From contig JAHFRV010000026.1 in the NCBI GenBank assembly GCA_023266095.1, positions 1 to 42,061 on the forward strand: 42,061 nucleotides of DNA, in the 5' to 3' direction. Made by a program: the position numbers and the translations under genes. Positions 1 through 42,061 of this stretch are shown piece after piece. A model generated the notes under the pieces. That model was not told the DNA's origin. It made no database searches and worked only from the letters and a program-made list of their open reading frames with translations. Position 1 is the first letter of the stretch; each line of letters opens with the position of its first letter. This DNA comes from Gammaproteobacteria bacterium. GTDB lineage: Bacteria > Pseudomonadota > Gammaproteobacteria > DRLM01.

Positions 1-189
1 AGCCAAGAGCCATAAAACGAAGGCCAAAAGCCTATCCATTACTGATGAAACCTCGCGACGAAGCAAGAGCTGAGGTGATGAAAAATGGTCACCCAAAGAA
101 GCTTAAGTAAGCGCCATTCTCATCGGACTTCTTATCGGAGAATTGCTCTTCGAGTTCATGAATACCAAAGCTAATTAGAGGACGAGCGT

Positions 190-1284
190 TCACTGTCCCC
201 CCGAAACATCAAGGAAAAGACGCACTAGGTCGGTATTGACGTAGTAGTTGCTCCGTCCTGAGCGCTGCTTGGCGACAAATCCTCGCTCTGCAAGCAGGTC
301 GAGATACTTCGCTGCTGTCTGGCGCGAGACGTGAAGGTCCTGAACGACAAACTCAATGCGCGTGTAGGGATGCCTGAACAGGTTGTTGAGTAGGTCCTGC
401 GAATAAAGGTTTGGTAACTCCTCCCTCATCCGCCTTTTTACACCCGCCATCTGATTGCGGATGCCTTCAACGAGCGCAAGCGTGGTTTGAGCGGTCTCGG
501 CGACGGCTTCCAACATGTAGAGGACCCATTCCTCCCATGCGTCTTGAGTCCGCACTTTTTGAAGCAGCCGGTAGTAGTCGGCCTTTGTGCGCGTGATGTG
601 CCGCGAAAGGTACAGGATCGGGGTTTCAAGCAGCCCTGCGCGCGTAAGATAGAGCACGTTGAGGATACGCCCGATCCGCCCATTACCATCCGGGAATGGG
701 TGGATGCTTTCAAACTGGTGGTGGATCAACGCCATCTTAACGAGGGGGTCGAGAACGGAGTGCTCATCCTCATTTATGAAGCGTTCGAGTGCGGCCATAG
801 AAGCTTCGATCTCGCGCGCATCCTGCGGCGGGACATAAACGACTTCGCCAGTAAGATCATTCTTGAGCGCGGTTCCGGGCGTTACGCGAAAGCCGCCCTC
901 CCGCCGCTTGAGGAGCCGGAACATCTCGATCAGTGTCCGGTTGGTGATCAGACCGTCAGATTCTTGCAGGTGATGGTAGCCTAACTTCAGCGCGTCCCGG
1001 TAAAGCGCGACCTCCTTTGCGGCGGGCGAGTCTGGTCCTTCCATTTGCAGGTCGGCATGGAACAACTCGTCCTGCGTGGTGACGATATTTTCGATTTCAG
1101 AACTGGCCTTCGCCTCCTGAAGAGCGAGGGTGTTGATCAGGATGCCTTGGTTGGGAATTGTCGCCGCACGCCCTTTCAACTCGGCCAAAGCGCGATTGGC
1201 CTTGGCGAGTGCCTTCAGTACTGCAACCGTTTCAAGGTCCACGGGCGGCGGAAGGTCAGGAATGGTGTAGCTAGGCTTTAACAT
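190..1284 (-). CDS. Fic-family protein (AMPylase-like) with C-terminal winged helix
   Basis: A 364-residue Fic protein, expected to transfer AMP (or another nucleotide part) to a hydroxyl of a target protein in the cytoplasm. The core motif HPFPDGNGRIGR is at residues 195-206 and is complete, including the catalytic His and the phosphate-binding loop. An inhibitory-helix motif of the type S-x3-E-N (SSEIEN, residues 61-66) lies N-terminal, so it should be autoinhibited (class II layout). The last ~70 residues look like a winged-helix DNA-binding domain (VSRQTAAKYLDLLAERGFV). This Fic-DUF4172/HTH-like layout is common in bacteria and is often stand-alone. It is transcribed away from the recombinase and belongs to the same integrated element. 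A palindrome just upstream of its ATG may be its operator. Its target is unknown. Confidence 0.9.
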   Translation of the reverse strand: MLKPSYTIPDLPPPVDLETVAVLKALAKANRALAELKGRAATIPNQGILINTLALQEAKASSEIENIVTTQDELFHADLQMEGPDSPAAKEVALYRDALKLGYHHLQESDGLITNRTLIEMFRLLKRREGGFRVTPGTALKNDLTGEVVYVPPQDAREIEASMAALERFINEDEHSVLDPLVKMALIHHQFESIHPFPDGNGRIGRILNVLYLTRAGLLETPILYLSRHITRTKADYYRLLQKVRTQDAWEEWVLYMLEAVAETAQTTLALVEGIRNQMAGVKRRMREELPNLYSQDLLNNLFRHPYTRIEFVVQDLHVSRQTAAKYLDLLAERGFVAKQRSGRSNYYVNTDLVRLFLDVSGGQ

Positions 1285-1294
1285 GCCCGGTCTG

Positions 1295-1327
1295 ATGTGT
1301 TAAAAATATTCCATTTTCTTAACACGT
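1295..1327. promoter_or_regulatory. Inverted repeat upstream of the Fic gene (possible operator)
   Basis: Two arms, GTGTTAA (1297-1303) and TTAACAC (1319-1325), flank an AT-rich 15-base centre directly upstream of the Fic start codon at 1284. Eight of nine positions match if the arms are extended outward. The position and symmetry suit a repressor operator over the promoter. The winged helix of the Fic protein is an obvious candidate ligand, but that is inference. Confidence 0.45.
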
Positions 1328-1509
1328 TTCAGGCGGCATGTACACCAAAATCGCCCTTCGTTGACACGTGGCCGCCTTTGGCGACGCCCAAACGAGGTTT
1401 TTGGGTATTTGCGAGTATGGAATTGGGTATCGAAACCAAAACTCACATAATCTCACACAATTTCACCTTAGGCCCTCGCACATCCAATCGACGGACGGTT
1501 GGTCGTGAT

Positions 1510-1893
1510 CCAGCGGCGACACGCTGGTCTGGTGTCCAGAGGGCACGAACGCCTTTTGGTCGTCTCCATGGGCGAAACTATGGTGCAGGGTCCACGGGCG
1601 GCATACGCCTTGGTCGTGGTTGATCGGCGAATACGATCACCATGGGCGGGTGTCGGGAGGGAGCTTGGAGGCTCCATCCTGACGAGTGGGTTTCAAGGGG
1701 CGCGATAGCCCCTGATCCTCCTGAAAGGAGCGATGGGTGCAGGGAGAGCCGAAGTCTCCCGCTCGTGGTCAAGCGGCGATACGCTTGATGGCGCGGTTCG
1801 GTTCGATGCCGGATGAGCGCCACGGGCCGGGAGGGATGCAACGGGAGGCGCGCAGCGGGCCTCCCTTGCCAAGGGGGCGTTGTACTACAACGC
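1510..1893. other. Tandem array of about 14 short hairpins, no protein (possible structured RNA)
   Basis: No convincing gene lies between 1285 and 2059. Instead, hairpins follow one another almost without gaps. Clear ones are 1510-1527 (6 bp, loop GCGACA), 1528-1540 (5 bp), 1566-1583 (6 bp with one G-T pair, loop GCGAAA), 1592-1619 (CCACG/CGTGG around GGCG/CGCC), 1621-1639 (6 bp, loop GCGAATA), 1656-1679 (8 of 9 bp), 1696-1713 (6 bp, loop GCGATA), 1718-1730 (5 bp), 1742-1760 (6 bp), 1769-1788 (7 bp, loop GCGATA), 1789-1822 (outer 6 bp), 1843-1865 (7 bp) and 1877-1893 (7 bp). Stem sequences differ while several loops share GCGA-like sequence. A phrase like GGTCGTG precedes several units (1501, 1558, 1612; similar at 1763). 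I do not recognise the class. The strand is not determined because the stems are symmetric. Confidence 0.6.
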
Positions 1894-2059
1894 ACACCTT
1901 GCGTAAGTCCGAATTGGTCAATCGGGTGCGTATTACAAAGAGCGCTCTGTATTACAAAATGACCCAAGCGGATAATGTTCGAACCCTGATTTGTGGATCG
2001 TTTTCATTCTCCGATTCTCATGCTCGTCTTAAAGCTGCGATGTGCGTTAGGGTGAAACC

Positions 2060-3684
2060 ATGCGCCCGAACGTGAATCAGAAGCTGCACCCTGCAAACGC
2101 CGTCATCTATGCGCGAGTCTCGTCCACCGCTCAGGTCCGCAAAGGGCAAGGGCTGGGATCGCAGGAAACCCGCTGCCGGGAATTCGCCCGCATGAAGGGC
2201 TATGAGGTTGATCGCGTCTTCGCTGATGAAGCCATCTCGGGCGGCATAACGACACGCCCCGGTATGCAGTCCATGCTCACCTACTTGGGTATGCACTCTG
2301 GCAAATGCAGCTTCGTTGTCATCATCGACGATATCAGCCGCCTTGCGCGGGATATCAAAGCCCATCTGGAATTGCGGGACGCCATCGCGTCAGTCGGCGC
2401 ACGCCTCGAAAGCCCGTCGATTGAGTTCGGCGAGGACAGCGACTCCATTCTCGTTGAAAACCTCCTCGCCAGCGTCAGCCAGCATCAACGGCAGAAGAAC
2501 GCGGAGCAAACCAAAAACCGGATGCGCGCCCGCGCCATGAACGGCTATTGGGTGTTCGGGGCTCCTCGGGGTCACGCGTATCTGCACAAACCCGGACAAG
2601 GCAAAATCTTGGTTAGGGACGAGCCGCTCGCCTCGATCATCACCAATGCGCTCGAAGGCTTCGCCTCAGGGCGGTTCGGCTCTCAGGTCGAAGTTAAACG
2701 CTTTCTCGAACGCCAGCCGGACTATCCGAAGGACTTGCCGAATGGCGAAATCCGCAATCAGCGCGTGGCGGAATTGCTGGCTCAGCCGCTCTATGCGGGG
2801 TATCTCGAATTGCCCCGCTGGGGAGTCACCTTCCGCAAGGCTCAGCATGAAGGGCTGATCTCGCTCGCCACCTTCGAGAAAATCCAAGAGCTTTTGCGCT
2901 CCGGGGCGAAAGCACCCGCCCGGAAGGACATTCGCTCGGACTTCCCTCTGCGCGGCCTTGTAGTCTGCTCTGACTGCGAAACGCCGCTAACGGCCTGCTG
3001 GTCCACGAGCAAAACGGGCGACAAGCATCCCTATTATCTCTGCCCCAAGAAAGGCTGCGCCAGCTATCGCAAATCCGTTCGTCGCACCGATCTCGAAGGG
3101 GACTTTGATGCTCTCATTGCGGGGATAGCCCCAGCCCCTCAAACCTTCGAGCGCTTCGTTGAAGAATTAGACGCCTTAGCAAAGGGCGCGACTGCGGATA
3201 GCGAAAACGTGCGGGCAGAGATCAGGGCGCGCTAAACGAGATCGAGACCCAAATCGAAACCCTTCTGGATCGCATCATGGAGGGCAAGAGCGAAACCCTT
3301 GTCTTCAGCTATGAGCGGCGTGTCGAAAAGCTCGAACGCGAAAAGCTGCTGCTGAACGAAAAACTCTGCGCTCATGCCAAGACACGCCAAAGACCATCGC
3401 AAGAGTTCGAACCCGCGCTCGGCTTTCTCAAAAACCCAATGAATCTGTGGCGTTCGGATGATCTCGCCCGCAAGCAAGCTGTGATGAAGATGCTTTTTGC
3501 CGAGCGTCCGGGCTACAAAAAGAAAATCGGCGTTCGAACCCCGATTTATGCCAGCCCTGTCAATGCACTAGCGGCAATCTCAGACGGGAAAAACGAAATG
3601 GCGCGCCCGGCGGGATTCGAACCCACGACCTTTGGCTTCGGAGGCCAACACTCTATCCAGCTGAGCTACGGGCGCGTTATTTGA
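2060..3684 (+). pseudogene. Large serine recombinase, split by a frameshift near 3230
   Basis: Site-specific integrase of the large serine recombinase family. The first frame (2060-3235, 391 residues) has the resolvase domain with YARVSS (nucleophile probably Ser21) and the DDISRLARD motif. It continues with the recombinase domain and a zinc-ribbon (CSDCETPL ... YYLCPKKGC), then stops abruptly at 3233-3235. The family's usual coiled coil continues in the next frame from about 3229 ([15 protein letters not shown], then [19 protein letters not shown]), reaching a stop at 3682-3684. A one-base indel near 3230 therefore separates two parts of one gene. The second part reads straight across the tRNA-Arg gene on the other strand. 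It is probably inactive unless a programmed frameshift or a split, reassembling protein rescues it; I see no strong slippery heptamer at the break. Confidence 0.85.
3599..3675 (-). tRNA. tRNA-Arg (anticodon CCG)
   Basis: The reverse complement folds as a full tRNA of 77 bases. The acceptor GCGCCCG pairs with CGGGCGC, the anticodon loop CTCCGAA sits between TTGGC and GCCAA, the T arm holds GTTCGAATC, and the CCA end is encoded (3601-3599). The anticodon CCG reads CGG (Arg). Its 3' end faces the recombinase element, as expected for an integration site within or beside a tRNA. Confidence 0.95.
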
Positions 3685-3955
3685 TATGGAACGGGGGCCG
3701 TTCCCCCGCAGCGGGTTTGCCTTGACGGCCTCGCGCCATGAGACGGTGCGGCGCGAGTCGAGCCTGAACTGCGGGCCGCTAAGGATACCCGCTGGGTTCT
3801 TTGCCGTCTACAGCGTGAAGGTGGGTGGGCCGAGGCCGGCATTCACCAAATGTGGCGTCATCCCGGCGCAAGTCGACAGCAGGTAGATTAATTAAATGGC
3901 TGTGGTTGCCGGACTCCGCCATTCTGGGGCGTAACGGGCCGTTGGACGGCAGCCG
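3685..3955. other. Intergenic stretch without recognised gene
   Basis: Between the tRNA 5' end and the M16 peptidase stop. A 66-codon open frame at 3686-3886 has no recognisable domain and no convincing ribosome binding site. The tRNA promoter should lie in the first ~50 bases. I see nothing else. Confidence 0.4.
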
Positions 3956-5158
3956 TCAACTCGCACTCATATAAACTTGTTTTTCCCAGGCACGGGCCAG
4001 GGCGGCGCGCAGCTGCGCCGGGCCTACTTCGCGCAGGTGTGCCAGGCGTTCCTCTAGGCTGGGGTGGTTTTGCAGGTAAATGCTTTCGCGGGCCAGACGT
4101 TCCATGCTGGCTTCCGGGTCGTCGTCCTCGATGAGCAGGCCGGCCTCGACATAACGGCGGGTCATCTCCAGTTCATCATGGCTCACGTCCTGCTCCAATA
4201 ACTCGGCTACAGTGTTTTCCACGCCTTGCCGGCACAGGTCCGCTTTTTGCGGGTCACAGGCGGTTTGTATCAGCCACAGACCGGTGTCGGAGTAAGGCTC
4301 CAAACGGGAATGAATGCCGTAGACCAGGCCGCGGTTTTCGCGCAGAGCCTGGAACAGGCGCGATGAGCCGCCGCCGCCCAGCAGGTGATTGGCCATCACC
4401 GCCGCGTAATATTCGGGGTCGGTGGGGGTGGGGCAGGGCAGCAGCCACAGCAACGGGGTTTGTTCGCCGCCGCCTTCCTCGAGGTAACGGCCGGGATGGA
4501 AGACCGGCGGCTGGGTGCGGGTCGGCGTGGCGGCGGGCAGATCAGCCAGCTCTTGGGCGGCCGCCACCAGTGCGGCATGATCGACTTCGCCCACCGCCAC
4601 GATATACAGCCGTTCACCGCGCAAGATGCTATCCAGATAACGGCGCACCCCGACGGCGTCGGCCGCGGCCAGTTGTTCGCGTTCACCCAGTACCGGCCGG
4701 CCCATGGGATGATCGCGCCAGGCGCGGGCGATACCCAGTTCCTCCAATGCTTCTTCCGGGCTGTCCTCCACCATGGCCATTTCCTGAAACACCACTTGTT
4801 TCTCCACGGCGAGGTCGGCGTCGCTGAAGCGCGGCCGGCGCAGCATGGCGATGAATAAACGCAGCAGCTCCGGCACATCGCCGGCGGGTACCAAGCCGTG
4901 ATAGGCGGTGAGTTCACGGCCGGTGAAGGCGTTGACCTGGCCGCCCATGGCGTCGAAGCGGCGGGCCAGCGCGGCGGCGTCGAGTTCCGCGGTGCCTTTG
5001 AACAGCAAATGTTCCAAGAGATGGGCGTAGCCGGACTCGTGGGCCGCCTCGTGACGGGTGCCGTTACGCAGCCATACGCCCAGGGCGGCGCTGTGACGCT
5101 GGGGTAATTGCCGGGTGATGATGCGGACGCCGTTGGGTAATTGGGTGGTTGCTATCAT
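3956..5158 (-). CDS. M16-family zinc metallopeptidase
   Basis: A 400-residue pitrilysin/processing-peptidase-like protein (M16B size). The inverted zinc motif HLLEH is at residues 46-50, with the expected third ligand Glu126 in QVVFQEM, 76 residues after His50. Metal-binding and catalytic residues are therefore intact. The C-terminal half carries the family's second domain, including LLGGGGSSRLFQALRENRGLVY around residues 255-280. No signal peptide is evident, so it is probably cytoplasmic. These peptidases often occur as pairs, one active and one inactive, but no partner is present here. It is a single gene reading towards the tRNA, and its substrate cannot be told from sequence. Confidence 0.9.
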   Translation of the reverse strand: MIATTQLPNGVRIITRQLPQRHSAALGVWLRNGTRHEAAHESGYAHLLEHLLFKGTAELDAAALARRFDAMGGQVNAFTGRELTAYHGLVPAGDVPELLRLFIAMLRRPRFSDADLAVEKQVVFQEMAMVEDSPEEALEELGIARAWRDHPMGRPVLGEREQLAAADAVGVRRYLDSILRGERLYIVAVGEVDHAALVAAAQELADLPAATPTRTQPPVFHPGRYLEEGGGEQTPLLWLLPCPTPTDPEYYAAVMANHLLGGGGSSRLFQALRENRGLVYGIHSRLEPYSDTGLWLIQTACDPQKADLCRQGVENTVAELLEQDVSHDELEMTRRYVEAGLLIEDDDPEASMERLARESIYLQNHPSLEERLAHLREVGPAQLRAALARAWEKQVYMSAS

Positions 5159-5425
5159 GGGCTACTCGTTGTGGCAGTACGGCTAAAGCGGATGTCGACG
5201 TATTGTAGCGTGGCAGGGGCTGTGCGCCACAGCCGGCCAGTCTTTCTTACTTAATTAACTCGGCAACGACTTAAAGATGAATCGAGCAGCTCCTTCCCCC
5301 TAGAAGAGGACGATTTGCCGCAATCAGTGAGTTCACCATTCAATTGCCGACTTAACTAAGACGTCTATTCAGCGCTTCGCTTTGGCTTGGCATCCCCCGG
5401 CGATCATGGGAATTTTCGGTTTGCC

Positions 5426-6226
5426 TCAACCCTCGGCCGCCAACTTCGCGCGGAAGGCCTCGGTCGCGGCCCGCGCGGCGATGATCGCCGCCAGGTTTTG
5501 CGCGTATCCCTTGCCGAGCGGGATGTCGTAGGTGATGGTGGCGCCGTAGGCGTCGGGGGCTTGTGGATCGCGGCGTACCTTGTCGAAGGTCAGCACCCGG
5601 GTGCCGAGTTCGAAAGCCTCTTTGATATCGTGGGTGACCATGAAGATCATCATTTGATTTTCCCGCCACAGATCCAAAATCAGTTCGTGCATGTCGGCGC
5701 GGATGCCGGGGTCGAGGGCGCCGAAGGGTTCGTCGAGGAGCAGGATCTTGGGTTGTTTCACCAGGGCCTGGGCGATGGAAAGGCGTTGCTGCATGCCGCC
5801 CGACAGCATGGCGGGATATTTGTGGCGCGCCTCGAACAGGCCGACCGCCCGCAGCGTGGCCTCCGCCTGGGTTATGGCGCGCCGCCGCGCGGCGCCGAAC
5901 AAACGACCGAGCAGCGGCGAGTCTTGCAGTTCCAGGCCGAGCAGCACGTTACCCAGCACGGTCAAATGCGGGAACACCGAATAACGCTGAAAGACGATGC
6001 CGCGATCGGGGCCCGGCTCGGCGGGCAGCGGTGTGCCGTTGAGCAGCAGTTCGCCGCGGCTGAGTGTCTCCTGTCCCAGCAATAAACGCAGAAAGGTGCT
6101 TTTGCCGCAACCGGAAGCGCCGACGATGGTGCAGAATTCCGGACTGCTGACCTTGAGGTTGATCCGTTCGAGGATCACCTGACCCTGGTATTCCTTCCGA
6201 AGATTTTTGATGTGCAGCGTATTCAT
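5426..6226 (-). CDS. ABC transporter ATP-binding protein of the predicted guanidine importer
   Basis: A 266-residue ATPase of the nitrate/sulfonate/taurine (SsuB/TauB) type. Walker A is GASGCGKST, the signature LSGGMQQR, Walker B ILLLDEPFGALD, and the switch His is in MVTHD. The start chosen is MNTLHIKNL at 6226, two bases after the permease stop; a longer in-frame start would overlap the permease by 85 bases and add a non-ABC leader. It should energise import through the membrane permease encoded just upstream. Sequence alone would allow a taurine- or nitrate-type substrate. The guanidine-I riboswitch heading the transcript is what points to guanidine. It is the last gene of its operon. Confidence 0.88.
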   Translation of the reverse strand: MNTLHIKNLRKEYQGQVILERINLKVSSPEFCTIVGASGCGKSTFLRLLLGQETLSRGELLLNGTPLPAEPGPDRGIVFQRYSVFPHLTVLGNVLLGLELQDSPLLGRLFGAARRRAITQAEATLRAVGLFEARHKYPAMLSGGMQQRLSIAQALVKQPKILLLDEPFGALDPGIRADMHELILDLWRENQMMIFMVTHDIKEAFELGTRVLTFDKVRRDPQAPDAYGATITYDIPLGKGYAQNLAAIIAARAATEAFRAKLAAEG

Positions 6227-6228
6227 GC

Positions 6229-7041
6229 TTACGTTTTTGCCGCCCACGGAAACAGCCGGCGCGACAACACCCGCAATAGATAATCCGACAAAAAGGCCAG
6301 CAGGGTGATCCACGCCACATAGGGCAGGATGGTGTCCATGGCCAGATAGCGGCGCAACAAAAAGATCCGGTAACCGAGGCCGCTTTCAGCGGCGATGGCC
6401 TCGGCGGCGATCAGAAACAACCAGGCCGAGCCCAACGTTAAACGCACCGCGTTGAGCAAACGGGGCAGGAGTTGCGGTAACACTACCCGCCAGATTACCT
6501 GCCAGGTGGAGGCGCCGAGGGTCTGGGCCTTGATGAGCTGTTCGTGCGGTATATCGATCACCCGCAGGTGCAGCTCGCGCATGATGCTGGGCGCGACGCC
6601 GAGTATGATCAGCATGATCTTCGACAACTCGCCCAAGCCGAAGAGGATGAACAGAATCGGCAGGATGGCGAGCGGCGGGATCATCGACAACACCGCGATC
6701 AACGGCGAGAGCCCGGCGTTGAAATAGGGAATCACGCCGGTGGCGATGCCGAACATCAAACCCAGCAGGGCGCTGATCGCCACCGCCAGCAGCAGGCGCT
6801 GCAAACTGGCGGCGGTGTCGGACCACAATTGAATTTCGCCGGTGCGGCGGTTGGGTTCCAAGGCCGCTTGCACTATCGCTTCCTTGAAGCTGCCCAGCGA
6901 CGGCAGTAGCTTGTCGTTGGGATTGTCGGCAAGACGCAGATCGGATGCGGTGAGATACACGATGATGATCAGCAGGAAAGGCAGCGCGCTGAGGCACAGC
7001 GCGCTGAAACGTCCCGGCTGCTGATTGAGCAAACGGCGCAT
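6229..7041 (-). CDS. ABC transporter permease of the predicted guanidine importer
   Basis: A 270-residue inner-membrane permease of the binding-protein-dependent (TauC/SsuC-like) family with about six hydrophobic segments. The coupling-loop motif for the ATPase is near residues 165-190 (AQTLGASTWQVIWRVVLPQL), the classic EAA-like loop. It lies three bases downstream of the binding-protein stop and two bases before the ATPase start, so the three genes are one tight operon. The family fits small organic solutes. The riboswitch upstream of the operon and the divergent guanidine hydrolase suggest guanidinium as cargo. That is inference from context. Confidence 0.88.
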   Translation of the reverse strand: MRRLLNQQPGRFSALCLSALPFLLIIIVYLTASDLRLADNPNDKLLPSLGSFKEAIVQAALEPNRRTGEIQLWSDTAASLQRLLLAVAISALLGLMFGIATGVIPYFNAGLSPLIAVLSMIPPLAILPILFILFGLGELSKIMLIILGVAPSIMRELHLRVIDIPHEQLIKAQTLGASTWQVIWRVVLPQLLPRLLNAVRLTLGSAWLFLIAAEAIAAESGLGYRIFLLRRYLAMDTILPYVAWITLLAFLSDYLLRVLSRRLFPWAAKT

Positions 7042-7044
7042 GTT

Positions 7045-8124
7045 TTACAACTTGCCTTGCGCGGCCATGTCCATGTAATCGGCCGTAAAGCGCAGCGTAG
7101 TGTTCTTGGGGTTGCCGAGCGTTTTGCCGCCGGGGAAGCTCATGCCGACGTGATCGACGCTGCGCGCGCCTTCGCCGAGGATGCCGTGCTCGAAAGAAAA
7201 GCGCCGCACTTGATCCATGGTCTTGATCAGCGTCGCGCTCTTGGTGAAAGTCACCGCGTCGGCTGGCGCATAAAACATTTTGGTGGTGGCCAATTGTTTT
7301 TCATAGCCGGCGAGGTCGGTGCCCGACGCGACACCCATGGCACTGCGTGCCGCTTTACCCTTGGCATCATTGCGCGACATGAGAGCCATGGTTTCGTACC
7401 ACGCACCCGCCAAGGCTTTGCCGAGGGCCGGGTTGGCGTTGAGGGTCTTGGTGTTGACCACCAGCAGATCGATGATCTCGCCGGGGATGTGGCTGGAGTC
7501 GAAGACCTTCAGCGCACCGGGCATGGCGGTTACTTCACTCAATTGCGGATTCCAGGTCACCACCGCCTTGGCGTCGGGCGCGGCGAATGCGGCGACGATG
7601 TCGGCGTCCGAAGTGTTGATCACTTTAACGTCGCGCTCGCTCAGCTTCACGCTTTCCAAGGCCCGCGCCAGCAGGTAATGGGAGACCGAGAGTTCCACCA
7701 GATTGACCGGCCGGCCTTTGATGTCGACCAGGCCCTTGGCCTTTTTCAGGACGATACCGTCGTTGCCGTTGGAGAAGTCGCCGACGATGAGCGCGGTGGA
7801 ATCGACGCCACCCGCGGCCGGTATGGTCAGCATGTCCATATTGGTCATCACGCAGGCGTCGAAGGCGCCGGCGGTGTATTGATTGATGGATTCGATGTAG
7901 TCGTTGATCTGCACGACCTCGATCTCGATGCCGTATTTATCCGCCCACTTTTTTACGATGCCCTGTTTCGCGGCGTAGTCCCACGGCATCCAGCCGACGT
8001 AGATCGACCAGGCGATGCGGTATTTATGGGCCGGGGCGGCCTGTGCGGCGGAGGACAACACGGCTGCGCTCAGCGCGAGACTCAAGATAAAAAATTGGGT
8101 GAAGGCTTTGATGAAGGTTCGCAT
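7045..8124 (-). CDS. Periplasmic substrate-binding protein of the predicted guanidine importer
   Basis: A 359-residue NMT1/TauA-like binding protein, similar to those called urea carboxylase-related ABC transporter proteins in databases. Such proteins are known to be linked with guanidine-I riboswitches. The start at 8124 gives a clean signal peptide (MRTFIKAF ... ALSAAVLSSAAQA) and has the ribosome binding site AGAGGTG just upstream; an upstream in-frame start lacks a signal sequence. The mature protein should capture its ligand in the periplasm and deliver it to the adjacent permease. It is the first gene of the operon, preceded by a leader of about 220 bases containing a guanidine-I riboswitch. 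Ligand identity rests on that context, not on visible binding residues. Confidence 0.85.
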   Translation of the reverse strand: MRTFIKAFTQFFILSLALSAAVLSSAAQAAPAHKYRIAWSIYVGWMPWDYAAKQGIVKKWADKYGIEIEVVQINDYIESINQYTAGAFDACVMTNMDMLTIPAAGGVDSTALIVGDFSNGNDGIVLKKAKGLVDIKGRPVNLVELSVSHYLLARALESVKLSERDVKVINTSDADIVAAFAAPDAKAVVTWNPQLSEVTAMPGALKVFDSSHIPGEIIDLLVVNTKTLNANPALGKALAGAWYETMALMSRNDAKGKAARSAMGVASGTDLAGYEKQLATTKMFYAPADAVTFTKSATLIKTMDQVRRFSFEHGILGEGARSVDHVGMSFPGGKTLGNPKNTTLRFTADYMDMAAQGKL

Positions 8125-8201
8125 GGCACACCTCTTATGTTTATCACTATCACTAGGATCGCAGAGTTGTGTGCCGGGGCGGGCGCGGTGCACGGACCTA
8201 T

Positions 8202-8345
8202 ACGAGGCGGCCCGGCGGTTGCATGACGCAATACCGCGGCACTTCCTCCCGGGCTTTTGTCCCGCCGTGTATCCGGCCCTATCAGGAGACGGACTGCATC
8301 CCTCGGACCAGTCGCCTCGTTTGCGCGAGGCCGGAACCCTAGATG
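8202..8345 (-). promoter_or_regulatory. Guanidine-I riboswitch (ykkC) ahead of the importer operon
   Basis: On the minus strand the aptamer reads CTAGGGTTCCGG from 8342 down, then a hairpin (CCTCG/CGAGG), CTGGTCCGAGGG, ACACGG, and the 3' block CGGGACAAAAGCCCGGGAGG ending near 8245. These blocks in this order are the hallmark of the guanidine-I class. After the aptamer, CGCCTCGT (plus-strand 8209-8202) is fully complementary to ACGAGGCG inside the aptamer (plus-strand 8320-8313). This pairing could form the ligand-free alternative structure. No poly-U terminator is seen before the start codon at 8124. Confidence 0.93.
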
Positions 8346-8358
8346 CTGTGATGCACGG

Positions 8359-8374
8359 TGCAAGCGGTGTGCCG
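8359..8374 (-). promoter_or_regulatory. Sigma-54-type promoter of the importer operon
   Basis: Read on the minus strand the sequence is CGGCACACCGCTTGCA, with the invariant GG and GC exactly ten bases apart and a perfect TTGCA -12 box. Transcription would begin about 12 bases downstream (near 8348), only a few bases before the riboswitch, which strongly supports it. It is close to the family consensus TGGCAC-N5-TTGCA. Confidence 0.7.
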
Positions 8375-8739
8375 GCTCCATCGCGAGGCGGCCCGCCTAA
8401 AATCGGGGCGAATCACAAATGCTGAAAAAGCAGCAAGCATGCCGCAACTTGCGTGCGCGCTGACGGGTGCAGCACTGGCGAGCAGGCGAAATGACGCGCC
8501 GTCTTGGTTCACATCCATGGCCTGGAACCGCGACTTTAAGCGCCGCGATGGTGCGCCCGCATCGCTGCGTGAGCGTTTATGGGGCAAATTTCTAATACCA
8601 CTCATCTGCGGTGTATTCGGACGCGTCTGTTCGGCGCAGTGAGTGCGAACCTCCACGTCGCGCAAATCGCTTTGCGCATAACGCATTTTAGCCAGCCGGT
8701 TTTGGGGTGGATGGTAATGCGACTGGGTTTCGCTTGCAC
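8375..8739. other. Divergent regulatory region between the two guanidine promoters
   Basis: No convincing gene is present. A 94-codon frame at 8358-8642 overlaps the left promoter and matches nothing. The region is the right size for an activator such as NtrC to loop to both sigma-54 promoters, and it holds an NtrC-like dyad at 8539-8555. A second, imperfect candidate is at 8454-8471 (TGCGC ... GTGCA, one base too far apart). Confidence 0.5.
8539..8555. promoter_or_regulatory. NtrC-like enhancer site
   Basis: The 17-mer centred here reads GCGCC-GCGAT-GGTGC plus one base on each side. The NtrC consensus is GCACC-N5-GGTGC, so nine of the ten arm bases match with correct spacing. It lies about 165 bases from the left promoter and 185 from the right one, a usual enhancer distance. 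Binding by NtrC itself is inference. Confidence 0.5.
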
Positions 8740-8755
8740 TGGCATATCGCTTGCT
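8740..8755 (+). promoter_or_regulatory. Sigma-54-type promoter of the guanidine hydrolase transcript
   Basis: TGGCATATCGCTTGCT has GG and GC exactly ten bases apart, a TGGCA -24 box and a perfect TTGCT -12 box. The predicted start near 8766 puts the riboswitch at 8817 inside a ~200-base leader of the guanidine hydrolase gene. Confidence 0.75.
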
Positions 8756-8816
8756 CTATGTTTAGCGAGTCCGAGGGTTGCGGCCGTATCGATGCGGCGG
8801 CACCTCGTTATGACAA

Positions 8817-8909
8817 CTAGGGTTCCGGTTCGGTGACGAATGCTGGTCCGAGGGTTGTCGGCCTCCACGGGGAGGTTACACGGCGGGATAAAAGCCCGGG
8901 AGATTCGTC
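8817..8909 (+). promoter_or_regulatory. Guanidine-I riboswitch (ykkC) ahead of guanidine hydrolase
   Basis: The aptamer blocks occur in order: CTAGGGTTCCGG (8817-8828), CTGGTCCGAGGG (8843-8854), hairpin CCTCC/GGAGG (8862-8875), TTACACGG, and CGGGATAAAAGCCCGGGAGA (8884-8903). GACGAAT at 8835-8841, just before the GGTCCGAG block, is complementary to ATTCGTC at 8903-8909 just after the aptamer, a candidate switching helix. No poly-U run follows, so control could be translational or by another termination mode. Confidence 0.95.
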
Positions 8910-8965
8910 GGTCTCTCACGACTCTTATATTCAGCCGTTTAACCAAACGATGGAGGATCCTCATC

Positions 8966-10156
8966 ATGTTTATCACATCCCGTAAGCACAGCGCGTTTAA
9001 TATCCATGGCGCGAAGCGCCGCCATCACCCCAACTTCGACAAGACCCAGCTGCAAGGCTGGAAGATGATGCACAAAGAAGCCGAGCTGCCGCATGCCGGC
9101 TGGGACGCCGAAGAAAAACGTTGCCTTGAACTCGGCCTACAAGGCGCCGACAGCATCCAAGATAAATCCATTCCGACCTTCGCCCGCGGCGAGCTGCCGC
9201 ACTTCGCCGGCATCAACACCTTCATGAAAGCGCCGTATATCGAAGACGTGAGAGATGTCGGCAAATTCGATGTCGCGGTGATGGGTGTGCCTTTCGACGG
9301 CGGCACGACATATCGTCCCGGCACGCGCTTCGGACCCCAAGGCATACGCCGCATCTCGGCGCTGTATACGCCGTACAATTATGAAATCGGCGTGGATCTC
9401 CGCGAGCAGATGAGCATGTGCGATATCGGTGATGTATTCACCATCCCCGCCAATATCGAAAAGACCTTCGATCAGATATCGAAGGCGACCGCACACGTCT
9501 TCGCCAGCGGCGCCATGCCGATTATTTTGGGCGGCGATCATTCGATCGGTTTTCCGACGGTGCGCGGTATTGCCAGTCAGACCGACAAGAAAATCGGCAT
9601 CATCCACTTCGACCGTCACGCGGACATACAAGAGAAAGACTTGGACGAACGCATGCACACCACACCCTGGTTTCATGCGACCAATCTCCCCAACGTGCCC
9701 GCCACCAATCTGGTGCAGATCGGTATCGGCGGCTGGCAGGTGCCGCGTCAGGCGGTGAAGGAGGCGCGCAAACGCGACACCACCATCATCACCATGCACG
9801 ACGTCGAGAAACTCGGTCTCGACAAGGTCGCCGAGATCGCGTTGGAGATGGCGTGGAAAAACTGCGACGCGGTGTATTTGAGTTTCGACATCGACTGCGT
9901 CGACGCCGGCTTCGTGCCCGGCACCGGCTGGCCCGAACCGGGCGGTTTTCTGCCGCGCGAGATTTTGTATCTGCTCGGCCTGGTAGCGAAGGAAGGCATC
10001 TGCGGCATGGAAGTCGTCGAAGTCTCGCCGCCTTATGACATCTCCGACATCACTTCGCTGATGGCCATGCGCGCCATCGTCGATGTGCTGGGCACGGTGG
10101 TCGCGCACGGCAAGATGGGCTCGCACCGTCACATCATCCGCGGTTGGAGTGGCTGA
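8966..10156 (+). CDS. gdmH: Guanidine hydrolase (nickel-dependent ureohydrolase, GdmH type)
   Basis: Arginase/agmatinase-superfamily enzyme of 396 residues, long like guanidine hydrolase and longer than usual agmatinases. Expected reaction: guanidinium + water to urea + ammonia. Metal motifs are intact: GGDHS, HFDRHAD and SFDIDCVD, followed by GTGWPEPGG, where ordinary agmatinases usually have GTGTPEPGG. The start at 8966 has GGAGG at 8952-8956; extension to 8840 would read through the riboswitch and is rejected. A guanidine-I riboswitch upstream, a guanidine-type importer divergent, and urease downstream all favour guanidine over agmatine. The nickel-insertion helpers that accompany GdmH in cyanobacteria (HypA/HypB-like) are not present beside it. 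Agmatinase or guanidinobutyrase remain alternatives, but less likely. Confidence 0.9.
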   Translation: MFITSRKHSAFNIHGAKRRHHPNFDKTQLQGWKMMHKEAELPHAGWDAEEKRCLELGLQGADSIQDKSIPTFARGELPHFAGINTFMKAPYIEDVRDVGKFDVAVMGVPFDGGTTYRPGTRFGPQGIRRISALYTPYNYEIGVDLREQMSMCDIGDVFTIPANIEKTFDQISKATAHVFASGAMPIILGGDHSIGFPTVRGIASQTDKKIGIIHFDRHADIQEKDLDERMHTTPWFHATNLPNVPATNLVQIGIGGWQVPRQAVKEARKRDTTIITMHDVEKLGLDKVAEIALEMAWKNCDAVYLSFDIDCVDAGFVPGTGWPEPGGFLPREILYLLGLVAKEGICGMEVVEVSPPYDISDITSLMAMRAIVDVLGTVVAHGKMGSHRHIIRGWSG

Positions 10157-10437
10157 TATTGACGTCTGTTGCGGCGTGTTTGTTTGGACCTATCGCAAAA
10201 TTGCTTAATAGGCCTTTTGGGAATGCTCAGAATATACCCCGCTCCCTGACTCTTTCCCGCAAGGGAGTAAGCAGCGCCGCCGGCATGGTAAAAGACCTTC
10301 GTACTCCTTTGCTTGGGTGAGCGCGGCCGACGGTGAGGAAGGGCGTAGCATGTTGAGATGGCTTATCAGAAAGGCTGGGGCACTGTTGCAGACCAGGAAT
10401 GGCCTCGATGGATGAGGCAATGAAGGGATGAAACACG
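10157..10437. other. Spacer between guanidine hydrolase and ureD
   Basis: This stretch of 281 bases has no gene I can support. I see no terminator with a T run after the hydrolase stop and no acceptable sigma-54 promoter, so urease could be transcribed by read-through from the riboswitch promoter. An undetected sigma-70 promoter cannot be excluded. Confidence 0.35.
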
Positions 10438-11280
10438 ATGCAGTCGCAAACTCATGCACAAAACAACGAGGCTTGGAGCGCGCGTCTGGAATTGAATTTC
10501 GACGCGCATGCCGGCCGCAGTGTATTGGCGGCGCGCCGTCATTCCGGTCCGTTGCGGGTGCAGCGGCCGTTTTATCCTGAAGGTGAGCGGGTCTGTCACG
10601 TCTATTTATTGCATCCGCCCGGCGGTGTAGTGGGTGGCGATGAATTGATGATCGATGTCGTGGTGGCGGCAGGCGCCTCGGCCTTGCTCACCACTCCCGC
10701 GGCGGGTAAATTTTATCGCAGCCATGGCGCCGTGGCGCGGCAAGCGCAAACTTTGCGGGTGGAGCAAGGTGCGACGCTGGAATGGCTGCCGCAGGAGAGC
10801 ATCTTGTTCGACGGCGCTCACGCCGAGTTGTCGACGCGGGTGGAGCTGGCCGAGGGCGCGGGTTTCATCGGCTGGGAAATATTGGTACTGGGCCGGCCCG
10901 GCGCCGGTGAACGCTTTGAACACGGCGCGCTGCGGCAGCGTGTCGAACTGTGGCAGAAAGGTAAGCCTTTATATCTGGAACGTGCGCGTTATGAACAAGG
11001 CGCGGCTGTGCTCACCGTGCCGTGGGGTTTGGCGGGCTATGCGGTGAGCGGCAGTTTGCTGTGTGTGTGCAACGGCGTGGAGTTGCTGGAACAGCTGCGC
11101 GAGGCGGTGGTGCCGGCGGCGGGTTTGTTCAGCGCGACACAATTGGACGATGTGCTGCTGTGCCGCTATCTCGGCGAGCATGCCGATGAGGCGCGGCAGT
11201 GTTTCGAGACCGCGTGGCAGGTGTTGCGACCGGCGCTGCTACAGCGTCCGGCCTGTGCACCGCGGATTTGGGCGACGTGA
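10438..11280 (+). CDS. ureD: Urease accessory protein UreD (UreH)
   Basis: A 280-residue scaffold protein that binds apo-urease and, with UreF and UreG, opens the active site for carbamylation and nickel loading. Family motifs seen are RPFYPEG, HPPGGVVGGD, TTPAAGKFYRS and WLPQESILFDGA, in the usual order. The start at 10438 has GAAGGG about 10 bases upstream. It heads the urease gene run, which has the proteobacterial order ureD-A-B-C-E-F-G, and is followed by a 131-base gap containing a repeat element before ureA. Cytoplasmic. Confidence 0.95.
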   Translation: MQSQTHAQNNEAWSARLELNFDAHAGRSVLAARRHSGPLRVQRPFYPEGERVCHVYLLHPPGGVVGGDELMIDVVVAAGASALLTTPAAGKFYRSHGAVARQAQTLRVEQGATLEWLPQESILFDGAHAELSTRVELAEGAGFIGWEILVLGRPGAGERFEHGALRQRVELWQKGKPLYLERARYEQGAAVLTVPWGLAGYAVSGSLLCVCNGVELLEQLREAVVPAAGLFSATQLDDVLLCRYLGEHADEARQCFETAWQVLRPALLQRPACAPRIWAT

Positions 11281-11289
11281 TCGATTTTG

Positions 11290-11392
11290 GAGGCGCTGAA
11301 TAATTCCATCCTGGAATTTTCAGGGCGGCAAGACCCTACGCTTCGCTCTTCCCGGTGCCGGAGGAACCTCTGAATAAATCAGCGGCTCGTTA
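11290..11392 (+). repeat. Short intergenic repeat, copy 1 (between ureD and ureA)
   Basis: Shares two blocks with the region between ureF and ureG on the opposite strand: CTGAATAATTCCATCCTGGA near 11296 and AGGAACCTCTGAATAAATCA near 11372. The blocks are separated by a variable middle. The copies are inverted relative to each other, as expected of a mobile, non-coding repeat (REP- or MITE-like). The left block contains an internal inverted repeat, AATTCCATCCTGGAATT. Confidence 0.7.
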
Positions 11393-11411
11393 TGAATTTT
11401 GAGGAACAGAC

Positions 11412-11714
11412 ATGGAACTCACCCCGCGGGAAAAAGATAAGCTACTGTTGTTCACCGCCGCGCTGCTCGCCGAGCGGCGCAAGGCGCGCGGCTTGAAATT
11501 GAATTATCCCGAAGCGGTGGCCTATATCTCCGCCGCGATTTTGGAAGGTGCCCGCGATGGCAAGACCGTGGCAGAGATGATGAGTTACGGCACGACCCTG
11601 CTCAGCCGCGGCGAGGTGATGGAGGGTGTGGCGGAGATGATCGCCGAAGTTCAGGTGGAGGCGACCTTCCCCGACGGCACCAAGCTGGTGACGGTGCACA
11701 ATCCGATAGTATGA
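11412..11714 (+). CDS. ureA: Urease gamma subunit
   Basis: A 100-residue small subunit of the three-chain bacterial urease, with the typical start [23 protein letters not shown] and ending in the expected TLVTVHNPI-like segment ([11 protein letters not shown]). It has a structural role in the (UreABC)3 complex. GAGGAA lies upstream of the start. It is followed almost directly by ureB. Confidence 0.97.
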
Positions 11715-11737
11715 GCAATCCAACGGAGGAGCAGCAC

Positions 11738-12051
11738 ATGATCCCAGGTGAAATCGATACGGCGGACGGCGACATCGAGTTGAACGCGGGCCGCATCACG
11801 CTGCGCATCGTCGTCACCAACAGCGGCGACCGGCCCATCCAGGTGGGCTCGCATTATCACTTCTACGAAACCAACAACGCCTTGCGATTCGATCGCGACT
11901 TGGCGCGCGGCAAGCGTCTCAACATCGCCGCCGGCACGGCGGTGCGTTTCGAACCGGGACAACGTCGCGAAGTGGAGCTGGTGGAATATGCGGGTCAACG
12001 CCGCGTTTATGGGTTTCAGGCCAAAGTGATGGGCGCGTTGGGGAAGAAAGC

Positions 12052-12055
<4 letters not shown>
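11738..12055 (+). CDS. ureB: Urease beta subunit
   Basis: A 105-residue structural subunit of urease. The start at 11738 gives the classical N-terminus MIPGEI and has GGAGGA at 11725-11730. A start at 11711 overlapping the ureA stop would add nine unusual residues and is less likely. Family features are [17 protein letters not shown] and [16 protein letters not shown]. The stop overlaps the ureC start by four bases, indicating translational coupling. Confidence 0.96.
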
Positions 12056-13755
<1,700 letters not shown>

Positions 13756-13781
13756 CGATAGAATCGAAGCGAGAGATTGAC

Positions 13782-14210
13782 ATGTTGCATATCACCGAAC
13801 GTATCGCCGACCCCATTCCCTGCAATACCTCGCTAACCCTGCCCTTCGACTTGCGGCAGAAAAGCCGCCAGCGGGTGCGCTTGGACGACGGTCGCGAAGC
13901 TGCCTTGATATTGCCGCGCGGCGTGGTGTTGCGCGGCGGCGATAGCTTGCGTGCCGACGGCGGCGAGTTGATCGCGGTGCGTGCCGCGATTGAAGCGGTG
14001 TCCATCGCGTCCAGCGACGATGCCCGGTTGTTGGCCCGCGCCGCTTATCACCTGGGTAACCGCCATGTACCGGTGCAGGTGGGCGCGGGCTGGTTGCGTT
14101 ACGGCCGCGACCACGTGCTGGATGACATGTTGCACGGTCTGGGTTTGAGCGTGCGGCATGAGGAATCGCCCTTCGAACCGGAGTCCGGCGCCTATCAACA
14201 TGGACACTGA
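13782..14210 (+). CDS. ureE: Urease accessory protein UreE (nickel chaperone)
   Basis: A 142-residue nickel-binding chaperone that donates nickel to UreG and then urease. The start at 13782 (MLHITERI) is the usual N-terminus; the frame also opens at a TTG at 13752 inside the ureC end, which is unlikely. The C-terminal domain carries the metal-site segment HLGNRHVPVQV and LDDMLHGLGL. The tail is short with only two histidines (YQHGH), not a long His-rich tail, so nickel storage is probably minor. It overlaps ureF by 11 bases. Confidence 0.94.
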   Translation: MLHITERIADPIPCNTSLTLPFDLRQKSRQRVRLDDGREAALILPRGVVLRGGDSLRADGGELIAVRAAIEAVSIASSDDARLLARAAYHLGNRHVPVQVGAGWLRYGRDHVLDDMLHGLGLSVRHEESPFEPESGAYQHGH

Positions 14211-14889
14211 GCCGCGTTCGCGCGACGGCGCTCTGTTGCGCCTGTTGCAATTGACCAGTCCGACCTTACCCATCGGCGCCTTCGCTTATTCGCAAGGCCT
14301 GGAATACGCGGTGCAGGCGCAGTGGGTGCACGATGAAACGTCGGCGCGGACATGGATAATCGGCGTGATGCGCGAAGGCGTGGCGCGTTTGGATGTGCCG
14401 ATGCTGGCGCGTTTATATCGCGCCTGGTCGGTGAACGACGATGAGGCGCTGGATTACTGGAGCGCTTATCTGCGCGCCAGCCGCGAAGCGGCGGAACTGC
14501 GGGAGGAAGACCGCCAATTGGGCATGGCTCTCGCCCGTTTATTGCGCGATTTGGAAATAGCCGAGGCCGCACCGTGGTTGACCCGGCCGCAAGCCAGTTT
14601 GGCGACCCTGTTCGCTTTGGCGGCGGTGCGCTGGGATATTTCTTTGCGGGACGCCGCGAACGGTTATCTGTGGTCGTGGACCGAGGCGCAAGTGGCGGCC
14701 GCCGTTAAACTGGTGCCGCTGGGGCAGACGGCAGGACAACGCATTTTGTCACACGCGGTGCTGGAAATTACCGCGGCCGCGGCAGCGGGATTATCTGTGG
14801 ATGATGGCGAGATCGGTTACGCCGCGCCGCGCCTCGCCATCGGCAGCGCACTGCACGAAAGTCAGTATTCGCGTTTGTTTCGGTCGTGA
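14200..14889 (+). CDS. ureF: Urease accessory protein UreF
   Basis: A 229-residue helical accessory protein that joins UreD and UreG in the pre-activation complex and acts as the fidelity checkpoint for nickel loading. The typical opening is LLRLLQLTSPTLPIGAFAYSQGLE; later LVPLGQTAGQRIL is conserved. The start at 14200 (MDTEPRS) is chosen because a start at 14158 lies deep inside ureE. A 254-base gap with a repeat separates it from ureG. Confidence 0.95.
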   Translation: MDTEPRSRDGALLRLLQLTSPTLPIGAFAYSQGLEYAVQAQWVHDETSARTWIIGVMREGVARLDVPMLARLYRAWSVNDDEALDYWSAYLRASREAAELREEDRQLGMALARLLRDLEIAEAAPWLTRPQASLATLFALAAVRWDISLRDAANGYLWSWTEAQVAAAVKLVPLGQTAGQRILSHAVLEITAAAAAGLSVDDGEIGYAAPRLAIGSALHESQYSRLFRS

Positions 14890-14992
14890 ATGGGTTGAAC
14901 TACGGAGAGCACGGAGGACACGGGGAAGAGCAAAGTTTGTAAGTCGGGGATATATAGGCGATGGGTGGAGCGCGTTATTGTTTTGCTCATTT

Positions 14993-15083
14993 AAGGAACC
15001 TCTGATTTATTCAGAGGTTCCTGCGGCACAAGGATGTGCGTGCTCTGAGAATTCCAGGATGGAATTATTCAGAGCTTCCTTAA
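14993..15083 (-). repeat. Short intergenic repeat, copy 2 (between ureF and ureG)
   Basis: The inverted copy of the repeat at 11290-11392. The ends are conserved and the middle differs and is shorter. Within this copy ACCTCTGATTTATTCAGAGGT (15 of its bases as two arms) and AATTCCAGGATGGAATT each form hairpins, and GGCACA/TGTGC (15025-15039) forms a third. It could act as mRNA structure between ureF and ureG as well as being a mobile repeat. Confidence 0.7.
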
Positions 15084-15143
15084 GAATATCTCCTAAGAAT
15101 TCTTCGTGCTCTCCGTGGTTATAAATTACTTGGAGATTCAGTT

Positions 15144-15776
15144 ATGACTCAATCCGTATTGCGCGTCGGTGTCGGCGGCCCGGTGGGTTCGGGCAAGACC
15201 GCCTTGATGCTGGCGCTCTGCCGCAGCCTGCGCAGCCGTTATCAAATCGCGGCGGTGACCAACGATATTTATACCAAAGAGGATGCGCAGTTCCTCACCC
15301 GTCACGAGGCACTCAGTCCGGAGCGCATCATCGGCGTCGAAACCGGCGGCTGTCCGCACACCGCCATCCGTGAGGACGCCTCGCTGAATCTCGCCGCCGT
15401 CGATGAGTTGTGCCGGCGTTTTCCCGATCTGGATCTGGTGTTGATCGAGAGCGGCGGTGACAACCTCAGCGCGACCTTCAGCCCCGAGTTGTCCGATCTG
15501 ACCTTGTACGTGATCGACGTGGCGGCCGGCGACAAGATACCGCGCAAAGGCGGCCCCGGCATCACCAAATCCGATTTACTGGTGATCAATAAGATCGATC
15601 TCGCGCCGCATGTCGGCGCCTCGCTGGAGGTGATGGAACACGACGCGCGGCGCATGCGCGGTGACAGGCCCTTCGTGTTCACCAATCTCAAAACCGGTAC
15701 GGGCCTGGAGCACGTGCAGGACTTCATCATCCGCGCAGGCATGTTACGCGCCAACGGCGAAAAAATTTTCGCGTGA
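15144..15776 (+). CDS. ureG: Urease accessory protein UreG (GTPase)
   Basis: A 210-residue SIMIBI-class GTPase that delivers nickel to urease. The P-loop is [11 protein letters not shown] near residue 10, the metal-binding CPH is in [18 protein letters not shown], and the switch and base-recognition motifs [13 protein letters not shown] and VINKIDLAP are present. TTGGAG lies upstream of the start. It is the last gene of the urease run. Confidence 0.98.
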
Positions 15777-15890
15777 GGGACGCACCAAATTAATTCCCAT
15801 CGCGGCGCACTGCTTCATCCTTGTTCGTGATTGGTTCCCCGCCGTCTCCTCGTCATCGATAAACGCTTGAAATGCGGATGCATAGGCTTT

Positions 15891-15906
15891 TGGCATGGAG
15901 CATGCA
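15891..15906 (+). promoter_or_regulatory. Sigma-54-type promoter upstream of the first porin
   Basis: TGGCATGGAGCATGCA keeps GG and GC ten bases apart with a TGGCATG -24 box; the -12 box ATGCA differs from TTGCA at one base. It lies ~80 bases upstream of the porin start. A half-site GCACC (15782-15786) of the NtrC type lies ~105 bases further upstream. Confidence 0.6.
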
Positions 15907-15987
15907 AAATCCTGTTCGCATAGGTTTGGGGATGGGCATGCATCATCCGTCATAAAGCAAGCGATCCAAAACGAGGAGATGATTTCA

Positions 15988-16725
15988 ATGAAATTGTGTT
16001 TCTCAAAAAAGTTGACGACTCTGGGAATGATGTCTGTTCTAGCGGGTGTGGCCTTGGCTGTGCCAACGGCGGCCAGCGCCGCGCTGACCGGCAACCTAGG
16101 CGTTTTTTCGAAATACGTCTTGCGGGGCATCACCAACACCACCGAGAACGACAACACCACGGTGCAAGGTGGATTTGACTACAGCCACGCCAGCGGATTT
16201 TACGCCGGCTACTGGGGCTCCAACCTGGGCTACGGCAGCGGCTCCGCCAACGGCTTTGAAAACGACATATACGGCGGCTACGCCGGCCAGGCCGGCGACG
16301 TCAGCTACAGCGTCGGCCTCATCCAATACTATTACATGGAAGTCGACGACTCCGACGGCCTGGAATTCGTCGGCAGCCTCGGCTACGGCCCGGTCAAAGC
16401 CGGCTTCAAATACCTCACCAAGGACGTCGCCTGGGGCAACACCGGCGACATCTACTGGACCGTCGATTACTCCGCCAGCCTGCCCATGGAATTCGGCTTC
16501 GGCGCCAGCCTCGGCTACTACACATACGAAGAAAGCGGCGACTTCATCGCCAGCTCGGCGAATGACTCCGCGTTCCGGCATCTCAACCTCAGCCTGACCC
16601 ACCCGATCGGCGCGACCGGCGCCAACATGAATGTCACCTACGTCATCGGCGGCGAAGACCGTCAAGGCACCGAACAGGACGACGCCCTGGTGCTCGGCGT
16701 CACCTACGGCTTCGAAGTGAAGTAA
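15988..16725 (+). CDS. TorF-family putative porin, copy 1 (FmdC-like)
   Basis: A 245-residue outer-membrane beta-barrel protein with a signal peptide cut after the AASA region near residue 29. Alternating aromatic strands follow, starting LTGNLGVFSKYVLRGI and ending TYGFEVK. It belongs to the gcw_chp/TorF family, which resembles the FmdC porin found with formamidase and amide transporters in methylotrophs. Likely role: letting urea and small amides across the outer membrane. The start at 15988 has AGGAG at 15974-15978; the ATG at 15979 abuts it and is too close. It precedes fmdA and is nearly identical to the second copy at 25254. Confidence 0.85.
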   Translation: MKLCFSKKLTTLGMMSVLAGVALAVPTAASAALTGNLGVFSKYVLRGITNTTENDNTTVQGGFDYSHASGFYAGYWGSNLGYGSGSANGFENDIYGGYAGQAGDVSYSVGLIQYYYMEVDDSDGLEFVGSLGYGPVKAGFKYLTKDVAWGNTGDIYWTVDYSASLPMEFGFGASLGYYTYEESGDFIASSANDSAFRHLNLSLTHPIGATGANMNVTYVIGGEDRQGTEQDDALVLGVTYGFEVK

Positions 16726-16733
16726 AGAACAGC

Positions 16734-16759
16734 ACATGGCCGGCAATTGCCGGCCATGT
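16734..16759. terminator. Perfect 26-base palindrome between the porin and fmdA (attenuator?)
   Basis: ACATGGCCGGCAA and its exact complement form a perfect dyad. There is no T run after it, so it may stabilise the porin mRNA or partly terminate, letting the abundant porin be made in excess of formamidase. A related stem with a T run follows the second porin. Confidence 0.45.
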
Positions 16760-16810
16760 GCAGGCGCGGGCCGTGGCTGTACCGGTCCTTTATTTTTAGG
16801 AGAACAGGTC

Positions 16811-18040
16811 ATGCCTGAAACGTTAATTAAAGTCGATTTATCCAAGGCGCCGGAGGAGCAGAGCGCGGTCATTCATAATCGCTGGCATCCGGATATTCCC
16901 ATGACGACTTGGGTCAAGCCCGGCGCCGAGTTCCGCGTCGAATGTGTGGACTGGACCGGCGGACAAATCGCCAACAACAACAGCGCAATCGACATTCGCG
17001 ACGTCGATCTCACCAAGGTTCATTATCTCAGCGGTCCGATCGGTGTCGAGGGTGTCGAGCCTGGCGATTTGCTGGTGGTGGATATTCTGGATTTAGGCAC
17101 GCTGGCTGAATCCGAGTGGGGCTTCACCGGCTTATTCGCCAAGGAGAACGGCGGCGGTTTTCTCACCGATCATTATCCCGACGCGCGCAAAGCCTGTTGG
17201 GATTTTCACGGTATTTACACCACCAGCCGCCACATTCCCAAAGTGCGTTTCGCCGGCATCATGCATCCCGGTCTGATCGGCTGCCTGCCTTCCGCCGACT
17301 TGCTCGCGCAATGGAATAAACGCGAGGCGGATTTGGTGGCGACCAATCCGGAGCGCGTACCGCCCTTGGCGGCCTTGCCCTACGCGCCCACCGCGGTGAT
17401 GGGCGGTATGAAAGGCGCTGCCGCCGCGGCCGCGGCTAAAGAAGGCGCGCGCACCGTGCCGCCGCGCGAACACGGCGGCAACTGCGATATTAAAAATCTT
17501 TCGCGGGGTTCCAAAGTTTATTTCCCGGTCTACGTCAAAGGCGGCGGCCTGTCGATGGGCGATATCCATTTCAGTCAGGGTGACGGTGAAATCACTTTTT
17601 GCGGCGCCATCGAAATGGCCGGCTACATCGACATCCACGTCGATGTCATCAAAGGCGGCATGGCCAAATACGGCGTCACCAATCCGATCTTCCAGCCCAG
17701 CCCGATGGAGCCGCGTTACAGCAATTACCTCATCTTCGAAGGTATCTCGGTGGATGAAGCGGGCAAGCAATATTATCTGGATGCGCATGTCGCCTATCGC
17801 CGCGCCTGTTTGAACGCCATCGAATACATGAAGAAATTCGGCTACACCGGCGAGCAGGCCTACGCCATTCTCGGCACCGCGCCGGTGGAAGGTCACATCA
17901 GCGGCATCGTCGACATTCCCAATGCCTGCGCGACGCTGTGGCTGCCCACCGACATTTTTGAATTCGACATGAAACCGAATTCAGACGGCCCGATCGTTGA
18001 TGTGGGCGGTAGCGGTGTAGATTTGGCGCGGGTCGCTTAA
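16811..18040 (+). CDS. fmdA: Formamidase
   Basis: A 409-residue enzyme of the acetamidase/formamidase (FmdA) family, cutting formamide to formate and ammonia in the cytoplasm. Recognisable family stretches include the opening MPETLIKVDLSKAPEEQ, IANNNSAIDIRDVDLTKVHYLSGPIGVEGVEPGDLLVVDIL, PPREHGGNCDIKNLSRGSKVYFPVYVKGG and SMGDIHFSQGDGEITFCGAIEM. Its length is that of the Methylophilus enzyme family. The start at 16811 has AGGAG just upstream; the frame opens earlier but without sense. It lies downstream of the porin and upstream of fmdB, the known fmd gene neighbourhood. Confidence 0.95.
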   Translation: MPETLIKVDLSKAPEEQSAVIHNRWHPDIPMTTWVKPGAEFRVECVDWTGGQIANNNSAIDIRDVDLTKVHYLSGPIGVEGVEPGDLLVVDILDLGTLAESEWGFTGLFAKENGGGFLTDHYPDARKACWDFHGIYTTSRHIPKVRFAGIMHPGLIGCLPSADLLAQWNKREADLVATNPERVPPLAALPYAPTAVMGGMKGAAAAAAAKEGARTVPPREHGGNCDIKNLSRGSKVYFPVYVKGGGLSMGDIHFSQGDGEITFCGAIEMAGYIDIHVDVIKGGMAKYGVTNPIFQPSPMEPRYSNYLIFEGISVDEAGKQYYLDAHVAYRRACLNAIEYMKKFGYTGEQAYAILGTAPVEGHISGIVDIPNACATLWLPTDIFEFDMKPNSDGPIVDVGGSGVDLARVA

Positions 18041-18108
18041 TCAGCGGGCGAAACCGGGTCATGCTGGCGCGGTTTCATGCATAGCATCAGCAACGGAGTT
18101 TTTCAGCA

Positions 18109-18420
18109 ATGCCCTTGTACGAATATGAGTGCAATCACTGCGGTACTTTCACTGATTTCGCCAAGATGGCCGATTCGACTTTACCAGCGAATTGTCCTGA
18201 ATGTGGCGTCACGTCGCCGCGGATCATTTCAGCGCCGCGGCTGGCAATGGTTTCCAAGTTCGCCCGTGTCGCGCATGAACGTAATGAAAAAAGCGCGCAC
18301 CAGCCGGTGATGGCAAGCAAGGGTACCGGCAAATGCAGTCATAGCGGCCCTTGCAATCATGGCCCGGTCAAGGCGGCGCCTGCCAAAATGCCGCAACGTC
18401 CTTGGATGCTGGGCCACTAA
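18109..18420 (+). CDS. fmdB: FmdB-family zinc-ribbon protein
   Basis: A 103-residue protein with an N-terminal zinc ribbon (MPLYEYECNHCG ... CPECG) followed by a low-complexity tail. In methylotrophs FmdB was proposed to regulate formamidase; in general the family's role is unsettled. The tail holds additional Cys and His residues (GKCSHSGPCNHGP) that may bind another metal, unusual compared with the short standard form. It follows fmdA after 68 bases with GGAG ~10 bases before the ATG. Confidence 0.9.
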   Translation: MPLYEYECNHCGTFTDFAKMADSTLPANCPECGVTSPRIISAPRLAMVSKFARVAHERNEKSAHQPVMASKGTGKCSHSGPCNHGPVKAAPAKMPQRPWMLGH

Positions 18421-18477
18421 CGAAATAATAATGGCGGCGGCAGTAGCCGTTTGTTGAACTAACGCCCCTCAGCTTTA

Positions 18478-18506
18478 AACGGCGCCCTAATAAAGGCGCC
18501 GTTTTT
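18478..18506 (+). terminator. Rho-independent terminator after fmdB
   Basis: Stem AACGGCGCC / GGCGCCGTT (9 bp) with an 8-base loop is followed by T6 within the run. A strong classical terminator closing the porin-fmdA-fmdB unit. Confidence 0.92.
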
Positions 18507-18805
18507 TCTATTTGTCCTATTCCACGTATAAATCTTAAAGCACCGACTGCCGGCGCACCATCGCGCGGCGAGATGTTCTATTGCTGCACCACTATCATCT
18601 AATCAAGTGGCGATTCGTAGAGTTATTTAAAAAATATCGCTGCACTTTATTCATCCATGCACTAGCGCAAAATGGTTCGCGCAATATTGACGACTCATAA
18701 CTTATTGAAGGCTTGCAATTAGCATCGCCAAAAATAGCGCTTTATTAGTGCGTGTATCGTTGCCTCCTTGATGGAGCGCGAACTAAAAAATAATCAAATA
18801 GCGAG
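18507..18805. other. Upstream regulatory region of the amide/urea transporter
   Basis: No gene is supported. The region is more AT-rich than its neighbours and contains three TGCAC half-sites (near 18574, 18634 and 18658) plus CAAAATGGT near 18667, which resembles one half of an NtrC site. These may be enhancers for the sigma-54 promoter at 18806. Confidence 0.4.
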
Positions 18806-18821
18806 TGGCATACAGGTTGCA
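18806..18821 (+). promoter_or_regulatory. Sigma-54-type promoter of the amide/urea transporter operon
   Basis: TGGCATACAGGTTGCA has GG and GC ten bases apart, TGGCA and a perfect TTGCA. It lies 93 bases upstream of the binding-protein start at 18914. Confidence 0.75.
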
Positions 18822-18913
18822 ATCTCTCTATCGCCAAGGTGCTCACGCAAAAAGTCTCTTGGATGAGAGGCGGCGTACTCGGAGCGAAGCGAAAACTTTT
18901 GTAGGGGGTAAAA

Positions 18914-20149
18914 ATGAAGCAGCATGCGTTTATTAGTGGGTGGCGACGGTCGCTGGTGTTGGCGGTGGGCCTGTGCTTCGCGGCGGCGTCGCAATCCTTC
19001 GCCGCGCCGACGACCGCGCAGGTCAATACCACAGGCCTCGCCGTCACCGACAAAGAAGTCACGGTCGGTATTCTCCATTCGCTGACCGGCACCATGTCGA
19101 TCAGTGAGACCGGTTCGGTCGAGGCCGAGAAGTTGGCGATCGAACAGATCAACAAAATGGGCGGCATTCTCGGCCGGCAGATCAAGATCGTGCAGGAAGA
19201 CGGCGCCAGCGACTGGCCGACCTTCGCCGAAAAATCCAAGAAGCTTTTGGTGCAGGACAAAGTAGCGACGGTGTTCGGCTGCTGGACCTCCGCGTCGCGC
19301 AAAGCGGTGTTGCCGGTGTTTGAAAAAGAGAACGGTCTGCTGTACTACCCGACTTTTTATGAAGGTCTGGAGCAATCGAAGAACGTGATCTATACCGGTC
19401 AGGAAGCCACGCAGCAAATCCTCGCCGGTTTGGACTGGGTGGCCAAGGAGAAAAACGCCAAAACCTTTTACCTGATCGGCTCGGATTATATTTGGCCGCG
19501 CACCTCCATGAAGATCGCCCGCAAGCATATCGAGAACGTGCTTAAGGGCAAGGTAGTCGGCGAAGAATATGCGCCGCTCGGTCACACTCAGTTCGGTTCC
19601 GTCATCAATAAAATCAAGTTGAAGAAACCCGATGTGATTTATGCCGCGGTAGTGGGCGGCAGTAACGTGGCCTGGTTCAAACAGCTCAAAGCGGCCGGCA
19701 TCACCGGTGCCAAGCAAACGCTGCTGACCATCTCGGTCACCGAAGATGAAGTGCTGGGCATTGGCGGTGAAAATCTGGTGGGCTTCTACTCGGCGATGAA
19801 ATATTTCCAGAGCCTGGACAATCCCAATAACGCCGCCTTCGTGAAGGCCTTCAAGGAACGCTGGGGCGCCGACAGCGTGATGGGCGACGTGACCCAGGCC
19901 GCGTATCTCGGTCCCTGGTTGTGGAAGGCCGCGGTGGAAAAGGCCGGCAGCTTCGACGTGAGCAAGGTGGCGGCGGCCTCGCCCGGCATCGAGTTGAAGA
20001 CCGCGCCGGAAGGTTACGTCAAGGTCCATCCCAATCATCACTTATGGAGCAAGGCGCGTATCGGCCAGTGGAAAGCCGACGGCCAGGTGAAGCTGGTGTA
20101 TGAGTCCGCTTTGATTGAGCCCAATCCGTTTCCGGCGGGTTATCAGTAA
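18914..20149 (+). CDS. Amide/urea ABC transporter substrate-binding protein (FmdD/UrtA-like)
   Basis: A 411-residue periplasmic binding protein of the branched-chain amino acid/urea class (HAAT family). The signal peptide ends near FAAASQSFA (residue ~30). The mature part opens VTVGILHSLTGTMSISETG and has FGCWTSASRKAVLPVFEKENGLLYYPTFYEG, the UrtA/FmdD/AmiC-like ligand-cleft pattern. The window holds a second, UrtA-like paralog. This one sits with an amidase, has no long UrtB, and follows fmdA-fmdB, so short-chain amides such as formamide or acetamide (and perhaps urea) are the likely ligands. GGGGG precedes the start. Confidence 0.88.
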   Translation: MKQHAFISGWRRSLVLAVGLCFAAASQSFAAPTTAQVNTTGLAVTDKEVTVGILHSLTGTMSISETGSVEAEKLAIEQINKMGGILGRQIKIVQEDGASDWPTFAEKSKKLLVQDKVATVFGCWTSASRKAVLPVFEKENGLLYYPTFYEGLEQSKNVIYTGQEATQQILAGLDWVAKEKNAKTFYLIGSDYIWPRTSMKIARKHIENVLKGKVVGEEYAPLGHTQFGSVINKIKLKKPDVIYAAVVGGSNVAWFKQLKAAGITGAKQTLLTISVTEDEVLGIGGENLVGFYSAMKYFQSLDNPNNAAFVKAFKERWGADSVMGDVTQAAYLGPWLWKAAVEKAGSFDVSKVAAASPGIELKTAPEGYVKVHPNHHLWSKARIGQWKADGQVKLVYESALIEPNPFPAGYQ

Positions 20150-20230
20150 TAAACAGTGTGATTCGGCGCCGGCTTCGCCGGCGCCGACTTCTCAATGCAG
20201 GCAGTTATAGTGCGATCGAGGGGGCTATTC

Positions 20231-21157
20231 ATGTTTGATGCATACACCACGGCGGAATTGGGCAATATCTTCGTCATGCAGGGTTTTGCGGGTTTAAGCC
20301 TGTTCAGCGTGCTGCTGCTGATGGCTTTGGGTCTGGCGATTATCTTCGGCCAGATGGGTGTGATCAATATGGCCCACGGCGAATTCATGACCATCGGCGC
20401 CTACACCACGGTGATGTTATCGACCTTGACCGAGCAATATGCACCCGGCTTTCTTTCCTATTACTTTTTCTTCGCCATCGCTTTGAGTTTTCTCATCGCC
20501 TTCGGCATCGGTTATCTGGTGGAGCTGGGCATGATCCGCCATCTCTACAAGCGGCCCTTGGATACCTTGCTCGCCACCTGGGGCTTGAGCCTGATCATGC
20601 AGCAAATCTTCCGCTCCTCGTTCGGCGCCCGCGAAGTGAGCGCGACTTTGCCCGACTGGTTGATGGGTTCGTGGCAGCCGGTGGAGGGCATGGATATTCC
20701 GCTCAACGGGTTGTTCGTAATGGGGCTCACCATAAGCGTGACCTTGGGTGTAGTGTTGTTCATGTTTCGTTCGCGCTGGGGCTTGCGGGTGCGGGCCACG
20801 ACGCAGAACCGCATCATGAGCGGCGCGGTCGGCATCAATACCACTAAGGTCGATCGCGTGACCTTCGCGCTGGGTTGCGGTCTCGCCGGCATCGCCGGCG
20901 CGGCGTTCACCACCATCGCCTCGACCGGGCCGACTACCGGATCGCTGTACATCGTCGATACATTTTTAGTGGTGGTGTTCGGCGGCGCGCAGAGTTTGTT
21001 CGGCACCATCGCCTCGGCGTTCAGCATCGCCCAGGCGCAATCGATCATGGAGTTCTTCATGGCTAGCTCGATGGCCAAGGTTCTCACCTTGATGACCATC
21101 ATCGGGATACTCATGCTGCGGCCCGAGGGATTGTTTTCCATAAAGGTACGCAAGTAG
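20231..21157 (+). CDS. Amide/urea ABC transporter permease 1 (FmdE/UrtB-like, short form)
   Basis: A 308-residue LivH-type inner-membrane permease with about eight hydrophobic segments. It has the family motif FGQMGVINMAHGEFMTIGAYTT near the N-terminus and RPLDTLLATWGLSLIMQQI. It lacks the N-terminal HEAT-like periplasmic extension seen in the second cluster's UrtB. The start at 20231 has GAGGGGG upstream; earlier in-frame codons lie in the untranslated leader. Second gene of a five-gene ABC operon. Confidence 0.9.
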   Translation: MFDAYTTAELGNIFVMQGFAGLSLFSVLLLMALGLAIIFGQMGVINMAHGEFMTIGAYTTVMLSTLTEQYAPGFLSYYFFFAIALSFLIAFGIGYLVELGMIRHLYKRPLDTLLATWGLSLIMQQIFRSSFGAREVSATLPDWLMGSWQPVEGMDIPLNGLFVMGLTISVTLGVVLFMFRSRWGLRVRATTQNRIMSGAVGINTTKVDRVTFALGCGLAGIAGAAFTTIASTGPTTGSLYIVDTFLVVVFGGAQSLFGTIASAFSIAQAQSIMEFFMASSMAKVLTLMTIIGILMLRPEGLFSIKVRK

Positions 21158-21181
21158 CCAACGCGGAGGTAAGCAACGATT

Positions 21182-22393
21182 ATGAGCGCGATATACCGAA
21201 ATCTGCTCGGCGGCCGCTCGGGACTAATCGGCCTGGCGATCCTGGCCGGTTTGATCCTGCTGGTACTGCCGGCCCTGCTCGACATTTTCCGGCTCAATCT
21301 AGTCGGTAAATATTTGACCTATGCCTTCGTCGCGGTGGGACTGGTGTTGTGCTGGGGTTACGGCGGCATCTTGAGTCTGGGACAAGGCGTGTTCTTCGGT
21401 CTCGGCGGTTATTGCATGGCGATGTTCCTCAAGCTGGAGGCTTCGGACCCGCAAAGCACGGCGATTCAAACCACGCCGGGCATTCCGGATTTCATGGACT
21501 GGAATCAAATTACCGCGCTACCGTGGTTCTGGGAACCGTTCAACAATCTGGGCTTCACACTGCTGGCGGTTCTGGTGGTTCCAACGGTGTTCGCTTATCT
21601 GATCGGATTGGCGATGTTCAAGCGGCGGGTGGGCGGCGTGTATTTCGCCATCATCACCCAGGTGATCGCGGCGATAGTCACCATTCTCATCGTCGGGCAG
21701 CAGGGTTACACCGGCGGCATCAACGGCATCACCGACTTGAAGACCTTGGGCGGCTGGGACATCCGCACTGATTCCGCCAAATACATTTTGTATTACGTGA
21801 ACGCGCTGCTGCTGTTAGGCTGCATATTGATCGGCCGCTACATCACCACCAGTAAATTCGGCCGCTTGCTGCTGGCGATGCGCGATAAAGAAGACCGGGT
21901 GCGTTTCTCCGGCTACGACGTCGCCGACTTCAAGATCTTCGTGTTCTGCGTCGGCGCGCTGTTCTCTGCCATCGGCGGCGCGATGTTCACCTTGCAGGTG
22001 GGGTTCATGTCGCCGTCGTTCGTCGGCATCGTGCCTTCCATCGAGATGGTGATTTACACCGCGGTGGGCGGACGTTTGTCGTTGCTCGGCGCGGTCTACG
22101 GCACCTTGCTGGTGAATGCCGGCAAGACCGCTTTCTCGGAAAGTTTCCCCGAGTTGTGGTTGTTCCTGATGGGCGGTTTGTTCATCGCGGTGGTGATGTT
22201 CTTCCCCAACGGCCTGGCCGGCATCTATGAGAAATACATCCAGCCCTATCTGTCGCTGCGTTATTTCCGCAAGCGGACGCCTAGTGCGCCACCGCCCGCT
22301 ACAGCCAAGCGTAGCGCATCGTCCAGCGGCGGTTTGACGCCCTCGGCGTTGCCCGGCGCCACGGGACGGGTCATGAAAAACCAGGAAAGCTGA
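21182..22393 (+). CDS. Amide/urea ABC transporter permease 2 (FmdF/UrtC-like)
   Basis: A 403-residue LivM-type permease. It has conserved CWGYGGILSLGQGVFFGLGGYCM and QQGYTGGINGITDLKTLGGWDI, and multiple hydrophobic helices. The C-terminal ~40 residues are a hydrophilic Pro/Ser/Ala-rich tail not needed for transport and not found in the paralogous UrtC here. It pairs with the preceding permease to form the channel. Confidence 0.9.
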   Translation: MSAIYRNLLGGRSGLIGLAILAGLILLVLPALLDIFRLNLVGKYLTYAFVAVGLVLCWGYGGILSLGQGVFFGLGGYCMAMFLKLEASDPQSTAIQTTPGIPDFMDWNQITALPWFWEPFNNLGFTLLAVLVVPTVFAYLIGLAMFKRRVGGVYFAIITQVIAAIVTILIVGQQGYTGGINGITDLKTLGGWDIRTDSAKYILYYVNALLLLGCILIGRYITTSKFGRLLLAMRDKEDRVRFSGYDVADFKIFVFCVGALFSAIGGAMFTLQVGFMSPSFVGIVPSIEMVIYTAVGGRLSLLGAVYGTLLVNAGKTAFSESFPELWLFLMGGLFIAVVMFFPNGLAGIYEKYIQPYLSLRYFRKRTPSAPPPATAKRSASSSGGLTPSALPGATGRVMKNQES

Positions 22394-22403
22394 GGAGAGC
22401 GCG

Positions 22404-23147
22404 ATGACCAATAACGACTTCATGCTGTCGGTGGAAGACCTCACCGTATCTTTCGACGGCTTCAAGGCGGTGGATGCCCTCAACCTCTACGTCGATCGCA
22501 ACGAACTGCGGGTGGTGATCGGCCCCAACGGCGCCGGCAAGACCACCTTGCTGGACTTGATCTGCGGCAAGACCAAGGCCACCGCCGGCTCGATCCGTTT
22601 CAAAGGCAAGGAGCTCACCAAACTGGCGGAGCACGACATCGTGCGGTCCGGAGTGGGACGCAAATTCCAGACACCGTCCATCTACGAGAATCTTTCGGTG
22701 TTCGAGAATCTGGAAATTTCTTTTCCGCGCGGGCGCGGCGTATTCGGTTCGTTGGCCTTCCGCCGCACGCCGGATGTGGTGGAACGGGTGCAAGGGGTGG
22801 CCGAGGAGATTTTCCTCGCCGACCATCTCGACATGGAGGCCGGTCTGCTCAGTCACGGCCAGAAACAATGGCTGGAGATCGGCATGCTGCTGATCCAGTC
22901 GCCGGAGCTGCTGATGCTGGACGAACCGGTGGCGGGCATGAGCGTCAAAGAACGCGAGTTGACCGCCGAACTGCTCAGGCGCATCTGTTTGAACCGTTCG
23001 GTGATCGTCATCGAGCACGACATGGACTTCGTGCAGCGCATCGCCCACAAGGTGACGGTGTTACATCAGGGCAAGATGCTGGCGGAGGGCAGCATGAAAA
23101 AAGTCCAGGCCGACCCGCGGGTCATCGAAGTGTATTTGGGTCATTGA
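22404..23147 (+). CDS. Amide/urea ABC transporter ATP-binding protein 1 (LivG/UrtD-like)
   Basis: A 247-residue ATPase. Walker A is GPNGAGKTTLL, signature LSHGQKQWLEIG (the urea/amide-type variant of LSGGQ), Walker B LLMLDEPVAG, and EHDMDF contains the switch His. It couples ATP use to the two permeases. GAGGAG precedes the start. Confidence 0.92.
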   Translation: MTNNDFMLSVEDLTVSFDGFKAVDALNLYVDRNELRVVIGPNGAGKTTLLDLICGKTKATAGSIRFKGKELTKLAEHDIVRSGVGRKFQTPSIYENLSVFENLEISFPRGRGVFGSLAFRRTPDVVERVQGVAEEIFLADHLDMEAGLLSHGQKQWLEIGMLLIQSPELLMLDEPVAGMSVKERELTAELLRRICLNRSVIVIEHDMDFVQRIAHKVTVLHQGKMLAEGSMKKVQADPRVIEVYLGH

Positions 23148-23165
23148 GCGCGAGGAGCAAACAAC

Positions 23166-23855
23166 ATGTTCGCAGTCGACGGGTTGACGGTGAGTTACGG
23201 GCAGAGCGAGGTCATCCACGGCGTGAGTTTCAAGGCCGCCAAAAACGAGACCATCGCCATCATGGGCCGTAACGGCATGGGCAAGACCACCCTCTTCAAA
23301 TCCATGATGGGTATCCTGCCTTCCAAGCAGGGCAAGGTGGAAGTGGACGGCGTCGACGTCGCCGGCATGGAGAGCCATCGTCGGGTGCGCAGCGGCATGG
23401 CCTACGTGCCGCAGGGCCGCTGGATATTTCCCACCCTCACCGTGCAGGAAAACATCGAGACCGGTTTGGAGAAATCCAAGACCAAACAAATCCCCGAGGA
23501 CATCTACGCGCTGTTTCCGGTGTTGTTCGACATGCGCAAGCGTAAGGGCGGTAATCTGTCCGGCGGCCAGCAGCAGCAATTGGCGATCGCGCGCGCCCTG
23601 GTCACCGATCCCAAGGTGTTGTTGCTCGATGAACCTACCGAGGGCATCCAGCCGTCGATCATCAAGGACATCGCCAAGGTGCTCAACGAAATCCGCAAGC
23701 TGCGCGAGATCACCATCATCGTCTCGGAGCAGGTATTAAGTTTTACATTGGAGATCGCCGACCGGCTGATCGTCATCGACAAGGGCAAGTTCATCCACGA
23801 GGATCCGCGCGCCAACGTGGATACCGCCAAGATCAGCGAGTATCTCTCGGTGTAA
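23166..23855 (+). CDS. Amide/urea ABC transporter ATP-binding protein 2 (LivF/UrtE-like)
   Basis: A 229-residue ATPase. Walker A is GRNGMGKTTLF, signature LSGGQQQQLAIAR, Walker B VLLLDEPTEGIQP. It completes the heterodimeric ATPase with the preceding gene. GAGGAG precedes the start. It closes the five-gene transporter and is followed after 65 bases by the amidase, probably in the same operon. Confidence 0.92.
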   Translation: MFAVDGLTVSYGQSEVIHGVSFKAAKNETIAIMGRNGMGKTTLFKSMMGILPSKQGKVEVDGVDVAGMESHRRVRSGMAYVPQGRWIFPTLTVQENIETGLEKSKTKQIPEDIYALFPVLFDMRKRKGGNLSGGQQQQLAIARALVTDPKVLLLDEPTEGIQPSIIKDIAKVLNEIRKLREITIIVSEQVLSFTLEIADRLIVIDKGKFIHEDPRANVDTAKISEYLSV

Positions 23856-23920
23856 CGAGACGCGTAACGAGCATTTAACAACGGCCAACTTTCAATAGAG
23901 CTGAGTAAAGGAGAACCACG

Positions 23921-24967
23921 ATGCGGCAAGGCGATATTTCTTCCAGTAAAGATTGCGTGGGCGTGGCGGCGGTGAATTACAAAATGCCGCGGTTGCACAC
24001 CCGTGCCGAAGTGTTGGACAACGCGCGCAAGATCGCCGAGATGGTGGTCGGCATGAAACAGGGTCTGCCGGGGATGGACCTGGTGATTTTTCCCGAATAC
24101 AGCACCCACGGCATCATGTACGACCCGGGCGAGATGTATGAAAACGCCGCGACGGTGCCGGGCGAGGAGACCGAAATATTTTCCGCCGCTTGCCGCAAGG
24201 CCAATACCTGGGGCGTGTTCTCGCTCACCGGCGAACGGCATGAGGCCCACCCGCGCAAAGCGCCGTACAATACGCTGATACTGATCAATAGTGAAGGCGA
24301 GATCGTGCAGAAGTATCGCAAAATCATGCCGTGGTGTCCCATCGAAGGCTGGTATCCCGGCGGCAAGACTTTCGTCAGCGAAGGCCCCAAGGGTCTCAAG
24401 ATCAGCCTCATCATTTGCGACGACGGCAATTATCCGGAAATCTGGCGCGACTGCACCATGAAGGGCGCCGAGCTGGTGGTGCGCTGCCAAGGTTATATGT
24501 ATCCGGCCAAGGAACAGCAAATCATGGTGGCCAAGGCCATGGCCTGGATGAACAACACCTACGTGGCGGTGGCCAACGCCACCGGCTTCGACGGCGTGTA
24601 TTCCTATTTCGGCCACTCCGCCATCATCGGTTTCGACGGCCGGACCTTGGCCGAATGCGCCGAAGAAGAATACGGCATCCAGTACGCCGAGCTTTCGGTA
24701 TCGCAAATCCGCGACGCGCGCCGCAACTGGCAATCGCAGAATCACTTGTTCAAGCTGCTGCATCGCGGCTACACCGGCATGATCAATTCCGGCGACGATC
24801 CGCAAGGACTCGCTGAATGCCCTTACGATTTTTATCGCACCTGGGTGCTCGATCCCGCGCAGGCGCGCCGTCAGGCGGAAGCGATTACCCGCGAGATGCC
24901 GGGCACATCCGAGTGCGTGGTTCCCGGCATACCGACCACCCCGCCTGAGCGTAAGCACGTCGCATAA
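23921..24967 (+). CDS. amiE: Aliphatic amidase
   Basis: A 348-residue nitrilase-superfamily amidase that cuts short aliphatic amides (acetamide, propionamide) to the acid and ammonia. The catalytic triad is at the positions known from the Pseudomonas enzyme, Glu59 (FPEYSTHG), Lys134 (QKYRKIMPW) and Cys166 ([15 protein letters not shown]), with Glu142 also present. The start MRQGDISSS matches the typical AmiE start and has AAGGAG upstream. AmiF formamidases are relatives, but the N-terminus and length fit AmiE better. Adjacent to the amide transporter. Confidence 0.95.
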
Positions 24968-25120
24968 TTTTCGGCGGAGCGCGGGCATCATGCCCGTTTC
25001 CCATAGGCCGCACCAATCGGAGGCAATGTCCGGTGCGTCAGCACCGTGATAGCGCAGCCGCCCAGGCCATGCAGGCGGATTTCCCTATTAAGACTTTGAT
25101 ATGCTGCTCAATCCCCCACG
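24968..25120. other. Spacer after amiE with dyads
   Basis: No gene. CGGTGC/GCACCG around 25034-25049 forms a small stem, and GCACC at 25010-25014 with AATCG and GAGGC following is a weak NtrC-like site ahead of the promoter at 25121. Confidence 0.35.
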
Positions 25121-25136
25121 TGGCATGCCTCCTGCT
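25121..25136 (+). promoter_or_regulatory. Sigma-54-type promoter of the porin 2-urtABCDE unit
   Basis: TGGCATGCCTCCTGCT has the -24 box TGGCATG with GG and GC ten bases apart; the -12 box CTGCT differs from TTGCT at one base. It lies ~115 bases before the second porin start. Confidence 0.55.
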
Positions 25137-25253
25137 GTTGGTTGTGTGACGGCAACCATGTTGCGTATAGGCCACGGAGTTGTCGATGCAATTTAGTTTG
25201 GGTGGCTTGCAAAAGCCGGCGCTCGACTCATTACAAAGAGGAACTCGGGGATC

Positions 25254-25991
25254 ATGAACAAGAAACTATCTAGTCTACTGTCGCTCACGCTCGCAAGCGT
25301 TACCGGCGTGGCGGCGCTGGTGATGCCTGGCACCGCAAGCGCCGACCTCACCGGCAACATCGGCGTCTTTTCGAAATATGTGTTGCGGGGTATCACCAAC
25401 GCCACCGAGAACGACAACACCACGGTGCAAGGCGGCTTTGACTACAGCCACGCCAGCGGTTTTTACGCCGGCTACTGGGGCTCCAACCTGGGATACGGCA
25501 ACGGCGCCACCAACACCGGTTTCGAAAACGATCTCTATGCCGGCTACGCCGGCAAGGCCGGCGACTTCAGCTACAGCCTGGGCCTGATCCAATACTACTA
25601 CATCGAAGTCGACGACTCCGACGGCCTGGAATTCGTAGGCAGCGTCGGCTACGGCCCGGTCAAAGCCGGCTTCAAATACCTCACCAAGGACGTCGCCTGG
25701 GGCAACACCGGCGACATCTACTGGACCGTCGATTACTCCGCCAGCCTGCCCATGGAATTCGGCTTCGGCGCCAGCCTCGGCTACTACACCTACGAAGAAA
25801 GCGGCGACTTCATTCCCGCCACAGCCAACGATTCGGCCTTCCGCCACCTCAACCTCAGCCTCTCCCATCCGGTGGGCGACACCGGCGCCAACATGAACGT
25901 GACCTACGTGATCGGCGGCGAAGACCGTCAAGGCACGGACCAGGAAGATACGGTGGTCCTCGGCCTGACCTACGGCTTCGAGGTGAAGTAA
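25254..25991 (+). CDS. TorF-family putative porin, copy 2 (FmdC-like)
   Basis: A 245-residue outer-membrane barrel protein, paralog of the gene at 15988. The signal peptide ends near the GTASA region (~residue 31), and the mature parts are alike throughout. A 206-base segment (25608-25813) differs from the first copy (16342-16547) at only three bases, while the signal peptide and the ends are more diverged. Located ahead of urtA, it probably supplies urea or amide passage through the outer membrane. GAGGAA lies upstream of the ATG. Confidence 0.85.
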   Translation: MNKKLSSLLSLTLASVTGVAALVMPGTASADLTGNIGVFSKYVLRGITNATENDNTTVQGGFDYSHASGFYAGYWGSNLGYGNGATNTGFENDLYAGYAGKAGDFSYSLGLIQYYYIEVDDSDGLEFVGSVGYGPVKAGFKYLTKDVAWGNTGDIYWTVDYSASLPMEFGFGASLGYYTYEESGDFIPATANDSAFRHLNLSLSHPVGDTGANMNVTYVIGGEDRQGTDQEDTVVLGLTYGFEVK

Positions 25992-26003
25992 CTGATCAAT
26001 ACC

Positions 26004-26030
26004 TGGCCGGCTCAATGCCGGCCATTTTTT
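26004..26030 (+). terminator. Rho-independent terminator/attenuator after porin 2
   Basis: TGGCCGG / CCGGCCA (7 bp), 7-base loop, then T6. It stands between the porin and urtA, only ~35 bases before urtA, so it probably lets most transcripts stop after the porin while some read into urtABCDE. Confidence 0.85.
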
Positions 26031-26061
26031 CCACGGCAGGCAAAAAAATTAAGGGGGCGAA

Positions 26062-27354
26062 ATGAACTCGCGCAAACAGATTTCTACGCTACGTTGCATC
26101 GTCGGGGCGGTTGCATTGGGGATGATGTCGCAGTGGGTCCAGGCGGCGGACACCATCAAAGTCGGTATTCTGCATTCCTTGTCGGGCACCATGGCCATCA
26201 GCGAAACCACGCTGAAGGACACCATGCTGATGTTGATCGACGAGCAAAATAAAAAAGGCGGTTTGCTGGGCAAGAAGCTGGAGGCGGTGGTGGTTGATCC
26301 GGCGTCCAATTGGCCGTTGTTCGCGGAGAAAACCCGTGAGCTGATTTCCAAAGACAAGGTCGCCGCGATCTTCGGCTGCTGGACCTCGGTGTCGCGTAAA
26401 TCGGTCTTGCCGGTGGTGGAGGAGCTCAACGGTTTATTGTTCTATCCCGTGCAGTACGAAGGTGAAGAGTCATCCAAGAATGTGTTTTACACCGGCGCCG
26501 CGCCCAATCAGCAGGCGATACCGGCGGTGGATTATCTGATGAAGGACGTCGGCGCGAAACGCTGGGTGCTGGCGGGCACGGATTATGTGTATCCGCGCAC
26601 CACCAATAAGATTCTCGAGGCCTATCTCAAGGCCAAGGGCGTCAAAAGCGAAGACATCATGATCAACTACACGCCTTTCGGCCACTCCGATTGGCAGAGC
26701 ATCGTGTCCGACATCAAGAAATTCGGCTCGCAGGGTAAAAAGACCGCGGTGGTCTCCACCATCAACGGCGACGCCAACGTGCCTTTCTACAAAGAGCTCG
26801 CCAATCAAGGCATCTCCGCGGCGGATATCCCGGTGGTGGCCTTCTCGGTAGGTGAGGAAGAGTTGTCCGGCATCGACACCAAACCCTTGGTGGGCCATCT
26901 CGCGGCCTGGAATTATTTCATGAGTGTGGATGCCAAGGAGAACGACGCCTTCATTAAGCAGTGGCATGCCTTCATCAAAGACAAGAAGCGCGTGACCAAC
27001 GATCCCATGGAGGCTCATTACATCGGCTTCAATATGTGGGTGAAGGCGGTGGAGAAGGCCAAGAGCACCGACACGAATAAAGTCGTCGACGCCATCGTCG
27101 GCGTCAAGGTGCCCAATCTCACCGGCGGCACGGCCGAGATGTTGCCCAATCATCACATCACCAAGCCGGTGTTGATCGGCGAGATCCAGGACGACGGCCA
27201 GTTTGAAGTGGTGTCCAAAACCGACAAGCTGGTGCCCGGCGATGCCTGGTCAGACTTCCTGCCTGGCAGCAAGGACATCGAGGCCGATTGGGTGAAGCTC
27301 AAGTGCGGTAACTACAATACTAAAACCAAGAAGTGCTCGGGACAAAATTTCTGA
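26062..27354 (+). CDS. urtA: Urea ABC transporter substrate-binding protein UrtA
   Basis: A 430-residue periplasmic urea-binding protein. The signal peptide ends at WVQA-AD (about residue 28). The mature N-terminus reads TIKVGILHSLSGTMAISETTLKDT, then FGCWTSVSRKSVLPVVEELNGLLFYPVQYEGEE and AGTDYVYPRTTNK, all typical of UrtA. Length and motifs fit the urea family better than the paralog at 18914. GGGGG precedes the start. First gene of urtABCDE. Confidence 0.94.
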   Translation: MNSRKQISTLRCIVGAVALGMMSQWVQAADTIKVGILHSLSGTMAISETTLKDTMLMLIDEQNKKGGLLGKKLEAVVVDPASNWPLFAEKTRELISKDKVAAIFGCWTSVSRKSVLPVVEELNGLLFYPVQYEGEESSKNVFYTGAAPNQQAIPAVDYLMKDVGAKRWVLAGTDYVYPRTTNKILEAYLKAKGVKSEDIMINYTPFGHSDWQSIVSDIKKFGSQGKKTAVVSTINGDANVPFYKELANQGISAADIPVVAFSVGEEELSGIDTKPLVGHLAAWNYFMSVDAKENDAFIKQWHAFIKDKKRVTNDPMEAHYIGFNMWVKAVEKAKSTDTNKVVDAIVGVKVPNLTGGTAEMLPNHHITKPVLIGEIQDDGQFEVVSKTDKLVPGDAWSDFLPGSKDIEADWVKLKCGNYNTKTKKCSGQNF

Positions 27355-27488
27355 GGACGCTGTGAAGTCGCGGGGATGGGTGGCGCATCCCCGCGTTTTT
27401 TCAGCGAGGCTTGCCGAGGTTTGACCGCACGCCGGGCGTCATCCGCGTGCAAACTAGTTTGGCTGAATTAAGCATGCGACGAGACTGT

Positions 27489-29123
27489 ATGACATCTCTG
27501 CTGCGCGGGTGCTTGCGCGCCCTCACCATGCTGGCGCTGAGCCTGCTCTGCGTCTTGCCGACGGCTTGGGCTGAAGAAAACGTCGGTGTCGATTTGATGG
27601 CGCAGCTCCAGCAGTTCAAGGATGGTAGCTTCGATGACAAGGCCCGCATCGTCGCGGCCTTGGAGTCTTCCGGCGATGAACGGGCGATCGCCATTTTGAA
27701 ATCGCTGTTGGCGGGTGTGCTCTATTATCGCAAGGACGATGAGCGCGTAGTGATCGTCAAAGAGAGCGACGACGCTTATCAGCTGACCGATGTGCTGAAC
27801 GGCGAATCCTTGGGTGAGGCGGAGCGCCGCGACGTCAAGAAAATCCCTATCAACAACGCCCTGCGCGGACAACTGCGCGGTGCCTTGGCGCGGCTGAGTC
27901 TCTCGCATAAAAATCCCGCCGTGCGTTTGGAGGCGGTCAAGGAAATCATCAAGGACATCGACGCGGATAGTGTGCCGCTGCTGCGCGAGGCGCTGACTAA
28001 AGAAACCGACGACAAAGTGCTGGAGGCGATGCGCACCGGCGTGGCGATGATGGATGTCGGAAGTGATGATAAGGCCGTACGTCTGACTGCCATTGAAAAC
28101 TTGGGCGATACCCTGTTACCCGAGGCGCGTCAGCATTTGCAAGCGCTGGTCGAACCGGGTGGCGTGTCCGATGCGGACATTCGGTTCGCGGCGGCGCAGG
28201 CCTTGGCGCAAATCGAATCGCGGCGGCAAGTGTATGATTTTCTCGAAACCGTGTTCTTCGGACTGAGCTTGGGTTCGGTATTGTTACTGGCCGCCATCGG
28301 TCTCGCCATCACCTTTGGCGTGATGGGGGTCATCAATATGGCCCACGGCGAATTGATGATGCTGGGCGCGTACACGACCTATGTCGTGCAGTTGTTGATG
28401 CCCAATCATATTGAATACTCGTTGCTGGTGGCCGTGCCCGCGGCGTTTTTGGTGGCGGGTTTGACCGGCATCGCCATCGAGCGCGGCGTCATCCGCTTTT
28501 TATACGGCCGGCCGCTGGAGACCTTGCTCGCCACCTTCGGTATCAGTTTGTTGTTGCAGCAGGCGGTGCGCAGCGTGTTCTCGCCGCTCAATCGTTCGGT
28601 GGAGACCCCGGCGTGGATGAGCGGGTCGCTGGAAATCAACAGTGCCTTGGCCCTTACTTATAATCGCCTCTACATCATTCTCTTCAGTTTGCTGGTGTTC
28701 GTCGCCTTGCTGCTGATTCTGAAAAAGACCTCGCTGGGTTTGCAGGTGCGTGCCGTTGCACAGAATCGCGACATGGCCAGGGCCATGGGTATCCGCACCC
28801 AATGGGTGGATGCGCTCACTTTCGGTTTGGGTTCGGGCATCGCGGGGGTCGCCGGTGTGGCCTTGAGCCAGCTCACCAATGTCGGACCGAATCTCGGACA
28901 GGCCTACATCATCGATTCCTTCATGGTAGTGGTGTTCGGTGGCGTCGGGAATTTATGGGGCACCTTGGTGGGGGCGTTGTCGCTGGGGGTGGTGAATAAA
29001 TTCCTGGAGCCGTGGTCGGGCGCGGTGCTGGCCAAGATCCTGGTGCTGATCTTCATCATTTTGTTCATCCAAAAACGGCCGCGGGGTCTGTTCCCGCAAA
29101 AGGGCCGTGCCGCGGAAGGTTGA
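27489..29123 (+). CDS. urtB: Urea ABC transporter permease UrtB (long form)
   Basis: A 544-residue permease with a signal-like N-terminus (MTSLLRGCL ... PTAWA), a ~230-residue periplasmic HEAT-like helical domain (ARLSLSHKNPAVRLEAVKEI, MRTGVAMMDVGSDDKAVRLTAI), and then a LivH-type membrane domain beginning near residue 250 with FGVMGVINMAHGELMMLGAYTTY. The long N-domain is characteristic of UrtB and absent from the paralog at 20231. The start at 27489 is preferred for its signal peptide; ATG 27474 is an alternative, and upstream ribosome binding sites are weak. Confidence 0.93.
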   Translation: MTSLLRGCLRALTMLALSLLCVLPTAWAEENVGVDLMAQLQQFKDGSFDDKARIVAALESSGDERAIAILKSLLAGVLYYRKDDERVVIVKESDDAYQLTDVLNGESLGEAERRDVKKIPINNALRGQLRGALARLSLSHKNPAVRLEAVKEIIKDIDADSVPLLREALTKETDDKVLEAMRTGVAMMDVGSDDKAVRLTAIENLGDTLLPEARQHLQALVEPGGVSDADIRFAAAQALAQIESRRQVYDFLETVFFGLSLGSVLLLAAIGLAITFGVMGVINMAHGELMMLGAYTTYVVQLLMPNHIEYSLLVAVPAAFLVAGLTGIAIERGVIRFLYGRPLETLLATFGISLLLQQAVRSVFSPLNRSVETPAWMSGSLEINSALALTYNRLYIILFSLLVFVALLLILKKTSLGLQVRAVAQNRDMARAMGIRTQWVDALTFGLGSGIAGVAGVALSQLTNVGPNLGQAYIIDSFMVVVFGGVGNLWGTLVGALSLGVVNKFLEPWSGAVLAKILVLIFIILFIQKRPRGLFPQKGRAAEG

Positions 29124-29126
29124 GCT

Positions 29127-30248
29127 ATGCCGAATAAAGGATTGTTGCTGCGCATCCTCGAGCACGACACCGGCGGCAAGATTTTTTTGTCGCTGCTCGC
29201 CGTGGCGGCGGTACTGGTATCGGTGTTGAACCTGACGGTGCCGGAAGCCTCGGCCTTGCATGTCTCCACTTATACGGTGACCTTGCTGGGCAAATACCTC
29301 TGTTATGCGCTGTTGGCCGTCGCACTGGACTTGGTGTGGGGTTATTGCGGCATTTTGAGTCTGGGTCATGCCGCCTTTTTCGCCTTGGGCGGTTATTGCA
29401 TGGGCATGTATCTCATGCGCCAAATCGGTGAACGCGGCGTCTACGGCAATCCGGAATTGCCGGATTTCATGGTCTTTCTCAACTGGACCGAGTTGCCGTG
29501 GTACTGGTTCGGCTTCGATCAGTTCTGGTTTGCGATGTTGATGGTGGTACTAGTGCCCGGTGTGTTGGCCCTGGTGTTCGGCTGGTTCGCCTTTCGCTCG
29601 CGGGTGACCGGCGTGTATCTGTCGATCATCACCCAGGCCCTGACTTTCGCGTTGATGCTGGCGTTTTTCCGCAATGAAATGGGCTTCGGCGGCAATAACG
29701 GTCTGACCGATTTCAAAGAAATACTCGGTTTTAATTTGCAGAGTGACGCCACCCGGGTCGGATTGTTTCTGATGAGCGCCCTCACTTTGGCCGTGGCCTA
29801 TTTCGTGGCGCGTTACGTGGTGAATTCCAAACTGGGGCGGGTGGTGGTGGCGGTGCGCGACGCGGAGGACCGCGCGCGTTTCATCGGTTACAAGGTGGAA
29901 TCCTTCAAGTTGTGGATCTTCGTGTTCTCGGCCATGCTGGCCGGCATCGCCGGCGCCTTGTATGTGCCGCAGGTGGGCATCATCAATCCCAGCGAGTTTT
30001 CGCCGCTCAATTCCATCGAGCTGGTGGTGTGGGTGGCGGTGGGCGGCCGCGGCACGCTGTACGGCGCGCTGCTGGGCGCGCTGCTGGTCAATTTCGCCAA
30101 GACCTATTTCACCGGCGCCTTGCCCGAAGTGTGGTTGTTCGCGTTGGGCGCCTTGTTCGTGGTGGTGACCTTGTTTCTGCCGCACGGTTTGGTGGGTTTA
30201 CTGAAACGTCGGCGCAAGAAGGCGGCGCTTAAAGAGGCGCCGACATGA
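29127..30248 (+). CDS. urtC: Urea ABC transporter permease UrtC
   Basis: A 373-residue LivM-type permease. It has WGYCGILSLGHAAFFALGGYCM, FFRNEMGFGGNNGLTDFKEILGF and VGGRGTLYGALLGALLVNFAKTYFT, as in UrtC. Multiple hydrophobic helices. Three bases after urtB, and its stop overlaps urtD by four bases. With UrtB it makes the urea channel of the inner membrane. Confidence 0.95.
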   Translation: MPNKGLLLRILEHDTGGKIFLSLLAVAAVLVSVLNLTVPEASALHVSTYTVTLLGKYLCYALLAVALDLVWGYCGILSLGHAAFFALGGYCMGMYLMRQIGERGVYGNPELPDFMVFLNWTELPWYWFGFDQFWFAMLMVVLVPGVLALVFGWFAFRSRVTGVYLSIITQALTFALMLAFFRNEMGFGGNNGLTDFKEILGFNLQSDATRVGLFLMSALTLAVAYFVARYVVNSKLGRVVVAVRDAEDRARFIGYKVESFKLWIFVFSAMLAGIAGALYVPQVGIINPSEFSPLNSIELVVWVAVGGRGTLYGALLGALLVNFAKTYFTGALPEVWLFALGALFVVVTLFLPHGLVGLLKRRRKKAALKEAPT

Positions 30249-31087
30249 ACCCGCTCAAGCTGTTCGGCAACGGCCGGCGCCGCGAGCGGTCGCGCGATAG
30301 CGCCGGCGCGCAGCGGCATACCGTGACCAGCGGTGAAGTGGATGTCTCCCACGGGCCGATTCTGTATCTGGAAAACGTCACGGTCAGCTTCGACGGTTTC
30401 AAGGCGCTCAACGAGCTGACCCTCTACATCGACGACGGCGAGCTGCGCTGCATCATCGGTCCCAACGGCGCGGGCAAGACCACCATGATGGACGTGATCA
30501 CCGGCAAGACCCGGCCCGACAGCGGCACGGCGTTTTTCGGACAGACCATGGACCTCACCCGCATGAGCGAATATGAGATCGCCAGCGCGGGCATCGGCCG
30601 CAAATTTCAAAAGCCCACGGTGTTTCCCCGCCACACGGTGTTTGAAAACCTCGAGCTGGCCATGCGCGCCGACAAGCGGGTGTGGCCGAGTTTGTGGGCG
30701 CGGCTTGACGGCGAGCAGCGCGACCGTATCGCTGAAGTGTTGGAGACGGTGATGCTAAGCGATCAACAAACGCTCCGCGCGGCGGAGCTGTCCCACGGTC
30801 AGAAACAATGGCTGGAGATCGGCATGCTGCTGATGCAGGATCCGCGGGTCTTGCTGGTCGATGAGCCCATCGCCGGCATGACCCATCAAGAGACCGAACA
30901 TACCGCCGAGTTGCTCATCAGTTTGGCGGGCAGTCGCTCGGTGGTGGTGGTGGAGCACGATATGGCCTTCGTGCGCTCGATCGCCCGCAAGGTGACGGTG
31001 CTGCACGAGGGCCATGTACTGGCGGAAGGTAATATGGACGAGGTGCAGAATCATCCGTCGGTTATTGAAGTGTATCTGGGGAGCTAA
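30245..31087 (+). CDS. urtD: Urea ABC transporter ATP-binding protein UrtD
   Basis: A 280-residue ATPase with an N-terminal extension of about 35 polar residues before the ABC core (ILYLENVTVSFDGFKALNELTL). Walker A is GPNGAGKTTMM, signature LSHGQKQWLEIG, Walker B VLLVDEPIAG. It overlaps the urtC stop (ATGA), so it is translated with it. Confidence 0.95.
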   Translation: MNPLKLFGNGRRRERSRDSAGAQRHTVTSGEVDVSHGPILYLENVTVSFDGFKALNELTLYIDDGELRCIIGPNGAGKTTMMDVITGKTRPDSGTAFFGQTMDLTRMSEYEIASAGIGRKFQKPTVFPRHTVFENLELAMRADKRVWPSLWARLDGEQRDRIAEVLETVMLSDQQTLRAAELSHGQKQWLEIGMLLMQDPRVLLVDEPIAGMTHQETEHTAELLISLAGSRSVVVVEHDMAFVRSIARKVTVLHEGHVLAEGNMDEVQNHPSVIEVYLGS

Positions 31088-31089
31088 GT

Positions 31090-31785
31090 GTGCTGGAGGT
31101 GAGCGGCGTCAATCAATTTTACGGCGAGAGCCATACCTTGTGGGATGTGGCGCTGTCGGTGCCCGCCGGTTCCTGCACGGTATTGATGGGGCGCAACGGC
31201 GTCGGTAAGACCACTTTGCTAAAAAGCATTATGGGTCTACTTCCCATAAAGTCGGGCTCGCTGATGTTCGAAGGGGAAGAACTGCGGGGTAAACCCGCCG
31301 AGCTGCGCGCCAGGCTGGGTATCGCCTATGTGCCGCAGGGCCGCGATATCTTCCCGCAATTGACCGTGGAAGAAAATCTGCTCACGGCGCGGGCCTCGGG
31401 GCGCGTCGCGGGCAAGCAGATCCCGGCGCATATTTACGACTTATTCCCCGTGCTGGCGCAGATGCGTCAGCGGCGCGGCGGGGACCTGTCCGGCGGTCAG
31501 CAGCAACAGCTGGCCATCGGCCGGGCCTTGCTGATCAGACCCAAGCTGTTGATATTGGATGAGCCCTGCGAGGGTATCCAGCCCAATATCGTCCAGCAAA
31601 TCGGCGACGTGATTGTCCATCTGCGAAAAGAGTACGCCCTCACCGTATTATTGGTGGAGCAAAAACTGCCATTCGCGCGACGGGTCGGTCAGGGTTTTTG
31701 TCTGATGGATAAAGGACGGGCGGTCGGATCCGGCCTCATCGATCAGCTCGATCAGGCATTAATCGCCGAGCATCTTGCCGTTTAG
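31090..31785 (+). CDS. urtE: Urea ABC transporter ATP-binding protein UrtE
   Basis: A 231-residue ATPase starting with GTG at 31090, two bases after the urtD stop. Walker A is GRNGVGKTTLL, signature LSGGQQQQLAIGR, Walker B LLILDEPCEGIQP. It forms the second half of the ATPase pair and ends the urt operon. Confidence 0.94.
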   Translation: MLEVSGVNQFYGESHTLWDVALSVPAGSCTVLMGRNGVGKTTLLKSIMGLLPIKSGSLMFEGEELRGKPAELRARLGIAYVPQGRDIFPQLTVEENLLTARASGRVAGKQIPAHIYDLFPVLAQMRQRRGGDLSGGQQQQLAIGRALLIRPKLLILDEPCEGIQPNIVQQIGDVIVHLRKEYALTVLLVEQKLPFARRVGQGFCLMDKGRAVGSGLIDQLDQALIAEHLAV

Positions 31786-31844
31786 AGCAAGTGTTCAAGG
31801 TGAATGGGTAGTTTGCCGAAATTTTCAGCAGCTAAGGAAAGTTA

Positions 31845-31867
31845 AGGCCGGCTTTATTGGCCGGCCT
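31845..31867. terminator. Stem between urtE and the convergent lipoprotein gene
   Basis: AGGCCGGC / GCCGGCCT (8 bp) with a 7-base loop separates two convergent genes. There is no clean T run on either side (CTTAACTTT on the minus strand is the better one), so it may be a weak two-way terminator. Confidence 0.5.
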
Positions 31868-31884
31868 CGATCCCTCAAGCAATT

Positions 31885-32139
31885 TTATTCCGCAGCTTTG
31901 GGTTGTTCCTCGGCCGGCGGTGTCATGCCTTGCTCAGGAGCAGTACCTTCCGCGGCGGGTGCAGACATGTCCGAAGAAGGTTCGGTCATGGGGGCCGGCT
32001 CAGTTACAGCAGGAGCTGGTGCTGAAAGCTGGTCTGCGGGAGCCACTTGGTTTTCAGGCATAGGCTCATCGGCTTTTTTGCCGCAGCCCGCGAGCGCGGC
32101 AGCCAATAATGCGATACCCAAGATAGCAGTTTTGCGCAT
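31885..32139 (-). CDS. Small Pro/Glu/Ala-rich lipoprotein
   Basis: An 84-residue protein with a lipoprotein signal (MRKTAILGIALLAAALAGC, lipobox LAGC) and then a disordered, acidic, Pro/Ala/Glu-rich tail with no recognisable domain. The start at 32139 has AAAGGAAC directly upstream; a longer frame start lacks this. Expected to be anchored in a membrane facing the periplasm. Single gene, convergent with urtE. Function unknown. Confidence 0.75.
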   Translation of the reverse strand: MRKTAILGIALLAAALAGCGKKADEPMPENQVAPADQLSAPAPAVTEPAPMTEPSSDMSAPAAEGTAPEQGMTPPAEEQPKAAE

Positions 32140-32448
32140 AAACGTTCCTTTATAAAAGTCCACTCTTACAATTACCCATATCTGTATGATTAACCGACGA
32201 CCTAAATTTTATCGTGGCGGCGCGCGTATTCTCAGGCTTCGCAATAAAATTTGCTATAGCTACACGGGCTTAGTTCGATAAATATTTTTTCATTTTATAA
32301 TCAAACAAATGCATTATACAGTCTAGATAATATATTGATTTTATGATATGGGCCGCCGAAGCAGATGTCATGTAGATAATATATGGTAAAAAAGTTCGTA
32401 GAGTTAAAGTTACGAAGTGCTCGGCGCAAATCTCGGGGAACATTTAGT
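32140..32448. other. AT-rich divergent intergenic region
   Basis: Between two divergent lipoprotein genes. The stretch is clearly AT-richer than its neighbours (for example 32275-32345) and should contain both promoters. I see no gene, repeat or known RNA motif. Confidence 0.4.
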
Positions 32449-32778
32449 ATGAATAAAAGAGTATGGGTAGGCGTCATGTTGTGCGTATTGTTTGCCGGAT
32501 GTTCATGGGTGAAGTTGACGCCAGGAGGTGAAAAAGTACGTGTATTGGAGGCATCGGAAGTTTCGACCTGTAAGCATTTTGGAGATAGCACAGTGTCATT
32601 GTTATCTCAATTGGCGGGCATTAATCGCAATGAGGGAAAAGTGCAAATCGAACTCAATGCTTTGGCGCGTAACGCCGGGGCGGATATGGGTGGCGATACG
32701 GTCGTGCCCGTTTCTGCTGTGACCGACGGAAAGCAAATGTATGCCGTGTATAAATGCATCGGAGTTACCACACAATAA
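32449..32778 (+). CDS. DUF4156-family lipoprotein
   Basis: A 109-residue lipoprotein with lipobox LFAGC (Cys18). The following core has the DUF4156 look: KVRVLEASEVSTCKHFGDSTVSLL, a run of NALARNAGADMGGDTVVPVS, and a final YAVYKC. Four conserved-looking Cys include the lipid anchor. Envelope protein of unknown function; the family is widespread in gammaproteobacteria. The start at 32449 has GGGGAA about eight bases upstream. Confidence 0.85.
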   Translation: MNKRVWVGVMLCVLFAGCSWVKLTPGGEKVRVLEASEVSTCKHFGDSTVSLLSQLAGINRNEGKVQIELNALARNAGADMGGDTVVPVSAVTDGKQMYAVYKCIGVTTQ

Positions 32779-32964
32779 ACTTGGCGGTTTAGTGATGCGC
32801 GTCGAAGAACGCCGTCAGCTGTAATAGTTTGAAGGTGGACACATCGTGCCGGTGTCATCCATTGCGTTTGAATGACTGAACGATGCAGTAAAAACATAGG
32901 GAGGGCGGATTAGTCACGTCAGAGGCGTAACCCGTCAAGTGATCGCGCAGCGATTCATTTCAGC

Positions 32965-33322
32965 TCACGCCGTGTCCCATTGCCGGCCCAGCGCTAAGGT
33001 GTAAATGAGGGTGACCGGGGTTTGACAGACCAGAATCAGAAATTTGTAGGCGGCCTTTTCGAAATCTTCCATCGCGAAGCGGGTGTTGTCCCAGGCGATG
33101 GCCACGAATAGCACTGGGTAAGCCATGGGCGATAAAGGTCAATATCAATGCGGCCCGCGTCAGGGGCAGATAGACGTGTTCGCTGAGCCAGCCGGTGACC
33201 GGGTTGTGACGCAGCCAGTCGCTCAAGTGATGTTTGGCCCATGCCAGCGCAACGCTCAAGACACCATAAACGACCAGGGCCAGTTGCGGAGTGGGGTGGA
33301 ATAAGGCGGCGGTTAGCGGCAT
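32965..33322 (-). pseudogene. Membrane-protein gene with a frameshift near 33125
   Basis: The upstream part (from ATG 33322) reads MPLTAALFHPTPQLALVVYG, then a stretch with AWAKHHLSDWLRHNPVTGWLSEHVYL and a hydrophobic helix ALILTFIAHGL. The protein-like continuation is in another frame, MAYPVLFVAIAWDNTR from 33126 and then a helix with FLILVCQTPVTLIYTLALG, stopping at 32965-32967. The two frames differ by one base, so a single indel breaks a ~120-residue membrane protein with about three helices. I do not recognise the family. Confidence 0.6.
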
Positions 33323-33467
33323 GCCTAGTGTCGCCAGGCTGGATGTCGGGGTGACATATCGAGTGGTAGGGCGGACCCGCCGGAAATGGGGTTTGTACGG
33401 TGAGGCTGGTATATTGCCGCGGGTCGCGTTATTGTTTTGGTCTATATGCGGATTTACGGAGGAGGGT

Positions 33468-33932
33468 GTGCTACGTTGGGCCATCACATTTTGCGTGGCA
33501 CTGTGGTTATTGGCGGCCTGTGCCGTGGATTCGGTTAAGACCCAGTATGAGGGTGATGCCCCGCTGCGGGCCTATAAAACTTTCGATTGGATGGCCTCCG
33601 AAAAACACGATGTGTCGGTGGATGATATGGCTGCTTTCCGGCTCGATGCAGCGATTCGCGACAGCGTGCATGGGGAATTGACCGCCCGGGCCTATAAATA
33701 TCAAACTCTTGGGGTGCCCGATTTTTTCGTGAGTTACCGTTTAAGCGCGGAGGATCCTGATGGTGCCGGAACATTGGAAGTGAAAATCCACGATGGCCGG
33801 ACCCGGCGTTTGGTTTGGCGTGCTTGGCTGGCTGGCGCCGTTCCCGCTAAGATGGACGAAGCGGATTTATCTTTGAATACCCATGTCGGGACAGCGATTC
33901 GGCGGATTCTCCAGCATTTTCCGCCACGCTAA
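33468..33932 (+). CDS. DUF4136-family lipoprotein
   Basis: A 154-residue lipoprotein. GTG 33468 is preceded by GGAGGAGG and gives a signal LRWAITFCVALWLLAAC with lipobox LAAC. Features of DUF4136 are APLRAYKTFDWM near the start, RLDAAIRDSVHGELTARAYKY, then PDFFVSYRL and the closing VGTAIRRILQHFPPR. Envelope-located; the family's function is not established. A longer frame opens at 33291 without a signal sequence and is rejected. Confidence 0.8.
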   Translation: MLRWAITFCVALWLLAACAVDSVKTQYEGDAPLRAYKTFDWMASEKHDVSVDDMAAFRLDAAIRDSVHGELTARAYKYQTLGVPDFFVSYRLSAEDPDGAGTLEVKIHDGRTRRLVWRAWLAGAVPAKMDEADLSLNTHVGTAIRRILQHFPPR

Positions 33933-33960
33933 GCTGGACAAGTCCCCTGTCAGGGCCGTT

Positions 33961-33986
33961 TAAAAATAAGGGCACATCCTTGTGCC
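33961..33986 (-). terminator. Rho-independent terminator of the luxI unit
   Basis: On the minus strand GGCACA-AGGA-TGTGCC is followed by CTTATTTTTAAA. It lies ~55 bases after the stop of the receiver-like gene and so closes the luxI transcript. Confidence 0.75.
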
Positions 33987-34041
33987 GATACGGCGAATCA
34001 TCCCCTGATTCTCAAACGCTCACTCATCGTAATCGTAATGT

Positions 34042-34452
34042 TCAGCGCGCTTGCCCCCGCCGCTTGAGGGGGGCATGGTATTCCAACACACTTTCCGTTT
34101 CGTCATGGCGCGCCGGGGAAGTAGACGGCTCCAATTGCGCCAGCGTCTCCCGCCACAAACCGGGGGAGGAGAACCGGGTGCGAGTCCGGCCGACGGCGCC
34201 GAGGTCGTCGGCGTCCCACAGAAAGGCGATCGGCGTCCATACGCCCATTGCGCGGATGGCGCTTGCTAATTCCATGCTGCTCAGCGCCTTCGCCGTGCCC
34301 TGGACGACGATCCAGTCGTAATCGGGTGAACCAATCCTTAGTTCAGTGAGGGCTCTGGCGCCATCCGCGCAATGGGTGATGGTGTGCCCATTACCCGCAT
34401 CGCTAAAAAAACGTTGCAACTTAGCGTCCTTGCCGACGAGAAGTATCTTCAT
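34042..34452 (-). CDS. Receiver-like protein without phosphorylation site, coupled to luxI
   Basis: A 136-residue protein whose first ~115 residues follow the alternation of a response-regulator receiver (MKILLVGKDAKLQRFF, ADGARALTEL, DYDWIVVQG, TPIAFLWDADDL). At the place of the phospho-accepting Asp there is Gln (IVVQGTA), and the acidic pair at the N-terminus is reduced to one Asp, so ordinary phosphorylation is unlikely. Its start overlaps the luxI stop by four bases, so it is translated with luxI. It might modulate the synthase or LuxR, but this is a guess. No DNA-binding domain. Confidence 0.65.
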   Translation of the reverse strand: MKILLVGKDAKLQRFFSDAGNGHTITHCADGARALTELRIGSPDYDWIVVQGTAKALSSMELASAIRAMGVWTPIAFLWDADDLGAVGRTRTRFSSPGLWRETLAQLEPSTSPARHDETESVLEYHAPLKRRGQAR

Positions 34453-35078
34453 GCCGCCTCCTTGCGAGGGCCTGTCACGGCCGTGGGATACACGGCGCGC
34501 CGGGTTTGGTCGTTGATGTCGATCCAGCAGGCGACGGACAACACATTGCCTATCCAGACGGGTTGGCCAAGCCCGAAACGACGCATGCTGAGGCCGATAC
34601 GGCGCAGCAGCTTTTCGAGCGCGACACTGGTGACGATGACATATCGCTGGATGCCGGTTTGATCGGCGAAGTCCACCGCCTCCTGCATCAAGCGAAACGT
34701 CATCGGATGAAAGATGGCCTGCTGCGGCTGTGCCGTGCTGCCCGAGGGAATTACCGCGAAGCGGCTGAGTTCCCAGACCGTCTCGTCCTGCGGTGCGGCC
34801 TCGCCCTGCAACATTTGCGAAAAGACTTCGCGCAGCATGTAGGGGCGGGTGGTCGGCAGCAACCGGGCGCAGCTTTGGATTTCGTGTTGTTGATTATGGG
34901 AAAATAAATAAACCGGATCGGCCTCGTCGTATTGGTCTTTTTCCAGTCCATTGGCGATGTTCACATCCCACTTCAGGCGGTTGTAGAACATCTCGGTGCG
35001 AAAGCGATACAAATTTTCCAATACATCGGTGCGGAGTGTAACGACGTTTGATCGAGTCACCTGGATGTGATTGTCCAT
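34449..35078 (-). CDS. luxI: Acyl-homoserine lactone synthase (LuxI family)
   Basis: A 209-residue autoinducer synthase making an acyl-homoserine lactone from S-adenosylmethionine and an acyl donor. The conserved N-terminal residues occur in order: RTEMFYNRLKWDV, the acidic YDEADPVYLF, and SCARLLPTTRPYML. Family residues later include WELSRFAV and YVIVTSVALEKLLRRIG. The start at 35078 has GGGAGGAG upstream. It is downstream of luxR on the same strand with a lux box between them. The side chain of the signal cannot be predicted from sequence. Confidence 0.95.
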   Translation of the reverse strand: MDNHIQVTRSNVVTLRTDVLENLYRFRTEMFYNRLKWDVNIANGLEKDQYDEADPVYLFSHNQQHEIQSCARLLPTTRPYMLREVFSQMLQGEAAPQDETVWELSRFAVIPSGSTAQPQQAIFHPMTFRLMQEAVDFADQTGIQRYVIVTSVALEKLLRRIGLSMRRFGLGQPVWIGNVLSVACWIDINDQTRRAVYPTAVTGPRKEAA

Positions 35079-35143
35079 TTTTGCTCCTCCCGAAAAAGTA
35101 TTTTCGTTCGGAGACAAGTAGACATCGCGGCGCCAATCCGCAT

Positions 35144-35163
35144 AACTGTCAAATCTGACAGGG
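35144..35163 (-). promoter_or_regulatory. lux box
   Basis: The core CTGTCAAATCTGACAG (35146-35161) is a dyad with 6-bp arms that matches the LuxR-type operator pattern CTGNCA-N2-TCTGNCAG. It is located ~70 bases upstream of the luxI start, just after the luxR stop, as expected for autoinduction of luxI. Confidence 0.8.
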
Positions 35164-35184
35164 GGCGGGTGGCGGGGTCAGTTT

Positions 35185-35934
35185 TTAGGCGGGTTGGGGG
35201 GTAATGATGCCGAGCGAAATACCGCGCGCGACCGCCTGTTGACGATTAATGACGCCGAGTTTTTCGGCGGCGTTGTTCAAATGAAAAACCACGGTGCGTT
35301 CGGAGATGCGGAGGATTTGCGAAATTTCCCAGGCGGTTTTCCCCTCGGCGCTCCACAACAGGCATTCTTTCTCGCGGGCGCTGAGCTGGATGTGTTGCGC
35401 CGCGATATCGGGACTATCGAGGATGGCGCGGATGGCTTCGTGGATGTGAGGGAGCAGCGACGGGGTGAAGGGCACGGCGTTGAAGATCGACTGCTGAGTG
35501 TCGCGGGTGTCTTGTCCTGAGGCGAGACTGAAGAGAATTTTTTCGCCATAGCAGCCGTGCAACGGAAAACTCACGCCGCGGCTCAGGCCGAGATCGCGCG
35601 CTTCGCTCATGAAAGCTTGCGCTACGGCATCGGCGTCGGCCAGCCGTTCGCCGGTGTCCCAGCTCAGCGGCGTGATGTGGCGCACGCAGTGTTGCACAAT
35701 GGGGTCGCTGAGTTCGTATTTACGTTCCCGGTACCAGGAACCCCAATCGTCGGGATAACCGCTGACGATGATCGTGGTGGGTTTGACGAAGGAGGTGGGA
35801 AAGCGCGCGCCGAACAGAAAGAATTCGAAACCCAATTCTTGGGTGAAACGAGCGCAGACGGCGTGAATATCCTCGATCGCCTTCGCCTTGCTGAGGGTAT
35901 CAACTAGCTCATGGTAGAGCGTGGGCGTTATCAT
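35185..35934 (-). CDS. luxR: LuxR-family quorum-sensing regulator
   Basis: A 249-residue autoinducer-dependent transcription factor. The N-terminal ligand domain has the family residues in order: Trp67-Tyr68 within GSWYRERKY, Asp77-Pro78 (SDPIV), Trp92 and Gly120. The C-terminal GerE-type helix-turn-helix covers ~residues 183-245 (LSAREKECLLWSAEGKTAWEISQILRISERTVVFHLNNAAEKLGV). It should bind the neighbouring lux box with the product of luxI. Confidence 0.95.
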   Translation of the reverse strand: MITPTLYHELVDTLSKAKAIEDIHAVCARFTQELGFEFFLFGARFPTSFVKPTTIIVSGYPDDWGSWYRERKYELSDPIVQHCVRHITPLSWDTGERLADADAVAQAFMSEARDLGLSRGVSFPLHGCYGEKILFSLASGQDTRDTQQSIFNAVPFTPSLLPHIHEAIRAILDSPDIAAQHIQLSAREKECLLWSAEGKTAWEISQILRISERTVVFHLNNAAEKLGVINRQQAVARGISLGIITPQPA

Positions 35935-36467
35935 TCTTACCGCCTATGCTTTAAGTTAATAGCCGCCTCGTGGACGGCGACGGGCAGGAAGCTAGGCGCT
36001 GCTTATAGCACCTCTCACCCTTACTGGATTGGAATTGTACCCCTGCCCAGCGCTAATTAATTAGCATACTCGCCATTGCGAGGTCCAGACTGAAGAATCG
36101 ATCCTGCCCGACAAGGGTACGTAGCCGAGGATTTGCCACTGCTTTCTGTTGAGATGACGTGCAATTCAGAGCCAGGGTCTGCGCTGGGATGGGCTAGACT
36201 CGCTATCCACTGTGGTCGCTATCCTCCCCGGGGCTTTGTGACGTGATGGTTACTTAATGCAAATCATGGGGTCGCGGCTACCCAGCGGTTGCGGTATACG
36301 GTCTTAGGGTGGCTGGTGTTTGGAATGGTGGGCAAGCTCCTGTAATATCGCGGCTTTCCAAGAGTCTGAGCCGCCGCTACCTAAGGCGCGCGGTGCAAAG
36401 CCAGATTCAGTTGAGCGCGGCCCAGGCCTGGGCCGCGATCGAGTGACGGACGGGACGTAGTGTTCGA
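35935..36467. other. Intergenic region with two long palindromes
   Basis: No gene is supported (a 68-codon frame at 36304-36510 on the minus strand overlaps the next gene and matches nothing). It holds the luxR promoter region and GCTAATTAATTAGC at 36052-36065, a perfect 14-base palindrome. A perfect 22-base palindrome (36416-36437) lies 30 bases before the next start codon. Confidence 0.45.
36416..36437. promoter_or_regulatory. Perfect 22-base palindrome upstream of the cytochrome-SUMF1 gene
   Basis: CGCGGCCCAGG is followed at once by its exact complement. With no loop it suits a dimeric regulator's operator better than a hairpin. It ends 30 bases before the ATG at 36468. Confidence 0.4.
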
Positions 36468-37535
36468 ATGAATAAATCATATCGCCGCCGACGGCAAATA
36501 CCGTTGGCATTACCCCACGGTTCGGCCTGGCTGGGCTTGATCGTTATGTTGTGTTTTTCCTGCACGGGCTTGGCCGCTGCGCCGCGGGATCATGTCCACC
36601 AACAAAACGCCTGCGGTCGCTGCCATACCAAAGACGTCACGGCAGCGAGGGTGTTGGATACGCCGGAGCAGAGTTGTCTACGCTGTCACACTCAAGCCGC
36701 CTGGCGTAGCGGTCTGTTCAAAGTCGGTGCCGTCGCGTCCGCCGCGACCGAGTTGTCGAAACGCCTGCCGGACCGGCCCATCGCCGCGAGCGATGGCATG
36801 CGTTATCCGCAATATAACGCGCAATCGCGGCTGGGCGGCGAGCCCAATCCGATGGCGGCGATTCCCGCCGGCCGCTTCATCCGCGGCACCAATGACCGTC
36901 TGCCCGACGAAGGTCCGCAGCACACCGTGAATGTGGCGGCCTTCAAGATCGATGTCTACGAAGTGACTAACCTGCAATACAAGACTTTCATCGACGCCAC
37001 CGGCCGCCGATCGCCGGATCATTTCCGCAATCGCACCTTTCCCGCCGGCAAGGCCGATCATCCGGTTACCTTTGTCACCTGGAACGACGCGGCGGACTAT
37101 TGCGAGTGGGCGGGCAAACGTCTGCCCAGCGACGTGGAATGGGAGAAGGCCGCGCGCGGAACGGACGGCCGTTCTTTCCCGTGGGGCAATGAATTCGATG
37201 TGCGCAAGGCCAACACGCCGGTGCGCTGGCTGGCGCTGAAGGAGACAGGTGACACCACGCCGGTCGGTGCCTTCCAGGCCGGCGCCAGTCCCTACGGGGT
37301 GTATGACGTGACCGGTAATGTCTGGGAGTGGACCGCGTCGTGGTATCAACCTTATCCGGGCAATAAGACCGCGTCCGAGGCCTACGGCGAACGTTATAAA
37401 ACTTTAAAGGGCGGGTCATGGTTCGACTGTTCGTTTTACAAATGCGGTCTCTCGGCGCCGGTCTACAACCGCGCCTTCTTCGCCCGTAAAACCAAAAACG
37501 ATACGATCGGTTTCCGTTGCGCGAAAGATCAGTGA
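36468..37535 (+). CDS. Diheme cytochrome c fused to a formylglycine-generating-enzyme-like (SUMF1) domain
   Basis: A 355-residue exported protein. A signal sequence (hydrophobic stretch ~20-37, ending LAAA) precedes two c-type heme motifs, CGRCH (49-53) and CLRCH (70-74). A SUMF1/FGE domain follows from ~127 to the end (MAAIPAGRFIRGTNDRLPDEGPQHTV, VTWNDAADYCEWAGKRLPSDVEWEKAARG, GVYDVTGNVWEWTASWYQP, GFRCAKD). At the position of the copper-binding cysteine pair of true formylglycine-generating enzyme it has Cys321-x4-Cys326 in GGSWFDCSFYKCG. It is thus a periplasmic redox protein that could do oxygen- or copper-dependent cysteine oxidation, or a NirV-like accessory. The substrate is unknown and no sulfatase is in the window. 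Confidence 0.85.
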   Translation: MNKSYRRRRQIPLALPHGSAWLGLIVMLCFSCTGLAAAPRDHVHQQNACGRCHTKDVTAARVLDTPEQSCLRCHTQAAWRSGLFKVGAVASAATELSKRLPDRPIAASDGMRYPQYNAQSRLGGEPNPMAAIPAGRFIRGTNDRLPDEGPQHTVNVAAFKIDVYEVTNLQYKTFIDATGRRSPDHFRNRTFPAGKADHPVTFVTWNDAADYCEWAGKRLPSDVEWEKAARGTDGRSFPWGNEFDVRKANTPVRWLALKETGDTTPVGAFQAGASPYGVYDVTGNVWEWTASWYQPYPGNKTASEAYGERYKTLKGGSWFDCSFYKCGLSAPVYNRAFFARKTKNDTIGFRCAKDQ

Positions 37536-37603
37536 ACGCAAGCAACGCATCGCCGCCAACATCCACAGCGTATTTTTAGTAATTCAGCACTCAAGGATAA
37601 GGC

Positions 37604-38656
37604 ATGAATTTGAAGACAGGATCCCGGCTGCTGGTGTTGGCCTTGACGGTGGGCACTGCGGGGTGCAGCCAGCGTAGCGAAGAGATTGCCGATCACGAGA
37701 CCGTGACGCTCGCGGCGCCGATCGCCGTCACGCCCACCCCCGCCAGCGACACGGTAGTCAAGGCCGTCGCGGCCTCGCCGGGTAATCGAAGTGAGATGCC
37801 GATGGTGACCGTGCCGGCGGGCGAATTCATCCGCGGCAGCCAGAAAACCGATGACGAGGGCATACAGGAACAATACGGCATGGCGGCACCGATTTATCTC
37901 GATGAATATCCGCAACACAAAATGATTTTGCCCGCCTTCAAAATCGACGTGTATGAAGTGAGCAATAAACAGTTCAAGGACTTCATCATCGCTACCGATC
38001 GCGCCTTGCCCTATGAATGGGGACACAATGGCTACGGCCTGACCATGAAGGAAGCGAGCACCATGGATATCGAACGTTTGCGTAAAATCGGCACCGACGA
38101 TTTTAAGCTGGATATGGATACCACCAAAATGTCGCGGGAAGCGCTGATGACGGTGATGGAGAAGGAGCAGCTCAAGCGCGACCCGTTTCCGGTGACGGGC
38201 ATCTCATGGCATTACGCCGACGTTTATTGCCGCTGGCGCGGTAAACGCCTGCCCACCGAGGCCGAATGGGAAAAGGCCGCGCGCGGCCCCAACGGTTTCG
38301 AGTTTCCCTGGGGCAACGATTGGAACGCGGCGCTGACCAATACCGGCGATCAAGATGAAAGCGAATGGGAAGAGGGTATCGCGCCGGTGGGCTCTTATCC
38401 TCACAACAAATCGTATTACGGCGCCTACGACATGGCCGGCAATGTCTGGGAATGGACCGCCGACTGGTATCAGCCTTATCCCAAATCCATATACCGCAGC
38501 GATAACTTCGGCGAGAAGGTCAAGGTGATCCGCGGCGGCGGCGGTGGCATCGGCCATTACGCCTTGAGTTATTTTTTCCGCGGCGCCACCCGCCAATTCG
38601 CCGAGCCCGATATGGCCGGCGAGGATGTGGGTTTCCGCTGCGCGGCGGACCTGTGA
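37604..38656 (+). CDS. SUMF1-domain lipoprotein (catalytic cysteines absent)
   Basis: A 350-residue lipoprotein (lipobox GTAGC, Cys21). After a low-complexity linker the SUMF1 domain begins ~residue 65 (MPMVTVPAGEFIRGSQKTDDEG). It includes ISWHYADVYCRWRGKRLPTEAEWEKAARGPNGFEFPWGN and AYDMAGNVWEWTADWYQPYP, and ends GFRCAADL. The place of the cysteine pair reads RGGGGGIGHYALSYFFRG, so it cannot be a classical formylglycine enzyme. It follows the cytochrome fusion after 68 bases on the same strand, suggesting a joint envelope function, with this one as a structural or binding partner. Confidence 0.85.
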   Translation: MNLKTGSRLLVLALTVGTAGCSQRSEEIADHETVTLAAPIAVTPTPASDTVVKAVAASPGNRSEMPMVTVPAGEFIRGSQKTDDEGIQEQYGMAAPIYLDEYPQHKMILPAFKIDVYEVSNKQFKDFIIATDRALPYEWGHNGYGLTMKEASTMDIERLRKIGTDDFKLDMDTTKMSREALMTVMEKEQLKRDPFPVTGISWHYADVYCRWRGKRLPTEAEWEKAARGPNGFEFPWGNDWNAALTNTGDQDESEWEEGIAPVGSYPHNKSYYGAYDMAGNVWEWTADWYQPYPKSIYRSDNFGEKVKVIRGGGGGIGHYALSYFFRGATRQFAEPDMAGEDVGFRCAADL

Positions 38657-38686
38657 ATCCCCTTGAAGAACGCAGCGGATGATCGA

Positions 38687-39061
38687 TCAATAGCTGCGGT
38701 ATGCCGCGTGGCCTGACGACACCAGTAGATCGTTAATGTTTTGCCATTTCCCGCTGGCATCGGGCAGCCAGATTTCCGCGAGATAACGGCCGTATTTCTC
38801 GCGGTGATCTTTAAAGGTTTCGATGATGATTTCCTTGCCTTCGATTTGTTCGCGAAGAAAGGCCAGCGCAGCCAGGCCGCGTTCCCGGCTGAGACCGCGC
38901 AGCTCGGGGGTGTCGATGCGGTTCAATCTCACTTTTTCACCGTGATGCCACGTGGACAAGCCGAGATCGATATCCACAGTGCAGGTATCACCGTCGTAGA
39001 TTGAACGCACGATGGCGGAATAGTAATAACGCTTGTCTTCCATGCTTTGGTTGGTAGTCAT
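38687..39061 (-). CDS. Thermonuclease-like (SNase/TNase) protein
   Basis: A 124-residue staphylococcal-nuclease-fold protein. Visible motifs are SIYDGDTCTVDIDLGL (metal-binding Asp region), VRLNRIDTPELRG (Arg and the Asp-Thr-Pro-Glu motif), REKYGRYLAEIWL (second Arg region) and VSSGHAAYRSY. Catalytic residues look present. No signal peptide from the start at 39061, which has AAAGGGAG upstream; a longer frame start adds no signal. It may act inside the cell or be a non-secreted phage- or plasmid-type version. Confidence 0.85.
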   Translation of the reverse strand: MTTNQSMEDKRYYYSAIVRSIYDGDTCTVDIDLGLSTWHHGEKVRLNRIDTPELRGLSRERGLAALAFLREQIEGKEIIIETFKDHREKYGRYLAEIWLPDASGKWQNINDLLVSSGHAAYRSY

Positions 39062-39179
39062 AAACTCTCCCTTTATTGTTTGCCAACAGGCCTGAGCGAA
39101 TTCATCGGGCCGTCGATCCCAAGCCCGCTGTAAAAAAAGCGGTTGCAATATACTTTACTAGCATTTCCAACCGGCCGGT

Positions 39180-39884
39180 TCAAAACAACCGTTGAAAATA
39201 TAACTCGATTCCTTGTTCAAGATGGTCGTGCAGCAAGGCGCCGACTTGGCCATCGCCCACGCTGAATTCAAGTCCGTAGTCACCGCCGAGTTGCGGACCG
39301 GCCTGGCGTTGCCATTTGAAACTGACCGGTCCTGATGCGGTTTCGTCGCTCGAAAGATGGCTGTAGACCGCGCCCACCAGCAGGCGGGTCCGGGAAGTGA
39401 TACGCCATCGCGCGTCGCTTGCCAGTTGCGCCTGTTCCCATTCGACCCGTAGCGACTGCCCGCCTTCATCATCGTCTACCCGCTGGTAAAGATAACTGCC
39501 GGTCAGGTAGATTTCGAGGCGCGGCGAATGCCAGAGCAGGCCGCGCAGGCTGGGGGCGGTGTAAAAACCCTGGGGTTCCATCCCGTCTAGCGCGGACAGA
39601 GCGGTGCTGCTGAGGCGGGCATAGCCGAGGCGTAAACCGGGTTGGAGACGGGCGTCACTGTTTTCGAAGAACCGTACTCCGGCGCGTTGCACCGTCACGC
39701 TGCCCGTGCCCTGCGGGTTATGTAACTCCATGTCGAAGCGCTGGAGCTGTGCGGCGAACTGGAAGGGAGGCGGGTAAAAGGGATCAGCGCTGGTTGTCGC
39801 AGGTGCGCAGAGCAATGTCTTACCGGCCAGTAGTATGGCGGCGACGGTGGGGCTGCGTTTTTTTGTAGGGGCGGCTGTCGCCAA
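39180..39884 (-). CDS. Putative outer-membrane beta-barrel protein
   Basis: A 234-residue protein. The start codon is TTG at 39884, preceded by AAGAGAA; no ATG gives a signal peptide. The N-terminus (KKRSPTVAAILLAGKTLLCAPATTSA) is a signal sequence. Then come alternating short amphipathic strands with aromatic girdles (FQFAAQLQRFDMELHN, RLGYARLS, RLEIYLTGSYLYQRVD, RLLVGAVYSHLS) and a terminal Phe (LYFQRLF), typical of an outer-membrane barrel. I do not recognise a named family; the barrel call is inference from the pattern. Confidence 0.7.
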   Translation of the reverse strand: MATAAPTKKRSPTVAAILLAGKTLLCAPATTSADPFYPPPFQFAAQLQRFDMELHNPQGTGSVTVQRAGVRFFENSDARLQPGLRLGYARLSSTALSALDGMEPQGFYTAPSLRGLLWHSPRLEIYLTGSYLYQRVDDDEGGQSLRVEWEQAQLASDARWRITSRTRLLVGAVYSHLSSDETASGPVSFKWQRQAGPQLGGDYGLEFSVGDGQVGALLHDHLEQGIELYFQRLF

Positions 39885-40137
39885 TGAAGTTCTCTTTACA
39901 GAAGCAGCGGTCGATCCGCGTCAGCATTCTATCCGGATAAGGCCGGCTGGCACAGACCGGCCGTGCCGGCCCAGAGGGTGTCTGCGCCAGATTTTACCAC
40001 GCAGGGATCAACCCCTTGTTTGTATTGGACGATACAGTGCATGCCAGCCATGGATATTAAAGGAAACGGCGGTCGGGGCCGACAATCTGCAGGAATGACA
40101 CGGAACGCGGGCCAGATCGGTTGCGGGAACACGCTTA

Positions 40138-41850
40138 ATGAAAAATGCTCAAAAGTCCGGTTTTTTTAAGTCCTTGTTTGGTGCGGGACGTCGCCTCGCG
40201 CCAGTGCGGATGGACCTGCCTTTGTACATTCCGGTCGCGCCCAAACCGGCCAAGGTGCCGCCCCTCGACTTCGACGCGCTGATAGAAGAATTCCAACGTC
40301 ACGATTACGCCCCGGTCACTATCTTCATTGAGATGGCGCGGCTGCTGGAGAAAAGTAATCCCCAGCCTTTCGCCGCGGAGCAGCGCATGAGCTGCACGCA
40401 TATGTTGGTCGAGGAATTTAACAAGGCGATCAGCGCCTTGTTCAACCGCTTCGTCAATGAAGGCAGCGGCATACCCGAGAGCCGCGAGCAACGCGAGGCA
40501 ATGTCGCATGCGGTACGGGCGGCTGAGCAACTTGCCATCAGTTATAAGCTGGCGTTCCGGCAGGAATACGGCAGTTTGAGCGACGACCCCGCCCAGCGTG
40601 AACGCCTGGCGGTCGTGGTATTGCGCATCATGGAATTGATCCGCCTTGAGCAATTGTTGCGGGCCTTCCGTTATCAAAAATTACCGCAACACGCTTGGCG
40701 CGATAGTAACCAGCTCTTTTTCGCCGCCGCCAGGTTTAGCGATGTGAGGGTCGCGCAGACTTTAAAAATCCGTATTTTCGAAAATGAAACCGTGCCGCGG
40801 CGCGGCCTGTTTCCCGACATCGCTACGCTAGAGCAAGTCTATCTGTCGATACAGGTTACCGGGCTGCTGGATGTGATCAGCTGGCCGACCCACTTGATGT
40901 ACGTCGTGGATCGTTATTTGGCGGAGCTCGATCCGCAGTTAACCGCCGTGCCTGACGAAGAAGCGGCTTTGCCGACCGGCCATGTCGTTATTTATCAAAA
41001 CCAGGGGATGCCGCCGCGTTTCAGCCGCAGTCAAGACGAGATGGGTGACGCTTTGCTGGTGGATATGCGGCCATTGGTTAGATGGGTGGCGACCGATAGA
41101 GTGGCCTTGAATTCACCGGAAGGCACCCTCGTGTTGAGCGGCCCGCTCAGCGAACTGGATGCCCATGATCGAATTCCTATTCTCGATCTGCTATTGCAAA
41201 AAGTCCGGCCGCAAAAACGCAACGAAACGCGCCATACGGTCTTCGAGGCGCGTGATGCCAGGGTTTATGGTGGATTCAATGACATTTATCGTTTTCTGCG
41301 CAGCGCCGTTTCGGGCAGTGGCGCGGAGGCGCAGGATGAACGGCGGTTTTGGGACAGTTTGGCTATGCACTCGAAGGTGGTGGTCGGCGACAGCAATGAG
41401 CCCGATCCGCGCTGGATAGTCGCCAATGAAAGTGATGGCGGCGTGCAATTGCGCATCCAGGAAAGCCAATACGCCATGTTGCTGCAAGTCGGTCGTTTAG
41501 TGGCGTACAGTCTTTCCGGCGAGGATGTGGCCGAGGCCAAATTGGGTTACATCGCCCGCTTGCAGCGGGTGGGCGAGCGCGAAGTGGAAGTAGGCATCGC
41601 CCGGATCCGGCAAACCGCGACCGCCGCGGTCGTGGAGGATCTCGACGCCGAGGATCAGCGTAGTTTGCCGGCGGTGATGATCCGCGACCTCAATGGCAAA
41701 TTGCATTTGTTGTGCGATAACAAACACGGATTCATGACCGGTGACCGCCTCGCCGTGCATGCCAATGGCCATCCCTATACCGGCGCCTTGGGCGAGGCCG
41801 GGTTGATCAAGCCCGATTTTACCGTGTTCGAGCTACACACCGCCGAATAG
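40138..41850 (+). CDS. Hypothetical protein, possibly with a PilZ-like C-terminal domain
   Basis: A 570-residue soluble protein, no signal or membrane helix. The N-terminal ~270 residues are predicted helical (FDALIEEFQRHDYAPVTIFIEMARLLEKSN, AERLAVVVLRIMELIRLEQLLRAF-like stretches). A central segment near residues 360-390 (RPQKRNETRHTVFEARDARVYGGFNDIYRFL) has a basic RxxxRH entry recalling PilZ c-di-GMP proteins, and the C-terminal ~130 residues are beta-rich. Proteins of this size with a PilZ-like core exist in beta- and gammaproteobacteria, so c-di-GMP binding is possible but unproven. The ribosome binding site is weak. It is divergent from the preceding barrel gene. Confidence 0.6.
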   Translation: MKNAQKSGFFKSLFGAGRRLAPVRMDLPLYIPVAPKPAKVPPLDFDALIEEFQRHDYAPVTIFIEMARLLEKSNPQPFAAEQRMSCTHMLVEEFNKAISALFNRFVNEGSGIPESREQREAMSHAVRAAEQLAISYKLAFRQEYGSLSDDPAQRERLAVVVLRIMELIRLEQLLRAFRYQKLPQHAWRDSNQLFFAAARFSDVRVAQTLKIRIFENETVPRRGLFPDIATLEQVYLSIQVTGLLDVISWPTHLMYVVDRYLAELDPQLTAVPDEEAALPTGHVVIYQNQGMPPRFSRSQDEMGDALLVDMRPLVRWVATDRVALNSPEGTLVLSGPLSELDAHDRIPILDLLLQKVRPQKRNETRHTVFEARDARVYGGFNDIYRFLRSAVSGSGAEAQDERRFWDSLAMHSKVVVGDSNEPDPRWIVANESDGGVQLRIQESQYAMLLQVGRLVAYSLSGEDVAEAKLGYIARLQRVGEREVEVGIARIRQTATAAVVEDLDAEDQRSLPAVMIRDLNGKLHLLCDNKHGFMTGDRLAVHANGHPYTGALGEAGLIKPDFTVFELHTAE

Positions 41851-41941
41851 ACCGGGTTGACCGGCTCGGCGTCGGGGGGCAACCGTGTATACCGAATCGT
41901 CCTTTTCGAAAGCAATTCAATTGCGGCAAGCGGTTGTTTCA

Positions 41942-42061
41942 CTAGGGCCTGTTGACGTTTCGTTTTAAGGTATTGAAATAAAAAAGCAAACTCGTATTCT
42001 TGGATTCGCCAAAAAACAAAAAAAGAGTTTGCTAGATGCCCCGATTATTGCTCAGTGACGA
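41942..42061 (+). mobile_element. Left end of an IS5-like insertion sequence
   Basis: The sequence AGGGCCTGTTGACGTTTC beginning at 41944 resembles the terminal repeat of IS5-family elements (GAGCCTGTTGA type). It is preceded by CTAG (41942-41945), a usual target motif for that family. About 90 bases later a transposase reading frame begins. The element runs off the window's right edge, so its right end and full transposase cannot be seen. Confidence 0.6.
42035..42061 (+). CDS. IS5-family transposase, first nine codons only
   Basis: ATG CCC CGA TTA TTG CTC AGT GAC GA encodes MPRLLLSD(E), the common N-terminus of IS5-family transposases. It is cut by the window end, so nothing further can be said about activity. 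GAGTTT lies upstream instead of a good ribosome binding site. Confidence 0.6.

Follow-up and report, generated by a model that had tools for sequence, protein, structure and literature searches.

A hairpin array directly upstream of a likely origin of transfer in an integrated element of a gammaproteobacterium

The window analysed here, i.e., the whole stretch of 42,061 nucleotides, is one entire contig (JAHFRV010000026.1) of the draft genome of a Gammaproteobacteria bacterium (G000, 110 contigs). At the locus under study, a Fic gene, an array of hairpins, a conserved core and a large serine recombinase gene follow each other, up to a tRNA gene:

190–1284 (−): Fic protein of the SoFic type, cargo (Pfam Fic_N, Fic and SoFic-like_C)
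1484–1825 (+): modular hairpin array with 12 predicted hairpins (folding, shuffles and modules recurring at other loci)
1516–1521 (+): GCGACA loop
1572–1577 (+): GCGAAA loop
1627–1633 (+): GCGAATA loop
1702–1707 (+): GCGATA loop
1776 onwards (+): second GCGATA loop
1762–1825 (+): conserved 3' end of the array (23-sequence alignment A6, covariation)
1826–1905 (+): core, proposed origin of transfer (oriT), model R1 (homologous copies and covariation)
1838–1869 (+): core hairpin A, GCAACGGGAGGC..GCCTCCCTTGC, with apical GCGCAGC
1870–1901 (+): core hairpin B, the nick-proximal inverted repeat, CAAGG-N-GCGTTGTACTACAACGC-N-CCTTG
1901/1902 (+): putative nick between CTTG and C (inferred from the end of conservation and the MOBP consensus)
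2060–3235 (+): large serine recombinase, N-terminal part, interrupted by a frameshift (Pfam Resolvase, Recombinase and Zn_ribbon_recom)
3277–3684 (+): second open frame of the interrupted recombinase (falls in the recombinase cluster by neighbour clustering)
3599–3675 (−): tRNA-Arg(CCG), probable integration target and right end of the element

An earlier note, made from the letters alone, had placed an array of hairpins at 1510–1893, between the Fic and recombinase genes of an integrated element. The flanking genes are indeed those two, and integration agrees with both the Pfam domains of the recombinase and the tRNA-Arg arrangement common to relatives. For the Fic gene, the NCBIfam score lies below the cut-off, SoFic being the PADLOC entry. 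Since a tRNA-Arg gene also stands behind the recombinase in three other loci (L002, L003 and L093), an element integrated at tRNA-Arg appears to have its right end here, its left end lying outside the contig. The recombinase itself (2060–3684, +) is split into two frames of 391 and 135 amino acids in the window and forms a single frame of 525–539 amino acids in the relatives, which suggests that the window copy is either decayed or affected by an assembly error. Elsewhere in the window, Rfam models identified two guanidine-I riboswitches pointing apart (8244–8353, −, 86.6 bits; 8806–8904, +, 83.2 bits), as well as a strong match to 5_ureB_sRNA (12204–12487, −, 141 bits) lying antisense to a 567-aa open reading frame (12052–13755); conserved urease coding sequence alone may account for the latter match.

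The feature turned out to be a little longer than first described, extending over about 1484–1905. The earlier count of about 14 stems is borne out by folding: 14 hairpin loops are predicted in 1470–1910, 13 of them inside 1510–1893, compared to 8.46 ± 1.65 hairpins (maximum 12) in 100 mononucleotide shuffles of the same stretch. With RNA folding parameters, the plus strand of 1470–1910 reaches −223.8 kcal/mol (z = −5.44), a value attained by none of the 100 shuffles, and the minus strand has z = −3.27; with DNA folding parameters, 1490–1905 yields z = −6.54 (+) and −4.41 (−). The stems of the array (1484–1825) are about 6–9 bp long and its loops mostly 5–7 nt, with a recurrent GCGA-nA type, and linkers such as GGTCGTGG, GAGTGGGT and TCGATGGGT connect one hairpin to the next. 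As had been noticed, the GCGA-type loops return every 55–75 bases (starts at 1516, 1572, 1627, 1702 and 1776), and GGTCGTG-like sequences leading the hairpins are present in the window. The conserved 3' end (1762–1825) consists of a GCGATA-loop hairpin, followed by a TGGCGC/GCGCCA stem enclosing a hairpin with the loop TCGAT.

Homologous copies exist in other genomes. When 1480–2060 was compared to plasmids with blastn, unannotated intergenic matches were obtained in Rhizobium, Tritonibacter, Devosia, Bradyrhizobium and Frigidibacter. Three relatives among metagenome-assembled genomes, retrieved through their recombinase (90–93% identical at the protein level), are 86–89% identical at the DNA level from window position 1678 to the recombinase gene, and differ further left in both hairpins and cargo. 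All of these loci share a 3' core of the form GGGATGCAACGGG-stem-GCGCAGCG-stem-CCCTTGCCAAG-hairpin-CATCTTGC, the alignment of which (A1) served to build the covariance model R1. Searches with R1 returned 60 matches, of which 59 were analysed, an overlapping match on the opposite strand of L107 being left out. These 59 copies come from 57 loci (L099 and L100 contribute two each) and take in the close relatives, i.e., the window, L002, L003 and L093 (L004 is the contig of L093 and was counted once). They are mainly alphaproteobacterial, and each of them ends in a conserved core of about 80 nt. R1 matches occur in 16 of 398 Pseudomonadota genomes and in 23 of 385 genomes of the class of G391, some genomes having two or three copies; because that class belongs to the same phylum as the window genome without being its own, near-identical copies are found in different classes. 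The window genome has a single copy and is the only one of 56 genomes of close relatives to carry the feature; E. coli gave no match to it, and phages no real one, seven phage records showing short chance matches.

Several loci depart from the usual arrangement. L100 bears two inverted cores 1.5 kb apart in one genome (9046–9120, +; 10585–10659, −), and L099 two direct cores 7.5 kb apart (6405–6477, +; 13889–13962, +) with the same gene families between them, possibly reflecting tandem elements or recombination between two origins of transfer. In L107 (10033–10128), R1 matches overlap on both strands, which indicates that the core is nearly palindromic. Finally, the hairpin array of a Bradyrhizobium plasmid (L036, about 5870–6220) comes with no core match and may be a decayed copy.

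About half of the 59 copies carry a modular hairpin array immediately 5' of the core. In the 500 nt upstream of the core, hairpin-paired bases amount to at least 10% in 34 of the 59 copies; over the same length downstream, 10 of 59 reach this level, and shuffled sequences are 3–7% paired. Some 25 copies show no clear array, which implies that the array is dispensable for whatever the core does. The 35 array-bearing copies contain 172 stems of at least 6 bp, compared to 37 in shuffled sequences and 58 downstream, although this stem count is biased, since the 35 loci were picked by eye among the 59. Hexaloops make up 82 of the 172 loops, the commonest being GCGATA (12), GCGAAG (8) and GCGAAA (8). 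Hairpin modules have been gained, lost and swapped between relatives, so that the function seems to require many hairpins rather than one exact fold. In all array-bearing copies, the polarity of the array is that of the core and is fixed relative to the putative nick.

The earlier note had read stem variation combined with loop constancy as the product of selection on structure, and the homologues subsequently found show the corresponding covariation. In the core alignment of 59 distinct rows (from the 60 matches) fitted to R1, two-sided changes affect 18 of 23 pairs (182 cells vs. 49 after shuffling), with a covariation of 0.362 compared to 0.132 for shuffled data and at most 0.067 when partners are slid. 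An unfitted MAFFT alignment of 11 core sequences gives 8 of 23 two-sided pairs and a covariation of 0.239 (shuffled: 0.109). Core helices 2–4, which form the inverted repeat, are paired in 96–99% of cells and show two-sided changes. For the 3' end of the array, the MAFFT alignment A6, which comprises 23 of the 29 array stretches listed, has two-sided changes in 11 of 16 pairs and a covariation of 0.419 (shuffled: 0.146), and RNAalifold recovered the same helices unguided.

The two strands can be told apart by their mismatches. G.T outnumbers A.C in the stems of both the array (25 vs. 6, p = 0.0009) and the core (23 vs. 6, p = 0.002), a ratio that, for the array, is independent of the choice of loci, and this excess designates the plus strand as the structured one. 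Two further indicators were tried and set aside. The rate of G.T per Watson–Crick pair (array: 0.021; core: 0.019) does not separate single-stranded DNA from RNA, as shown by reference values of 0.043 for 23 tRNAs and 0.012 for 117 terminator-like hairpins. Likewise, GNA and GNNA loops closed by C-G form extra-stable mini-hairpins in DNA, and the apical loop of core hairpin A is GNA in 38 and GNNA in six of the 59 cores, but 15 cores fit neither; in the array, GCGNNAGC occurs 20 times on its own strand (11 expected) and 17 times on the opposite one, so that its enrichment is not clear.

The end of the core points to its likely function. The usual anatomy of an oriT comprises an inverted repeat and, behind it, a short motif that marks the limit of conservation, and the core closes precisely with its inverted repeat, then CACATCTTG and a C or T, where conservation stops. 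Across the 59 copies, the terminal CAC-A-Y-CTTG has its G in all 59, followed by C in 52, T in six and A in one, then by G or A, and by nothing fixed beyond. The nick consensus of the MOBP family is (C/T)ATCCTG(C/T), located beside an upstream inverted repeat, as given in an excerpt of PMC3772185. The core motif CATCTTG(C/T) is one transition away from this consensus and fits its flanking pyrimidines, although the exact ATCCTG occurs in none of the 59 cores, and an inverted repeat lies directly 5' of it. MOBP origins of the IncP/IncI type, such as those of RP4 and Helicobacter tfs4, similarly have an inverted repeat immediately 5' of the nick motif, which for them and the core taken together reads (C/T)ATC(C/T)TG(C/T), and adjoin genes for NikA/MobC-like proteins and MobA/VirD2-type relaxases. 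The core differs from them by ATCTTG instead of ATCCTG and by a second conserved hairpin (A), and about half of its copies carry in addition the array, with up to a dozen covarying hairpins. We know of no oriT with such an array, and our search of openly available journal papers yielded, among the entries listed, no description of either this oriT or the array; with CATCTTGC and oriT as query, only unrelated papers were among the matches listed.

The gene neighbourhood is consistent with this anatomy. Within 9 kb of the 59 copies, genes called by a crude longest-ORF method include one serine recombinase cluster at 35 loci, a type IV secretion coupling protein (PF02534) at 21 loci and a MobA/VirD2-type relaxase (PF03432) at 11 loci, while NikA-like proteins are among the nearest left-hand genes. 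Mobilization genes are expected to read away from an oriT, and in the six loci with a relaxase within about 1.5 kb (L037, L102, L107, L108, L112 and L129), the relaxase gene is always found on the minus strand to the left of the core and reads away from it; the same divergent arrangement holds for both copies of G537, which brings the adjacent divergent pairs to eight altogether. On pcai42B, a 19-kb Frigidibacter plasmid typed as MOBP in PLSDB, the core (5999–6077) and its array sit between mobC/relaxase and the coupling-protein gene.

To compare distributions, a profile of nine core-neighbour relaxases (A5) and R1 (threshold E ≤ 0.001) were searched in the same 190 genomes, of which 14 have the core, 16 the relaxase and 11 both (Fisher p = 6.8e-12). 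Without the four genomes from which A5 was drawn, seven have both, three the core only, five the relaxase only and 171 neither (p = 6.5e-8). In most double-positive genomes, core and relaxase share a contig, being adjacent or 4–19 kb apart, so that at several loci the relaxase is not an immediate neighbour; they are on separate contigs in G569, G452 and G332, and in G580 the relaxase is on the opposite side of the core. The association has exceptions in both directions, with three of the 14 core-positive genomes lacking the A5 relaxase and four or five of the 16 relaxase-positive ones lacking the core. One of the latter, G070, was not scored as core-positive but has a hairpin-CACATCTTGC with a weak R1 match about 9.4 kb downstream of its relaxase. 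A search of the window genome found no match to PF03432, which implies that its element would depend on the relaxase of a helper.

The earlier note had considered the array as an RNA class, with recombination structure as a bracketed alternative. The folded single strand under selection stands, but its assignment to RNA fares less well, and the bracketed alternative proved the nearer of the two. If the plus strand were transcribed into a structured non-coding RNA of about 400 nt that served the element through control of transfer genes, sequestration of a protein by the GCGA hairpins or counter-defence, this would account for the strong plus-strand fold, the covariation, the excess of G.T over A.C and the loops recurring across the 35 arrays examined. 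Large structured bacterial RNAs known from Rfam are moreover of similar size, with many stems, covariation and a mobile-element context. Unlike them, the feature has no Rfam match at gathering score, in line with the earlier statement that it matched no recognised RNA class (Rfam 15 searched at E values up to 10 gave only two matches, both far below cut-offs), and it ends at a nick-like motif. No terminator-like site is found in 1200–2100, where a single weak promoter-like site was detected (1278–1307), the association is with relaxase genes, and the core also occurs without any array. We thus regard such an RNA as unlikely, although the region may have some RNA role in addition. Another lead, the DUF3800-associated RNA motifs, was followed because of a DUF3800 gene near the Rhizobium copy L032, and was dropped after no supporting paper and no Rfam match were found. 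The MOBP-like nick motif at the end of the core, the mobilization genes beside it and its co-occurrence with a relaxase all indicate that the strand which folds is more probably transferred single-stranded DNA.

Other explanations leave the oriT aside or give the array another part. If the core were an oriT and the array a recombination boundary, its hairpins could assist relaxase-driven or homologous exchange of the left cargo; this would suit the window, L002, L003 and L004, in which similarity ends inside the array around 1678 and the cargo beyond differs, along with the varied and often defence-type genes left of the array elsewhere. Nonetheless, module order is similar in distant loci (e.g., the last two modules beside the core in 23 sequences), which argues for a common function instead of passive breakage, and we consider such a hot spot improbable. 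The serine recombinase might have its attachment site or a regulatory leader here, as suggested by the start of its gene 155 nt past the core in the window, L002, L003 and L093, but 24 of the 59 copies have no such recombinase within 9 kb and elsewhere it lies up to 8 kb off, on either strand; besides, an attachment site would be split by integration, yet the core is intact in integrated elements, and the end of the element is at the tRNA-Arg and not at the core. We therefore reject this possibility as very improbable. Selfish repeats of the REP/BIME kind, functionless for the element, would equally consist of many short hairpins varying in number between relatives, a proposal that we reject with similar assurance in view of the single copy in the window genome, the polarity and position relative to the core conserved in all copies, and the two-sided changes. 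Lastly, open reading frames of 108, 129 and 112 amino acids overlap the feature on this G+C-rich strand, but none of the three has a Pfam match above cut-off, so that the search for a protein alignment through the region came back empty, and the relatives differ by whole hairpins and indels; a coding region can be dismissed with near certainty.

Altogether, an integrative and mobilizable element probably has its origin of transfer in this feature, with the array on the transferred strand just 5' of the nick. Both the array and the core form their folds on the plus strand when single-stranded, and compensatory change has preserved these folds. The core (1826–1905) would act as an oriT of the MOBP kind, as its anatomy and neighbours suggest: a relaxase supplied in trans would attach to the hairpin next to the nick and cut the plus strand after CTTG, at about 1901/1902, the plus strand thereby being the transferred one, so that the recombinase side would enter first and the array last. 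Owing to its place directly 5' of the nick, the array should be single-stranded and folded only near the end of transfer or of rolling-circle displacement. It might then operate like a single-strand origin (sso), loading the host primase or RNA polymerase for synthesis of the second strand, or alternatively provide the relaxosome with a structure on which to dock and terminate. According to an excerpt of PMC4595007, the sso of rolling-circle plasmids likewise consists of several stem-loops on one strand, is orientation-specific and lies upstream of the nick in most of these plasmids, where it is likewise exposed last, sso1 of ICEBs1 being downstream of oriT. The array differs from these in having many more hairpins, in variable number.

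Defence-type functions recur next to the array. Among the nearest left-hand genes (53 of 56 scanned after duplicates were left out), Pfam identifies Fic in four, as well as restriction or helicase proteins, ArdA and STAND NTPases, and PADLOC adds SoFic, Hma (HamB), HerA and Mads-like models for this left-hand set; on the right (54 of 58 genes), resolvases lead with five of 54. This suggests that the elements often carry defence genes.

It is conceivable, although we hold this only tentatively, that the family represents a new single-stranded DNA element of conjugation in Alphaproteobacteria, in which a modular and freely extendable hairpin array at the trailing end of the strand being transferred is combined with a new family of oriT, used in trans by integrative elements that lack a relaxase and carry defence genes. 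Such an element would start the second strand, or provide the entering strand with its first promoters, only once transfer is complete. To our knowledge, most integrative and mobilizable elements go unrecognised because their origins of transfer are unknown. As its copies often lie in relaxase-less elements beside defence genes, R1 would be a marker for the movement of defence islands, including between classes. For a structure on a transferred strand, the array would be unusually elaborate, and it makes the start of second-strand synthesis in integrative elements of Gram-negative bacteria, whether conjugative or mobilizable, a testable question.

Follow-up and report, generated by a model that had tools for sequence, protein, structure and literature searches.

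Sigma-54 promoter motifs ahead of guanidine-I riboswitches suggest two-input control of guanidine use in Pseudomonadota

Operons for guanidine assimilation of the GdmH and guanidine carboxylase types are known to carry guanidine-I (ykkC subtype 1) riboswitches, and the locus described here shares with them the aptamer, the TIGR03427 importer and the enzymes (PMC12186494, PMC11410670). Why guanidine sensing is so common among bacteria is considered an open question (PMC12186494). The second closely related system is the NtrC/sigma-54 regulon (glnK, urt, ure, nas), with which the locus has in common the -24/-12 promoter motifs, upstream dyads resembling the GCAC type and genes for nitrogen scavenging. 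Both control devices are known; new is their combination in series, which is undescribed in the literature searched. The locus lies in the window, i.e. the whole 42,061-nt stretch of gammaproteobacterial DNA that was analysed.

Genes, riboswitches and sigma-54 motifs of the window

The window encodes a guanidine importer, a GdmH-type guanidinase, a urease, two urea transporters and amidases (Table 1). The gene for the substrate-binding protein, a TIGR03427 member and as such a component of a guanidine-type importer, probably starts with the ATG at 8125. The best PDB sequence matches of the arginase-family gene product were 7esr/7oi1 (577 bits) and 9fek (554 bits), which we take to be the GdmH-type guanidinases of Synechocystis and of a comammox organism, respectively. 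The next match reached 170 bits and both agmatinase models stayed below their cut-offs, so that the protein appears to be closest to characterised GdmH and not to other ureohydrolases. Downstream of the urease cluster, genes for a TorF-family porin, a formamidase, UrtABCDE, an amidase, another porin and a second UrtABCDE are located. The second UrtB (27411-29123) has an N-terminal extension of ~270 residues with HEAT-like repeats ahead of the permease domain. A match to the Rfam family 5_ureB_sRNA (12204-12487, minus strand, 141 bits) is antisense to ureC; it was set aside as a small RNA and may represent sequence homology of the urease gene.

Table 1. Features of the window at the guanidine genes and further sigma-54-like sites. 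Sigma-54 scores count matches to the consensus TGGCACG-N4-TTGCW, in which 12 letters are specified; G002 is a MAG of the same genus.
Feature	Position	Strand	Evidence
ABC transporter ATPase	5426..6313	minus	PF00005
ABC transporter permease	6229..7041	minus	PF00528
ABC transporter substrate-binding protein, NMT1-type	7045..8125	minus	TIGR03427 ('putative urea'), 571.8 bits, above cut-off
Guanidine-I riboswitch aptamer	8244..8353	minus	Rfam RF00442, 86.6 bits
Putative sigma-54 (-24/-12) promoter CGGCACACCGCTTGCA	8374-8359	minus	10/12 consensus; 16/16 identical in G002
Possible second, weaker NtrC-like dyad CGCGCCGTCTTGGTTCA	8495..8511		9/12; 82% conserved in G002 (background 55%)
NtrC-like enhancer dyad AGCGCC-GCGAT-GGTGCG	8539..8555		9/12; 16/17 conserved in G002
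Putative sigma-54 (-24/-12) promoter TGGCATATCGCTTGCT	8740-8755	plus	10/12 consensus; 15/16 identical in G002
Guanidine-I riboswitch aptamer	8806..8904	plus	Rfam RF00442, 83.2 bits
Predicted GdmH-type guanidine hydrolase (arginase family)	8966..10156	plus	PF00491
Urease cluster	10438..15776	plus	UreD, UreA, UreC, UreF, UreG by Pfam/NCBIfam; other subunits by position
Sigma-54-like site TGGCATGGAGCATGCA	15891..15906	plus	10/12; ahead of TorF-family porin gene; no riboswitch
Sigma-54-like site TGGCATACAGGTTGCA	18806..18821	plus	10/12; ahead of urtA (18914-20149); no riboswitch
Sigma-54-like site TGGCATGCCTCCTGCT	25121..25136	plus	10/12; ahead of TorF-family porin gene (25254); no riboswitch

The two riboswitches of the window are divergent, and both score above the RF00442 gathering threshold of 63 bits. 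The two sigma-54 motifs which the initial annotation had reported in front of them were recovered both by reading the window and by the consensus scan, and GG-N10-GC is present in each. A single site of this kind is weak evidence, because the 42-kb window contains seven 10/12 matches, a number that speaks for an origin by chance in GC-rich intergenic sequence. Sites with a score of at least 10 were found in 0.73% of the 160-nt control windows, and given this rate the naive probability of two correctly placed and correctly oriented sites is near 5e-5. Three of the five other 10/12 sites are located directly ahead of urtA or porin genes, which also argues against chance, as does the conservation of the two footprints in G002. 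In an alignment with this MAG, identity is 55% in the spacer that separates the promoters, the two sites are nearly unchanged (Table 1), and the plus site scores higher in G002 (11/12) than in the window.

Alternatively, both operons might be transcribed from sigma-70 starts, with expression set by the riboswitch alone and the GG-N10-GC motifs little or not used. The sigma-70-like hexamers TTGCAC (8734) and TATGTT, separated by 17 nt, overlap the plus sigma-54 site and would fit such a start. However, the hexamers do not keep their spacing in G002, where the sigma-54 site scores higher, and the sigma-70 reading of the plus promoter was rejected on this account. Furthermore, a scan of 8120-8970 for sigma-70-like promoters gave no match at its threshold. 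By comparison with other genomes, both riboswitches are nearly certainly preceded by sigma-54 promoters.

Transcription starts were taken to lie 12 nt past the C of the -12 GC. For the minus promoter the predicted start (~8348) coincides with the first P1 base of the riboswitch (P1 at 8347), as expected from the initial annotation, which had placed both starts just before the riboswitches; the predicted plus start (~8766) is located farther away, ~46 nt ahead of P1 (8812). The resulting 46-nt plus leader contains a strong hairpin (8772-8807) with a compensatory U-A to C-G change in G002. Across the leaders in general, hairpins were only weakly in excess (mean z -0.87). An element similar to CACAATYTG, mostly 13-18 nt before P1, was observed in about half of 61 long leaders (L065-L154); with at least 7/9 matches anywhere in the leader it was present in 31 of the 61, from 14 families, compared to 8% of control windows. 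It may extend the aptamer or belong to the expression platform.

In the predicted fold of the ligand-free plus leader, the ribosome-binding site (8952-8956) is paired with the P2 strand 8862-8866. Forcing the aptamer to form opens this site somewhat in the prediction (unpaired 5-19% without and 10-44% with the aptamer), and the plus leader may therefore hide its ribosome-binding site when ligand-free. No intrinsic terminators were found in either leader at the scan threshold, which together with the pairing of the ribosome-binding site in the ligand-free plus fold gives a weak hint of control at the level of translation.

Sigma-54 sites at guanidine-I riboswitches across Pseudomonadota

For comparison, 92 RF00442 matches from 68 Pseudomonadota genomes (90 further matches and the two of the window) were inspected, and a site was called when a sigma-54 score of at least 9 occurred within 150 nt upstream of the riboswitch. 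Such sites were found at 76 of the 92 guanidine-I matches and in 33 of 40 families; at 72 matches (78%) the score was at least 10 and at 46 at least 11. Control windows from the same loci reached these three levels in 3.8%, 0.73% and 0.19% of cases, and of 30 TPP riboswitches in the same genomes three had a site at a score of at least 9 and none at a score of at least 10. A search of all spaced trinucleotide pairs returned GCA-N7-TGC, part of the sigma-54 motif, as the top pair (57/92 vs 179/7518, log10 p -67). The origin of both window motifs by chance was rejected based on the control windows, the TPP control and this unbiased search; with the same-place site in 33 of 40 families it is also statistically refuted, which leaves it a negligible probability.

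At 16 of the 92 riboswitches no site was called. One of these is located in a genome (G123) in which RpoN and NtrC are both present and the other riboswitch has a site. In a set of named genomes found through GdmH, a site was present at 36 of 45 riboswitches, and seven of the nine exceptions are, judging from the names, Rhodobacterales. This set partly overlaps the first sample (L164 is identical to G002, and L158 appears to be G041). Among named plasmid records, those of Pantoea stewartii, P. agglomerans, Rhizobium tropici CIAT 899 and R. leguminosarum have 12/12 sites each, Serratia has a site scoring 11, and two Caballeronia sites score 10 and 11. Sinorhizobium fredii has a guanidine-I riboswitch without a sigma-54 site. 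This locus and several of the apparent Rhodobacterales speak for sigma-70 starts with control by the riboswitch alone, whereas a sigma-70-like match was found in only three of the 76 leaders bearing a sigma-54 site; together with the G002 comparison this makes sigma-70 starts in the window very improbable. The predicted arrangement of a sigma-54 site and a guanidine-I riboswitch is widespread and not special to the window, and the earlier proposal of sigma-54 control gained strong comparative support from the enrichment, the unbiased motif search and the named genome and plasmid sets.

Several loci deviated from the general pattern. A conjugative plasmid of Serratia proteamaculans (L297) carries, ahead of the importer operon, two copies of the sigma-54 site, the guanidine-I riboswitch and a short hypothetical ORF, at a distance of ~1.07 kb from each other. 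Three RF00442 matches below the threshold (L152, L153 and L154; 58, 47 and 43 bits) have no sigma-54 site; the ORFs downstream of them fall into a single cluster, whose tested member encodes an EamA-family transporter, and these RNAs may be other members of the ykkC family or divergent guanidine-I riboswitches. Guanidine-II riboswitches were set aside as a second contrast, with only 17 loci available, two of which had a sigma-54 site, both in one genome. One guanidine-II locus of G131 (L294) has an 11/12 site and is located near a biotin-carboxylase-type gene divergent from one for a TIGR03427-like binding protein, and the pairing with sigma-54 may thus extend to guanidine-II. A fatty-acid-desaturase-family membrane protein (PF00487, L101) is encoded directly downstream of a guanidine-I riboswitch with a sigma-54 site in G244, and a similar ORF lies beside a guanidine-II riboswitch with a sigma-54 site in G131 (L283). 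This protein might oxidise a methylated guanidine.

NtrC-like dyads and the putative activator

The dyad at 8539-8555 (GCGCC-N5-GGTGC) lies ~200 bp from either predicted start. Its presence agrees with the initial annotation, which had described it as NtrC-like; its match to TGCACC-N5-GGTGCA is weak, a level of 9/12 being reached by ~11% of control windows. The weak dyad still counts, because it is conserved in G002 (Table 1) and because similar dyads lie between the divergent promoters in G060 and in G041. An unbiased dyad search upstream of the 76 promoters gave GCACC-N5-GGTGC as the top inverted repeat (log10 p -28), and this sequence with at most one mismatch was present at 33 of the 76 promoters (43%) compared to 103 of 3121 controls (3.3%). 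GCACC-N5-GGTGC is the classical NtrC half-site and spacing.

NtrC (TIGR01818) was detected above cut-off in 62 of the 68 genomes, including that of the window (758.8 bits, cut-off 558.6, G000:C36). Five of the six genomes without canonical NtrC also have no sigma-54 site (Fisher p 6.6e-4, phylogeny not corrected for), and four of these five belong to one family; for G320, the remaining genome, completeness is 79%. RpoN was found in 64 genomes. Of those without it, G590, G690 and G560 also have no site, the riboswitch match of G560 being a weak one. In the draft genome of the window (G000) rpoN was not found either. The whole block of lptB, rpoN, hpf and rapZ is absent from G000 and present in its relatives G001-G004. 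The absence of rpoN would by itself speak against sigma-54 promoters in the window, but since lptB, which is normally essential, is missing alongside, it is probably an assembly gap.

In published transcriptome data for Burkholderia cenocepacia H111 under nitrogen limitation, expression of I35_7283-7286 is lost when ntrC is mutated (log2 -6.0 or zero mutant reads); the annotations of these genes are urea-carboxylase-related transporter, aminomethyltransferase and urea carboxylase. In the same study, 95% of the top NtrC genes depend on sigma-54 as well (PMC5491218). By its annotation, I35_7283-7286 looks like a guanidine carboxylase operon similar to that of Caballeronia, which has a guanidine-I riboswitch and a sigma-54 site.

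The sigma-54 promoters could also be real and served by an activator other than NtrC, e.g. NtrX or a regulator dedicated to guanidine or amines. The modest 9/12 score of the window dyad would be compatible with such a regulator, as would several alphaproteobacterial loci in which a good sigma-54 site is accompanied by no NtrC dyad scoring at least 9, and about 20 TIGR01818-like matches per genome reveal many enhancer-binding proteins. On the other hand, it is the NtrC consensus that tops the unbiased dyad search, the absence of sites tracks the absence of NtrC, and the RNA-seq data of the Burkholderia ntrC mutant point the same way, which renders a different activator unlikely. NtrC is the likely activator, and the connection to nitrogen limitation drawn in the initial annotation is backed by the dyad search, the gene context, the co-occurrence with NtrC and the published ntrC RNA-seq (PMC5491218).

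Proposed series control and comparison with known systems

The arrangement is very probably best explained by sigma-54/NtrC-dependent transcription and a guanidine-I riboswitch acting in series as an AND-like gate. Under nitrogen limitation NtrC would be phosphorylated, and an enhancer-binding protein, most likely this phosphorylated NtrC, would bind the dyad midway between the divergent promoters and open both of them by looping. RNA polymerase with sigma-54 would then transcribe both operons from the two -24/-12 promoters, the transcripts starting at, or ~46 nt before, the guanidine-I aptamer, and binding of guanidine to the nascent leader would let the RNA yield expression. With the promoter key and the riboswitch key in series, the importer and the guanidinase/urease genes would be made only under nitrogen shortage with guanidine present. 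Motifs, their conservation, their enrichment and the gene context are the observations which speak for such a gate; from this anatomy we infer its logic with the AND behaviour, as well as promoter use, NtrC as the activator, looping from the enhancer and the expression platform. In this bacterium, as in most sampled Proteobacteria, guanidine-use genes appear to be switched on only once a sigma-54 promoter has started the RNA and a guanidine riboswitch has permitted expression. The island as a whole looks like a nitrogen-scavenging regulon with an extra RNA key only at the guanidine genes. The wider proposition, in which a two-input gate is conserved throughout Pseudomonadota, guanidine is primarily a scavenged nitrogen source and a conserved leader element (ACAAYYTG plus a hairpin between start and aptamer) takes part in the switch, is favoured with some reserve.

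A nitrogen-starvation promoter before the riboswitch in most proteobacterial lineages sampled would mean that guanidine is a reserve food rather than mainly a poison. It is predicted that riboswitch reporters and growth tests in ammonium-rich media miss most of the response, and the sigma-54 promoter would contribute to induction for which riboswitches alone are at present held responsible. Many tractable strains are available in which the promoter key and the RNA key could be separated.

In the open literature, with subscription journals outside the search, no paper was found that joins a guanidine riboswitch with sigma-54 or NtrC, in line with the initial annotation, to which no such riboswitch with a sigma-54 promoter was known. 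The other half of the pairing seems to be contained, unnoticed, in two publications, the H111 study (PMC5491218) and a sigma-54 PSSM survey from 2025 (PMC12316311). As in the present analysis, sigma-54 control is predicted in the survey for members of the carboxyguanidine-deaminase family (COG3665, PF09347 type) from alpha-, beta- and gammaproteobacteria, with 102 predicted COG3665 targets, 59% of which were called urea carboxylase; unlike the present analysis, the survey does not mention guanidine, and a riboswitch appears only in the title of a reference (PMC12316311).

In the published guanidine-I operons, induction was credited to the riboswitch or riboswitches alone (PMC12508155, PMC11410670), whereas here a putative sigma-54 promoter precedes each aptamer. 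The urease genes of the window share the strand of the plus riboswitch and lie downstream of it, but are not at riboswitch-regulated locations in the four example genomes of PMC11410670. Ordinary members of the NtrC/sigma-54 regulon have no ligand-sensing riboswitch after the promoter, and urtA and the porin genes of the window resemble them in having a sigma-54-like site alone, while the guanidine operons of the window differ from them by the riboswitch that follows each predicted promoter.
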